Assembly: GCF_001638985.1 (NCBI RefSeq)
Contig: NW_017265163.1
Coordinates: 372,001 to 436,000, forward strand
DNA length: 64,000 nt
Source: Phycomyces blakesleeanus NRRL 1555(-)
Lineage: Eukaryota > Mucoromycota > Mucoromycetes > Mucorales > Phycomycetaceae
Reading direction: 5' to 3'
Every line of letters starts with the position of its first letter. Positions within the stretch are counted from its first letter, which is position 1. The position numbers and the translations under genes are program-made. The notes under the pieces are model-generated. The model saw nothing but the letters and a program-made list of their open reading frames with translations, did no database searches and was not told the DNA's origin. Below are positions 1 to 64,000 of the stretch, piece by piece.

Positions 1-850
1 ACCCCCGTTGATACTAATTACCGCTTGGAAGTGAATCCGCATACTGCTAACCAAGAGTCCTAGAAACTCTTTTAGTTTTGTTCAGTCCTCTTGCAATTCT
101 ACATCTAGATTGTCTAAAGTGGTAGTTGAGGCACTTACCTTATTACATAGCTGCCCTAGAGCACTCCTATACGCTCAATGGGATTCAGACCAGAATTTTG
201 AGCCGGCTATAAGTCAAAACTAGCAATCTGGTAGGTTCTCTTCCACAATTTAGTAAATACCCCTATGTGGCAAATTACGCTGTTTTAATGAAGGATAGGA
301 TACTTTTTTTTTTTGACTTTCGAAGATGTCTTTAGGTCAAGGGTGGAAAGCTTATTCCAGGATATCAATAATTCTATCCTGGTTCACGTTTTTTGTGCTT
401 GATAATCTTTAAAGATCCAAATCTTTCACTCCAAAAACAAGCGTCACCAAAAATCATAGCACTACCAGGACTCTACCTCACTATAGCAATAGTATTCATT
501 TAAACATACCTTCTTTTCCCAAATCTTTGGAAAATACGCCATGTTCTATTGCTGCCCCCGAGAAGAAGTAGACCCCGTTTGACCACAACACATTGTTTCA
601 TTGTTCTTTATACCAGCCCATTCATATATTGACCCAATGAAATCTAGCCCTCTTATGCTTCTTTATCCAGTAAGCTCTGAATTGATTATACAATTTAAAT
701 GGATCCTCCGGAATAATACTTTTTCAATTGGTTTTGCATTCTCCCAACCATTTTTCTAAGTTCTCCAATTGATTTACTAGGCAAAAAAGATTGCCATGTA
801 TCTTGTATGTTTCTCCTTTTTTTGTAATTGCTTGTACACTTGACAATACC
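1..850 (-). pseudogene. Degenerate Tc1/mariner-type transposase, cut by window edge
   Basis: Reading the minus strand across this stretch gives scattered transposase motifs broken by several stop codons and frame changes. In order they are a KHKRARFHW-like segment near 630-660, NNVLWSNGVYFFSGA near 560-600, GSAMIFGDACFW near 430-470, PAQNSGLNPIER near 175-215, and FQAVISINGG at the extreme left edge. This order matches the Tc1 family (N-terminal HTH, WSDES-like strand, VMVWG-like strand, the WPAQSPDLNPIE block with the third catalytic acid, and the C-terminal QAVI..GG). The position expected to carry the second catalytic Asp reads as a stop. The C-terminal end runs off the window and no terminal inverted repeat could be located. 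It is clearly dead; the exact right boundary is a guess. Confidence 0.8.
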
Positions 851-2371
851 ATGTCAACAAGCTATGTAAATCTTATGAAGAATAATATCGGATTTTCGAG
901 AGTAGAAAATTCCGCTATACTTTTATTCTCTTTGTGACATATGAAATCTAAGGGTATTTTCTGGAATATATATATATATATTAAACATGTTTGTTTACTT
1001 GATGATTTTTGGGGGAGTTTTTTTTTAAAGAAATAAAATAATTTTTATTGTGAAATATACATATTTTATTTAACATTACTGTCCGTGACTGTATAAGGAT
1101 GGGTCATGTCAAGCTTTGTAGGATATTATTTCTCTGTGAATACGACATTATATTTGTCGTTGAACGCAAGGATATTCTAGGCAACCCACGACTTTTATTT
1201 TTGCGAACCTGCAACTTCGGAGTTGGCTGAGAACGACACCAATTTTGGAAGTGTATTTGTATTTTTATACATCTTTAAATTTGAGGTTTCCCCAGACAAC
1301 AGCGTTACATTCTATTCCAATATAGTCAGGTTTTTCTTTCCACTAGGAAATATTCAAGCTTGGGATAGTAGCAGGCTATCAAGATTCATGGTTGCTTTTT
1401 TGATTTCTTTTTTTTTAGTGTTCACAAATTGTTGGCCATAGCATCTGGTTTGTTACATCGTCTTCATCGGAACTACATCTCTCAAAGAAGCTTATCGAGT
1501 GGTAACTTTCTTTGTTCTTTCGGTTTCCGCTCTGTACACAAGATATAAATTGCTTTCCAAGCTTGTAAAGTTATATGTTTGAATACCTTCCTTTTGTCTG
1601 GCTCTACCTCAGTTTAGAACCATGTATCTCGTAGTACAATGTTTATCACATGTACTCCTATTACTGTTATTCTGAATATACTTTACACTATCATTGCTAG
1701 TCAATACGCTTACATTCTATATCATTAATTGTCAATTAAGCTTGAAAATCATCAAATAAATAACAGTGATAAAGGGCCTATTGATTAAGGTTTCTTTCTT
1801 TGTCCCTTTTTTTTATCTATCCAAATCTACAGACATATCTGAACCAAGCTTTTATTCTGTGTCCCATCTTGAACGTGTATATTCAAGTCGTTCAGAAGGA
1901 CTGAGCTCAATTGATTATGTGCCACAAGTGATTCACAGACCTTGCTGAAGTACAAATGACTTGCCTGTCATTCCTATTGATTGTAATTCTCAGTTGTTTT
2001 CATTGAAGCATAATTATATGTACTTTCATATATTTTAAATGTTGATGGGCTTAAGGGGATGGGTAAACTTGATGGTAATTGTAAAAAAAAAGTTTCAATA
2101 TAATGAAAGATTAACAATAGCCAAGTTAAATTGATTGATTAGACGTTATTCTTTTCGTTGTGTACATTTATTTTTAAGTATCTTCTCATTTAAGGTGCCT
2201 TGAACGGACTGTTACTAGTTATTTTCTCTCTCTGTTAATGGTACCTCAATGGTGGAACCTGAATCAAACAGTATAAAGTAGGTGTCCATTTCTCTATTCT
2301 GTGCTTACTTCAGAAAAAAGGAAACTTTCGAATCAATTTCTATCTCTCTTTCTTAACTTCCCTTCTCTAAT
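851..2371. other. Intergenic, no gene recognised
   Basis: This AT-rich stretch separates the transposon remnant from the carotenoid oxygenase gene. Short open frames are present but none has coding character or recognisable motifs. The last 300 bases should hold the promoter and 5' leader of the downstream gene; pyrimidine-rich tracts precede the start codon at 2372. Confidence 0.5.
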
Positions 2372-4398
2372 ATGCTTACTCCTGCCGCCGAAAACCCACT
2401 TCGCGAACAGGGCCTTCCTGCCCCCTCTCCAACTGGCTACAACAATGTACCTGCCTTCAACAAGCCAGTAGAACTTACAATCGAGGGTACCATTCCAGAG
2501 TGGGTAAATGGTGTCATGTACCGTGCAGGTAAATAAAAAAAAAACAATACATTGCGATATTAGATATGAAGCAGATCATTAAACAAGAATAAATCTTAAA
2601 AAAATAAAATAAAAGGTTCTGGCCGTTATAATCTTCTGCTTGAGAACGGCGACACATTCCACATCGGACATCCTTTTGATGGCCTTGCAATGTTGCACCG
2701 TTTTGAACTATCTGGTGAGACGCAGACTGTTCAGTACTCCTCACGCCACACCTCCCACGGAGTAGAACGTCGTATTCGAGAAAAGGATCCTACACTTCTC
2801 ACTTTTGGTCCAGATCCCTGCAAGACTATCTTTGGCCGTATCCAGTCTGTCTACCACCACATCTCCAAGTTCGGCGCAAATGCACAGATCCAAGAAGGCG
2901 ACCCGGAGTTCGATATGGTTAATGTTACCATCACACCAAACTTCCCGCTTGGTGAGCGGCTTGAGGCCGAGACAGGTGTTAAGCGCGGTGATGCTCTTGT
3001 TGTCAAGAGAGATGCCAACACACTTCAGTTGGTCGATAACAAAACCCTTAGTAAGTTCATTGCATAAAAGTCTGGTAGCCAAATTTACTTACCAAGCCTA
3101 TAGAACCTATCAAGATGTTCACTTATGGTCATGTCAATGATAAGCTCCAGGGTCAGCTTTGCGCTTCTCACCACCAGTATGATGAAGAGACCGACGAATA
3201 TGTCAACTTCACCGTCAGACTCGGTCCAATCCCTTCTTTCCAATCCTATACACTTGGTCCTTACTTGCCTACTCCCCCAGGCTCAAAAGAAAAGATGCCT
3301 GCCCCTCAGGTTCGCTTACACGAACCTATCTATCGTCATCTTGGTGCCTGGCGTACACTCGAACCTCTCAAACCTGCGTATATTCACTCCTTCAGCATGA
3401 CAAAGAACTATATCATTGTTCCCAATTTCCCGTATTACTACAGTTTTGGCGGCATGTCGGCACTGTATTACTCTTGTGCCTATCAAACCTTCTATTGGGA
3501 CGAAACTCGCCCCACTCTTTTCCACGTTGTTGACCGTAATACCGGTAGACATGTCGCTACATACGATGCTGACCCATGCTTTTCTTTCCACTCTGCAAAT
3601 GCCTGGGATGAGGAGGTGGATCTCCCAGGAGGTGGTAAAGAGCGTGTGATTTACATGGACTACTGTGTATATGAAAACACCGATATTGTGGATGCTAGTT
3701 TCGATCTCGGTAAAACACCTACTGGATTTGATGCTTCCAAGGTCGAGCCTGCACGTTTCAAGATCAAGAGACACACTGATGATAAGAAGGATAACAGCAT
3801 TTCTCCTTCGCAGCTTAGACGTTATCGCCTTGGAAATGTGCCTGTCAGCTCTAATGCTCCCGAAACTTCGCGCTGGTCGCCAAAGGGAATTACGGGCCTG
3901 CTTTCCGGTATCTTTGATTTCAACAAGCGTCGAGTGGCATCATATACAGTATTGGGCTCCGATATTGAGCTTCCTCGCTTCAATTCAAACTTCAACCTTC
4001 GCAAGTATCGCTATGTGTGGGGTGTATGTGAGTCAAAACATGCGCCATCTTATGCATCTGGTGCCGTTGTAAACGGTTTGATCAAACTTGATCTTGATAA
4101 GCCCACATTGTGCAAGAACACAGAGGAGGGAAGCTCAGCAAAAATTTGGGATGAGCCCGGCTGTTCTTGTTCCGAGCCCATTTTTGTCGCCCACCCTGAG
4201 CAAAGAGCAGAAGATGACGGTGTACTTATTTCAACTGTCAACACCACAACTCCCGATGGAAAGGAATCATGTTTCCTGCTCATTGTTGATGCTGCTACAA
4301 TGGTTGAAGTGGGCCGCACCACTCTGGGTGCATTCACTGCCATGACCATTCACGGCAGTTTTGTTGATACCAACGGCAAAGGTGTTGCTGTTAACTAA
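2372..4398 (+). CDS. Carotenoid cleavage oxygenase (CarS/AcaA-like)
   Basis: Three exons (2372-2528, 2616-3050, 3104-4398) joined at GT-AG introns give a 628-residue protein of the carotenoid oxygenase (RPE65/CCD) family, which cleaves carotenoid polyenes with a non-haem Fe(II) held by four histidines. All four expected histidine contexts are visible: SHHQYDEETDEY (H220/H221), AYIHSFSMTKNY (H292), FSFHSANAWDE (H360) and TIHGSFVD (H614). In Mucoromycota such enzymes turn beta-carotene into trisporoids, the sexual pheromones, through an initial C40 cleaver (CarS/Tsp3) and a second apocarotenoid cleaver (AcaA). Which step this enzyme performs cannot be decided here. The start was chosen as the first in-frame ATG, giving an N-terminus MLTPAAENPL before the TIEGTIPEWVNGVMYRAG motif typical of the family. 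The gene converges on the resolvase gene. Confidence 0.9.
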
Positions 4399-4522
4399 AG
4401 GGCGCAAAGAATAAGCAGAAGAAAAAAAAAGTTCCCTATCCACTATCTATCATTTCCGTATTTTCGCATCTCTTCATTTCTAGCTTAAAAATATATTTTT
4501 TACGTATAAGAATTAGATGTTC

Positions 4523-4634
4523 TAATTCAATTCAATTCAGTTCAGTTCAGTTTAGTTCAGTTTAATTTAGTTCAATTCAATTCACCCCTCCAATACCACC
4601 CACCCACCCACAATTCAATTCAATTTAATTCAAT
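4523..4634. repeat. TTCAR pentanucleotide array between convergent genes
   Basis: Imperfect tandem pentamers (TTCAA, TTCAG, TTTAG, TTTAA) run from about 4523 to 4584 and resume at about 4612-4634, interrupted by a C-rich CACC tract. The array occupies the 3' intergenic gap between the convergent carotenoid oxygenase and resolvase genes. Confidence 0.85.
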
Positions 4635-4654
4635 AAAAAGTCGTACTTTTTGGT

Positions 4655-5542
4655 TTATTCAGCATGTTCAATTATCGTCGCATCAATCATATCCAAGGAA
4701 AACCGGCGCCATTTGTACCACGCCATTGCTTGTAATAAGCTATCGCTAAGATCGTCCTGCTTCTTTTCCTGCTTGTATGTCTCTAATATGTTATCGGGAC
4801 ACAATATATCTTGCTTTTTCTCGAGTAAAGTATTGACTAAAACCACACACGCCTTCTTTTTGCCATAATACCGCCGCAGACTTTCATCTGTCCATCCCTT
4901 AAGCGCTTCATCCCAGGTTTTATCAACTGCTGCACGTTGAATTGGTTCCATCAACATGATATTGGTGGTTCTAATTTCTTCAAGAGCATACCACATCATT
5001 GCTTCTATAGCATTGACTCTGATTGTAGACTCTAGCACACTATGTGCACCCCCTGACCGATATCTTTGTTGTTCAACAACCACAGCTCCTGCTTGGTTCA
5101 TCAATGGTGCAATTTGGGAGTGTACAAATTGACGTATCAAGGGAGCTGTAATTGATGGATGAAATGACGGCAAAGCTAGATCAACGCGGATCCAGTTACG
5201 GATGGTGTTGGTACTGTCTAGATGACAAAAAGCCATGTTACGATAGCCAAGATCGAATGAGATTACAGAAGATGGAAGAGCTTTTTCACGAATATATTCT
5301 CCATGAACATTTCCATTGGTGATGATTCTTTCATAGTGATTCTGGAGACGGGTTACAAGTTCCTTCTTAAGTCCACTTGTGGCTAAGCCACTATGGTTCA
5401 TGATCTCCTTGAGCTGGCGTCCTTTTTTGGTAGAAAGACTTATTGGGGATGAATTGAATGTGTTGATTCAAAGCTACCTTTGTGACACTAGTTGGAGTAC
5501 ACGTTCAGTGTGAATTGACCTCCTGAGCACCTGGCCCAACAT
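4655..5542 (-). CDS. Cce1/Ydc2-type mitochondrial Holliday-junction resolvase
   Basis: The large exon (5438 down to 4655) encodes a SAP-type DNA-binding motif (LKEIMNHSGLATSGLKKEL), then the RNase H-fold resolvase core: SFDLGYRNMAFC with the first acidic residue, AVVVEQQRYRSGG, and a C-terminal DDLSDSLLQAMAW acidic cluster. This is the layout of Cce1 (Saccharomyces) and Ydc2 (S. pombe), which cut four-way junctions in mitochondrial DNA. The core has an ATG at 5401, but that start would cut the SAP motif. An upstream exon (5542-5478) joined through a 39-nt GT-AG intron (5477-5439) keeps the frame, completes the SAP helix, and adds an Arg-rich, acid-poor leader beginning MLGQVLRRSIHTERV, which looks like a mitochondrial presequence. 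The joined protein would be 282 residues. The short intron is an inference. Confidence 0.85.
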
Positions 5543-5654
5543 TATGAATTAAAAAGCGAAAGAGAAAGAGATAAATAAAGGCAAAGGAGACAAGAATGTA
5601 TATAGCGGCAAAGCAAGGCTCGATAATATCGTGTTATATTTTATTGACGTTAAT

Positions 5655-6079
5655 TTAGAAGACGAGTGCGGCACCCTTGGTCTTCTTGTCACCACCCAAC
5701 TCGAAGTGCTTGCAACGCTTGATGGAGAGCTGCATCTTGTACTTGCAGGCAGTGCACTCAAGACGGAGGACGATCTTCTTGGTGGTCTTGGCTTTCTTGT
5801 GGAAGACGGGCTTGGTCTGACCACCATAACCGGACTGCTTACGGTCGTAACGTCTCTTACCCTGGGCGAAGAGGGAAGCCTTACCGGCCTTGTACTGGGT
5901 AACCTTGTGGGGAGTGTGCTTCTTGCACTTACCGCCCTTGCAGAAGGTGTTTCTGGTCTTGGGGATGTTGACCTAAAGACATGTCAGTTCTCTATTGGAC
6001 GTCTGGTTCTGGCTTGTTGAAGTTGGGTGTGGATGGATGGATGGATGGATGGGTGGTTATGTTGAGTGCTACTCACCAT
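5655..6079 (-). CDS. RPL42: 60S ribosomal protein eL42 (L36a/L44)
   Basis: A 106-residue protein starting [17 protein letters not shown], with CxxC zinc-ligand pairs near both ends (C12/C17 and the LECTACKYK segment), identifies the large-subunit protein eL42, which lines the E-site. The length equals the yeast protein. The first exon is the ATG alone (6077-6079), followed by a 104-nt GT-AG intron (6076-5973) and the main exon (5972-5655). Residue 56 in [10 protein letters not shown] is proline, the form associated with cycloheximide sensitivity in yeasts. Codon use is strongly biased to C-ending codons, as expected for a highly expressed gene. It lies in tandem upstream of the resolvase gene, 112 bp apart. 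Confidence 0.96.
6030..6056. repeat. GGAT tetranucleotide array in eL42 intron
   Basis: Five to six GGAT units lie within the single intron of the eL42 gene, close to its 5' splice site. Confidence 0.8.
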
Positions 6080-6371
6080 GGTTTAATCGAAGTAAGCCAA
6101 AAGAGAGGGAGTCTATCAAATGAGATGCCGCCTGGTTAACTACCTTCCCTTCCGGAGAGCACGGTGAGAGAGCCCTTGCTCAATTTGAACAGCCGACATT
6201 GATGTGACTTTAGCAACCTTAACGTCTTCCACTCCCCCCAAAAAAAAATATTTCTTTTTTCGATAGTCTTCTTGAACTGTCTATTTTATTATTGTTTTCA
6301 CTTGTTTTTTTCTTTTCTTTCTCTTTATTTTACTATTATTATTGTTACTATAGTTTAACTATGAATTTCAA

Positions 6372-8450
6372 TCACAATTCTGGTTGACGTGCTGCCAAAT
6401 CAGCCTCATTAGCCAACAATGCAGCATCCCAGTAGTGTTCTACATGCCATTTAGATAGTTCTTCACGAGCCATCTTTTCACTCTCAAACGAACGCCAAGT
6501 GAACTTTTTGAATGCCTTATTTTTTACCTGTCCCTCCCACACCAAATAACATGCATTCTCCTCAGTCTCATCAACATCCATTGCCTCCAGTGGTCCATTC
6601 TTTGGTGGTGGCATATCGTTCCAATCAATTCGACGAAGCATCAACTTTTTGTATGCCTTGATACCCTTGGGTCCTCCTTCAACAATCACAAGGTTACACT
6701 TTGGATGTACAATCACCATACCGGATAATTGATTTTGTTGTGCATTCAATTCGATTTTGTAGCGAAGTTTAGGATGTGAACATTTTTTCACTCTATCATT
6801 CAACCGACGTTAGCATCAAGACCATTTTTTTTTAAAAAAAGAAATAATTATTGGATCAACTTACTTGAATACAGCAACCTCATTACTTATCTTTTGATCA
6901 TTCTTGAGCTTGTTGGCAATCTTTGCTCGTCTTTCGGCAGGTGTCAATTTACGTTGCTCATTGGCTGTTTCGTGCTGTTTCTGTCTCAACTCCATCTCCT
7001 TGCGCACCTTAGCTTCAATCTTTGTGGGATCCTGTATTGCCTCATCACCGAGTACTCTCATCAAATTGCTAATCTTGACTAATCCAACTATTAGTTGACA
7101 GTTCCTTCCTTCTTTAAAAACTTACCCTTTGGTGGATCAGGAGGAAGTAAGCCGAGACGAATCTTATCTTGCTTCTCTTTCTGTGTTTCCTGGCGCTGCT
7201 GTCTTCGCAACTTCTTGCGCTCTTTCTTAGTGAGCATCAGAGAACGACTGACAGCTGGGCCCGTGAGTTCACTTGGTGGTTTAATGGGGATAGGATGATG
7301 AACATAGAGAGTAACCAATGCACCAAGGGAATCTGGATTCACAGGCTGAGTATCTAGATCACTGTATGTTTTGTTGGGCATAAAGGGAGCATCCCACCAC
7401 TCAATAGCTGGTGGAGGCTCTTTCTGAAAACAGTATCAGACACCCACAATAACTGTATATATATATATATGTATTTATAGATATGTATACAAACACTTCA
7501 AATAAAACCCTCTTTTTTTTGTTTCTTACCTTGATGGCTTTATCGGAAATATCCAATTCAACTTCCATGCCTGCCTTTTTGACATTCTCAGAAATCTCTT
7601 GTTTCAATTTTTCCAATTGTGCTTTTGCTCTCTCCTGGTTGGCTTGTTGGATGTATTTTCCAGGTCTAACAAACTTTAGCGACCGTGCTCTACGTGAAAC
7701 TGGGGCAGTCTTGGCAATCAAGGAAGGATCAAAATAAGGATTCTTTGTGGGGTCAGTGAGTTCTTCCGGTGGAGACTCAAGTTTCAGAACCTTGAGCTCT
7801 TTTTTCGGTGCAGCAGGGCGTGGGGCAGGCTAATTATACAAGATATTAAGTAAACATTTGATTTAAATCATATATATATGTACGTACTTTTGCTAATGCA
7901 TTCTCACGCTTGGGTATGATGCCTCTGTCCAGCATGGCCTTCAAATCAAGATTACCAGACTCATCCAAAGCTACCTGAGGTCCATTTCCCCGTGTATCCA
8001 CTACTGGGGTAACGCCACGAGCCTACAAAGTATATATATATATATATATAATTAAGTTTTGTTCTTCAGTACAATTAAACACCGCGTCGAGGAATTCAAG
8101 CAAGACGGATCGTCTTGATTCCAATAATTATTCCTTTCATTTTCTCTGCTCAATCATTCTTTTCTTATGTTTACCGCTGATGCAGGAGCATTTCCCATCC
8201 GAGCTTTTGTCTCGGCGATTCTCTTTTTAAGCTCTAACAAATTTAGTCCACCCGTGCTTGCTTCTGGTACAGGCTGAGGTATGTTTACTGGCAAAGGTGG
8301 TGGTCTCCATGAGCTTATACTATTTGGTACAGATACTGGAACTTTTGGTCGTGGTGGTGGTGCAGCTTTGGTTTGTGCGGCGGCCTTGCTCTGAAAAGAA
8401 GCCATCTTGGCTAGTACTTCGGCACGTCGCGCCGCAATCAGCTCGGCCAT
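6372..8450 (-). CDS. PRP3: U4/U6 snRNP protein Prp3
   Basis: Six exons (8450-8175, 8022-7888, 7829-7530, 7423-7126, 7078-6865, 6792-6372) keep frame across GT-AG introns and give 547 residues. The N-terminal half is Ala/Pro-rich with basic helices (MAELIAARRAEVLAKM). The middle holds the PRP3 domain (NPYFDPSL, RRARSLKFVRPGKYIQ, IEWWDAPF, LTKKERKKLRRQ). The C-terminus carries the DUF1115 ferredoxin-like fold that binds the U4/U6 duplex (VKKCSHPKLRYKIELNAQQNQLSG, NLVIVEGGPKGIKAYKKLM). Prp3 stabilises the U4/U6.U5 tri-snRNP. The start is uncertain: an upstream ATG at 8559 opens MSDQQK and would join in frame at 8450 if a GC-AG intron is used, adding six residues. Confidence 0.93.
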
Positions 8451-8599
8451 CTGTAAAACAATAATAATAACATAAAAGAAGGAAGGAGCATTGTTAACAC
8501 TTTTTTTTCTAGAAAAAAAATATGCCTCATTAATGACCTGCCTTTTGCTGATCTGACATTGTGATGGAGTCAATGTGTCCTTTCTGAGACACAAAAAAA

Positions 8600-9965
8600 A
8601 GATAGCTTTTTGTGGCCTGGCTTTGTGTGAGAGCTCGTCTGATTGATAAAGACAACGTCACGATCATGTCTGTGACAGTCACACATAGCATTTGGTTTTG
8701 CATTTCAAGAAAGATGTAACTGAAATTTGTGTAAGAGTCAGATTTATTTACCGTTTATACTTCGGACACGATACTTTAGTAAAAACTCATATTTTCATAT
8801 ATGATAATAAAATAATAATAATTTTCTAATAAAATTTTGAAGTATAGGCCTTTCGTTGTTGTCTATTAGTTTTTTTTCTAGCTACATAAAAATATGTACC
8901 ACCTTCTAATATATACTGAATTTTCACTGTACATTTGAAAACAAAAACAGATTTAGGAATTAAAGTAGGTAACATCTTACAAAGGTCTAAAGTTTTCATG
9001 CAATACCACTGAATTTTATAAAAAGAAAAAAATAAAGTTAGAAGCTCCTAGTAAAATCCACTTAAATCCAAGAAACCCCATACATTTTTTTTTCTTTAAT
9101 TTGTATATCATTTACGGTGGATAATTTTAGGATTTGATTTATTTGAATTCTGCTTGACCTTTTGCAATTTAAGCTGTAGATATGTAATCCGGTGTAGCTT
9201 TAAAATACAAAGAATTATAAGGGGGACTCAATGACTTATTTTAAAAATGTTCTACTGCTATTATTATGCCAATTATTTAACTTACAAGCACCTACAAAGA
9301 TAATGAACACTTCTTCTATTATGAATGCACAGGCGTAAGATTATATCAAATATCTAGAAATTTAAATATATTGAGTTGTGCCTTTTTGTTTTGTTCTGTG
9401 GACTCTGGCTGTATTCTTGCCTACGATGAATTGTTTGTCTTGTTATATACATTTTACTTTCTCGTTACTATTCTTTTGATTTGATTTCAAGTATTCGTTG
9501 TCGGTATTAATAATGAGCTGTGTATCATTAGCAGGTCCAGATTTTACATCTTTCCAGTATTAGAGTTTATGTTGGTGGGGGCCATCTACCATAAGCACTA
9601 TGTCTTAATAAATGTTAAAACGGATACTAATATTTACTCAATTAAAAGTGTTAACAGCCAAATTACTTAACCATTTTCTGAAGGGTTTGTGTGTTATTCA
9701 ATTGAAGGTTTTCATAACCTGGGTTACAGATCATTTTAATTAATAAACAACTGTAGATTACATGTCACATTTTTATCTTCTTTAAAAAAAGTGATAGGAT
9801 TTCCGTAGATTGTACGACACTTTATTTTATTTATTTCTTGCGACATCGTTAGGGCAAAAGGTGTATAATGATTAGCAGAACGCATGACGTCATGAGCATT
9901 GGTGTAAGCTAACTATGACTAGCTGTAAAATGTAGAAAGTAAACAATCTTCACAACCATTCCATA
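8600..9965. other. Intergenic region without recognised gene
   Basis: About 1.4 kb of AT-rich sequence lies between the divergent Prp3 and acetyltransferase genes. No open frame with coding character was found on either strand. A GTGACAGTCACAC motif at about 8676-8688, resembling the fission-yeast HomolD box, sits about 120-230 bp upstream of the possible Prp3 starts; its meaning here is speculative. Confidence 0.5.
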
Positions 9966-10490
9966 ATGAGCTTCCTCGAAAGCTTGAAATTTGAACCAGC
10001 TTGTTTGCTTGATCTCGATGTAATCGATCACCTTGAACAAACTTCGTACCACCCTGATGAGGCTGCCACACGCGAAAAACTTAAAAATCGCATTGAATAT
10101 GCTGCCCACAGTGGCCCAGAATTATTTCTAGTCGCCAAAGACAAAGAAACCATTGTTGGCTTTGTATGCACCACACTCTCGCGTTCTGATCTTCTCACCG
10201 AGGAATCAATGGATGTTCACGATCCCGAAGGAAAAACCGTATGTCTTCACAGCGTCTGCGTTGCCCCTGAATATCGCAAGCGCGGTGTCGCCACACATCT
10301 TTTGAACACTTGGATTGGTATCCTCCGTCACCACAATGAGCTCCAGACCCCTAAGAAATATGAGCGTGTTGCTATCCTCAGCCGTCCTAACCTTTTGTCT
10401 CTTTATGGTTCTGTTGGATTCAAAAACCTTGGAAAGAGTGAGGTAGTTCATGGCCCTGAGCCTTGGTACGACTGCATTCTGGAGCTTTAA
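9966..10490 (+). CDS. GNAT acetyltransferase, AANAT/Paa1-like
   Basis: An uninterrupted 174-residue frame encodes a single GNAT domain. Motif A is visible as LHSVCVAPEYRKRGVATHLL, with the R/Q-x-x-G-x-A acetyl-CoA pyrophosphate loop as RKRGVA, followed by the beta6-alpha4 region RPNLLSLYGSVGFKNLG. The C-terminal SEVVHGPEPWYDCILEL resembles the arylalkylamine N-acetyltransferase group that includes yeast Paa1, which acetylates polyamines and arylalkylamines. The AANAT-type assignment rests on that tail and on total length; substrate is unknown. The gene converges on the JMJD7-like gene with about 100 bp between stop codons. Confidence 0.85.
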   Translation: MSFLESLKFEPACLLDLDVIDHLEQTSYHPDEAATREKLKNRIEYAAHSGPELFLVAKDKETIVGFVCTTLSRSDLLTEESMDVHDPEGKTVCLHSVCVAPEYRKRGVATHLLNTWIGILRHHNELQTPKKYERVAILSRPNLLSLYGSVGFKNLGKSEVVHGPEPWYDCILEL

Positions 10491-10587
10491 TATTTAATTC
10501 AATATATAAAACAAAAATAATATAATATAATATAATATAATATCAAGTAAAAGAAAGTAAAATAAAACAAAACAAATTCAAGTCGAA

Positions 10588-12218
<1,631 letters not shown>

Positions 12219-12415
12219 TATCGGAGAGTGAGGAATGAGGAGGGAAAGGAGTGCGGCCCATCAAATAGAAATTGGTATCGGGTCCGGGAGCTTTTTGACC
12301 TCAGACATGACTTGTCTGCCAAGCCACGAATGGCAAGCAACACACACAACAGTGCTGACCGGGCAATCCACCATTCTGTCTCTTTCCCTTTCACCGTTAA
12401 TCTCATCGTTTCATC
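12219..12415. promoter_or_regulatory. Compact bidirectional promoter, JMJD7-like / eS17
   Basis: Only 197 bp separate the divergent start codons of the JMJD7-like gene and ribosomal protein eS17. Both core promoters must lie here. No clear TATA box was seen. The assignment follows from gene positions rather than from a recognised element. Confidence 0.6.
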
Positions 12416-13354
12416 ATGGTAAGAACAAGCTACTGATGAAGCATTAAATCGACGTGTGAATAGATGGATGGATGGATGAACTAATATTTGGATGTGCATT
12501 TTTTAGGGCTGCGTTAGAACCAAGACTGTCAAGAAGGCTTCCCGTGTCTTGATCGAGAAGTACTACCCCCGTCTCACTCTCGACTTCCAGACCAACAAGA
12601 GAATCCTTGACGAGGTTGCCATCATCCAGTCCAAGCGCCTCCGCAACAAGATTGCCGGTTTCACCACCCACTTGATGAAGCGCATTTCCAAGGGTCCCGT
12701 CCGCGGTATTTCCTTCAAGTTGCAGGAGGAGGAGCGTGAGCGCAAGGATAACTACGTTCCCGAGTTCTCTGCCCTCGATACCTCCGTCATTGAGGTCGAC
12801 CCCGAGACCGAGGTAACTATCGAAGAAGAATTAGAAAACCGAAAAGTTTGTGTGGTTATGTATACGTGTGCGAGACTTTGGCTGTCGTGCGGAAGCATGA
12901 AAACTTGGTTATTTTTTGTTTGGCCTTTTGTCCCAAACTATCAAATCTTTTTTGTTTTTTGTTTCTTTTATCAGCTTTTGCGATCTCTTTCTATATTTAT
13001 GTATTTGTTGCTTTTGCTTGCTTCATAAATGAAATGAAATGAAAAGAAGATGGGGCAATGGTCAAACAAAAAAAACAATACCTATTTTCTTTCTGTGCGC
13101 GCGGTGGATCTTTCGATGGCCATACTATATCACATTGACTTGAAGGTGTCAAGATTCCGCCGCGCACAACACAACCTTAACACCATTTTTCTTTACTCTA
13201 CTTTTAGGAATTGCTCAAGTCTCTCAACTTCGAGAACCTTGCTGGTGTCCGCGTTACCAACCCCATTGCCAACGTTGACTTCAAGCCCCGTCGTCGCGAC
13301 CAGGCTCGTGGTCCCCGTAAGCCCCGTGCTGAGGGTGCTGAGGTCCAGGCTTAA
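12416..13354 (+). CDS. RPS17: 40S ribosomal protein eS17
   Basis: Exons 12416-12418 (the ATG alone), 12507-12812 and 13208-13354 encode 151 residues. The sequence [61 protein letters not shown] is the eS17 signature. The C-terminus is longer than the usual 135 residues and ends in a basic [21 protein letters not shown] tail. Position 3 is Cys (MGCVRTK) where most eukaryotes have Arg. Intron 2 is 395 nt, long for this window. Codon use is strongly biased, as for eL42. Confidence 0.96.
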
Positions 13355-14670
13355 AGCTCTTTCATTATTTGGGATTTCGAGTCCTTGATCTTCGGGTTCC
13401 AATTAACCCAATAAAATGTTCATAGCCGAATCTTTGATTTTTTTTTACATATTTTACTGCATATGTCTATTTTTTAAAGTGATGTAAAGAAATGTAATAG
13501 AAATATTTTGATGGCTGTTATTTAGTAATTATAAAATCCGAGTATCCGGATTATAGGCAGGAAGCTACTGGTTTCACAACATGTGTATCGGTTCTGTGTC
13601 TGTATCTTGATAATTCACACATGTCTTCCGAGAACGGGATGAACGGAATGTAATCTGAAGGGAAAGAATAGATTATGGTATATCGAGTTGGGCAATTTGA
13701 ACAATTGAATTATAGCACTGAAAGTTAAATTTGAGTTTGTATTGAAAGTAGAAATAAGCTATTAAGTCATATATATATTATATATTGTGGGCCTATTGTT
13801 CTTGCCTTTAGTAACTATTTATCTATATATGTATATATATCTATATGTGTGTGTACTTGTGTACGTATATTTGTAATTGTACCCTTTTAAAACAATTCTT
13901 GTTGGACTTAGCTATGATCGTTCACTGGGTTAAATGTACCTCCAGTAAAGAATATCTTTCACTGCGCTTCATTTACCATTCCCGGAGATAAAAAATAAAC
14001 GAGTTTACTATGAAGCGATGTTTCAATCGGCTTATCTTTGGAAATATTGAGGTACTTTGTACACTTGCTTCTGTTAGTATTTAACATGGGCCATATAATC
14101 ATACTTGCCAATACAGAGTCGAGATCATTGGATACATGGCCTGATGATGGGCCTAATACAAAATAGAAAATGATAAATTTAGAGCCATTTATACTGGATA
14201 AGTTTTAGGTTTACACCAAAGGGGGTTTCTTTTGAATGTCATGTGATTCAATACGTTTATCCAGTATATATAGTACTTGGATAAATAATTCTGTTTCTTC
14301 TTTGAATATATAGATCAGATATTCTGATCATTTATTCTTAAAGAGGTACAATATCTTGAAGTACAAAAAGATAACAGATTTTGACTATCGCGATTGATAA
14401 GACCATACCCTGTCCCATTTGTGGTACACAAAATCAGCTGAACCAGCCAAAGCGCATAACGGTCTCAAAAATATCCAGTGAAATAAAGCTGTCAGCAAAA
14501 CCTATAATTCGTACTAGGTGTATATCTGCAATATCATTGGCCAGAGAGGGTATCACAGCCGACAGCAAACCAACAGTATATGCAGAGCCAAAATAAGAAA
14601 TATAACCAAATTCTGCTTATAAAAACCACTTCGCTCTGTTTATCCATTATCCACACTTCTTTTTCTCACA
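13355..14670. other. Intergenic region; upstream control of xanthine dioxygenase
   Basis: No gene was recognised in these 1.3 kb. A GATCAGA-TAT-TCTGATC inverted repeat lies at 14313-14329, and two GATA-type WGATAR sites (AGATAA near 14369, TGATAA near 14395) lie 270-300 bp before the xanthine dioxygenase start. An open frame from 14381 to 14596 shows no family resemblance. Confidence 0.5.
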
Positions 14671-16133
14671 ATGACTTTTACAATTGAGCCTATTAAACCT
14701 ACTGCCGCCCAGTTTGGCGTTGACTTTGGTGCCATGATCAATGACCTTGACTTGGAGAAATTGACTGGTAAAATAATTTCTTTATTTCTTTATTTTATTT
14801 CTTTATTTTATTTTATATTATATTAACCCCCCCTCTATCTAAACATTATCTGATAGACCATGATTTTGCCAAGCTTGAGGAAGCTGTTTATACTTATCAA
14901 GTCGTTGTAATCCGTAACCAGAGCCATCTCACTCCTGAAACACAGTATAAAATCACAAAGATGTTTGACCCTGCAATGGATACTTATGGCCACGGTGGAA
15001 TGCACCGCGCAAAGGCCTCTGTGATCGCCAGAGACTTGTCCCCTCTTCCCAAAGTACCACAAGTGCAACTATTGGGCAATGGTCTGATCAAGAACTACCA
15101 GGGAATTTCCGAGAAGTTGCTTGTTCATCCCAACCATCGCGTCTTTCACCAAACACAACTGAGTACTGAGGAAGAAGCAGCCGGTAAGACCCGATTCTAC
15201 AGATGGCACATGGATGCCGCTCTTTACAGACTCAACCCACCAAAGGTTACCTCTCTCTTTGGATTTAAGAACCCCGTAAGTATAAAAGCTTTGTGATAAA
15301 GAGAACAATATATGTATATAATTACTTGCGCGCTAACAAGACTATATGCATTCTTTTTTTTTCTTATTTAGGGTACTCGTCGTCAAACACTTCAATACGA
15401 CGATGGGTCCAACTCTGAGATTGATGTTCAGTTGGGTACCACTGCTTGTAAGTTAATAAAAGAAAATGATCAAGTTGCTCTCAAGATTCTAAACATGAAA
15501 CTGTATCGAATAGTCATCTCCGGACAAAGAGCATTCGAGATCTTGTCCCCTGAATTAAAAGACTTTTGCTTCCGCACAAAGGTCCAATATGCCCCTCATC
15601 CCTATCTCTGGATGTCCAAGGCTCGATCCCGTTCAACTGGTCTTGGTATGGTTTCTGAAGGCAAGGAACTCTCTGTTGATGAACTCCCTCCTATTGACGA
15701 GAAGGATATCAAGATCTACCCCATGGTAATTTAACACAAAGCAAAAAAATATATATCGCAAAATCAAATTCTTACGACCTGCTGCGTATAGTTGTGGAAA
15801 AACCCTGTTACAAACAAGATCCATCTTCAAGTCCACCCCTCGGCTGTACAGGATCTTATTACAGATGGAAAGCGAGTGGGTGATTTGACCAAGGTTCGCG
15901 AGATCCTTTGGAATATCCAGCGTCCTTCAATTAACCCCGAGAACGTCTATGCTCACGAGTGGAAGGATGGCGATCTGGTTATCTTCCACAACCGTGGTGT
16001 ACTCCACAGTGTTGTAGGCTGTTTGACACCTGATGATATCCGTATCTTCCAACAGTGCAACATGGCAAGTTCTGATGAACCTATTCCAGTAACCAAGGAA
16101 GATTTTGCACCCTATGCTACAGTCAAGGCTTAA
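14671..16133 (+). CDS. Alpha-ketoglutarate-dependent xanthine dioxygenase (XanA-like)
   Basis: Five exons (14671-14767, 14857-15275, 15372-15447, 15514-15725, 15792-16133) encode 381 residues of the TauD/TfdA Fe(II)/2-oxoglutarate oxygenase family. The metal motif is HMDAALY (H-x-D) and the distal His lies in HNRGVLHSVVG. The blocks DAALYRLNPPKVTSLFG, RTKVQYAPHPYLWM, SRSTGLGMVSEGKEL, YPMLWKNPVTNKIHLQVHP and VYAHEWKDGDLVIFHNRG match fungal XanA, which hydroxylates xanthine to uric acid in place of molybdenum-dependent xanthine dehydrogenase. Related fungal TauD enzymes act on taurine or sulfonates, but the listed blocks favour XanA. It converges on the PEN-2 gene, with 163 bp between stops. 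Confidence 0.85.
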
Positions 16134-16296
16134 AAATACTTCTCCCCAAGAAAAATAAATAATCTCCCTCCAATTACTTGTAAAACTTCTTCCTTTTTTT
16201 TCATATACCATTTCCAATTCAATAACAACACAAACTCATATATAAAATAAATAAATAAGAAAGCAATAAAAATAAATTCAAATAAATAGACGTAAA

Positions 16297-16722
16297 TTAA
16301 ACTCCTTTGGGTATAACTACGGTGATTGTATCTGCAGATTGTCCCCACTGTACTCGCTTATTTACAAATACAGCATACCAGGTAGTCAGAGCAATAAACG
16401 ACAGAATACAGCCAGCCAGTGACATGAGCACATCTATTCATTGATAACCTCTCCTTGTTCTTAGTCAAGGTACCCCTTTTTTGTTTGTTTTTTTTTTGTT
16501 TATTATTTTTATGTGTATATATTCTTTATTATAATTCCACGCAGACTTTCTTGGTTTCTTACACTTTCGAAGGGCAGGTGGAGCTGTTGATTTGCGACAC
16601 ATGGTGAAAAAGTACATGACATTTACCAGCCAGAGGAAAGGGAGAAAGGCAAACCCACCATAGAACATCTTTTTGCTAATGGTTATTAGCTCATCATTGC
16701 TCATCTTGTCTAGCTTTGGCAT
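16297..16722 (-). CDS. PEN-2, gamma-secretase subunit
   Basis: Exon 1 (16722-16563) and exon 2 (16433-16297), joined at a canonical GTAAGA...TAG intron, encode 98 residues; animal PEN-2 has about 101. The N-terminal half contains KMFYGGFAFLPFLWLVNVMYFF, in which GGFAFLPFLWLVN is the invariant PEN-2 block. The second half reads YVLMSLAGCILSFIALTTWYAVF followed by a short tail ending in VVIPKGV, matching the TM and the conserved C-terminal tail of PEN-2. PEN-2 binds presenilin and triggers its endoproteolysis and activity within the presenilin-nicastrin-Aph1-PEN-2 complex. Frame and splice phases were checked codon by codon. An upstream in-frame AUA/UUG-type extension is not supported; the ATG at 16722 fits the family length. 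Divergent from the signal peptide peptidase gene 845 bp away. Confidence 0.92.
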
Positions 16723-17566
16723 CTTGAATTTTATATATATATATATATACAGGCGTATTCTTTTGAATTGAGAAAAAAAATACAATAGAAAAATGAAGGA
16801 ATAGTAATTATACCTTTATTTTGTATTTGCACAGCAATTGTAGCTTTTCATTTGTCAATATTTTAGATGTCCGAGACTTATAGTAGTAACCGTTTTTCGA
16901 TACACATTTTTTATTCGATCTCTTACCAATACAAAAAAGGGCATTGGCCTCCTTTTTTTCCTTTGGATCACATAAATATCTACTCTTCCATACGGCTTTA
17001 TTATGTCTATCTATGTAGTCTATCTACATTCATAATGATTATTTCTATTACTAATACTGCTGATGTACTGTTGAAAGAATTAATTTATTCTAATGGGAAG
17101 TTGTGGAGTGTAGTCACTAAAATCGTGTCCTGATTAGTTTTTCCTCTATTGCTAATATTCATAGAGGGTTGCCAATTGAGCACTGCGCCTAGTATTCTAC
17201 AATTAGACTGCCAACTGTGTAGGATCAAGTATAGTTATTACTGTTAATTATTATTATTTTTTATTGAAAATCGGGGTCTACGTCAGAAACAATTATAATA
17301 TAAAAAAAAAAGACTTGTAATTTTAATGGCCTTGTCATTTTGACACGTAGCGGTCGAAAGGTGGAGGAAGTCAAAATTAGCGGAACCCAAATTCATCTGC
17401 CTGTAATTATATACACACACATACACGCACTAATTAGCCTCAGGGGCAAAATGAAAAGAGTGAACAAGCCAATTATATATATATATATATATACAGATAT
17501 TTCCCTTTTGACTTGCTCTTCTTCCTTTTCCTTTTCTAAAAAAAAAGAAAAACTTCAATTTAAATT
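16723..17566. promoter_or_regulatory. Shared upstream region of PEN-2 and signal peptide peptidase
   Basis: The 844 bp between the divergent start codons contain AT microsatellites at about 16735-16750 and 17477-17493 and no convincing coding frame. Both promoters are expected here; no specific element was recognised. Confidence 0.45.
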
Positions 17567-19089
17567 ATGGAAAGCACCAAGGAAGCTGGGCTCTTCATTG
17601 CATATGGAGCCCTCATGTCAATGGCTCTCGTTCCCATCTATGTGGGTTCTATCGCCTCTCTCAAGACAATGAAACGACCCGAAAACGCACAGAAGTCCAA
17701 GAAATCTCTCTCTCCTCTCGATGACTCGGATGATGAAGATGTTGGTGCAGACACACTTACAACCAACGATGCTTTGATGTTCCCCATCATCGCTTCCGGT
17801 GTTCTCTTTTCGCTTTACATGATGTATCGTTATTTGGACGAACGTTACCTGAACTACGGTATTACCGCCTATTTCTCAATTGTTGGTTGTGCAGCCATGA
17901 CAAAAACAGGTTTGATGGTAGCAAAGGCTGTAACTCCCCTCAGCCTCTTGAAGAATGTTGACAAGTATAAGGTTTCTTTGAGCAAGGGAGGAAAACGTAA
18001 GTTAATAAAATATCCCCGCATTTTTATGTGTTGATCCCAATGCTATATTGATTCTAACGGTGTATGTGTGTGTGTGTGTGTGTGCGTGTGTTTGTTCATT
18101 AGGCTTGAACCATCTCAGCTTCACTGTGGTCCACATTGGTCTTGCTGTCCTTTCTATTTTAATGACCATCTACTATGGCATCACAAAGAACTGGGTGGCT
18201 TCCAATCTTTTTGGTCTTTCTTTCTCAGTCAATGCTCTTACCTTGTTGTCCCTGGGATCATTCACCACCGGCATGAGCCTTTTGGCTGGTCTGTTCTTTT
18301 ATGATATCTTTTGGGTGTTTGGCACAGATGTCATGGTGAGTGTTGCCAAGAACTTTGATGCCCCTATCAAGGTACTCTGGCCCAGAGATGCCATCGCCTA
18401 CTTCCTGGGTGATCCTACCGCCATTGGATTCACTATGCTTGGATTAGGTGATATTGTTATTCCTGGTAAGAATATAGTTTCTCTTGGTATAGAATATCAG
18501 TGCACGACAAGATTATAATGAGTTGTACGCAGTTAATAAATACTAAAATATCTTGTTTGTACTTTATTATTGTTATTTCTTGTCTCTAGGTGCTTTTGTT
18601 GCTCTTTGCCTCCATTTTGATCGCCACATGGCCTGGAAGCGTAATCCCGTCGGTGATTTCCGTTCCACTGATTTCCCCAAGCCATACTTCATTGCCTGCT
18701 TCGTAGCTTACATTGCCGGTCTGGCAACCACCATGGCTGTCATGCATATTTTCCATGCTGCTCAGCCTGCCCTGCTTTACCTTTCACCTGCCTGTATCAT
18801 TTCTGCTTTACTGACTGCTGCTGTACGTGGTGAAATCAAAGAACTCTTTAGCTTCTCGGACGAAGAGACTGAAGAAGAGAAGGAAAAGAAGTCAAAGACC
18901 AAGGAAGTCAAGGAGGCCAAGGAAGAAAAGAAAGAGGAAGAGAAAACAACTGTTGTAGAGACTGTTGAAATTGAAACCGACAGTGTTAGTGAGATGAACG
19001 TTGTAGTATCAGAGTCTGAAGAGGAAACTGTTGTTGTTAAGTCTCCAAAGTCCGGAGGAAAGAAGAAGAAGGGAGGAAAGAGAAAGTAA
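17567..19089 (+). CDS. Signal peptide peptidase (presenilin-like aspartyl protease)
   Basis: Exons 17567-17996, 18103-18465 and 18590-19089 encode 430 residues. The active-site motifs of the A22B family are in place: YD at 210-211 in GLFFYDIFWVFGTDVMVSVA, GLGD at 257-260, and PAL at 324-326 in AAQPALLYLSPAC. The segments FDAPIKVLWPRD and NWVASNLFGLSFS identify signal peptide peptidase rather than presenilin. The enzyme cleaves type II membrane segments such as signal-peptide remnants in the ER membrane. About nine hydrophobic segments are visible. The C-terminus carries a long Lys/Glu-rich tail ending GGKKKKGGKRK, larger than the short lysine-rich ER-retention tail of animal SPP. Intron 1 contains a TG repeat near 18063-18091. 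Confidence 0.95.
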
Positions 19090-19333
19090 AAAAAAAAGTT
19101 AGACGAGTGCTTGGTTTTCATTCACTTCATTTTTCACTTATCTATCTATCTTTATATCTCTCATTGCATTTGTTACATAAATCTTCTCAGATAAAGGGTC
19201 CATTTTCACCTTCATACTCTTACTGTATAATTGGTTATATTGTGTTGAATGTATTACAATTGAAGAATTGTTTATACAAGCTTCTTTTTACTTTATTTTA
19301 TTTTATTTTATTTTTGCCTAAACTGCAACATTA

Positions 19334-19635
19334 TTACGTCGATGAAGAGGAAGATGTCTCTGACTTGATCATTCGCTCCACTCTAAGTCTGTCTTCTTCT
19401 TCTTTAGCCATTTCCTTGGCAATAGTTTTTGCTTCTGATGCAGCTAGCATTTGATCTACGGAACCAATGGTGAGAAATGTAAAGTTCAGGAAAAAATAAA
19501 ACAAAACAAAACAATAACAACAAGGATGACAAAAATAGACGTACAGTAATTGCTCTTGATCAACAAAAGCTCCATCGCACCACCAAGTCCAACACCCAGT
19601 CCGAATATCTTGCCATAGAATTGTACCAAACTCAT
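19334..19635 (-). CDS. Small single-pass membrane protein, 70 aa, unknown
   Basis: Exons 19635-19545 and 19455-19334 join through a GTACGT...TAG intron to give 70 residues. The N-terminus YGKIFGLGVGLGGAMELLLIK forms one glycine-rich membrane segment, followed by NYYQMLAASEAKTIA and a charged helix (KEMAKEEEDRLRVERM) ending in a serine tail. The layout resembles small mitochondrial inner-membrane proteins of fungi, but no named family was recognised. Clean frame, consensus splice sites and a conserved-looking FG.GV.LGGAMELLL core support a real gene. It sits tail-to-tail with signal peptide peptidase. Confidence 0.7.
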
Positions 19636-19864
19636 GTTCAGAGATGTAGATGAGAGAGATGTGACTGTACAACAAACCTGGTGTTGTTTACAGTTCATCA
19701 CTTTGGGGGAGTTCTGGGTTAGTTACTTGGACCCTTGGTAGTTCATATTTTGCACGTCATGCTACCACACACACACACACATATATATATATACATATAT
19801 ACATATATATATGTTCAAATAATTATTTATTTAAGTTGTAAAAAGAACAAGTACAAATAGAGTA

Positions 19865-21980
19865 TCATAAAGTAGAGTTTTCAGAAACAGACTCCTCTAG
19901 CACTTCTCGGGTCTCTCTTGCGCGAGCCTCTCTAATCGTATCACGTTTTTGACGTTCTTTTTCTCGAGAATCCTGAAGTCTACGATATTTACTTGTCTTG
20001 ATAAACTTTGGAACTGAGTCAGACGCCATAAGTCTGCAAATGTGCTCGTCCACTCGATCAAACCACTTGAGCATCATTCGCAGACTCTGAGAAGCACTAG
20101 ATGTGGATATGAGAATGGTTGGTTTGATCTGTCCAGGCATGTAAGTGGGCACAACCGTCACTACCGACGATACAAGTCGTGCCATCTCCTGTCTAAGAGA
20201 ATGCTCGACGTTGAGTTCAGAAGGTGCACTAGGAGCAAGATAGGTGACCCAAATGTTATACGCGTCTTCGACCAAGTCTTTCTGATTCTGTGATGGTAAT
20301 GCTGGGCTTTGACTACGGCATTTTCGTTTGAGAGACTCATAATCAATCCAGAAATCCAGATTCTCCTCACAGAAGTTAGCCCTGAGAAAATCTTTAAAGA
20401 GTGATCGACATTGGGGATCATCAAGAATTAGACGAAGACGTGCCAGATTGCCTTCTTTATGATCAATAATTGTTGCTGTCAATATCGAAGATTTCTGAAC
20501 GGGAATTCCAATAGATGTCATTGTAGGGAGAGGAGCAGCAGCACCAGAAGCAACAGCTGGGGGATGAATGGACGAAGAAGTAGTGTGAGTGATGACTACA
20601 GACTCGGGATCTTGAGAAAGGATTTCTCGCAGGGAAGTTGGCTGACTTTCTGTATCGGGATCCACTAGGAGTTTACTGGAGATTGACTGAAGCGAAAGTG
20701 ATTTTGATAGTTTGCTAATGGTTTCCAGCCCTTCTTTATTTTTGCTTTTTTCTGCCTCTTCTTTTTTTACGTGCGAGTCTTTATTTTTTGATTCAGACTC
20801 GATGCTCAGAGACTTCTCATTGAGGATCTGCTTGCCTTTGTCGGTTACAAGCAAAAGTGTCGCTTTGGAGACCTTGATGAATGCACCTGATAAACGGTGA
20901 TCCTGGAATTCAAGCCAGCCATATCGTATAAATGAATTGGCAATGACTTCAGCTTCGTCGCGTGAAGATACGGTGCTGTAGTCTACTAACCAATCACAAC
21001 ACATCTGAGACGAAAATACGGTACGGATTGTGTTGGCTGTTTTAGGTATAATCTCACGGCGACTCTTGGAAAGTGTCAGGAGGTAATTGCTCAGTAATTG
21101 GACCCGGGAGTCCTCGGCACAAGTTTGGAGAGACATATTAAAAGGGGCGGCTGATTGGCCAGACGAAGAAGTAGTAGAACTTGATGATACGGATGAATTT
21201 GAAGAGGTGCTTGAAGTGGTTTTTGGTGGTACTGGAGAACTGTGGTTTCCTGGCTGATCCAGCTCCCCTTCGAGCGGTAAGAGGGAAAGCATGACTCGAA
21301 ACACAATCGATAGATTTTGTCGACTAAGAATGAGTTCATCATCTTCTGCTTGTCTTTCTAACCGCACGAGTTGAATGGGATCCAATTGCCCAAAGTGCTT
21401 GCGCATTGATGTCATATCAGCTCCTGTACGTACACAAAAGTCTTGAAGCACACATAGTCCTTTGGGAGTTAGTTGCCAGAGTCCTTTTTCTCTAAATACT
21501 CGATTGTGACTATCTACGGCATTTTCTATAAGATGGCAGGTGTGAAACTGCTGGCAAAGTGCCTTGGCCATATCGCGTGCCATGTTGAATGTAGTTGTGG
21601 TTGTGGTCCAGAGTTGCTTTGTGGTGTCATTTGGATCTGAGGCGCGCTGGGTGTGTGAAAAACGAAGAGAACCAAGAGCTTGAAGAGCATCCTCAGATGA
21701 GAATGTGTTTGTGTAGTTTCTGAACAGGTAGCGATGGTTGTCAATTGGAATTTGGACAATCAATGCGCTGAATAGATCATGAATATCCTGTAAGAACCTT
21801 TTGTAAGTAACAAAAAATAAAATAAAAAATATCTTCTAACTCTAGTTCGTCTTTCTTTCATTCTTTCATTATCTTGTTTTTTTTTTATCTTGAACAAAGT
21901 TTTACCTTTAGAAACGGTCGGCCATCCATAGTAAACTTCATCATAGAAGTATATGCTTGCTGAGATATATTTGAGTGCAT
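19865..21980 (-). CDS. DEP-RGS protein, FlbA/Sst2 type
   Basis: Exon 1 (21980-21906) and exon 2 (21787-19865) give 665 residues. The N-terminus MMKFTMDGRPFLK|DIHDLFSALI is the start of the fungal-type first DEP region seen in FlbA/Sst2. A second DEP domain lies at about 266-348 (SQMCCDWLVDYSTV, ANSFIRYGWLEFQDH, SGAFIKVS). The RGS domain is at about 473-625 (LARLRLILDDPQCRSLFKDF, CEENLDFWIDYESLKRKC, DSVPKFIKTSKY) with a Ser-rich insert. Such proteins act as GTPase-activating proteins on heterotrimeric G-alpha subunits; the DEP domains tether them to receptor tails. Ser-rich linkers separate the domains. Confidence 0.93.
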
Positions 21981-22704
21981 TATATAAAATTAAATAAATA
22001 GAAAGATGAAAGAAATCGACGGAATTTGGTTTGTATTGGTTTTTAGACATATGCTTATATACAGGTTATAGGGTGGAATGGTGATAGGACACCTATAAAA
22101 GGAGGAAATGAACGAGAAGATATCACATAAGATTTCTTTCTTTCAATGCTCAATATATATATATAAAGGGGGGAGGAGAAAATACGTTGTTAAGGCCAGT
22201 TAAATGATAAGTCACAGTTGGTAAGGTAAGATAGGGTAAGTTTGGTAGGGAGGGCGAGCACAGTCAGCTCCCCCGTGCTGACAAGAATAGAAAGCGATAA
22301 TATATTTGCTTGTAAATAATAATAATAACAATAATGTTACATAAAGATCATTGTCGGTTCAAGAATTGAATTATTGCGCTTTGACTTTTAAGTCTTTTAA
22401 GAGGTGCTAAGTTCCGAGTAAAGGCGAACAATGACAGGCTGCAGGGCATGTTTGTTATTTTCTTCTGATACTCAAATGAAAATGTGCAAAGGCACATGTA
22501 CAAAGAGGTTTTTATTTTTTATTTGCTTGCATGAAAAAAAAAGTATGTATAACTATATCCAAGTAGTACAAGCCCCATTACAACCCCTTGTACGTTCCAA
22601 ATGAACACAAAGAGAAGCATGATAGTATTGGTACTTGTAAACTTAATTGTCTATTGCCCGTCAGATCAAGGGGTGGTAGGTGAGGGATGGAGAGCGTTCT
22701 CATT
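21981..22704. other. Promoter of DEP-RGS gene and 3' flank of Ede1 gene
   Basis: No gene was recognised. The stretch carries the upstream region of the DEP-RGS gene (right of 21980) and the 3' untranslated region of the Ede1-like gene. Short AT and AATA repeats are present. Confidence 0.5.
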
Positions 22705-25700
22705 TTACTTATCTAACAAGAAGTTGGTTGCCTTCTCGAGGTCCTGGTCATAACGGTCCAGCGCGTCCTTTGCTTCCTTCTCAGCGAAGCCCATCTTCAT
22801 CAGCTCTTCTTTATGGCTCAAGGGCTTCTGCACAACCGGGCTTGCTGAAAAGGCATCTTCGAATCCGTCTTTCACGGCGTTTTTTGTTCCAGTTGTATCT
22901 GTAGTGGGTTGAACACCGAAGATGGAATCCCACTCCTCTGGCTCCTTTGCCTTGAAGTCTGACGAGTCAAAGCTAAACTTGTTTTTCGACTCGTTAGACT
23001 CCCCTTTTTTATCCTTTTGTGAGTCAAAATCAGCAAAAGCATCCTCAAAGTCATCAAAGTCGTGCTCGTTTGCCTTTGCCTCAACAATCTTGGCATCTGA
23101 CAGGTCTCCAACCATAAATGCGCTATCAAAATCATCATCATAATTATCGCCACCAAAAGAAGAGCTTATACGTTTGTTGTTCGAAGGTGTAGGCGCGGTT
23201 GGTGCAGCGGTACCAAAGGCATCATCAAATGAATCACCGAAGTTGAGCGAAGCCATGTTTTCGGTTACTTTATCTTCGGTTGTTGGTGGTGGTACTTGAG
23301 CTGTCAAGTTCTTCTCCTCCTTTATCTCTCCTGCAGAAGTAGTGGGTGGCGGTGGGGGTGGACGTGACTTTTTGGTGGGTGGCCCCGGAATTGCTCTTGA
23401 TCCCTGACCTTCCAAATTTTGTTGGGATTTTGCTTGAGGAGGAGGAGGAGGGGCAGTACGAGTATTCTTTGGGGCAGTAGCAGCTGGAGCTGTATTGTCA
23501 CCCGTCATTGGTGATGCACCAAATGGATCCAAGTCTTGGCCTTTGCGGACTTCTTCGTTTTCAGATTCTTCACTCTCTGAAGCTTCTTCGGCTTCACTTT
23601 GCTCTGACTCAGAAGAATATTCTTCCACATATTTTGATCCGGCTGCTGCCAAATCGCCAAATACATCGTCAAAGTCAACGGCTTCCGAAGGGGTTTCGGG
23701 TTCTCGTGGTACAGAAGAAAAGTCAAACGATCTGTTGTTTTGGTCAGGACTTGTTGCCACAGATGATGAGGGACTATCACGTTCAAAGGAAAAGAGGGAT
23801 GGTGCATCTTGAGCAGGCAGATGCATTCTAGGCTCCTCGCGGGGGGTTTCTACCGCTGCCTCTATTTTTGCCTCTGTCTCTCCCTCCTTTGATGCCACGT
23901 TTTTGGCAGCCTTTGCTCGCAATCGGTCAAGTTTATTAGTCAACTTGAGGGTTTCTTCCTGAATTGCATGCACTTGTCGTCTCAGTCCCTCACTTTCGGC
24001 ACGTCCGTCATTGAGTGAATTCTTGAGCTGTTCAATGTTTTTGTTGGCGTCATCGAGCTCTTTTTGAGCTTCATCGTGGGATTGTTTTACGCTGATCCAT
24101 CCAGGTTCTTCTTCTTTTATTATTGCCTGGAGAGAGTCCAGTGCCTCTTGCTCAGTGCCCTGAGCTTCCCTTATTTGCGTTGTGTGTTCGATAGTTTCCT
24201 TTTTCTGTCCCAATAGCTGGGTCAATGATTGCTCAGCATTAACCTTTTGTTGCTTCACGTCTTCGGTGGCTTGCTTGAGAGAGAAAATCTGGTTCTGGAG
24301 TTGATTAACCTGGTTTGTTTCTTCCGTTAATTGTTCGTCATTTCCAAAGTCACCCAGCAAATCTTGATCCTCTGTAATAATATATGTGATAAATATTTTA
24401 CGTTCTTGTTACTGTTACGGTTGTTCTTCTTGCTATATATGAATATATTTACCTTGAACAGGTTGGAATGGGTCAACAGCAGCTGGTGCTGGCGCTGACA
24501 TATTTGGTACTTCTAAAGAGGTTTGTCGCTGGGCTCCAGGGAATTGTGGCACACTAGGGCTAGGAGGTATCAAGGTCGATGGGAGGGTTGGTGGCAAAGG
24601 ATCACCCCGGAGGCGTTTGTGTATTAAATGCATCGCAATAGCGAACTCATCGCGAGTCAATTGACCGGATCTCTGCGTGTCAGCTATGTCCCATATGTGA
24701 GCCAGGTCAGCATCAGGCAGCTGCGAGTTTTTGAAGAATTCGACGGCTTCCTTTCCCTGCAATACACCTGCATGGCGAACATCCAGCTTGTCAAAGAATG
24801 CGTCAGATTGGGTTTTTTCTTGAGCAGTAACATCCCAGGGGGTAGGTTGTGTGGTGGCTGCAAAGGCCATGTTTCCGAGCGAGTCGATGGTTCTTGCTCT
24901 CTGTGGAGGGGTCATTGCTGCTGCCATTTGTCGAGCCACGGGTGTACTTGGTGCAAAGCTCTGTACAGGAGAAGACATGTATCCCTCTGTTCTTAATGAA
25001 CCTACAATTGGTGCCTGTGACCCGGCAGCCGAACTGTAAACCTGAGGAGGCAATTGAGCTGGTAAGGTAGTCAATGAACCATCCATAAGTTTTGCGACGT
25101 AGTGCATTGCAATCGCAAATTCGGTTGCGTTCAAGCTTCCTGACTTGCGTACATCTGCAAGATTCCTATTGTTGTTATTATTGTTATTATGAGAAAGAAG
25201 GAAGAAAGGAAGAATTGAAGGGGTAGGGGTAGGGAAGAGAAGGAGTGGTTTGGTTATTACCATATTTGCCCTAAAACATCAGTTGGAAGCTTGGACTTTA
25301 CAAGAATGTTGCGTGCTGTTTCTGCATCCATGGTGCCTCTAACTGTATCTTGAGCACGGAATATCGAAATGTATTTTTCCCGTTCGGCTGGCTTTATGGT
25401 GTCTACGTTGGAATTTACGGATGTCTGCTTCTGCACAACAGGGCTAGGAGGTACACTGAGCTTGATACCTTCGAATTGAGGTAAAGGAACGGCTATATAT
25501 ATATATATATGTTGTTGTTGTAACAATAAAATTATTTGGTAAATATATATATATATATATAATATTGTGATTTTTTTATTGGTATATTGGTGAACTTACG
25601 TGTTGCAAAGATGGGGTCACTAACTTCTCTGCCATGTTGTGCACATGCAATCAATTTAAGGGCAATGGAGAATGTTTCTGGTGTGAGATATCCCAAGTTG

Positions 25701-26009
25701 TCCTTGTCTGCAGCTTCCCAGATCTAATGGTATCAAAGTTAATAATGACTGAAATAATAATATAAATGACGAAAATAATAATAATAAATAGTAATAGAAG
25801 CTCTTCTTCTTTTTGTTCTTATTCTGAATCTCGTCTAATGTTCTTACTTCAGATAATATCTGATGAGGTACACCTGAGGTGGCAAAAAACCTAACGGCTT
25901 CTTGACCAGTAATAATGCCTGGGTTGCTAACGCTAATAATATTGAAGAGCTGGCCATATGCGAGTTTTTCTTTTGGCGTTAAAAGGGATTCCCAAGAAGT
26001 AGATGACAT
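22705..26009 (-). CDS. EDE1: Ede1/Eps15-like endocytic scaffold
   Basis: Five exons (26009-25848, 25723-25600, 25492-25261, 25165-24453, 24371-22705) give 965 residues. Three EH domains occupy the N-terminal 400 residues; EH1 includes GIITGQEAVRFFATSGVPHQIL then IWEAADKDNLGYLTPETF, EH2 includes ARNILVKSKLPTDVLGQIWNLADVRKSGSLNATEFAIAMH (split across exons), and EH3 includes QLPDADLAHIWDIADTQRSG. A coiled coil follows (TEETNQVNQLQNQIFSLKQ onward), then a Pro-rich and acidic region, and a C-terminal UBA domain (EELMKMGFAEKEAKDALDRY). This is the architecture of yeast Ede1, an early-arriving clathrin-mediated endocytosis scaffold that binds NPF motifs and ubiquitin. Introns fall inside EH domains. 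Confidence 0.95.
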
Positions 26010-27163
26010 TTGAGTATTTTAATGGGTAATAAAGATCGGGTTATTGGTTGAAGGTGATATTATAAGGTATATTCCTCACTCCCCCCCTCCCTCTCACTCA
26101 CTTTTCCTTCGTCCCCCCCAAAAAAGAAGAAAAGATTGTTTCTTATTGGGTATAAATTAACCTCTTACGAGCGCAAAAAAAAATCGTGAAGGAAACCCAA
26201 CCTTGCTCAGCATGGGTGATTGCTTGATAGGCATTCTTGCCACTCTAAGTGGTTTTCCAAATAAAGAAATATGACGCTGCTGAGTTACTGAGCTGGAGTA
26301 CGAGAAAGAGGCACAATGAACTTTTTCGTGACCACTACACGCATTGTTGGTGCAAAATAAGCAGCGTTTTTTTTTTAATTATTTCTCCAACTCGGTAACT
26401 TACACCCTAAATTAAAACAATGTACATACACAGAATATGGTGAATTGATAATCTGTTTCAAGAGCAACAATCAATTATATATTCATATTCATTTATATAT
26501 TAAACATTAGTATGAATAAACCGTAAATTCGGTAAATTCATTTGTGGAGTCTACAATATGTGGGTAAGTAGGAGTGGGCAATAAAATAAGCAGCGATGAT
26601 ACCTCAGTATTCTTTTAATTCAAAACCAAAGGAGAACAAGAGATATATACTTCTCAAAATGTTTTTATTATGAAAGATATATATACATATATATATATAT
26701 GAAATTATACATTATGAAATATACATAAATGTGCCACATTAAATTCAAATAACCATGAAAGCTTTAAAAACTGGAAAGGTTTCACAAATATTCACTTCAT
26801 CGCGTATCACCAAATTGGGAGTAGCAGTTCGCGTTTAAACGCGAACTTTCGCGTCTCTATATATTTCTGTCTTTAAAAAAAAAAAAAAGGCTGTCCTATT
26901 TCTTGTCTGTTTGCTGTCAGACCAGACAAGAGACCTCTTTAGTCTTTCTGTCTTTCTGTCTGTCTGTCTTTTTCTTTTTTCTTTTTTTTTACTATTTGCC
27001 CTGTACATTATTATTATTATTATTTCAAAAAGAAAAGGCAAACTTGTAAAATAATACATTCTTTTATACATACACATACACACAAAAAGAAGAAATTCAT
27101 TCTTTCTAAGCGCATCAACCCTATATTTTAATTACAGTCGTAATTGATTGTACCATTATTATC
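26010..27163. promoter_or_regulatory. Divergent promoter region, Ede1 / Mrc1
   Basis: The 1.15 kb between the divergent starts contain no coding frame of note. A perfect 20-bp palindrome with two CGCG cores lies at 26827-26846, with further CGCG at 26801-26804 and 26850-26853. A tract of Ts and (TCTG/TCTT) repeats at 26940-26990 precedes the Mrc1 leader. Confidence 0.6.
26827..26846. promoter_or_regulatory. Perfect CGCG palindrome, MBF/E2F-like site cluster
   Basis: GTTCGCGTTTAAACGCGAAC is its own reverse complement. Each arm carries the TTCGCG/CGCGAA core close to the MCB/E2F consensus (ACGCG; TTTSGCGC), and a third copy CTTTCGCGTC follows at once. It lies 318 bp upstream of the Mrc1/claspin start codon, a gene of G1/S class in yeasts. 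Function is inferred. Confidence 0.5.
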
Positions 27164-30100
27164 ATGTCGGCCATGGATACCTCGGACGATGAGCAGTTCT
27201 TCATCAGCAGCCCTATTCCCACCACTGCAGCCACACCTAATGTAGCAACACCAAAGACCCCATCTAAACCTTACGATCTATCTGATTCCGAAGACGATGA
27301 CAATCTTGACACAAACAGCAGACTCGATAGCTTGAATATCTCTAGCACTTTAAAAAACATGCTCCGTTACTCAAACTTTAATGCCGTTGACGATGATGAC
27401 GATGACGATGAAGACGACAATATCAAAAAATATGATAACTCGTTGTTTGCCACACCTTCTATTTTGAAAACTCCAGGTGCTCTTGAAAGCCTGATTCCCA
27501 AAAAAGATGCAGCTCAACCAAATCGACGATTGACTAAAAAGACTTTTGGAACAAAATCACTCCTTGCAGATAAATCTTTTGATAAATCTTTAAATAATGA
27601 TGATAATGAGAATGAAAATGAGAATGATAATAAAAGCGATAATAATGATAACCAAAGACCGCAAAAAATAAAAAAGACCAGAAAGAAAAAATCCGTTTTA
27701 CCAAAAAAAAAGTCTGGAAATGCTGAATTCAAAGCTATTCTCGCAAAAGTTATGCAAAATAATGCGTCGAGTTCAGGAACAGAATCTGAAGGAGAAAAGG
27801 AGGCAAAGGCTCTACTTGAGAAAAAGGCCGTTCCGAACCTTAAAAAGAAAGCCAGGACACTGAAACCTAAAAAGAAAACTCCAGAGCAAGCTGAAAAAGA
27901 ACAATCTCAAAAGTTGAAGAAGGCGGTTGAAAAGAGACTCGCCAAAGGAAAAATGAAAGCAGTACAAGACAATCAAGATAACTCACACGCAAACGCGGTT
28001 GAAGATGAAGATGAAGATGGATCATTGTTTATCTCTACAGAACCTGGACAAGTCGAACCTCTGGATTCTATTATGAAACTTTTGAAAAAGAAGCCAAACA
28101 AGGCAAACAATGAACAGCTAGAACCCGACCTCCCACATACCGCAGGAGCATCAAATTTTCTGTTTCTCGATAGCGATGATGATGAAAGTGAAAATGAAAA
28201 TGAAAATAAAAGACGATCGGGCCAAAAGAAAAAGAGTCTTTCCAAGAAAGCAATTCTGGAAATGCGTCGTGAGGCTGAACGATCCCACAGATCTATTGAA
28301 GTTAAACTTCAACCAAAATTCAAAAAGAAGACATTTTCCAGTTTCTTTGACTTGATTGATAATCAATCAAAAAATCAATCTCGGTTGGATGAAAGGTAAA
28401 CACTTTATATAATACAATATGTGATACTAACTTGCTCTTTAAAATATAGTATCGGACAAGATAGCCTTAAAGAAAAAGAATCAAATCTTACCCCCAATTC
28501 CACCAAATTACCAAACCACCGAGAACCTCAAAATACTTACAGTGACAGTGACAGCGATCTTGAAATCATCGGTGGACCCAAATCAACACCCAACCACCTG
28601 CTTCTTTCACCTCAAAGGAACCCTGTTTCAACCATGGCTTGGTCGCCTGTCCACAACTCTCGTACAACCCACCGAGATTTAAATAAACAGCTCCAAGAAC
28701 GTATCGCGAGAGAGATGCTGGAACGTCGAAAGCAAATGGAAGAAAAGGCTCGTGCACGTGGATCATACACAAGTCCAGAAGAAAGAGCAAAACAGATATT
28801 AGAGAGAGAGAGAGAAGCGGCAAGGATCAAAATGGAAGTTGATAAACACTTTATGAAAAATACCGGTGCGAATAATGAAAGAGACGAAGACGAAGATGAA
28901 AATGACGGAGATTACGAAGAAGAAGGAGAAGAAGGCGATAAGAAACTGAGAGACGGTTATGCAGTTGACGAAGATATGGATGAAATTCAATATTCAGGCG
29001 AAGAGGAAGAAGAAGAAGATGATGATGAGGAGGAGGAGGAAGGGAGAAACGGCGACGTCGAGGGCGACGACGGTGATGATGAGAATGAACTAGACGAAGA
29101 CGCTGTAGGGATAAGCAAGAATACAAGAACGACTGGCTTTGATGCTGCAAACTCTTCTGACGAAGAAGAGAGTGTATTGCCCAATAGAAATAGAAAAAGA
29201 AGACGAAACAACAAAAATATTCTTATGGACGATGATGAAGTTCAGGAACAAATTACAGCGCCAAAAAAGCCAGAGCCAAAGAATTCTATTACAAACTTTT
29301 TTAATAACCAAAAGGTAATGTTATGTATTTATATATTTTCTAATTAGTCAAATAATTAAACAATTGGCTTTCTTTTCTAGACAAAAACGGCTTTGTCTTC
29401 TGATGCTGCAGATACTGAAGGTCTGGACAAAGATTTGTCCAAGGGTGCTACTAAACCCCTTTCTCGTTTGGTTAAACGCACTATTGAACTGGATTCAAGT
29501 GATACCGAAATGAATATCGAACAAGAGAATGAAGACGATGAAGATAGTAATGAGCAGAACATAGCTATTTTCAAACCCAAAAAGATTGTGCCTAAGAGCA
29601 CATTATCCGCAAAGGGGCCAAAAGAAAAGAGCGAATACGTTGAAGAAGAAGCTCAAGAAAGTGAAGATGAGTTCTATGGTCAGGGCGGTCCAGAAGCAGA
29701 CGAGAATGATGAGAATCTGGATGAGTATGAACAAGATGGACTTTTGGTCGAGCGTAATGAAGAAACCGATCAAATGGACGAAGCAACATTGAGAGCTGTT
29801 TTCAAGTATGTGAAATTATGTGAAATATAAATCAGGACAGAGTATTGATATATTCTTAATAGCAAAGACATGGAGGAAAGAGACAAAAACATGACTCAGC
29901 GCTTGATGAATGACATTACAGGAGGTGGTCTAAGAAGAAGACTTGCTGCTAAAGAAGCTGGTTTGATGCTAGAAGATTATGACTTTTATGACGATGATGA
30001 TATGGATCTTGTGGCTATTCGTCGAGCAGCTTCTGCAAAACGACGCAAGATGCTTCAAGAAGGAGGGAATCAACTAGAAGCACTTGGTATGGATTATTAT

Positions 30101-31043
30101 GCTTTTCTTTTTCTTTCTCTCTCTCTCTTTATATACATATATATATATATATAATTTGGTTAAAAGGAATTTCTTTTTATTAATGAACTGGTTTTTTTTT
30201 CTTTAAAACTTGTGTTTTGTAGCCAAGGATCCAAAAACTGCTGCATTTGCCAAAGCAGCTATGCCGTTATTAAAGGACGAAGAGATGCTTCTGCTCAGCG
30301 ATGGAGAAGAAGAAGAGCCTGAAGAACCGAAAAAGGACAAGAAAACTAATCATTTGGGATCAGAAGATGAGGAATCAGAAGACGAGGAGACCAATGAGGA
30401 CAAGAATGTGGATGTCATTGAAGGAGAATATGATGGAAATGAACTTTTTAGAGCCAAAGTAAGATATGAAATCAATATATATATACTCTAAAATTCACTA
30501 ATTATTTATTTATTTATTATTATTAGCGTGCCAATATATTGGCCACATCAGGGTTCTCAGAAGGACTTGGTGATAACGACGATTTGTTCTTGAACAGAGG
30601 TTATGGTGGATCTAAAGATGATGTTGACGACTGGACTGTTCGTTTTTCAGCACAAGTTCAGATTGAGACGAAACGGTCTGGAGTTAATGCAATAGAAGTA
30701 ACTGACCGAACAAAGTCTTTATTCAAGAACCCGAGCAAATTAGAAAAGTTCCATGGCTTACTATCTGAAGCCAATGGTGTGATTGGTGGTTCTTCTGATA
30801 CAGGAGGGCGAAAAGGTTTTGGTGCTCCTCAACAGAAAGAGAGGGTAATTTCTTTTAATATATATTTATATCAAGATGAGAAGAAAGAGTTGATTTAACC
30901 AAAATTTATCATTGTTATCTTTATATATCTTGTAGGGCTTTGTTAACACCTTGGGGCCTACAAAAGATGAGTCTGCCAAACCGCAAGAAAAGAGAAAGAA
31001 ACGACTCTTGGGTATCTTGGGACGTGCTGGATCTTTTACATAG
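27164..31043 (+). CDS. MRC1: Mrc1/claspin replication-checkpoint mediator
   Basis: Seven exons (27164-28395, 28450-29314, 29381-29805, 29863-30086, 30223-30458, 30527-30844, 30936-31043) give 1135 residues, very rich in acidic, Lys and Ser residues. The Mrc1-like domain is plain: EDEFYGQGGPEADENDENLDEYEQDGLLV, then MTQRLMNDITGGGLRRRLAAKEAG and KDPKTAAFAKAAMPLL. The C-terminal NILATSGFSEGLGDNDDLFLNRG is also shared with the family. Mrc1/claspin travels with the replisome and relays the S-phase checkpoint from Mec1/ATR to Rad53/Cds1. SQ/TQ motifs are present but few. An N-terminal TSDDEQFFISSP and STGITNFFNNQK-like region fits a PIP-box-like SITNFF motif. Confidence 0.9.
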
Positions 31044-31797
31044 GTTTTAAATATATTAGAATGATATATTTATTTATCCAGTGTTCGTTTGTATGTATGT
31101 ATGATTTATCTTTCTTTTTTTTTTCTTTTTTTTTTTGAAAAAAAAAAAAGAATATATTATATATTATAATTAATTAATAAAAATAATGTTTATACCATAT
31201 TTCTATTACTTGATACATGCACTACTTTTGTGCAAAATAATATATACAACAGCTGGATTTATGAGTGAGGGGTTTTTTTTTTGCTTATAAAGAAACTTTT
31301 GGTTTAATATTTTACTAATCATTTTCAATATCAACAAACACCTCTGACCTAAATGCCAAGCATCTAAAGTTAATCTTCCTATATCAGTTTCTATATCTAT
31401 ATATAAAGAAGTGGTCATGTGGACCCTTTTTTTTTGGGTTTTGGATAAGAAAAAAAAAGGGAACAATATGATCTTGTGAAAAGGATGCTTTCAATTTTTT
31501 TGTTTTATCAAATCATACTTTGATTTTCTGTACACGTATCTTTTACATAAATGTACATATAAATCTACTCAATTTTCTCACACAGCTTAACCTGGATAAA
31601 GAAGTTTAAAAACCTAAAGGACAAAAATATTTATATATATATACATTATTTCCCGGTTGGATATCCAAAAACTGGACACATAATTTCCAGGTAATAATTA
31701 CTTTTTGCAAACTATAATTTTTAGCTTTATGGGCTCTTCCTGGAAAGCAAAGCAAAGCAAAGCAAAGCAAAGTAAGAATAATAATAATAATAATAAT

Positions 31798-31841
31798 CAA
31801 AAGCCAAGCTGTGATCGAACTTGGCCAGCTTCTGCAAAAGA

Positions 31842-31879
<38 letters not shown>

Positions 31880-31978
31880 GTGTGTGTGTGTGTGTGTGTG
31901 TGTAGGTTACCCGGAACAGCCGGCACTACTATCCAAGAATTCGGCACGCCGCGTCTATCAAAGTTCACTAGGTAACTA
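31798..31978 (-). pseudogene. GC-rich island with splice-framed short coding segment
   Basis: On the minus strand, a segment from about 31975 reads FDRRGVPNSWIVVPAVP, ends at a GTAACC donor (31914), and after an (AC)n/(AT)n-filled intron resumes at a TTTTGCAG acceptor (about 31840) as EAGQVRSQLGF before a stop. Phase matches across the gap. The segment is far richer in GC than its surroundings. No family was recognised; it could be a terminal exon pair of an unseen gene, or a decayed fragment. Confidence 0.25.
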
Positions 31979-32889
31979 AAGTAGATAAATAGAGAAGGAG
32001 AGAGAGAGAAAGTTGGGAATTATAAAAATAATAATATATATATAAAAAAAAGGTAAATGTATGATATAGAAAGTACCTTGGCCCTTTAATGTATCCATAT
32101 GCATATAACAGATATCAAGTGGTTTTTTACTGAACAAATTAAAGAAATCTTACTACCCTTCCTTTGGATATAATAATTAAAAAATAATTCACGAGTGTTG
32201 CCTTGTTTGCCTATAAGACTTTCTTGTTGAATATTTGCTTTAGTAAACAGACTAATAAAGCTCATAAAAAACAGTGATAGAAATAGAAATGTTGTACTTT
32301 AGGGAGTGGTAGATGTTGAATTTAGAATCTTGCAAAACAGATCGATGAGGTTACACACGTCTTTTACCTCTCTTGATTCTTTTTGGGTTTTCTTCTTCTC
32401 TTACAGTAATGCCTCCTTTTGTGTGCGTGGGATTAGTATTATAATAATAATAATAATAATGAAGAAGAAGATGGATAAATTAAATAGATAAATAAGAATG
32501 TATATATATATATATATATTTGCACAGATGGTTAATAAATGGTAAGATTGAAGCTTATACAAATCTTAATTTAATTGGCTGGGAAATAAAAATCTTATAT
32601 ATATATATATATAAATTAAATTAAATTAAGCTATTATTACTATTATTTCGATATCCCTTGGCTGTAGTAATATTACTAGCTTTATTAGTTTTTATTAGTT
32701 TTTATTAGATTTTATTAGTATTATTTGGGTATTGGGTTTAACAAAAAAAAAAAAAGAAAAGAAAAGATAGGGATATATTTTCTGTAATATTTTAATGTAC
32801 AGCGTTGTTAATCTCAGTATGTATATGTGTACTTTAAAATGTAACATTTATTATTATTATTATTAGTTTAATATATTGGTAAGCTAAGA

Positions 32890-33054
32890 ATGGTAATAAT
32901 TAAATCTATATTTTCTGCTGTTGACGGTGATAGTAATAGTAATGGTAATAGTAACGGTAGTGCTGGTTATGGTGATTATAGTTGTGATGGTGGTGGTGGT
33001 GGAGGTGGCGGCGGCGGCGGCGATTATTGTTGTTTCTGTTGCTATGGTTTTTAA
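32890..33054 (+). CDS. Possible 54-aa Asn/Gly/Cys-rich small protein
   Basis: An ATG-to-TAA frame opens MVIIKSIFSAVDGD, continues with Ser-Asn-Gly units, an eleven-glycine run, and closes with YCCFCCYGF. The glycine and serine-asparagine parts follow GGT/GGC and AGTAAT microsatellites, so much of the frame may be chance translation of repeats. The Cys-rich end is not explained by the repeats. No homologue is known to me. Confidence 0.2.
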   Translation: MVIIKSIFSAVDGDSNSNGNSNGSAGYGDYSCDGGGGGGGGGGGDYCCFCCYGF

Positions 33055-36000
33055 TGATGATGGTAATTTAATTTAATTTAAAAATTTATATATAAATACA
33101 TACATACATATTAAAATCGAATATTTTTTTTTCTTTTAATCAATTTGTCATTGGAAATAAATCAAGAATGATCATTAATACAGTTCTTCTATTTCTACAA
33201 ATATATATATATATGTATGTATGTGATTTTTATTATTATTGAATTCAACCGCGTGTTTAAAAGTAATAATAATCGGCAATGATGTATATGTATATATATA
33301 TATATATATATATTGATAAGATTTTTGTTGTATGACATTGCCAATTTTGTCACCGGCCCGAAAGTAGAATAGAATATAATAGAATATGGGTAAAATTGAA
33401 GTGAATTGAATTGAATTATACGTTTCAATTATTATTTATATTATACTCATTGCGTGATTGTATACTTGTTAATTTATTTTTTATAATACATTTACAGAGA
33501 AATTCATACATATGCACATTTAAACATTTATACATTGAAAATTGAATACTTTTTATTTGGAATATTTATATATAAAAAGAGAAAGGAAGGAAGGAAGGAA
33601 GATTTGATTGAGTAAGTTGGTGCAGAAAATGAACAAATAAAGACTTAACCCTACTGAGATGTGAGACGCGAGATGTGTTGCCTTTGTGCGCCATTACGAC
33701 CGAGTTAAAATACACACACACACACATATATATATACAAAAGTAACAGATCATTTTTGTACTCAGTTCAATATTAGGCTTGGTAGTGAATAAATAAAAAT
33801 AAAGGGGAAAAGAGAGAGACGAAAAGAAAGGTTTATTTTAGCCTTCCATTATAATATAAAATAAAATAAAAAATCACGCCTGTTTTTTTTTATATGCACC
33901 CACACAATGCTTGTAAAGCTCCAAATATCGGATTTTAAATATCCAAAAGAATAATAGTTAAGCAGCAAGTGTGTGTATATATATATAATAAATCAAATCA
34001 TAAATTATAATAATCTGATTTCAATTATTCGGCAATTAGAATTCCAATAAAGCGGCATTTAGTACTTTAAAGTCAGCATAATTTATTTACTTGTCAAAAT
34101 AACTAAAGAAATAAGTTTCTATTGAATATTTATATATTTCTCAAGTACATTATCACTAAAGAAAAGGCATGTAATTGTAGGTGAGCATTATATAAAGAAT
34201 TGATCAGAATCGCTAGGTGTTATTGTATTATTATTTTGAAAGCTTAATCTGACACATTGATCAACCAATTTGTCGATTTTAATAATGAAAAAATCGATAG
34301 TTTAAAAGTTTATCTGTAATGGGCTGCGTGAAATATATATATATTATATATATTATATATATTAGTACGCATTGTTTGTTTAATTGCTAATAGTAAATAG
34401 TCTTTATATAAAAGAAGAGCATCAATTTCTGTATATAATAATTTTTTCTATAATTTTTTTTTTGCTCCTCCTGAAGTTTTAGGCTTTTAGCGCAATTGCA
34501 TTATATTAGCTTTTATAAGGTATTTTATCAGCTAACTTTTTTGCTTTATTTTTTCTTCTATCTCTTTCTCTTATAATTAAAATAATTCCACTCACAAAAT
34601 TCCCCTCTTAATCATTTTTTTTTGTAAGATTTAAGCTCATTTGAAACAAATTGTGAACAACTCCTTGCAATAATCTTATTAGATGATTAGATGCTCATAA
34701 TTATTAAATGTTCTCTATATTTTGATCAATAAGATTATCTTAAATCCCATTACTTGTAATTATGACTTGAGTTGACCTCTCAGTATAGACATGTACAAAC
34801 ATTGAATAGAGTTTTTTTTTTTTTTTTTTGGTTATTTTGACATGTAGTGAGATCTATTGAGTTTGAAATATGAAATGCCGCAGTATTTGAATTACAAAAA
34901 CCGCACTAATGGATTTTGTTGGATATTTAGATTCAGCTATTTAGAAACAAAATAAGCATAATACAAATATATAAATATAATGGTAATAGTAGAATTGTGG
35001 GGCACGTGGATTAATGAAAATGAGGGACCAAAAAGGGCACTTTACAAGACAAAAATCCAAGATTGGATAAAATAAACATGACACTCGATGGTGCCTTTTT
35101 TTTTTTGGTTTTTAAGGTACAAATAAGTACGGATTAAAATACATAAAGAATAAAATAGTAGCACTCTTTTTCTTTCTTTTTTAAAAAAAAAGAAGTCTAC
35201 CTTTGGAATTTAGGCGATAATACACGTGTAGTGTCTAGTTGACCTTTTAACAAGTCAAAAATAAATTGATATGTAGTAATATTAAGAAGGCTATTCTTCC
35301 CTCTATATATATAAATAAATATATTCTTTCACTTGCTTTATTTATTTATCTATTTATTTGTGTGTATGTGAATGCATTCATTTATATAATATATAATAAG
35401 ATTTATCAATTTATCTATCTATCCATTTAACTACCTAGCTAACTATATATGTATATGTATATCGGTCTCTGTCAATTGTTGCTTGTCTAATCTACAAAAT
35501 TGTGCACACACTCACAGAGAGAGAAAAAGACAAAGAAATAAAATAAAATAAAATAAACCCTGTTGTATTGAATAGGCGATCAAATAGATATATTTTACAT
35601 TCATAATTTTGTACAACACCAAAAAAAAATACCAAAAAAGACAGAGAGAGAGAGAGGGCTTTATCATTCTTCTTTCTTTTCTCTCTCTCTCTCTTACTCT
35701 CTGTCTTTTTTTTTCTTTCTTTCTTTCTTTCTTCTATTAATTTTTATTTAATATTTTTAATTATTTTGTATTTCTTCTTCTCTTTCTCTCACCTAAAAAA
35801 AAAAAAAACATACGTACAAAAGACAGAAGACGTTGAATGAACTGATTTTTTACTCCTTTTTCAAACCAAACAATATATTTATTTATCTGTTCATTTTACC
35901 TACCTGTTAGTTATTTGAACTCAAGAAAAGCCTCTCTCTCTCTATATATATAAATTCTATCTTAAACAAACACAGACACACAGAGAAAGAGAGATACATA

Positions 36001-36104
36001 TACATAATATACATTCACGCCTCTTTGCACACATAATCTTTTAACTTTTATTTAATACCATTCTAATCTAAAAACTCCTCTTCCACTTCTACCTCTACTT
36101 CTTC

Positions 36105-38438
36105 ATGGCTATGATCCAGCAAACCCCTGTCTTACTCTGTGCACAGACTGAAGACGAAGATATTGCTCTCTCAAACTACCTCACTACAAAGATTCAAATG
36201 AATAACCATCACCAGGCAAGTTAAAACTATAATAAAAATAATAATAAACAAAAAATATATATATATACTTTTTTTTTCTTGCTTATTTTGGTGGGAGGAG
36301 GCACAATTTATATCTACCTCTATCCCATTGGTTCCCTATTTTACTGCTTCTTCCTATTCTTATTATCATTATTATCATTTCTCTCTTTCTCCCTCCTTCT
36401 CTCTTTTTCTCTCTTTTTATGATGATTTCTATCAAGTCTATTATATTATATACTTTATTTTGGCTAAAGATTTTTATATATAAAAAAAATAATATATAAT
36501 TTTCTTGTCCATTCTATCCTTTTTATCTGTCTTTATTTCTTTTTTGGTTACCCATCTCTGGGTTTCCAGAAACGATCACAGAAAGGGCGCACGGTTGCCG
36601 TATTCGGCTGATGGGTTTATTTATAAATCATTTCGTCCCTTGTGATATATTTTTATTTTTATTTTTATTTTGTAATCCCTCCACTCCTCCCCCTCCTTAA
36701 ATACAAATACAAATATATATTTTCTGTTATTCTTATTAACTCTTCAAATTAGCCTCAGGATATTTGGGCGCACCAACAGCAGCATCATCAGCATCAGCAG
36801 CAGGCAATTACCGATTGGTCTATTCAACAAGCTGTCTACGCACAAAACGGACCTTACCAATACCACAACGTCTATCAAACAAACCCACAGACACAGATCA
36901 AGCCAATTCCAAAGCCTCAGTCACAGTCACAGCGTCCTCCTTTATCATCGGCAGCAACATCCTCATCATCAACCTCATCCTCCTCCGCTCGTCGCTCTCG
37001 CACCCCGAGCAACAACTCAACCCTCTCTGTCCAGGTCAAGAAATCGACCTCGACTCCAATTACACCCACACAACGCCGCGAACGTCCTCCCTCGTCGGCC
37101 CTGTCGATGAGACGCGACGAAAACTTCTCCCAACCTCAATCGTCTTCACCGTCTTCCTCATCCTCCACTGCCAGGCGCCCTAGATCTACAGTAATGCAGG
37201 ACAACCGATCCTACACTTCCGGACCTCCATCCTGTTACTCCGCGCCCTCTATCGCCGGCTCTGTTACCGGCTCATACGCTGGCTCATACGCTGGATCAGT
37301 TGCGTCCTCGTCAGTAGCAGCAGATCACCGCCGATCTTCCTTAACTTCCTTGTCCTCGGCTGCATCACACGTCTCAATCCAGTCAGACGCAGTCACTCCA
37401 AAGACCTCTCTCTCAAAGCGTCTGCGCAAAGTATTCAGCATGAACAACATGCGCTCAAACGGAAAACACAACAGCAGTGACCTCGGTTCCCTTGCCGCCT
37501 CACCTCCCCTGTCTGGCCATGTTACACCCTCAACATCGCTTGACTCCGTACCCGAAAACCAGTCTCTAAATCATCATAATGAAAAGAACCCTTCGTTACG
37601 CAGACGTTCACTTGCCTCGCTAACCTCGATCTTCCAGAAACAAGCAATTCCAACAAAGACGGTCTCGGCCAGTCTACCAACAACAGCAGCATCGTCCAAC
37701 CGTCGTCACTCCTCAGGAGATCTGCGTCAGATGGTGGTTGAGTCTGCTGAAGATAGAAAGATCCGTCCAAGCTTACGGGTCAATACTGATCAGCCTCAGC
37801 AGTTAAAGAGAAATGCCAAAGGTAAGATATATATATAATATAAATATTAATATTAATAACAATTTTTAACAGTGGCAGTGGCAGTGGCAGTGAATAGTAA
37901 TAGTAATAGCAATAGAACTGGGTCAGTGCCCGACTCCCCAAACTCGGCCATGTCTTCCCGATCCTCTTTGTCGCGTCTTCCTCCACCACAGCGAATCAAC
38001 TCCCACGATCTTCCTTCGCCAACTCCTTCATCTTCTTCATCGTCCTCGCGCCCCCGTCTGCCGTCTCTTACAAAAACCCAGAACCGGGACGATGACGAAA
38101 GTTCTAATGGTGTCGAAAGACCAAAATTGGGAATCCATTATGGTCTGACAATGCATGGCTCTCCCCGTCTCAAGCCAGCATCGTACTCAAGCAGCTCTCT
38201 CGGTCTGTCGGAACAAACGCCTGTCGTGTCCAGACGGAGACTGGTCTTCTGTCCCACAATCCAGTGCCATGAGACATTCGCCGCCTCAGACTACGACCGT
38301 CGTTGTGATAACAATGCAACCTGCCAGAAACTCACTCCTTTGTTGGCCATGAGAATCAAGCAAGAACTCAATGAATACAAATTGACTGACATGGAAGTTC
38401 ATGTCGACAGTCGCCAATACACACACTTTTTCCTCTAG
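36105..38438 (+). CDS. Ser-rich low-complexity protein with conserved C-terminus
   Basis: Exons 36105-36215, 36753-37821 and 37873-38438 give 581 residues. Intron 1 (537 nt) begins GCAAGT, a GC-AG intron with otherwise perfect consensus. The N-terminus has a short conserved-looking stretch TEDEDIALSNYLTTKIQMN; the middle is Gln/Ser/Arg-rich and disordered, with KTSLSKRLRKVFSMNNMR and LRRRSLASLTSIFQ basic patches. The C-terminus is ordered: RRRLVFCPTIQCHETFAASDYDRRCD then LTPLLAMRIKQELNEYKLTDMEVH and a terminal SRQYTHFF-type motif. This tail is reminiscent of fungal cell-polarity proteins of the Bni4/Afr1 kind, but I cannot assign it. A long leader precedes the start. Confidence 0.75.
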
Positions 38439-38586
38439 ATCTCCTCTATACTATCTTTCATACTCCATCTTTCCATACAAATTATTTTACCCAATATCCT
38501 TTATCAACACCTTCCCAATTACCAGTCTTTCTACCCCCCTTCACCAACTTACCAACTTACCTATCTATCTATCTACCTTTTTTTTG

Positions 38587-38631
<45 letters not shown>

Positions 38632-38688
38632 ATTATTTTCTTTCGTTATTATCAGCAAACTCACTCCTTTATTTCCATTCCTTCTTCT

Positions 38689-38719
<31 letters not shown>

Positions 38720-40327
38720 TTTCATTTTATTTCATTTCATTTCATTTCATTTCATTTAGTTTCGTTTAGTTTCGTTTAGTTTCCTTTATATCTCATTTCC
38801 TCCTCTTTTTAACCTCTCACACAAAAAATAAAACCGCCCTCCCTTTTTCATCTTCTCTTTTTTTTTGTCTCTTTCCTTCACCCCCTCCTCCTCCCCTTTC
38901 TCATTCTCTTACTACATTCATTATTATTACTATTATCCTCTATAAAAACACATACAATTCACAAACCCACACGACACAATATATATAATTATATATGTAT
39001 GTATATTTCCTTCTTAATTTTCTTTATTTCTTTTTTTTTTGTTTAGTTCATAGTAATAAAAATAACATTAATCTGTTACAAATCTCATTATATATTGATT
39101 TGAATTGAATTGAGTTGAATTGATGTAGAAATGTAAATGATATTTAAATATTTAAATATATATCAAAGGAATATAATTAGAATGTAAAATAATTCCCTGG
39201 TATTTTATTGCCCTTCAATAACCAAAAATAAATAAATAAAATCCCTCTTCAGACAAAAAAAAATTATTTTTTTCTTGTGTTCAGTGAAACTTTTTTGCAA
39301 GTCGCACAATTTGAAAATACAAGCTTCAGGCATATTAAGCCCAATCGCTCAATGCTTTGTACTGTAGTCAACCAATAAACAGAAGAAAGAAAAAATTATT
39401 TAGAGAATACAAGTCGTATTTTTGGAATAGAAAAAATAAATAAAAGGTTCAATTTTTTTTTGTTTGAAAAATGAGACTTTCACTTTCAAATTATGCGACT
39501 TTAATCGCTCGTTTCTCTGTAAAAAATAATAAAAAAAAAAAAAAGAAAAAGAAACAATAGTCTATAATTGGAAATTTGCTATCTTGTCTTGTATATTCAA
39601 GTACATTTATATATCAAATTTGTGCTGATCAATTAATCTTTTTTTTTTTTTTTACATATCGCATTCATCTTCACTTTCTTATTTCAATCTTTCTTTGTGC
39701 GTATGTAGCCATATGGATGTGTACCTGTGTGTAAAAGTATAGTAGGCTTAATACATGCTAAATATGGAAATATTCATGTTAAATCAATATACATTTGTAC
39801 ACACAAAAAAAATAATACCAAAAAAAGAGAGAAAGAAAGAAAGAAAGAAAAAGATTGCTCTTCAATTCTATTTAATCTATCTATCTATGAATCATTCATT
39901 GGCCATAAAGAGGATCTATTTGACATTAAATGATAATCGAATTAATAATAGTAATAAGAAGAAGTTGGATAGATTAAAAGGCTTTTACAGTGAACAATGA
40001 ACACCAACAGAAATAATAACGATATATATATATATATATATAAAAAGAGCTATATTCATTTATTCGTTAATATGATAAAATATGAAGTTATCTCTGTGTG
40101 TGATTTTTTTTTTTACCTGTCACTTTTACCTACCAACCTCCCACCTATATTAGTTGAGTAGCAAAAAAAAGGGGGTTCCTGTGCTTGTAAGTCTTGCCAC
40201 AAGTCACAATTATTGGCCATAAACAAAAAAAATTCAAGTCCCACCTTGCCCCCCCCCCCCCTCTACATACTTTTTTTTTTATTTTAAAAAAAAAAAGAAT
40301 AAGCTGTCTCATTACCTACCACTGACA
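38439..40327. other. Intergenic, repeat-rich
   Basis: No gene was recognised. The first part, probably 3' untranslated, holds a (CT)n array at 38590-38629 and TTTA/TTTCA/TTTAG arrays to about 38784. The remainder is AT-rich with homopolymers and a C10 tract near 40252-40261, before the mL38 start. Confidence 0.6.
38590..38784. repeat. CT dinucleotide then TTTA/TTTCA arrays
   Basis: About twenty CT units (38590-38629) are followed by tetramer TTTA (38686-38722) and pentamer TTTCA, TTTCG/TTTAG units (38722-38784). The series grades from one unit to the next, as expected of slippage and point change. Confidence 0.85.
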
Positions 40328-42427
40328 ATGTTTGGTTCCTTGACAAGAAGAGTCGTCAGACATAATGGTATCTGTGCTTTCAGACCTACTGTAGCCCAAG
40401 TAAGCACTGGCCATTACACCATTTACCTCTGTGGTTATCTACTATTTTATTATTTTGCTATTTTATTTTGAACATTACAAAATAAAATAAAATAAAATAA
40501 AATAAAATAAAAAGCAAGGGGGAAGGGGAAAAGAAGAGAGAGAAAAAAAAACATTTTATACAGACACATTATTGACACATTACAATGTCACATTTGTATT
40601 AATGTAATGCATTTATTATTTTTCTATGGTTCTTTATTACTACAATTGCCATTATTATTATTATTATTATTATTATCCTTCTATTTTCATTTCGAAAAGT
40701 CCGGTCGCCATGCTTCGACAGAAACACCTAGACAGCATGTTGCTTACGAAGAAGCTCTCAAGTTGATCCAGACTGACAAGAAAGAGCGTCTCCAAATGCT
40801 CTCTCAGGTTGAAAAGGAACTTGTTCGTGTTTGCAAAGGTAAATAAACTAATCACATCCATACACTCACACGCATGTACAAAACCAAATATATATATATA
40901 TATATAAAGAAAATTTTATTAACAAATTCGAAAATACAAATATGCCCTTTTTTTTAGCTACTTCACCTGCACAGCCTGCTCAACTCCAAGCTCTCGAAGC
41001 TCTTCGATACGACCTTCTTGTCAAATCCGAATTGAACGATCCTCAAGTCCAAAAAGACTACAAGCTTGGCAAAGGTATGGCTTTTTTCTTATAAATATAT
41101 ATATATATATATATATCCATGTGCAGATGTAATTAGAGAGACATAGACATACAGTGTTATATACAGACCAGATATTAATATAGATATGAATGTAAATTAT
41201 ACCAAAAAATGCTAAATGTATATATACATTTTACTCATCCATAACATTTTGTCTGTTTAGTTGATATGGGACGCCCTGTGTATCGTTACATGCGCCAGCG
41301 CGAATTCCAGAAAGTACCGCGTGCAAAGTTGATGGAGCGTATCACCCAAATGAACGTTATTCCTGATGTGTTGGCTCCTGGTTTGTCACCAAAGGTTGAG
41401 GTTTCCATAAAGCTTGCTGATGAGCAATCTGTTGTTGAGCCTGGTGTGTTTGTTCAACCCGAGCAGGTAAAGAAAAATGATATCTATATAAAAACAAGTC
41501 AGTTGGAATTTAACCTTTTATTATTACAATTACTATTATCATCGTAAAGACTGTTAAGAAACCCGAGATCGAAATCACCAACTTCCACACTGACACACGG
41601 TTGTACACCTTGATGCTCGTGGATCCCGGTAAGATGATAATTTCTTTTTTTTTTAAAAAAATAAAAATAAAAGATTACCAAACTCTACCATCAATCCACT
41701 CGCACTTACACACATTCTCTCTCTCGCTTTTTTTTTTTTAAAAAAAAATACAGATTCACCTGATGTGGCTAACCAGACATACCAACAGCACTGCCACTGG
41801 TTAATGTAAGTCAATTAATATTTTTTATTTCAAAAAAAGAAAGACAAAATACATCATTCAATTCAATTGGTTTTAATTGATTTTAATTGGTTTCAATTCG
41901 TTGGTTACTAAAACAAAATGTGTGTATGTATTGTAGAACAAACGTACCATTGTCTGCCACAGAACCCATTGTGAATGCTGGAGATTCTGTATTGGATTAT
42001 GTTCCTCCCCATCCCCAAAAGGGCACCAAATATCACCGTTACACACTCGTTGCCTTTGAACAGCCCAAGGAGGGTCAGGAGAAGGTTGAGATCAAGGTCA
42101 CCAACAGAGATAACTTTGATATCAAGACATTGGCTGAGACCCACAACCTTTCTGTCAGCGGTGCTTCTTTCTTCCGTCAGGAATGGAACCCCAGTGTTTC
42201 CAAGATCTATGAAGATGTATTGGGTAAGTCCCTTTCTTATTTATCTTTTGCGGTGGCTCTTTCTTTATGCAGTATAGTGTAGTGTAGTGTAGTGCTTTAT
42301 TTTGTGTTAGTTTGTTTTATTTATTTATCTAATCACCTTTTTGTTTTGTATTGTAGGCACTCAAGAGCCTGTTTATGGCAAGCCACCCAAGGTCCAGAAC
42401 TACATCAAGAGAACAACTTACTTTTAG
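40328..42427 (+). CDS. Mitochondrial ribosomal protein mL38 (MRPL35)
   Basis: Eight exons (40328-40399, 40700-40838, 40958-41074, 41261-41466, 41550-41628, 41754-41805, 41937-42223, 42357-42427) give 340 residues. The N-terminus MFGSLTRRVVRHNGICAFRP is a basic, acid-free mitochondrial presequence. The body matches mL38/Mrpl35: YEEALKLIQTDKKERLQML, YRYMRQREFQKVPRAKLMERITQMNVIPDVL, and a phosphatidylethanolamine-binding (PEBP-like) fold visible as LYTLMLVDPDSPDVANQTYQQHCHWL, DYVPPHPQKGTKYHRYTLVAFEQ and ASFFRQEWNPSVSKIYE. The protein is a structural part of the mitochondrial large subunit central protuberance. Intron phases were all checked and the frame closes. Confidence 0.93.
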
Positions 42428-43178
42428 ATTGAAAAAATAAAAAGATAAAAAATATAAAATGAGAAAAAAGAGGGGGTGTGAATGGAGAGTTTATTTTTCT
42501 TTTTCTTTTTAATGTTTTTAACATTATATATATATATATGAAAAATAAAATATAGAAAAATCATTGTAAAATAATAAAGGGATTCGTTGGAATTGACACT
42601 GTTATTATGCCAATTGTAGAAATACACCATTGCAAATTCTAGTATTTCCAAATAAAGGTGTAGATACAACATATATGTCACAACAACTACAATATTTACC
42701 ATCTATATACACTATTTTAACCAATGTCTTGCACATATATAAAAGTGAAGATCTGCACAGGACCAATAGAATTTTTTTTGCATATTTTGTTTTTCTATTG
42801 TTGTTGTTGTTGTTGCTGCTTTTTTGTTTTTTTTTGTTTGTTTTTTTTTTTGGATTTTATCATAATTGATTGATATTAATTGAGCTCAAATAAGAGCATC
42901 TTTTTTTTTCTTTGTAGAAGAAGAAGAAGCATAAAATCTTAAGAACTCAAAACACTTACAGCGGAGCATTTTTTTTACTCGGATCTCTTTAATAGTTCTG
43001 TGACAATATTATTATTTTTTGCTCAGATTTGGAGGGGGGGTTTATTTTTTTTATTTTATTTTTTGGAATTACGGGTACCTTCTGGACTTTTACACGCTTT
43101 AAAAAAAAGGCAGTTTTCTTCTTCTTTTTATGAGCGAAACATTAGTGAAAATAGTGTATGTATGTATGTATGTATGTA

Positions 43179-43223
<45 letters not shown>

Positions 43224-46200
43224 GTTGATAGAATTGAACCAAAATAATAAGTGGTTTGGGCTTGAGGAGGTAAATGTGGCGGCTGTTTTGTGCAGTACAC
43301 AAATGAAATAAAGAAGGAAGGAAGGAAGGAGGTAAGATTGTAATATGTATTGTTTCGTTGGATTTTTCGGATATTTATCATATATACTACTAAAAGCCTT
43401 GTTTTCAGATATCTATCTTTATAAAGTTTTTTTCATTTAGATCAGATTCTCTATCTCTATCTCACATACAGATACACAACAAAGAGTTTCTTCTTTAACC
43501 CTTCATATACCTATGTTATTCCAAACAAATATCTGTTTTATTGTTTAAAAATGAGCTCTCTTTTTGGATACTTGTGTTACTAAGCCTAGATATCAGAGAT
43601 TTTTTTTTTAAAAAAAAAAAGGCAAATAGGGGTAGAGTAACGGTAGTCATGGTAGCGATGGTTGCTGTTAGTGATAAATGTTTGTAATTGTAAGGAGTTG
43701 GCAGGTAATTAAACCTTTTCACTTTTTCTCTTCTTTAGTTTTTGAATAATAATAATAATCGATAAATTTGCACATGTCATAAAACTCTCTTTCCTATAGT
43801 CTAAAATATAGCATATTACTCATAGTTACAGATAGAAATAACAGTAATATCAGTAATATCAGCTTTTAGTACATTTGTTCAATAGAGTTTATTATATATA
43901 TATATCAATAAAAATGACCAAGGATATATTTATTTTTTCTTTACAGGCATACATGCATGTTTTGTTTTATGTATATGAGTGTTAATATGTACATCTTTAT
44001 AATATAATAAACAAAAGATACATATAGATAGAGATAGATAGATGATCTTATCCTTATTCTTTTCATTTTATTTTTTTCTTTAAAGAATTCGGCAGTAAAT
44101 TAGGCAAATACGAGGGTGGGGTGGGGGGGTTAACTATCAAAAGTTGGTTTGTGTTTTGTCATGAAAGCTTTTGGCGTTTTAGTAATGTGGCTGCACAAAA
44201 AGAAGAAGAACTCAAATCGTAAATAAGATATTTTAGCATTTATTCTTCATCTTCTTTTTATTTGGAGACTAAAATCCAAAGAATTCGATTTATGAAACTT
44301 GGAATAAAAAAAAGGAATACTGATAACAATACTGCTAATAATAATCCAGGAGGGTACTTCTTTAAAGAAAGCTATATAATGATTAAATGAACACATACTA
44401 TTAAACTACTGACTTTTATTATCATATGTGTTCAATTGAGAATTGCGATAAATGATGTTACATTAGATGTGGCGTTAATTAGCTTACTGTGCTTACTGTG
44501 CTTACTTCGCTTACTTGATTTTACCCAACTAACTTGGCTTATTTTAACTAATAAAAGAAAAAGAGGGAACTAATTGAATAACCTTTTTTTTTTCATGTTT
44601 TGTGTAGGGTCTATATGCTATTGTTACTACTTTTGCTACTATTACCATTACTATACATATGTATATATTACTATCGTTACTTTGTTCACAAAAGGAATTA
44701 TTTGAGTTTTGTTTAGAATCCACTTTAAAAGACAAACCAAAAAAAAATATTAGACAATTTTTCTTTTATACCAAATATATACATATCTATGCATATATAT
44801 ATACAGATGTATACATACATAAAGACAGACTGGCATATAAGCATAAAGAAAAAGATATATAGAGAAATGCGCACACACAAAAGGTCAGAAATAACAGTAT
44901 AAGGAGGAAAATCTTATTTTTGCATGGTAATTTCTTCTATTCATAGATTTTATAAAAAAAAAGGAAGGAAAAAATAGCTAAAAAAAATGATCCATTTTCT
45001 TTATACATACATACATAATTTTATTTTTCTTGGATAAAATTAAGGGCAAAAAACAACATCATAATCATCATCACTAAAAAGAAATAGCCTAAAAGAGATT
45101 TTTGTTGTATATTATTGTATTTTATCTTTTAAAATTGCTTGAACAAATAACAACAACAAAATATCCCCCAGAATATTGGTATTCATATTTACTGGTTCTG
45201 GGTTCTTTAAATGGGACCAACCTATATATTTTATTTTCATATAAATATATATGTTTTCAAAAAAGTAATAATGGTAATAATTCCAATAATAAATTCATGT
45301 ACAGGTATGAATTCTATACACATAATTAAAATCTACAAATTGATGAAAATTCACATTACATTACATTACGTTACATTTAAAATTAAAATTAAAATTGAAA
45401 CTAAATATAAATAAATGAACATGAACTTCTTGGTGAATATTTTGGTGTACATAACAATTGGCATTTTTCATATGTAAATAATAATAGTGAAATATAATTT
45501 GGCTCTTAAAGAGCAGAGTTTTTATTTTATATTTTATATTTTATAATATATGTATTCAAACAAGAAATCTCCATTAAATCAATCTATTCGAATGTATTTA
45601 ATTTATTTAACCAAATCTGGTGAGATGAGGTGATAATGACAATAGAAACAATATATGTTTTTTTTTATATAATAATCATAACTTACAAAATTTATATTCC
45701 ATTAAGAAATCAACCCATTCTAAAAATGAGAGATAATTCAAAAGAAAAGCCAAAATAAGATCAGATAAAGAGTAGGAATATGAATATGAATATGAATAGG
45801 AATAGAAAGATTCTGCGTTACTATTATTTTACTAATATGACTTTATTCATTCACCCACAAATTACGAAATATACAAGATACACTATACGAACCCAAACCC
45901 AAACCCAAAGCCAAAGACAGAAAGAATCGTATATTGATCATTAAACACTCTACATCACCATTGTAACCACTGACAATTGTATTTTACTTCCATGGCCCAC
46001 GGTTGCACAAAGGTTGTACACATTATATGATTATTGTCTGAGCAACTTTATCGGAACATGTCCAAAAAGAATCATATATAAATTTAAAGGCACATGTAAG
46101 TATGAGTTTTTTAAACGTTATCAATAGCATGAAATCAACAGACAATCTAAAGAATAAAAGGACAATATGTCTGTTAGTCTATAATTCTGTTTTTTTTGAA

Positions 46201-47225
46201 TTCTTTCCTTTTTGAATTACTGAACTAAGCAAAACATCAATTAGTCCACAGATTCTGTACTAAACTCAATTTAATCCTAAAAAGAAAAAGAGGACATTGA
46301 GAAATAGTAAAAAGGAAGAAATATTATGCGAGAACGATTTTCTTTGATCAATGTATATATATACAAATAAAGATACAGCAGCAGCAGCAACAACAACAGC
46401 AACAGAAAAACACAAGGATTTTATTTATTTATATAGTGAAATTTAAACTTGTAAATATAAAACACACAATGTACAACCTAACCGTCATTAGTCTTTACGT
46501 CCCCTTGGCAATGATCCCTTATTTGTACTACAGCAGGATAACGACATCGGGCTGCACTGGTCTTGTAAACACAACCGAGCTAAAGGCGTTTCCAGTTGTG
46601 CGCACAACTCTCTGGTACTAGACTTTTAAAAGGCTCTAAACTAACATCCCCTCAAATCTCTACAAAAGTCTATCTATGTCTGTATGTCTGACTGCTTGGC
46701 TGTCTGTCTGTATCCTTGCTTGGTTACCTAACTACTTACATGGCTGCCTGCCTACATGCCTACCTGCCTGACTGTCTATATATAATTCTCCATTCCCTAC
46801 CCTTCTCCTTTGAATAACAAGCTCAACGCAGATTGTGAAAGGAGGCCCCTTGTGAAAACGTTCCTTATTGACGGATTTGATCTCCGAAATTTAAATAGCT
46901 ATCAAAAGGGTAATGAAGAGGCGTGTTCCTTTTGTAGTATTGTACGACATCAAGATCTACCATTGTTCACACTATACATCACACGCGGCTCGTGGCTACC
47001 TTGTTTTAGGCTTGGATTTTTCTCTTACTTTATTTTGATATTATTCTTATTCTTATTCTTATTTATTTATTTATTTTACACCCTTTTTCTTCTTTTTCTA
47101 TAGTCTCTCTCTCTCTCTCTCTATCTATCTATTTCTCCCCCTCCCTTTCCTTTTCTCTTATCCTTCTTTTCTTTTCTCTTTTCTGCCTTTTGTATTATTT
47201 TTTCTGCTTCTTGTCTATCGAAATA
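42428..47225. other. Long AT-rich region without recognised gene
   Basis: About 4.8 kb hold only short, low-complexity frames. Repeats include (ATGT)n at 43156-43179 merging into (AT)n to 43220. A more GC-balanced patch at 46470-46620 has a 50-codon frame (MYNLTVISLYVPLAMIPYLYY onward) and another at 46800-47000; neither could be tied to a family. The patch 46660-46790 is built of degenerate NCTG/TCTG tetramers. The final few hundred bases are the RasGAP promoter and leader. Confidence 0.55.
43156..43220. repeat. ATGT then AT microsatellite
   Basis: Six ATGT units are followed directly by about eighteen AT units. No coding link. Confidence 0.85.
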
Positions 47226-50200
47226 ATGGCTGGCCACACACATGTTTTAAGCGATAGCCATAGTCGAACGATTCCCTCTGACTATCTCGCCAACAGTACT
47301 ATTGTTAGTCGAGCAATGGCAGCAGCGGCAGCAAACAACCATCACAACGCTCATGCCATTCGACGAGGACGACAGTCTCATCGCTACGATGTTTCAGTAT
47401 TTTATTCAATGGCAGCCGAACAGGATATTGAAATTGAAGATGACCTTGCCTTGGGTAAAAACATAATAATATACATATAATATAGATTTCCTCATATTAT
47501 TACTTATTCTTCTTCTTCTTTTGTATATTATATGTATTATATATATAGCCCAGCGAACTCTTCGAGATTTTAAATCCAATATATCTGCTCAATCGAAAAA
47601 GAATTTCATGCTCGAAAGAGACGTCCGTTTCCTTGATTCCCGAATCGCACTCCTTATTCAAAATAGAATGGCCCTTGACGAAGTAAGCCACCTTTGTGCT
47701 GAGCGGTCCTTGTTTCTCACCTTCAACTTCCCTTTCCTTCCCTTTCCCTTTTACCTATCTATCTACATATCTCTACCTCAATCAAATCAAATCACACCAA
47801 ACCAAACCAAACCAAATTAAACCAAAATCAAATCAAATCAAATCAAATCAAATCAAATCAAATCAAATCAAATCAAATCAAAATCGAATTGAACCGAATC
47901 TCTCAATATTCTACTCCCGGATAGCAAACCGAAGTTGTTTCTCATCTTGAGTACCATGACGACGACACCGAAGGTCATTATCCAGACGATCGAAAAATGC
48001 AACAATACGGAAGTCTCTTTTTTCTGCTTCAATGTGAACCTCGCCACATGGCTACTCTCTGTCGACTAGTCAGATTATCTGAGATTGATACTCTTCTTCA
48101 AACTGTCATGTTTACACTTTACGGGAACCAGTATGAGAGTAGAGAGGAGCATCTTTTATTAACCATGTTTCAGGTAATATTTATATACATGTATAGATCT
48201 AAATGTATATGTGTGAACATAAAGATGCATCCCTGTCAATTAAATGAAAGTTGTATCTGATCAAGTCCCTAATATAATTAATCATACTGAAATTGCTATT
48301 ACCCTTTCTTTTTTTCGCTTGGTAAATAGAATGTATTGGCTGCACAATTCGAGACAACATCAGAATTTGCTTCTCTCCTACGGGCCAATACACCTGTTTC
48401 GAGAATGATGACTACGTACACGCGTCGTGGACCTGGTCAGTCGTATCTAAAACTTGTTTTGTCTGACAGAATCAACCGCCTGATCGAACAAGTCGATTTG
48501 AACCTACAGATCAACCCACTTAAGGTAAAACAATAAGTAATGTTAATAGTAATATTAATAATAAGAATAACAGTAGCAGTAGCAGTAACAATAGTAGTAA
48601 AAATAAGAATAATACAAAACACAACACAGTAAAATACAATACATCATAATACATTATATTATATTAAGTTTCATTTCATTTCATTTCATTTCGGTTTTAT
48701 TTAATTTCATTTCATTTAATTACATTACATTTAATTTCAATATAATACAATACAATGCAATATATAATATAATATTTATATATAATATATGCCGAAAATA
48801 AAATGAAATTTTACATGTACAAAAAAAGAAAAAGAACCTTGAAAAATTGACAGAAAAAAATTACCCTTGCTTTCCTACGTTTTGCAATTTATATATATAT
48901 ATACATATATGCGTAGGTTTACGAAGAATTGATATTGGCGGCCGAAGAGGGCCGGGAAGAAGACCAAGGTCTCGAGCGAGGGATATCAGCAGAGGGAGCT
49001 GCAGCCCATCCTCAAGTCAAAGCCACCATCAAGCCCAGACTTGCATTGTTAATGGAAACTGCCGAGTCTTTTCTGGACACCATCTTAGGATCGCTTGACA
49101 AGGTTCCGTATGGTATCCGCTGGATATGTAAACAGATCCGTTCCTTGACCCGACGAAAATATCCGGACGCCTCAGACTCTGCAATTGCTTCTCTGATCGG
49201 AGGCTTCTTCTTTTTAAGGTTCATCAACCCAGCAATCGTCACCCCTCAGGCGTACATGCTCGTCGATAATCTACCAAAGAACCACCCACGAGCCGTACTC
49301 ACACTTGTAGCCAAACTTCTCCAGAATCTAGCAAACAAGCCAGCGTATGCCAAAGAAAGTTACATGATTCCGACCAACTCGTTTATTGAAAAGAATAAGC
49401 AGCGGATCAACAAGTTCCTCAATGATTTGTGTGAAGTGGGAGACTTTTATGAGAGTCTGGAAATGGATCAGTACATGACCCTTTCTAAAAAAGACATCAT
49501 CATCAATATCACGCCTAATGAAATCTACAATACCCTTGCCCTCTTGCAGCAGCACATCGATATCCTCGCGCCCAAACCAACAGATCACCTCAGAGTCTTG
49601 GTGAGTGAACTGGGAACAGCTCTTCCACAAGTAGCACGACAACACAACAAACCCATTGAGTTGCCTCTGTTTAGCCGATGGGAAATACCAATCCAAGGCA
49701 AGTCTAATATATATATATACACTATTTTGTTTTAAATTGTGTAATGTGTAGTGTGGTATCATGTAATAAACATTTTAACATTTTGTCATAATATTTTTTG
49801 ATACGTAGACTTGACCATGGCTCTAATGTCAGAAAACAACATCACTCAGAGTGACATTACATACATGGAAACCAAAGCCATCTTTGTTCAGATCATTCGT
49901 TCTCTTCCTTATCTATCCAGACCTCCTCTCCAACTCGCGCAGATACTAGAAACCGCAAACACTGCAAAAGATCCACTCCTTACTCGCAAAGGACTCAAGG
50001 TGACCGAGATGCTGGATGAGTTGGAACGAATGGGCGTCATCCATCGGCAGGATGGTTACAAACTCCTTGTAGAAGAGATCACCCAAGAGCTGGCTCATCT
50101 AGGCGATCTTAAAGACAAGGTTGTTGAAGAGATGGGCAGTCTAGAGGGTGTGTACAAAACTATTCTGGACCACAACAATTATCTCAAAATTCAACTGGAG

Positions 50201-50794
50201 AGTTACCGTGCCTACCTCCAGAATGTTCGAATGCTCAGTATTGGTAACACCAAGGAGGCTGTGCACCATGGACACGAACCCGCATTGGCAGAAAAGCAGG
50301 TTGGCTTGGGCGTGGCCCTAACAACAGGAAAGACTGCCAAGAAAACCGTAAAATCCCAGCATCTTCAGGGGCCATTCAAGTTTTCCCATCAACAGCTAGA
50401 GCGTGAAGGTGTGATTGCGGAGACAGAGGTGGCCGAGCATCGACGATGCAACATATTCTTGTCAGTATTGTCGCCACTCCCGGGAACTTTTATCATCTCT
50501 CTTCATTACAAGGGAAGAGAAAGACCGGTTTTGGAGATCGATTTGAAATTAGACGACCTGTTGGAGAGAGTAAGTGTTACTGTAACTGTGGCTGTGGCTG
50601 TTGTTGTGCCTATAGGCCTTTGGCTGTAGGTGTAAGTATAATTGTAAACATGTATTCTAACTGCTTGCTTGATGTATTATAATTAATTATAGCAACAAGA
50701 CAATGTGCAACTGCTGGATTTGGAGTACATGAAACTGCATGTCACAAAGACACTGCAACTATTGACAAAAACATTCATGACAAAGAATAAGTAG
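47226..50794 (+). CDS. Ras GTPase-activating protein, Gap1/Sar1 (IQGAP-related) type
   Basis: Seven exons (47226-47454, 47549-47682, 47925-48173, 48330-48524, 48917-49697, 49809-50569, 50693-50794) give 816 residues. The RasGAP domain holds the arginine-finger loop [13 protein letters not shown] (R222) and the [15 protein letters not shown] block (about 368-382). A RasGAP C-terminal domain follows, with [18 protein letters not shown] and [41 protein letters not shown], as in S. pombe Gap1 and other IQGAP-related GAPs. No IQ or calponin-homology domain is seen, so it is a GAP rather than a true IQGAP. It would switch Ras to the GDP state in morphogenesis and mating control. Intron 5 (49698-49808) starts GCAAGT, a GC-AG intron. 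Confidence 0.93.
47826..47884. repeat. AATCA pentanucleotide array in RasGAP intron 2
   Basis: About twelve near-perfect AATCA units follow CCAAA-type units, within the 242-nt second intron of the RasGAP gene. Confidence 0.9.
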
Positions 50795-51462
50795 GTTTTG
50801 TAATATAAGAATAACCTTTGTAATAGCTTACTCATCATGCCAACACTTCTTTAGGACTGGTTTCTTTTCCTAAGTGAATTATGAATCCTTGCATACCTAT
50901 CTTTCTTCTCCTTTTACGGGTCATCTCTTTTTATATATCTACATATCTATATCTACAGTTAGCGTTTGATTTAGGACTATATATAATTTCTTTTTCTTCA
51001 TCTGTTCTCTGCTAAGATTATCACTATCTTCCAATACACTGTTAGTGGTAAATATAATTTTACAAATATCACTATATCGAACTCAGAGTTTGTTTGTTTG
51101 TTTTTGTAAAAATAAATAAAATAAAATTAGAAGATATTTTTTGCTTAACATTTTTGAACCATGACAGGTTAAACTACTTGTTCCTTTCTTTCTATCTACA
51201 AAATATAACCATTTTGACCTACAGAATAAAAGCTTTGTTCCTATATACTATATTGCAATATTGCAATATTGTAACCTTATCCAGGACTTGCAAGAAAAAT
51301 AAAATGGATACATCGTTTCTCATATAGTAAATAGGGTTTAAACTTGCCTCATTTTCTTGGACGTAGAATTTCTCCTAGTCAATAAAACACTTTTCATCCA
51401 ATACTATTGTTTTCATAAATTAAAACAATACAAGAAATCCTTTTGACTACCCCTATGGTAAT

Positions 51463-51501
51463 GAACTGTGGTAATGAACCGTGGTAATGAACCGTGGTAT
51501 A
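51463..51501. repeat. 13-bp direct repeat, three copies
   Basis: The unit GGTAATGAACCGT occurs three times head to tail, one copy with a C-to-T change. It lies about 60 bp before the 24-bp array. Confidence 0.75.
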
Positions 51502-51557
51502 AATCAATTTTAACAAAAAAAAATTGAAACAAAATATTCTGGTTCATTAAAACTTGT

Positions 51558-51821
51558 GTCTAGCCTGAGCCAGTAAACCACTTGTACCTCGGACACATAG
51601 CCCGCTTATAGCCCGAACTACTAATCCTCTTATAGCCTGCACCCGTGGCCCGTTTCTAGCCTGAACCCGCAACCTTCTTCTAAATCGGACCCGTAACCCG
51701 CTTCTAGGCCGAACCCGTAACCTTCTTCTAACCCATACATGTAACCCGCTTCTATCCCGAACCTGTAACCCTCTTTTAGCCCGAGCTACTAACCCACTAC
51801 TAACCCGGTTCAGTAATCTGA
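51558..51821. repeat. 24-bp tandem repeat, about 11 copies
   Basis: Eleven consecutive 24-bp units can be laid out without gaps; a typical unit begins TTCTAGCCCGAACCCGTAAC. Copies differ at many positions, but the spacing is exact throughout. The unit is much richer in GC than the surrounding DNA. Twenty-four is a multiple of three, yet no long open frame spans the array on either strand in a convincing way. Confidence 0.85.
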
Positions 51822-52337
51822 TGCATTACAGCCAACGTTTGATATAATAGAGAGGGTATGAACTTGTAGCAATTTGATAGGAAGCTGCTGCAAGTCCACA
51901 TCATCTCTAGTACATCTGTTTAACACCGTTTTTTGTGCAACATTTCTGCTTATTAAGACTACCATGAAAATACCTGTTTTACTTTTATCTCAAAAAGAAA
52001 TATATTAAACATTAATTATAAAGATGTCTAAATTGCTTTGGATGCTAATTTTATAGTGCTGAAGCCAGAGGTAGGTTTAGAAAATAAAAGGCTTCATTTC
52101 CAAAAGATGAATGAGGGGGATTTTTTTATGGATAGTACGTCAATTTCTCAAACATTATATAAGACTCATATATAAAACGGACACAATAAAAAGGAAGGAG
52201 GCAATTAGAGAATAGACAGAGTCTATTAATGTTCAAAGGATTTTAAAGGAGCATGGCATGTAGAAATAGCTTAATCCCAATGGCCTATCCAAAATGTGAA
52301 AAATGGATTGCAACAAAGACAAGTCAGAAAATAACTA

Positions 52338-52620
52338 CTACTGTGTCTTCTTCGCCTTGGCTCTATCTAGCCTAACTTTGCTAATAACATGATAAAAATC
52401 CAAGAGGTGGTAACAGAGATGGGTCGCAACTTTGAGCTGCATCTCAAGTTCTACTGTGAATGCAGTTGGATCGAATGCTACTGGGATTCAGCTTAAATGT
52501 ATGACCTACCCTTAATTTTAACTTTTGTTTAAAGTCACTCCAAAAAGATCTTCCTATCCTTTTTGGATTATTTATATCAGGAATCAGTAAGCCTCATCAT
52601 ATCATTGGCATTAAGGGTTA
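52338..52620 (-). pseudogene. Decayed coding remnant, unknown family
   Basis: The last 40-45 codons before a TAG at 52338-52340 are clean: DPTAFTVELEMQLKVATH, then HLLDFYHVISKVRLDRAK and KAKKTQ. Upstream, from about 52480 to 52620, recognisable but broken protein sequence (VGHTFKLNPSSIRSN, LNANDMMRLTDS) is interrupted by stops and shifts of frame. This looks like the 3' end of a gene that has decayed, probably from a dispersed repeat family. I could not name it. Confidence 0.5.
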
Positions 52621-52666
52621 AAAGAAGTACACTATAACATACGGCTTTTCTTTCCTTTCTAAAAGT

Positions 52667-52875
52667 ATTTAATTTTATGTTAAATGGTCCAAAAGGAAAT
52701 GGTAAAAATGATATTCCAACTTCAAATGTTCGATTAAAAATGTATAATACTTGGAATGATTATTATCCAAAGTCATGGCCATTATTATTTTCAGTACATA
52801 ATGTAAATTTGATAAGAGGTATGTTAAAATTGTTTATGTTCAAGTAATACAGGTGTTAAAGAAAGGCGTGAATAG
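52667..52875 (+). pseudogene. AT-rich coding remnant with splice-like boundaries
   Basis: A plus-strand segment reads MLNGPKGNGKNDIPTSNVRL in one frame, then after a one-base shift near 52740 continues MYNTWNDYYPKSWPLLFSVH and HNVNLIR. A GTATGT donor at 52819 and an acceptor at 52852 (34-nt intron) lead into a short VKERRE end and a stop. The frame break suggests a remnant; unusually AT-rich codon use sets it apart from neighbouring genes. Confidence 0.3.
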
Positions 52876-54131
52876 AAGAAAAAGTGCAAAGCCATTTATT
52901 TAGGACTATGTTTTATGTGTGTATATATATCCTTCATCAATTTGATTTCTATCAATTATATATAAGAAGAGAGATAGGAGGAAGAAATAAAGGTAGATAA
53001 AAAGAGAGACGAGTTTCATTAGTGAATTGTAGGATGGGGTTATTGACTCATTTTTACAAGCAATCAACGCTACAACATTTACGCCACTCGTATTTAATAT
53101 CAAAAGGTATTTAATACAAGTATGTGCCTTGACTTTTTTCTTTGAAGAAGGACACTCTTTCCATGTAAATAGATCGTTTTGAATGCAAGCTTTTGATAGC
53201 TCAAAATCACAAGTACGCCTTCAAATATAATTACATATATGTATATATTATCGCTTAACAGAACATGATAGAATGAATTATTGGTGGGGTTGTATTTGGT
53301 TAGATTCCATGACCTATCTCACCTATAGTAAAGTAATAGTAATAATAGAATCTTCTTCTAGCAAAACAAGATACAACTAGGCTTATTTTTTTTTATCTCT
53401 TTACTTTCCTTTTGATAACCCCCCCCCCATCTGATAAACTAACTTTCTTATTATTAAGTCATATATGTAACCTTTTTTTTTATTTTTCTCTTCCAACTTT
53501 GGAGCATAAGACTATTGAGCTTCCAAAGAATCCTAATTGACCCCATGGATAAACAAGGAATCAAATTAATAGTATTAACAGTTTGTTCTCAAGCACCATT
53601 ACCAATGTTTCTTCCCTCTTCTCTGGTTTTTGGATTTTGATTACACTCAGAAAGAGTACCCTGCCCAGCCTTTCTTCTGTAGATACAATAACTTCGTATA
53701 TATACACATACACATGCACACACATATATATATATGTGTGTGTGCTGTGCGTTGTGCGCGGTGCATACACTATCTCACTGTGATTTTCGTAGATTACCTA
53801 CAGAAATAAAATGAAAGTGCATGCAGAATAAGCTCTCGGATAAATGCAGCATAATGCAACGTAGCGCAATACAATGCAATGCACTGTTATATTATGTGTT
53901 AATTTTTATATATATATTTATTAGAAAAGTACTAGTTATTGTGAGGTTAAATGGTATTAAGAGAAGAAGAAATGAAGGAGAATAATAATGTTGGATGATT
54001 GGGTTTATGGCTTTATGAGTGAGTATAAATATAAAGATGAATGGGTGTGTGAGCTCGAACATTCTTTTTGAAAGGAGATTTCAATAAAAAAAATGGTAGT
54101 AAAATCAAGTCAAGACAAGATATCAAAGGGT

Positions 54132-54181
54132 CTCTGGTCTAGTCTGGCCTGGTCTGGTCTGGTCTGGTCTGGTCTGGTCTG
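54132..54181. repeat. TCTGG pentanucleotide array
   Basis: About ten TCTGG/TCTGG-like units lie 60 bp beyond the stop codon of the second RGS gene. Confidence 0.9.
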
Positions 54182-54240
54182 ATTTACTTTAGCTTAGTCT
54201 AATCTAGGCTTGTGGTAGTGGTGGTGGCAGTGGATCATTT

Positions 54241-55498
54241 TCATTTGTTATAACCAGAGCAGGGATAGTAGTACATATTGCTAATAGGAGTGAAGATGTC
54301 CAGATGTGAAAAATCATTGTCTACAGAGGATAGTATTAATACCAATATGTTAGTCCTGCAACAATAAGTAGTGTGGTATTCTTGAAACACAGAAGACCTT
54401 ACCCGTTGTTTTCGGATCACATTAGAGTCAATAATAGATGTCAGGTCAGAAATACTCTCAATGTCAGCTTTCTTCATGCCATCTGACCGTCGAAGGTCTA
54501 GCTCATACAAAGGTGTCTGTCTAAATTTCATTGATCCCCGAATTGTGCAGAACCCAGACCGACCGGACAGCAGAGACATGAGAAAGAGAAATGTGAATGG
54601 GAAGATGGGTATTCGATACCACCGACACATATGGTGGGTGTATGTATAGTAGAATACTGAAACAACATGCATAAAGTTGACAAAGGTACCAATATAATGG
54701 AGCATAATCCAGCTGTAGCGAATATTCTGTACTGCATGATGAACAAAGTTCTTTAGGCTTGACTTCTCCATTAATTGTCGAATATGCTGATGAGCTTCCT
54801 CAAAAACTTCTGGATTTGTGGTTCGGGTACCCCAGTAGACTGTGTATCTGTTCTGATAACCAATAACGTTCAGCTCTTTAAAGGAGTCTGGGTGAAAGAA
54901 TGTTCGCAGGACAGTATTGACTTCATCTCTGAACGGTTGCTTTTCTGCTCCGGGAGCAGTGACAAAGGACGACAGGTTCTCTGGGTTATTTCCATCTAGC
55001 TCACCAAACATGCTACACTTGGTTTGCTTTTCTTCCATGGCAGGCAATTGTTTTGTATTCTTTGGATGAGGCTTTTCTGTAGGTGGCGGTGACATTGCCT
55101 TGTCTTCATCCGAAAGTTGCTTGAATCGTTCACAGTAACCAATGTACCAATAATAAAAGTCGAGATTTTCGGCCGTGTGTTCTTTCAATTGGAGAAATGC
55201 TCGAAAATCTTGTAAAGATATAGGAGAGCATGTACTTCCTGTCAAAATGTGATCTGTAGGCACAGAACAAAATAGAAATAGAAATATCAATTGATATTAA
55301 TAATTCATACAGTAAATGAATCAATAAATATACAAAGAAACACAATAGAAATTAAAATAATAGCACGGATTCTATAAAGTGGAATGAAATTAAACGGAAG
55401 AGAGACTCACCAAGATGAACATCGTTAATTTCTGATTTTGCACCACCGAACCATCTTGCGAATGCTGTATCCCACCCAAAGAGGTATTTTTTTGGCAT
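54241..55498 (-). CDS. RGS-domain protein with membrane segments (RgsA-like)
   Basis: Exon 1 (55498-55411) encodes MPKKYLFGWDTAFARWFGG and joins exon 2 (55253-54241) in frame; the full reading is 366 residues. The RGS domain spans most of the first half: SPISLQDFRAFLQLKEHTAENLDFYYWY, then after a disordered insert PFRDEVNTVLRTFFHPDSFKELNV and HQHIRQLMEKSSLKNFVHHA. Two hydrophobic segments follow (WIMLHYIGTFVNFMHVVSVFYY and FPFTFLFLMSLLSG). This resembles fungal RgsA-type G-alpha GTPase-activating proteins. The C-terminus is uncertain: a GTAAGG...TTGCAG intron (about 54404-54361) would end the protein almost at once after NVIRKQR instead of reading 54 further codons. Confidence 0.85.
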
Positions 55499-57055
55499 TT
55501 GAAACTTCTTTATATAATCCTTGCTTTTTTTTTAAAAAAAAAAGAACTTATTTTTTGGTGTACTGATTCTTTTGTAGGAGTAAAGAGCGCGCTAATAATT
55601 AGTTTCGAGCCGTTGCTCTTATACATGTGTATCAAATGTGTCCTTAAAAGATAGGGTCGGTCCAAAAAAAGAAGTAAAAAAAAACAAGGGCATCGACAGT
55701 ACAGAAATTGAGGGGGCCATTTATGTGAGTATTTATCAATCGTTTTGTTCTCTCGCGATGACCGTGTAATAAAATCGCGATCTCCTTGTTAACTAAATGT
55801 GATTCTGATCCGCCACAACAAAAGTAGGCTGGCATAGTAAATTCGATAAGGTTTAAATGGTTGTTGTATCACAAAATCGATCGTCTTCCTATATTGTGTG
55901 CTTTAGTAAACGATTTACTCTATGTCAATATGTAATGCTCTTTGAACTTCTCCTTAATCACTAAAAAAAAGCAAATGTATTTTGATCGGTTTAATATGCA
56001 GGACCCTTTCTCATTTTAGGACAACTGTTTTATACACATATATGTATATTGTGTATAAACATCAATATTATATAATATCTTAGTCACAAATTCTTATGAA
56101 TACACATCTTTTTATTGGATCTTACTTGGGAAGTAAAAGTCGAGGTGGAGGTGGAGGTGAAGATGAAGGTGTAAAGGAGGGGGGTTTATTATTTTATTTT
56201 ACTTTATTTTGTTCACAAAACGAAACAAAAAAGAAACGCACCAATAGATAAAATGTATATACAATATGTACATAGACTACACATTTAAAAATCAGAGTCT
56301 GTATGCTGGTAAAGGACCAGTTTTAAAAGCAACAACTGATTCTGCCGATGACAGCGGAATGAATCAGTTGCTATGAAAAGGAAATATTAAGAAAAAAGAA
56401 AAAGAAAAATAAAGGGGCAAAGGGGGGAAGTAATGGAGCCAAAAGAAGCTAATATTTGTGTTGTAACTACTCAAGGTTACAGGGTCTTATACTATTAATT
56501 ATCTAATATTATTATTATTATTGAGTTGTCAGTTAAAAGGTTCAAGGTTCAAGATCAAGACAATACCATTGGCTCACAGCTCCTCTTTCTTTCTTTCTTT
56601 CGTTTTTTTTTCTTACATTATTATTACTATTTTCTGTCGTTCTTCATGCTTCTCATGCTCTTCATGCTCTTTTACTTTCTCCTAATGTGAGCTATAATAG
56701 ATTTCAATATAGAAGGGCATATCTTTACCAATTCGCTTAAACATTGGTCATCATTTTACTCTCAAGAAATAATAATTACAGCTTAGGTCAAGTTAGTTAC
56801 TGATGTTCTTGTGATATGCCTGTGTTTTACTAGTCAAGTAATACAAACTTTGATATATATTTGACACAAAATAAGGCCCTTGTTTCAATTATAAAGGAGA
56901 TTAAACGTAATAATGAATTTTGATAAATACACCCACATATACATATAAATCAATATTTAATAACAATAGTAACTATAATAAAATCAAACCAATTCTCCTT
57001 AACTGAGCTTTTCTAATTCTTTTTTTTTATTAGCACGAGAAAGAAAGAAAGCACA
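55499..57055. other. Intergenic, no gene recognised
   Basis: About 1.5 kb of AT-rich sequence contain the promoter of the RGS gene (right of 55498) and the 3' flank of the small gene ending at 57056. A GGTGGAGGTGGAGGTGAAGATGAAGGTG microsatellite-like patch lies near 56140-56175. Confidence 0.5.
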
Positions 57056-57541
57056 TCAATTAATCCGCCCTTTTTCGTTGTTGTCGTCTTCATTTTCTGC
57101 TTCTGCTTCTTCTTGGCGCACATGTTCTTGCAACAAGGGATGTGTCATATTCTCATATCCCTCTCTTCTTATTGACATAATAAAATAGACTGAGCAAAAG
57201 AAGAAGAAGCAAAACAGGGATATGTAGAGAAGTTCTAGGTGAAATTATTTTTTACCACTATTTTCTTGGGTGTTTCTTTTAGAAAATTGTAGTTTATCAT
57301 CAGTAGTAAATTTGTCGATTTTTCTCTTTTGCCTTAATCAAACACATACGTAGAAGAATAAGCAAATGACCAGCTAGTTAGGTATTTGAGCATATAGATA
57401 GATAGACATACGGAGAGCCACACAAATAACTAGACAAAGAATATGTATAGTAGAAGCATAGATAGTAATGGTGTAGCTCCCAGTGTTTTTATTATATGAA
57501 ATCCTAAAGAATTGTAGGTTAAAAAGCAGTATTATATACAT
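57056..57541 (-). CDS. Putative small two-segment membrane protein, 110 aa
   Basis: Three exons (57541-57412, 57373-57350, 57234-57056) join in matching phase at GTATGT donors and CTAG acceptors to give 110 residues from ATG to TGA. The middle exon is only 24 nt and intron 1 only 38 nt. The protein has a moderately polar N-terminal part (NLQFFRISYNKNTGSYT), a long hydrophobic stretch able to form two membrane passes (ILCLVICVALPGHLLILL, then YISLFCFFFFCSVYF), a basic stop-transfer SIRRE, and an acidic cytosolic tail with HPLLQEHVRQEEAEAENEDD. Positive charges right after the second pass suggest a cytosolic tail. No family recognised. The last exon is the best supported part; the start is less sure. 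Confidence 0.45.
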
Positions 57542-58774
57542 ATATATCTATTTATCTATCTCTCTTTGTAGCCAGTAATATATTATTGCTAGCCAAAATT
57601 TACAAAATGTCTTTATTTCTTAAAAAAACTACTTTATTAGTCCTTTCCCTTCTTTTCTAAGCAAGAAATAAATGCCTTTCTTGAATGCTGAACTCAACTT
57701 GATACATTCCCAAATTCTAAATATCAAATGCAAAGCATTCTAGAAATCCAGCATTCAAGCTGATAAATTCTTGCTTTGAACTCCAGGGAATAAATAAAGA
57801 AAAAAGGACAATAGGGATAAGTTCTCTCTCTCTATTTGCTTTGAGTATATAAAATACCCTTTCGAATAAATATGGAATTACAACTGAAAATGGTTAAAGA
57901 AGGGGAGGGGGCTTTACTTTATTCATTAAATATTGTGAGAACATCTTTAAGATTATATATATATATATAGCAAAATACGAGGAAGAAGAAGAGGAGGAAG
58001 GAAGATGAAAAAATAAGCATATCGTATCACTGCAAGGGGAGAGAATAATAGTAAGGGATTTATGCTTGCTTGTTTAAAGAAACAATAAGTGGAGAGAGTA
58101 TGGAGGTTTATATTAAAAATAGCTTGTAGTGGGTGAGGGAAAATAAAGATTATTATACACAAATGTCTATGTGTTTTTGCGTACATATTGTTTATATTTT
58201 TAGATATACTTTCTTTACTGCTATTTCCCTAAGCAATTGATAGTCTAAAACCGTCTTGTTAAAGGCATATTTTATCAGAAATTTACATTTTCTAAAAGTA
58301 TACCTATTACAAAGTACATGAGTCAAATGGCAACACACTCATATATACACCAATATACTAAATGCTAAATACTTGTGAAAGTTCAATTTTTTCTCTTGAG
58401 ATTATTGGCTCGCCTTCTATTAATCCGCAAATCCTGTGTATTTTTATGATTTATTTCCAGTGTGAGAATGATACAGAAACAGTTTTGGTAGTTGTAATTA
58501 CCTCTATTATGTATATGTATCTTAATAAAAAAATGATTTATTAGGAAAGAAAGATGTCTTATTAATAAAAAAAATACAAACCAACTTAAACAATGCAATA
58601 CAATAAAATAAAGTAAAGTAAAGAGGTTATGTGGATAGAATTGAAAGAAGAGCATATGTGGTATATGTAGATTATACAACACAATAATAAAAAATAAAGA
58701 AGTACAATAGAGTGGCAATAATTTAGAAAAAATATAAAAATATTAAAAAAAAAACAGTGATTATTCTATTCTTT
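57542..58774. other. Intergenic, AT-rich
   Basis: Apart from the inverted repeat at 57660-57775, nothing was recognised. It contains the 3' flank of the ABC transporter gene and possible promoter of the small membrane protein gene. Confidence 0.5.
57660..57775. repeat. Imperfect inverted repeat, hairpin or MITE-like
   Basis: The arm AGCAAGAAATAAATGCCTTT...TTGAATGCTG (57660-57690) is mirrored by CAGCATTCAAGC...ATTCTTGCT (57749-57775). The ends (AGCAAGAA / TTCTTGCT) and the inner TTGAATGCTG / CAGCATTCAA pair exactly; the middle differs. The central loop is about 58 bp. Confidence 0.6.
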
Positions 58775-61700
58775 TTATCGTCTGCCCTTTCGGTTCCAGA
58801 AAACCAAAATATGGAAAACGATAACATTAAAGGCAGCAAAAGCAGCAAGAACACCAAGGTTACGCCACTTGTTTCCTGCATCCCAGCCATAAACGCCATT
58901 GTAATATTCTGGGCCAGAATTGTAAGAGCAGTATCCGCACAGTTCGGGTTGCACAGCGTCTGGGTTGGCGACGTATCCAAATCCACCATAGGAGAAATAG
59001 TTGGTCATGTACTCGCCACATGTCTGATTGGGCGGAGGAGAGAACTTGAGAAGATCGTTGTCTGTACATACAACCTTGATATCCTCGAGTTCATTTACTG
59101 CCAGACCTTCAATGTAGTAGTGGAATGGATCGATCCAGTACATCCATTTTCTCCAAAACGTAGGCATCGAAGTCTCGGGCTGCATCAGACCACAGAAAAG
59201 AATCAGCAAAGAAATAACCAAAGGATTGATAACAGCCGCCATAGTCGGGAGCTCAGAAACGGCAGCAATCACAAAACCAAGTGAGACGGCCCAGAGAACA
59301 ATGAAAATGAAAATGATATAGAAATATCCGCAGGCTTCAGAGCTTGGGTTCATTCCAGCAGTCCAGTAGAAACAGAACATAAAGAAGGCTGCAAAGACCA
59401 GTATATAAGGAATCTCTACCAATATGGTAGAAACAGTCCATGGGAACCAACTATAGTAGCGGGAGGCATATTCACGACGGAAGAACAATCGCTCGGTCAT
59501 AAACTTAGGCTGAGCAAGAATAATAAGAGTCATGGCCATAATAAAGGTACTGAATAAAGCGAAGATCTTGTATTGCAGGTCAGAAGAAGAGGATCCAAGT
59601 TTCCAGTAGGTAAATCCGTTGATCAAAGCAGTAACGACAATATTCAAGAAACGTCCAAAGTTATAATCGGGTGAGCGCCAGTAAGCCAGGTTCATTCTGC
59701 CGAGTACCAGCTTGAATTGATTCCAGTAAGAAGAGGCATATGTGCGAGGCTTGCGGGTAGGGTGCTTGTCAGCCGCGTTTCTGATTTCTGCAAGTTCAGC
59801 ATCAAGTGCGTTAGATTCCTTGGATCCGGCCCAGATTTCAGCCCAGTCACGGGAAGCCTTTCCAGAAGTACCAGCACCAACAACCTCGAGAATGTACTCG
59901 GCAGGATTGGATTCAGGATGACAGGAAGGACCGCCATTAGATTCAAAGTAGTCGATCATTATGCGAGCATCAGGACCGATTTCACCATAATAAGCGGTCT
60001 TTCCACCACGGACAAGCAGCAGTAGGTGATCGAAATGGCTAAAGAGAATTGCCGAAGGTTGATGGATTGTGCAAAGAACGGGCCAGCCAGCATCAGCGAG
60101 CTTGCGAATGAAACGAATAATATTGAACGAACTTTGGGCATCGAGACCGGAAGTAGGCTCATCCAAGAACAGTAGCTTTGGTTTACCGACCAATTCCATA
60201 CCAATTGTAAGACGCTTGCGTTCTTCGACAGAGATACCAACACCTTGGTCAACCATACCAATCTGAGCATCCGAAATATCTTCCATCTCAAGTAATTGGA
60301 TAATCTTCTCGACATATTCATCTTTTTCGGATCTAGGTACAGATTCATCTTGGCGGAGATAGGCAGAGAAACGAAGAGCTTCGCGGACTGTCACAGCTGG
60401 CTGATGAATATCCATTTGTTCACAGTAGCCAGTAATACGCTCGAAATCACTCATGAGAGCTTCACCATTGAGATAGACTTCTCCTTCAACAACACCAGTA
60501 GTCTTACGAAGAGCGAGAACATCCAAGAGAGTGGTCTTTCCTGCACCAGAAGATCCCATAAGAGCAGTGAGATGGCCGGGTCTAACGATACCGTTGATAC
60601 CAGTGAGAAGCTGAAGGTTACCGCCCTTGACAGGAACAGTGTAATTGACATTCTGCCACGAGAAAGTAGTACCAGTGGAGATGCTGTCCATTTCATCGGT
60701 GATCTGGGCGAGACGTTTGCGACGCTCGTTTTCTTCCTCATCAGTACGGGGCTTTGGAGCCTTTCCGGGGACGTAGAATTTGATAGTATTTCCACCATTG
60801 CTAGAGTCAACGTATTCCATAGCAAGAGCACACATTGCAGAAAACACCAAGAAATAAGCGACAACGACGATAAAATCAGGTGCCCAGGCTTCCGAGACTT
60901 TGTATGTCAGACCCTGGAGAAGATAAGCTTCACCCTTGACAAAACTTTCGCCAGGAACACCTCCAGCCATGGTACAGATCTTGTAGTCCCAGTTATCATA
61001 TCCAGGCCCATAAGGAACTGAGTTTCCAGGAGCATCACATGTATATTCTTGTCCGTTCATTTCATTAATCAATAGAGCCTTGTATGCATAAGAAATTGGG
61101 TTAACCCAGTAAATCCAGTAAAGCCAAGGGTGCATTTTTGGATATGGAATATCTATTCAATTAAAGATTGTTGAGCCTTCAAAACTTACAGTATATATAA
61201 GCATGCATTTGTTTACTTACTATAACCAACGTAAGAGACCACGGAGACCAAAAGTACACTAGAAACCTGAGTGGCAACAAAGAAACTACTAGTCAAGGCT
61301 CCAAACAGACGGAACAGTCCATTCATAGACATATTGATGAAGAATAAAATGATGAAGAAAGTAAAGAACTTTCCAGCCGTCAAGTTAAAGCCAGACATAA
61401 AGTAAGAGCACACAGCGTATAAAGCGACTATATGATAATAAGAACAAACAAATAATGTTATTAGACTCTTTCTTTTCTTCTTCTTTTTTTTTGCTTACCT
61501 TGAGCAAGAGCATAGGGAACATCCATAACCATCTGGGCGACATAAAATGCAGACGGATGAAAAAGAGCATATTGCTTATGTTTTTCCAAAACAGGTCTGC
61601 CCATTAGGAAATTCACAAGTTCACTTTGAGAAATAAAGGCGTTGAAGAGGATAGCAAAGAAAAGGGCACCTCCACGAGAGAAGGCACCGATACCAGTTAA

Positions 61701-63462
61701 GGGAAGGTTGTAGAAGCAAGACGATGTGATAAGAGACTGAATAAGAATTGTACCGTAGCGAGAAATAAGTGCTGGTTTATCTTTGATAAGTAAATAGTAT
61801 TGGCGGATCAGAAGAGCTCTGACTTGCTGGTAAAATGATGCAATATAAGGTTCTTTTGATGGAGCGCGTTTCTGATGTTCTTCGTTCATTGCCTGTTTGA
61901 AATTATCTGCCTGGTTGCCAGCCTTAAATGTACTCTCATAGTCTTCTAAATCGTTCATCATCGATTTGTAAATGTCAGATGCCAAATAAATTTCTTGGAA
62001 TTCATGTGCAAACTGTGGAACTCTGTTTTCGTATCCAGGTTGAAACTCTCTCTCCAATGGATTACAGATACCGGTCAAAAAGTCTGGTGTGGATTTGCGA
62101 AGAGGACAAAAGAAACCCATTTTTTCAAAGTAGGGCTTGGCTTTGCTAACAGGTCCAAAGTAAAGGCAATAGCCCTCGTCAAGAAGAATGACGTTATCAA
62201 ATAGGGTAAAGATACTGTTGGAGGCTTGGTAAAGAGTTGCCACGGTAGTTTTTTTGAGAATATCCGTCATGATACGAAGAGAACGAACGAAATCGAGAGC
62301 AGATGCGGCATCGAGACCACGAGTGGAGCAATCCCAGCAATTGATTGAACTAGATGTTGTCATTTGCTCTGCAATCGAGAGACGCTTACGCTCTCCACCA
62401 GAGAGACCACGGACGAAGGCATTACCGACCATGGTGTCCATCTGCTTGGTCAGACCGAGCATGTTTCCGAGCATGTAAAGAACACGGTTCACAAAGTCAT
62501 GTCTAGTTTCGTCAGGAAGTCGAGATCCGGGAGTCTTTGTTCGTAAAGCAAATTGAAGAGTCTGCTTGGCAGTGAGAGTGGGATAGTGTTGATCTTCTTC
62601 TTCGTTGTAGCATACTTGACCACGATAATGTGTCGCAAATGTCTTAGGGTCAATACCTCCGTATGATAAGTCGCCTTCAATGCTTGTATAGGACCCACGC
62701 ATATTAGATATGATCTTGAGAAGGGTGGTACAACCAGCTCCCGGGCGCCCAAGGACGAGCAGCATCTGACCGTCTTTACAGAAACCGGTACTGTTGCGGA
62801 GAATGGTCTTTTGAGGAACGTCTTGTTTTTTTATGAGCAGTTTCATCATTTTGAATATAGACAACGGGAGACTTGCGACAGTTGAAATGGTATGGGCTTC
62901 AGCAGCAACACCCTAGTTAATTTTTTTAAAAAAAGAAAGCCAAAAGTATATATAAATATAAAGTGTATATGTATAATCAGGATGGTGTTTTCTGTAAAGA
63001 TAATCAATTTACCTTCACAGTAAGATTTTTCCAGGAAACACCAATATGCTTTTTAGTGTGGCCAGCCTTGGATGAATCCGAGGAAACACCATGTAAGAAA
63101 TCATCTAAGTTGAAATCGTCTGCTGGTGCATTGCCTTCTTCTAATTTACTGGAATTGGTTGCTTTGCGACTGAGTGTAGTTAATTCGCGTTTAAGGGTCT
63201 CATATTCATCGATAGCACCTACAAATTATACGGTTAATATATAAACATATATATAGTTGTATGAATGTGTGTATTCTTATTTATGCATTTATGTTTATAT
63301 ACCTTCAATGTTTACTGTATTCACTTCAGTCTCTCCATAGTTTCCTTGGGAGCCCACAGCGTTATCGATAATAGTATCCACTGAGTTGGAGTAGGAGTAT
63401 TGGCCGGCATAATTCTTTCTTTGATTTAGTGGCACCGAGCCCATATCGTATTTCTCTTCCAT
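58775..63462 (-). CDS. PDR-type ABC transporter (ABCG full-size)
   Basis: Five exons (63462-63303, 63218-63013, 62912-61499, 61427-61221, 61152-58775) give 1454 residues in the (NBD-TMD)2 order of fungal pleiotropic drug resistance transporters. NBD1 has the degenerate Walker A GRPGAGCT (177-184) with Cys for Lys, intact signature LSGGE (292-296), and a Walker B region INCWDCSTRGLD with Cys at 317 where PDR proteins usually have Asn. NBD2 has canonical Walker A GSSGAGKT (862-869), degenerate signature VEERKRLTIG, and Walker B LLFLDEPTSGLD. Two six-helix TMDs, the linker with KLKAPKPRTDEE-like charged stretch, and a large cysteine-bearing extracellular loop before the last helix are visible. 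Such pumps export drugs, lipids and metabolites at the plasma membrane. Confidence 0.96.
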
Positions 63463-64000
63463 CTCTTAGTAACAAATCAGAGACAAATAGGCCTGGATAC
63501 GTTGCAAGAAAAATATAGAAATGATAGAAGGACAGAGATGAAGAAAGATGCTTTTTAAAAGGACCTTTTTGTAATGTTTAATCGTCCTTTATACACACAC
63601 ACACACAAGTACACAAGTACGCGCACGTTGCTTGTGACATATCTGAACACATTTTTTTTATCATTTTTTTTTGCACTTGTATTTTCTTATTTGGCCACTT
63701 TGAGCGGGATAATAAATGCCGTTGCCGACCTAATGAAAAAAGTCGTGTGCTAATTTTTTTCTTTCCCTATAGAGATTGCCTGTGGTTAATTTTTTACCGT
63801 ATATCAAATTAAATCTATTCAGTTTAAATGGCATGCTACTTTATACGTATTAAATTACTTATTCCTCAAATACGTAGATTTCTAATGTTTTATATAGAAA
63901 AAAAGGTAATATTGCTTCGGGATAATAACAATAAAAAAAAATGAATATATATATAGCGGAATTCACCTGTTCAGTAAAATCCACCAATGAAGGAAGCTGG
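63463..64000. promoter_or_regulatory. Upstream region of PDR transporter gene
   Basis: The final 538 bp are AT-rich, with a CA repeat near 63594-63606 and no coding frame. The transporter promoter is expected here. No palindromic TCCGCGGA-type drug response element was found. Confidence 0.5.

Follow-up and report, generated by a model that had tools for sequence, protein, structure and literature searches.

At positions 16297–16722 of a 64,000-nucleotide stretch of DNA (the window; C33:372001–436000 of the genome searched) lies a short gene that raises two questions, namely whether it encodes an intact PEN-2 and whether the other subunits of γ-secretase, an intramembrane protease familiar from Alzheimer's disease, are encoded in the same genome. 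For Fungi plus Microsporidia, represented by four genomes of which one was microsporidian, none of the γ-secretase genes was recorded in 2009 (available part of PMC2770060). Components in the anaerobic fungus Orpinomyces were later credited to Youssef and others 2013 by an article from 2021 (available part of PMC10512342), and γ-secretase in non-Dikarya fungi was stated in a survey from 2023 (available part of PMC10406608); what our case shares with both is the complex, or components of it, outside the Dikarya, whereas domain architectures and gene neighbours are not given in either of these parts. Because the presence in non-Dikarya fungi had already been published, the presence of γ-secretase here correctly adds a further case to a known pattern, and its novelty is low. 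The preliminary description of an intact PEN-2 in a fungus therefore stands as to the host, the genome looking fungal by its Fungal_trans hits, 47 when each exon is counted separately, and by a CDR-type ABC transporter in the window, but not as to novelty.

The PEN-2 gene of the window

The gene lies on the minus strand, at C33:388297–388722 of the genome, and, read as the reverse complement and spliced, consists of two exons encoding 98 residues. Exon 1 (16563–16722) comprises the ATG, the N-terminal segment, the block GGFAFLPFLWLVN, the first membrane segment and the loop; it is followed by a 129-nt intron (16434–16562; GTAAGA...GAATAG) and by exon 2 (16297–16433) with the second membrane segment, the C-terminal tail and the TAA stop. 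The GC content of the intron was determined to be 28% versus 43% in the exons, and stops interrupt the frame if it is left unspliced. A scan of possible joins, with the donor placed 100–220 nt into the piece and intron lengths of 40–250 nt, revealed six that keep the frame open. Only removal of the 129-nt intron, which is the one predicted in the preliminary description, leaves the two membrane segments and their connecting loop intact, and the resulting product aligns with solved PEN-2.

The translated product matched the Pfam family PF10251 with an E-value of 3.7e-28 and 98.2 bits (cut-off 25) over positions 2–93 of 93, a score so far above the cut-off that the assignment is not due to chance. 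A search against solved structures returned two matches (E 5.5e-18 and 1.4e-17), each listed as gamma-secretase subunit PEN-2. With the better of these, chain D of PDB 5a63, which we take to be the human protein, the alignment covered residues 4–97 with one 3-residue gap, and 37 of the 94 aligned residues (39%) were identical. The two proteins are alike in length class, in the block GGFAFLPFLWLVN, which was found exactly, as had been claimed for an invariant block, in their two hydrophobic segments and in the near end-to-end alignment. They differ, apart from the identity of 39%, in the fungal loop, which is three residues shorter, and in the replacement of DYLSF by DTITV. The hydrophobic segments of the fungal protein were located by hydropathy at residues 24–42 and 51–69. 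The C-terminal tail had been called conserved; it is present and in frame, reading ADTITVVIPKG where solved PEN-2 has GDYLSFTIPLG, but within the DYLSF stretch, which is important for the stability of the complex, D alone of the five positions is identical. Genome-wide, PEN-2 was found at one place, as two exon hits in the exon-by-exon profile search. From these comparisons of sequence, the window gene is confirmed as a real, intact PEN-2.

Partner subunits and the complex they may form

All three partners that had been predicted, presenilin, Aph-1 and, with more reserve, nicastrin, were found by profile search, which was run exon by exon over the whole genome (53,498,309 bases, 60 contigs), and were obtained as spliced models. 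Presenilin was located at no fewer than two places on contig C5, with at least 10 hits (76 of 146 candidates scored), Aph-1 at one place on contig C1 (3 hits) and nicastrin at one place on contig C4 (2 hits). The profiles of PEN-2, presenilin, Aph-1, nicastrin and signal peptide peptidase (SPP) matched in none of 14 control genomes and thus stand without a positive control.

Splicing by hand gave models of 626 aa for presenilin A (C5:351313–354333, corresponding to L021:814–3834), 463 aa for presenilin B (C5:642951–644876, corresponding to L022:1452–3377), 242 aa for Aph-1 (C1:2043936–2045125) and 685 aa for nicastrin (C4:1543643–1546480, minus strand). Since the exon joins of the partners were picked by hand in comparison with the human subunits, the completeness of these models is partly built in. 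For presenilin B and Aph-1, automatic prediction of the splice sites with codon-use weighting was rejected, as its products had lost membrane segments or ended early. The partner introns are mostly of the GT-AG type with a pyrimidine preceding the AG; AAG acceptors occur in intron 2 of presenilin B and in the last nicastrin intron. The presenilin A intron at L021:2049–2184 has a GCAAGT donor and is likely a GC-AG intron; none of the GT-AG joins tried there preserved the frame, and the GC-AG join did. With a crude hydropathy cut-off, the segments counted were 6 per presenilin, 5 for Aph-1 and 8 for SPP; 9, 7 and 9 membrane segments, respectively, are expected.

The main domain of every model exceeded its Pfam cut-off by a wide margin, with most of the profile covered. 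Presenilin A matched PF01080 with 397 bits across all 408 positions and presenilin B with 333 bits over positions 2–407; the best solved relative of both was presenilin-1 (E 3e-71 and 1.8e-59, respectively). The catalytic motifs are intact in both proteins, as WDL, GLGD and PALP in presenilin A and as YDV, GLGD and PALP in presenilin B. Aph-1 scored 179 bits over positions 3–224 of 231 of its profile, with APH-1B as the best solved relative (E 1.9e-27). In nicastrin, the small and the large lobe were recognised by Pfam with 155 and 116 bits, the large lobe being covered over positions 2–196 of 218; hydrophobicity is strong in one segment close to the C terminus (654–672) and marginal in a second at 266–284. 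Its best solved relative was 4r12 (E 6e-60), listed as 'Putative uncharacterized protein' and presumably the Dictyostelium nicastrin, and the chains named 'Nicastrin' followed with E 2e-33; these and the other named solved subunit chains we take to be human. The alignment with 4r12 extends over residues 31–649 of 685 and stops short of the fungal membrane segment.

Between the two presenilins, an identity of 29% was determined over 478 columns, and the duplication is therefore probably old. Presenilin B was found to lack, after PALIY, the hydrophobic MVWLV-like stretch that presenilin A (VNAVWFMV) and solved presenilin-1 have kept. As this stretch is presumably the place of self-cleavage, cleavage of presenilin B may differ from that of presenilin A and presenilin-1.

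All four subunit kinds are thus present as long open models, each once and presenilin twice. Judged from these sequences, the product of the window gene is very probably the PEN-2 of a complete γ-secretase of ancestral type, in a fungus that most likely stands outside the Dikarya. An origin of the genes by contamination or by recent transfer from an animal is so improbable that it was rejected. Nothing was found in its favour; PEN-2 is 39% identical to the solved protein, the subunit genes contain many short introns, and nicastrin scores better with 4r12 than with the chains named Nicastrin. Moreover, the contigs that bear the genes are long, with 2.6 to 4.5 Mb for C1, C4 and C5 and at least 436 kb for C33; Fungal_trans hits occur on the first three, and the CDR-type transporter lies in the window on C33.

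In the animal complex, presenilin is added to a scaffold of nicastrin and Aph-1, and PEN-2 binds last. If the fungal subunits behave likewise, assembly would follow the same order, and binding of PEN-2 would trigger self-cleavage of presenilin to give the active two-aspartate protease. Such a complex might also be assembled for a mainly non-proteolytic role, presenilin serving as a scaffold or in trafficking as reported for a moss; in Physcomitrella and in mammals, presenilin is described as having γ-secretase-independent roles (available part of PMC2770060), but WD/YD, GLGD and PALP are intact in both fungal presenilins and all four subunit kinds have been retained, and we consider this role unlikely to be the main one.

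A complete γ-secretase in a fungus is of interest for what it could reveal about the role of the complex outside the Notch pathway, for which a species that has all subunits, among them two old presenilins, would be suited; such use depends on a growable and editable relative having the same genes. To our knowledge, functional work on γ-secretase has been done in animals, plants and slime moulds, and none of the literature matches listed was, by its title, a functional study of the fungal complex, most subscription journals being outside the search.

The N terminus of presenilin A

Exon 2 of presenilin A contains about forty open codons ahead of the first membrane segment, with no ATG among them. 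Upstream of it, an exon at L021:814–1144 was found that starts with an ATG, is preceded by an in-frame stop at L021:760 and encodes a MYND finger; a predicted 176-nt GT-AG intron, with TACTAA near its 3' end, would join it to exon 2. In the spliced presenilin A model, the MYND domain scored 25.2 bits (cut-off 22.7) over 39 of 39 positions, and among the 13 MYND matches of the genome-wide search the one at presenilin A had 32.1 bits. The region between the finger and the membrane is open and acidic and aligns weakly with presenilin-1 from residue 34 on, from which it follows that translation of presenilin A probably begins upstream of the first membrane segment.

Open GT-AG joins that place an upstream ATG in the presenilin frame numbered 36, counted with the earliest ATG per join; in 11 of them this ATG is that of the MYND frame, and in 25 it belongs to another frame of the same exon. 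The latter would require translation of the MYND exon in a frame without the finger, and the count speaks in part against the fusion as the sole possibility. As a further reading, presenilin A may start at the methionine that immediately precedes the first membrane segment, the MYND frame being a separate short gene. Against this reading, the sequence leading up to this methionine is open, acidic and weakly aligned with presenilin-1, exon 2 offers no other ATG, and the MYND frame ends within eight codons past the proposed donor. On the predicted splice, we give an even chance to presenilin A being a fused protein, in which an intact presenilin bears a MYND finger at its cytosolic N terminus.

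This model is the part that a specialist would find unexpected. No report of a MYND–presenilin fusion was found in the literature searched, as judged by titles, co-mentions being incidental, and the word MYND is absent from the main text of the 2023 survey (PMC10406608). If real, a presenilin with its own zinc finger would represent a new architecture of the catalytic subunit. MYND zinc fingers read short peptide motifs, and the finger, if the model is true, would be a built-in docking or recruitment module of the protease, with a substrate tail or a transcriptional regulator as the ligand; the unfused presenilin B and the PEN-2/SPP gene pair would then mark a further division of labour among GxGD proteases.

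Possible sheddases, the neighbouring SPP gene and the rest of the window

By analogy with the animal complex, the fungal protease would cut membrane stubs after a sheddase has removed the ectodomain, and ADAM-like proteases may perform the latter step. Genome profile search revealed 4 hits of reprolysin-type metalloproteases on two contigs; this profile also matches in 2 of the 14 control genomes and alone is no marker of a sheddase. At L025:1486–3302 on contig C1, an ADAM-like gene lies in separate open pieces, with matches to reprolysin at 63.6 bits and to disintegrin at 43.4 bits; one piece is without any match, and the final one has a hydrophobic segment at its end, after which basic residues follow. 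Read from its unjoined pieces, the locus has the layout of a membrane-bound ADAM. A CSL-type DNA-binding domain (LAG1-DNAbind) was found at six places with 9 hits (contigs C2, C4, C6, C20, C23 and C40), and these domains are no evidence of a Notch-like pathway; the Notch-type LNR domain gave no match in the genome profile search and none in the 14 control genomes either.

Head to head with PEN-2 lies the only SPP gene found, the profile search having placed signal peptide peptidase at a single place of the genome, within the window on C33 (3 hits). Its model of 430 aa (17567–19089, plus strand; PF04258, 242 bits) consists of exon 1 (17567–17996), exon 2 with the YD and GLGD motifs (18103–18465) and exon 3 with the QPALL motif and a lysine/glutamate-rich tail (18590–19089); the three motifs are shared with the A22B family. 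The start codons of the divergent pair are separated by 844 bp (16723–17566), a possible shared promoter.

This arrangement would fit a PEN-2 that has been taken over, under a shared bidirectional promoter, as a partner of the SPP, instead of or besides its place in γ-secretase, the more so as random gene order would place the two genes side by side in about 1 to 2 of 10,000 cases. This figure was calculated post hoc with an assumed 10,000 to 20,000 genes, and for any of the five subunit genes beside SPP it rises, on the same assumption, to 5 to 10 in 10,000. The ordinary partners of PEN-2 are, however, present as two presenilins, Aph-1 and nicastrin, and SPPs act as monomers or homodimers (available part of PMC13026331). 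The SPP family is separate from γ-secretase and, as far as known, works without PEN-2, which makes the gene a neighbour and not a subunit. As a single case of linkage, the pair is indistinguishable from coincidence; we regard such a takeover as very unlikely and the linkage as a curiosity, and retain the assignment of PEN-2 to γ-secretase.

Of the 20 open frames scanned in the window, 3 were without a family. A TauD-type oxygenase gene lies on the low-coordinate side of the PEN-2/SPP pair. On the other side, a DEP-RGS regulator was found, as well as EH domains adjoining a frame whose UBA match does not reach the cut-off, a locus that we assume to be Ede1-like. A carotenoid-oxygenase gene of the RPE65 family (2600–4395) is present in at least two open pieces; together with the genome size, it may hint at Mucoromycota. 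A Ydc2/MRS1-type mitochondrial resolvase domain together with a SAP domain is encoded at 4658–5467 on the minus strand.
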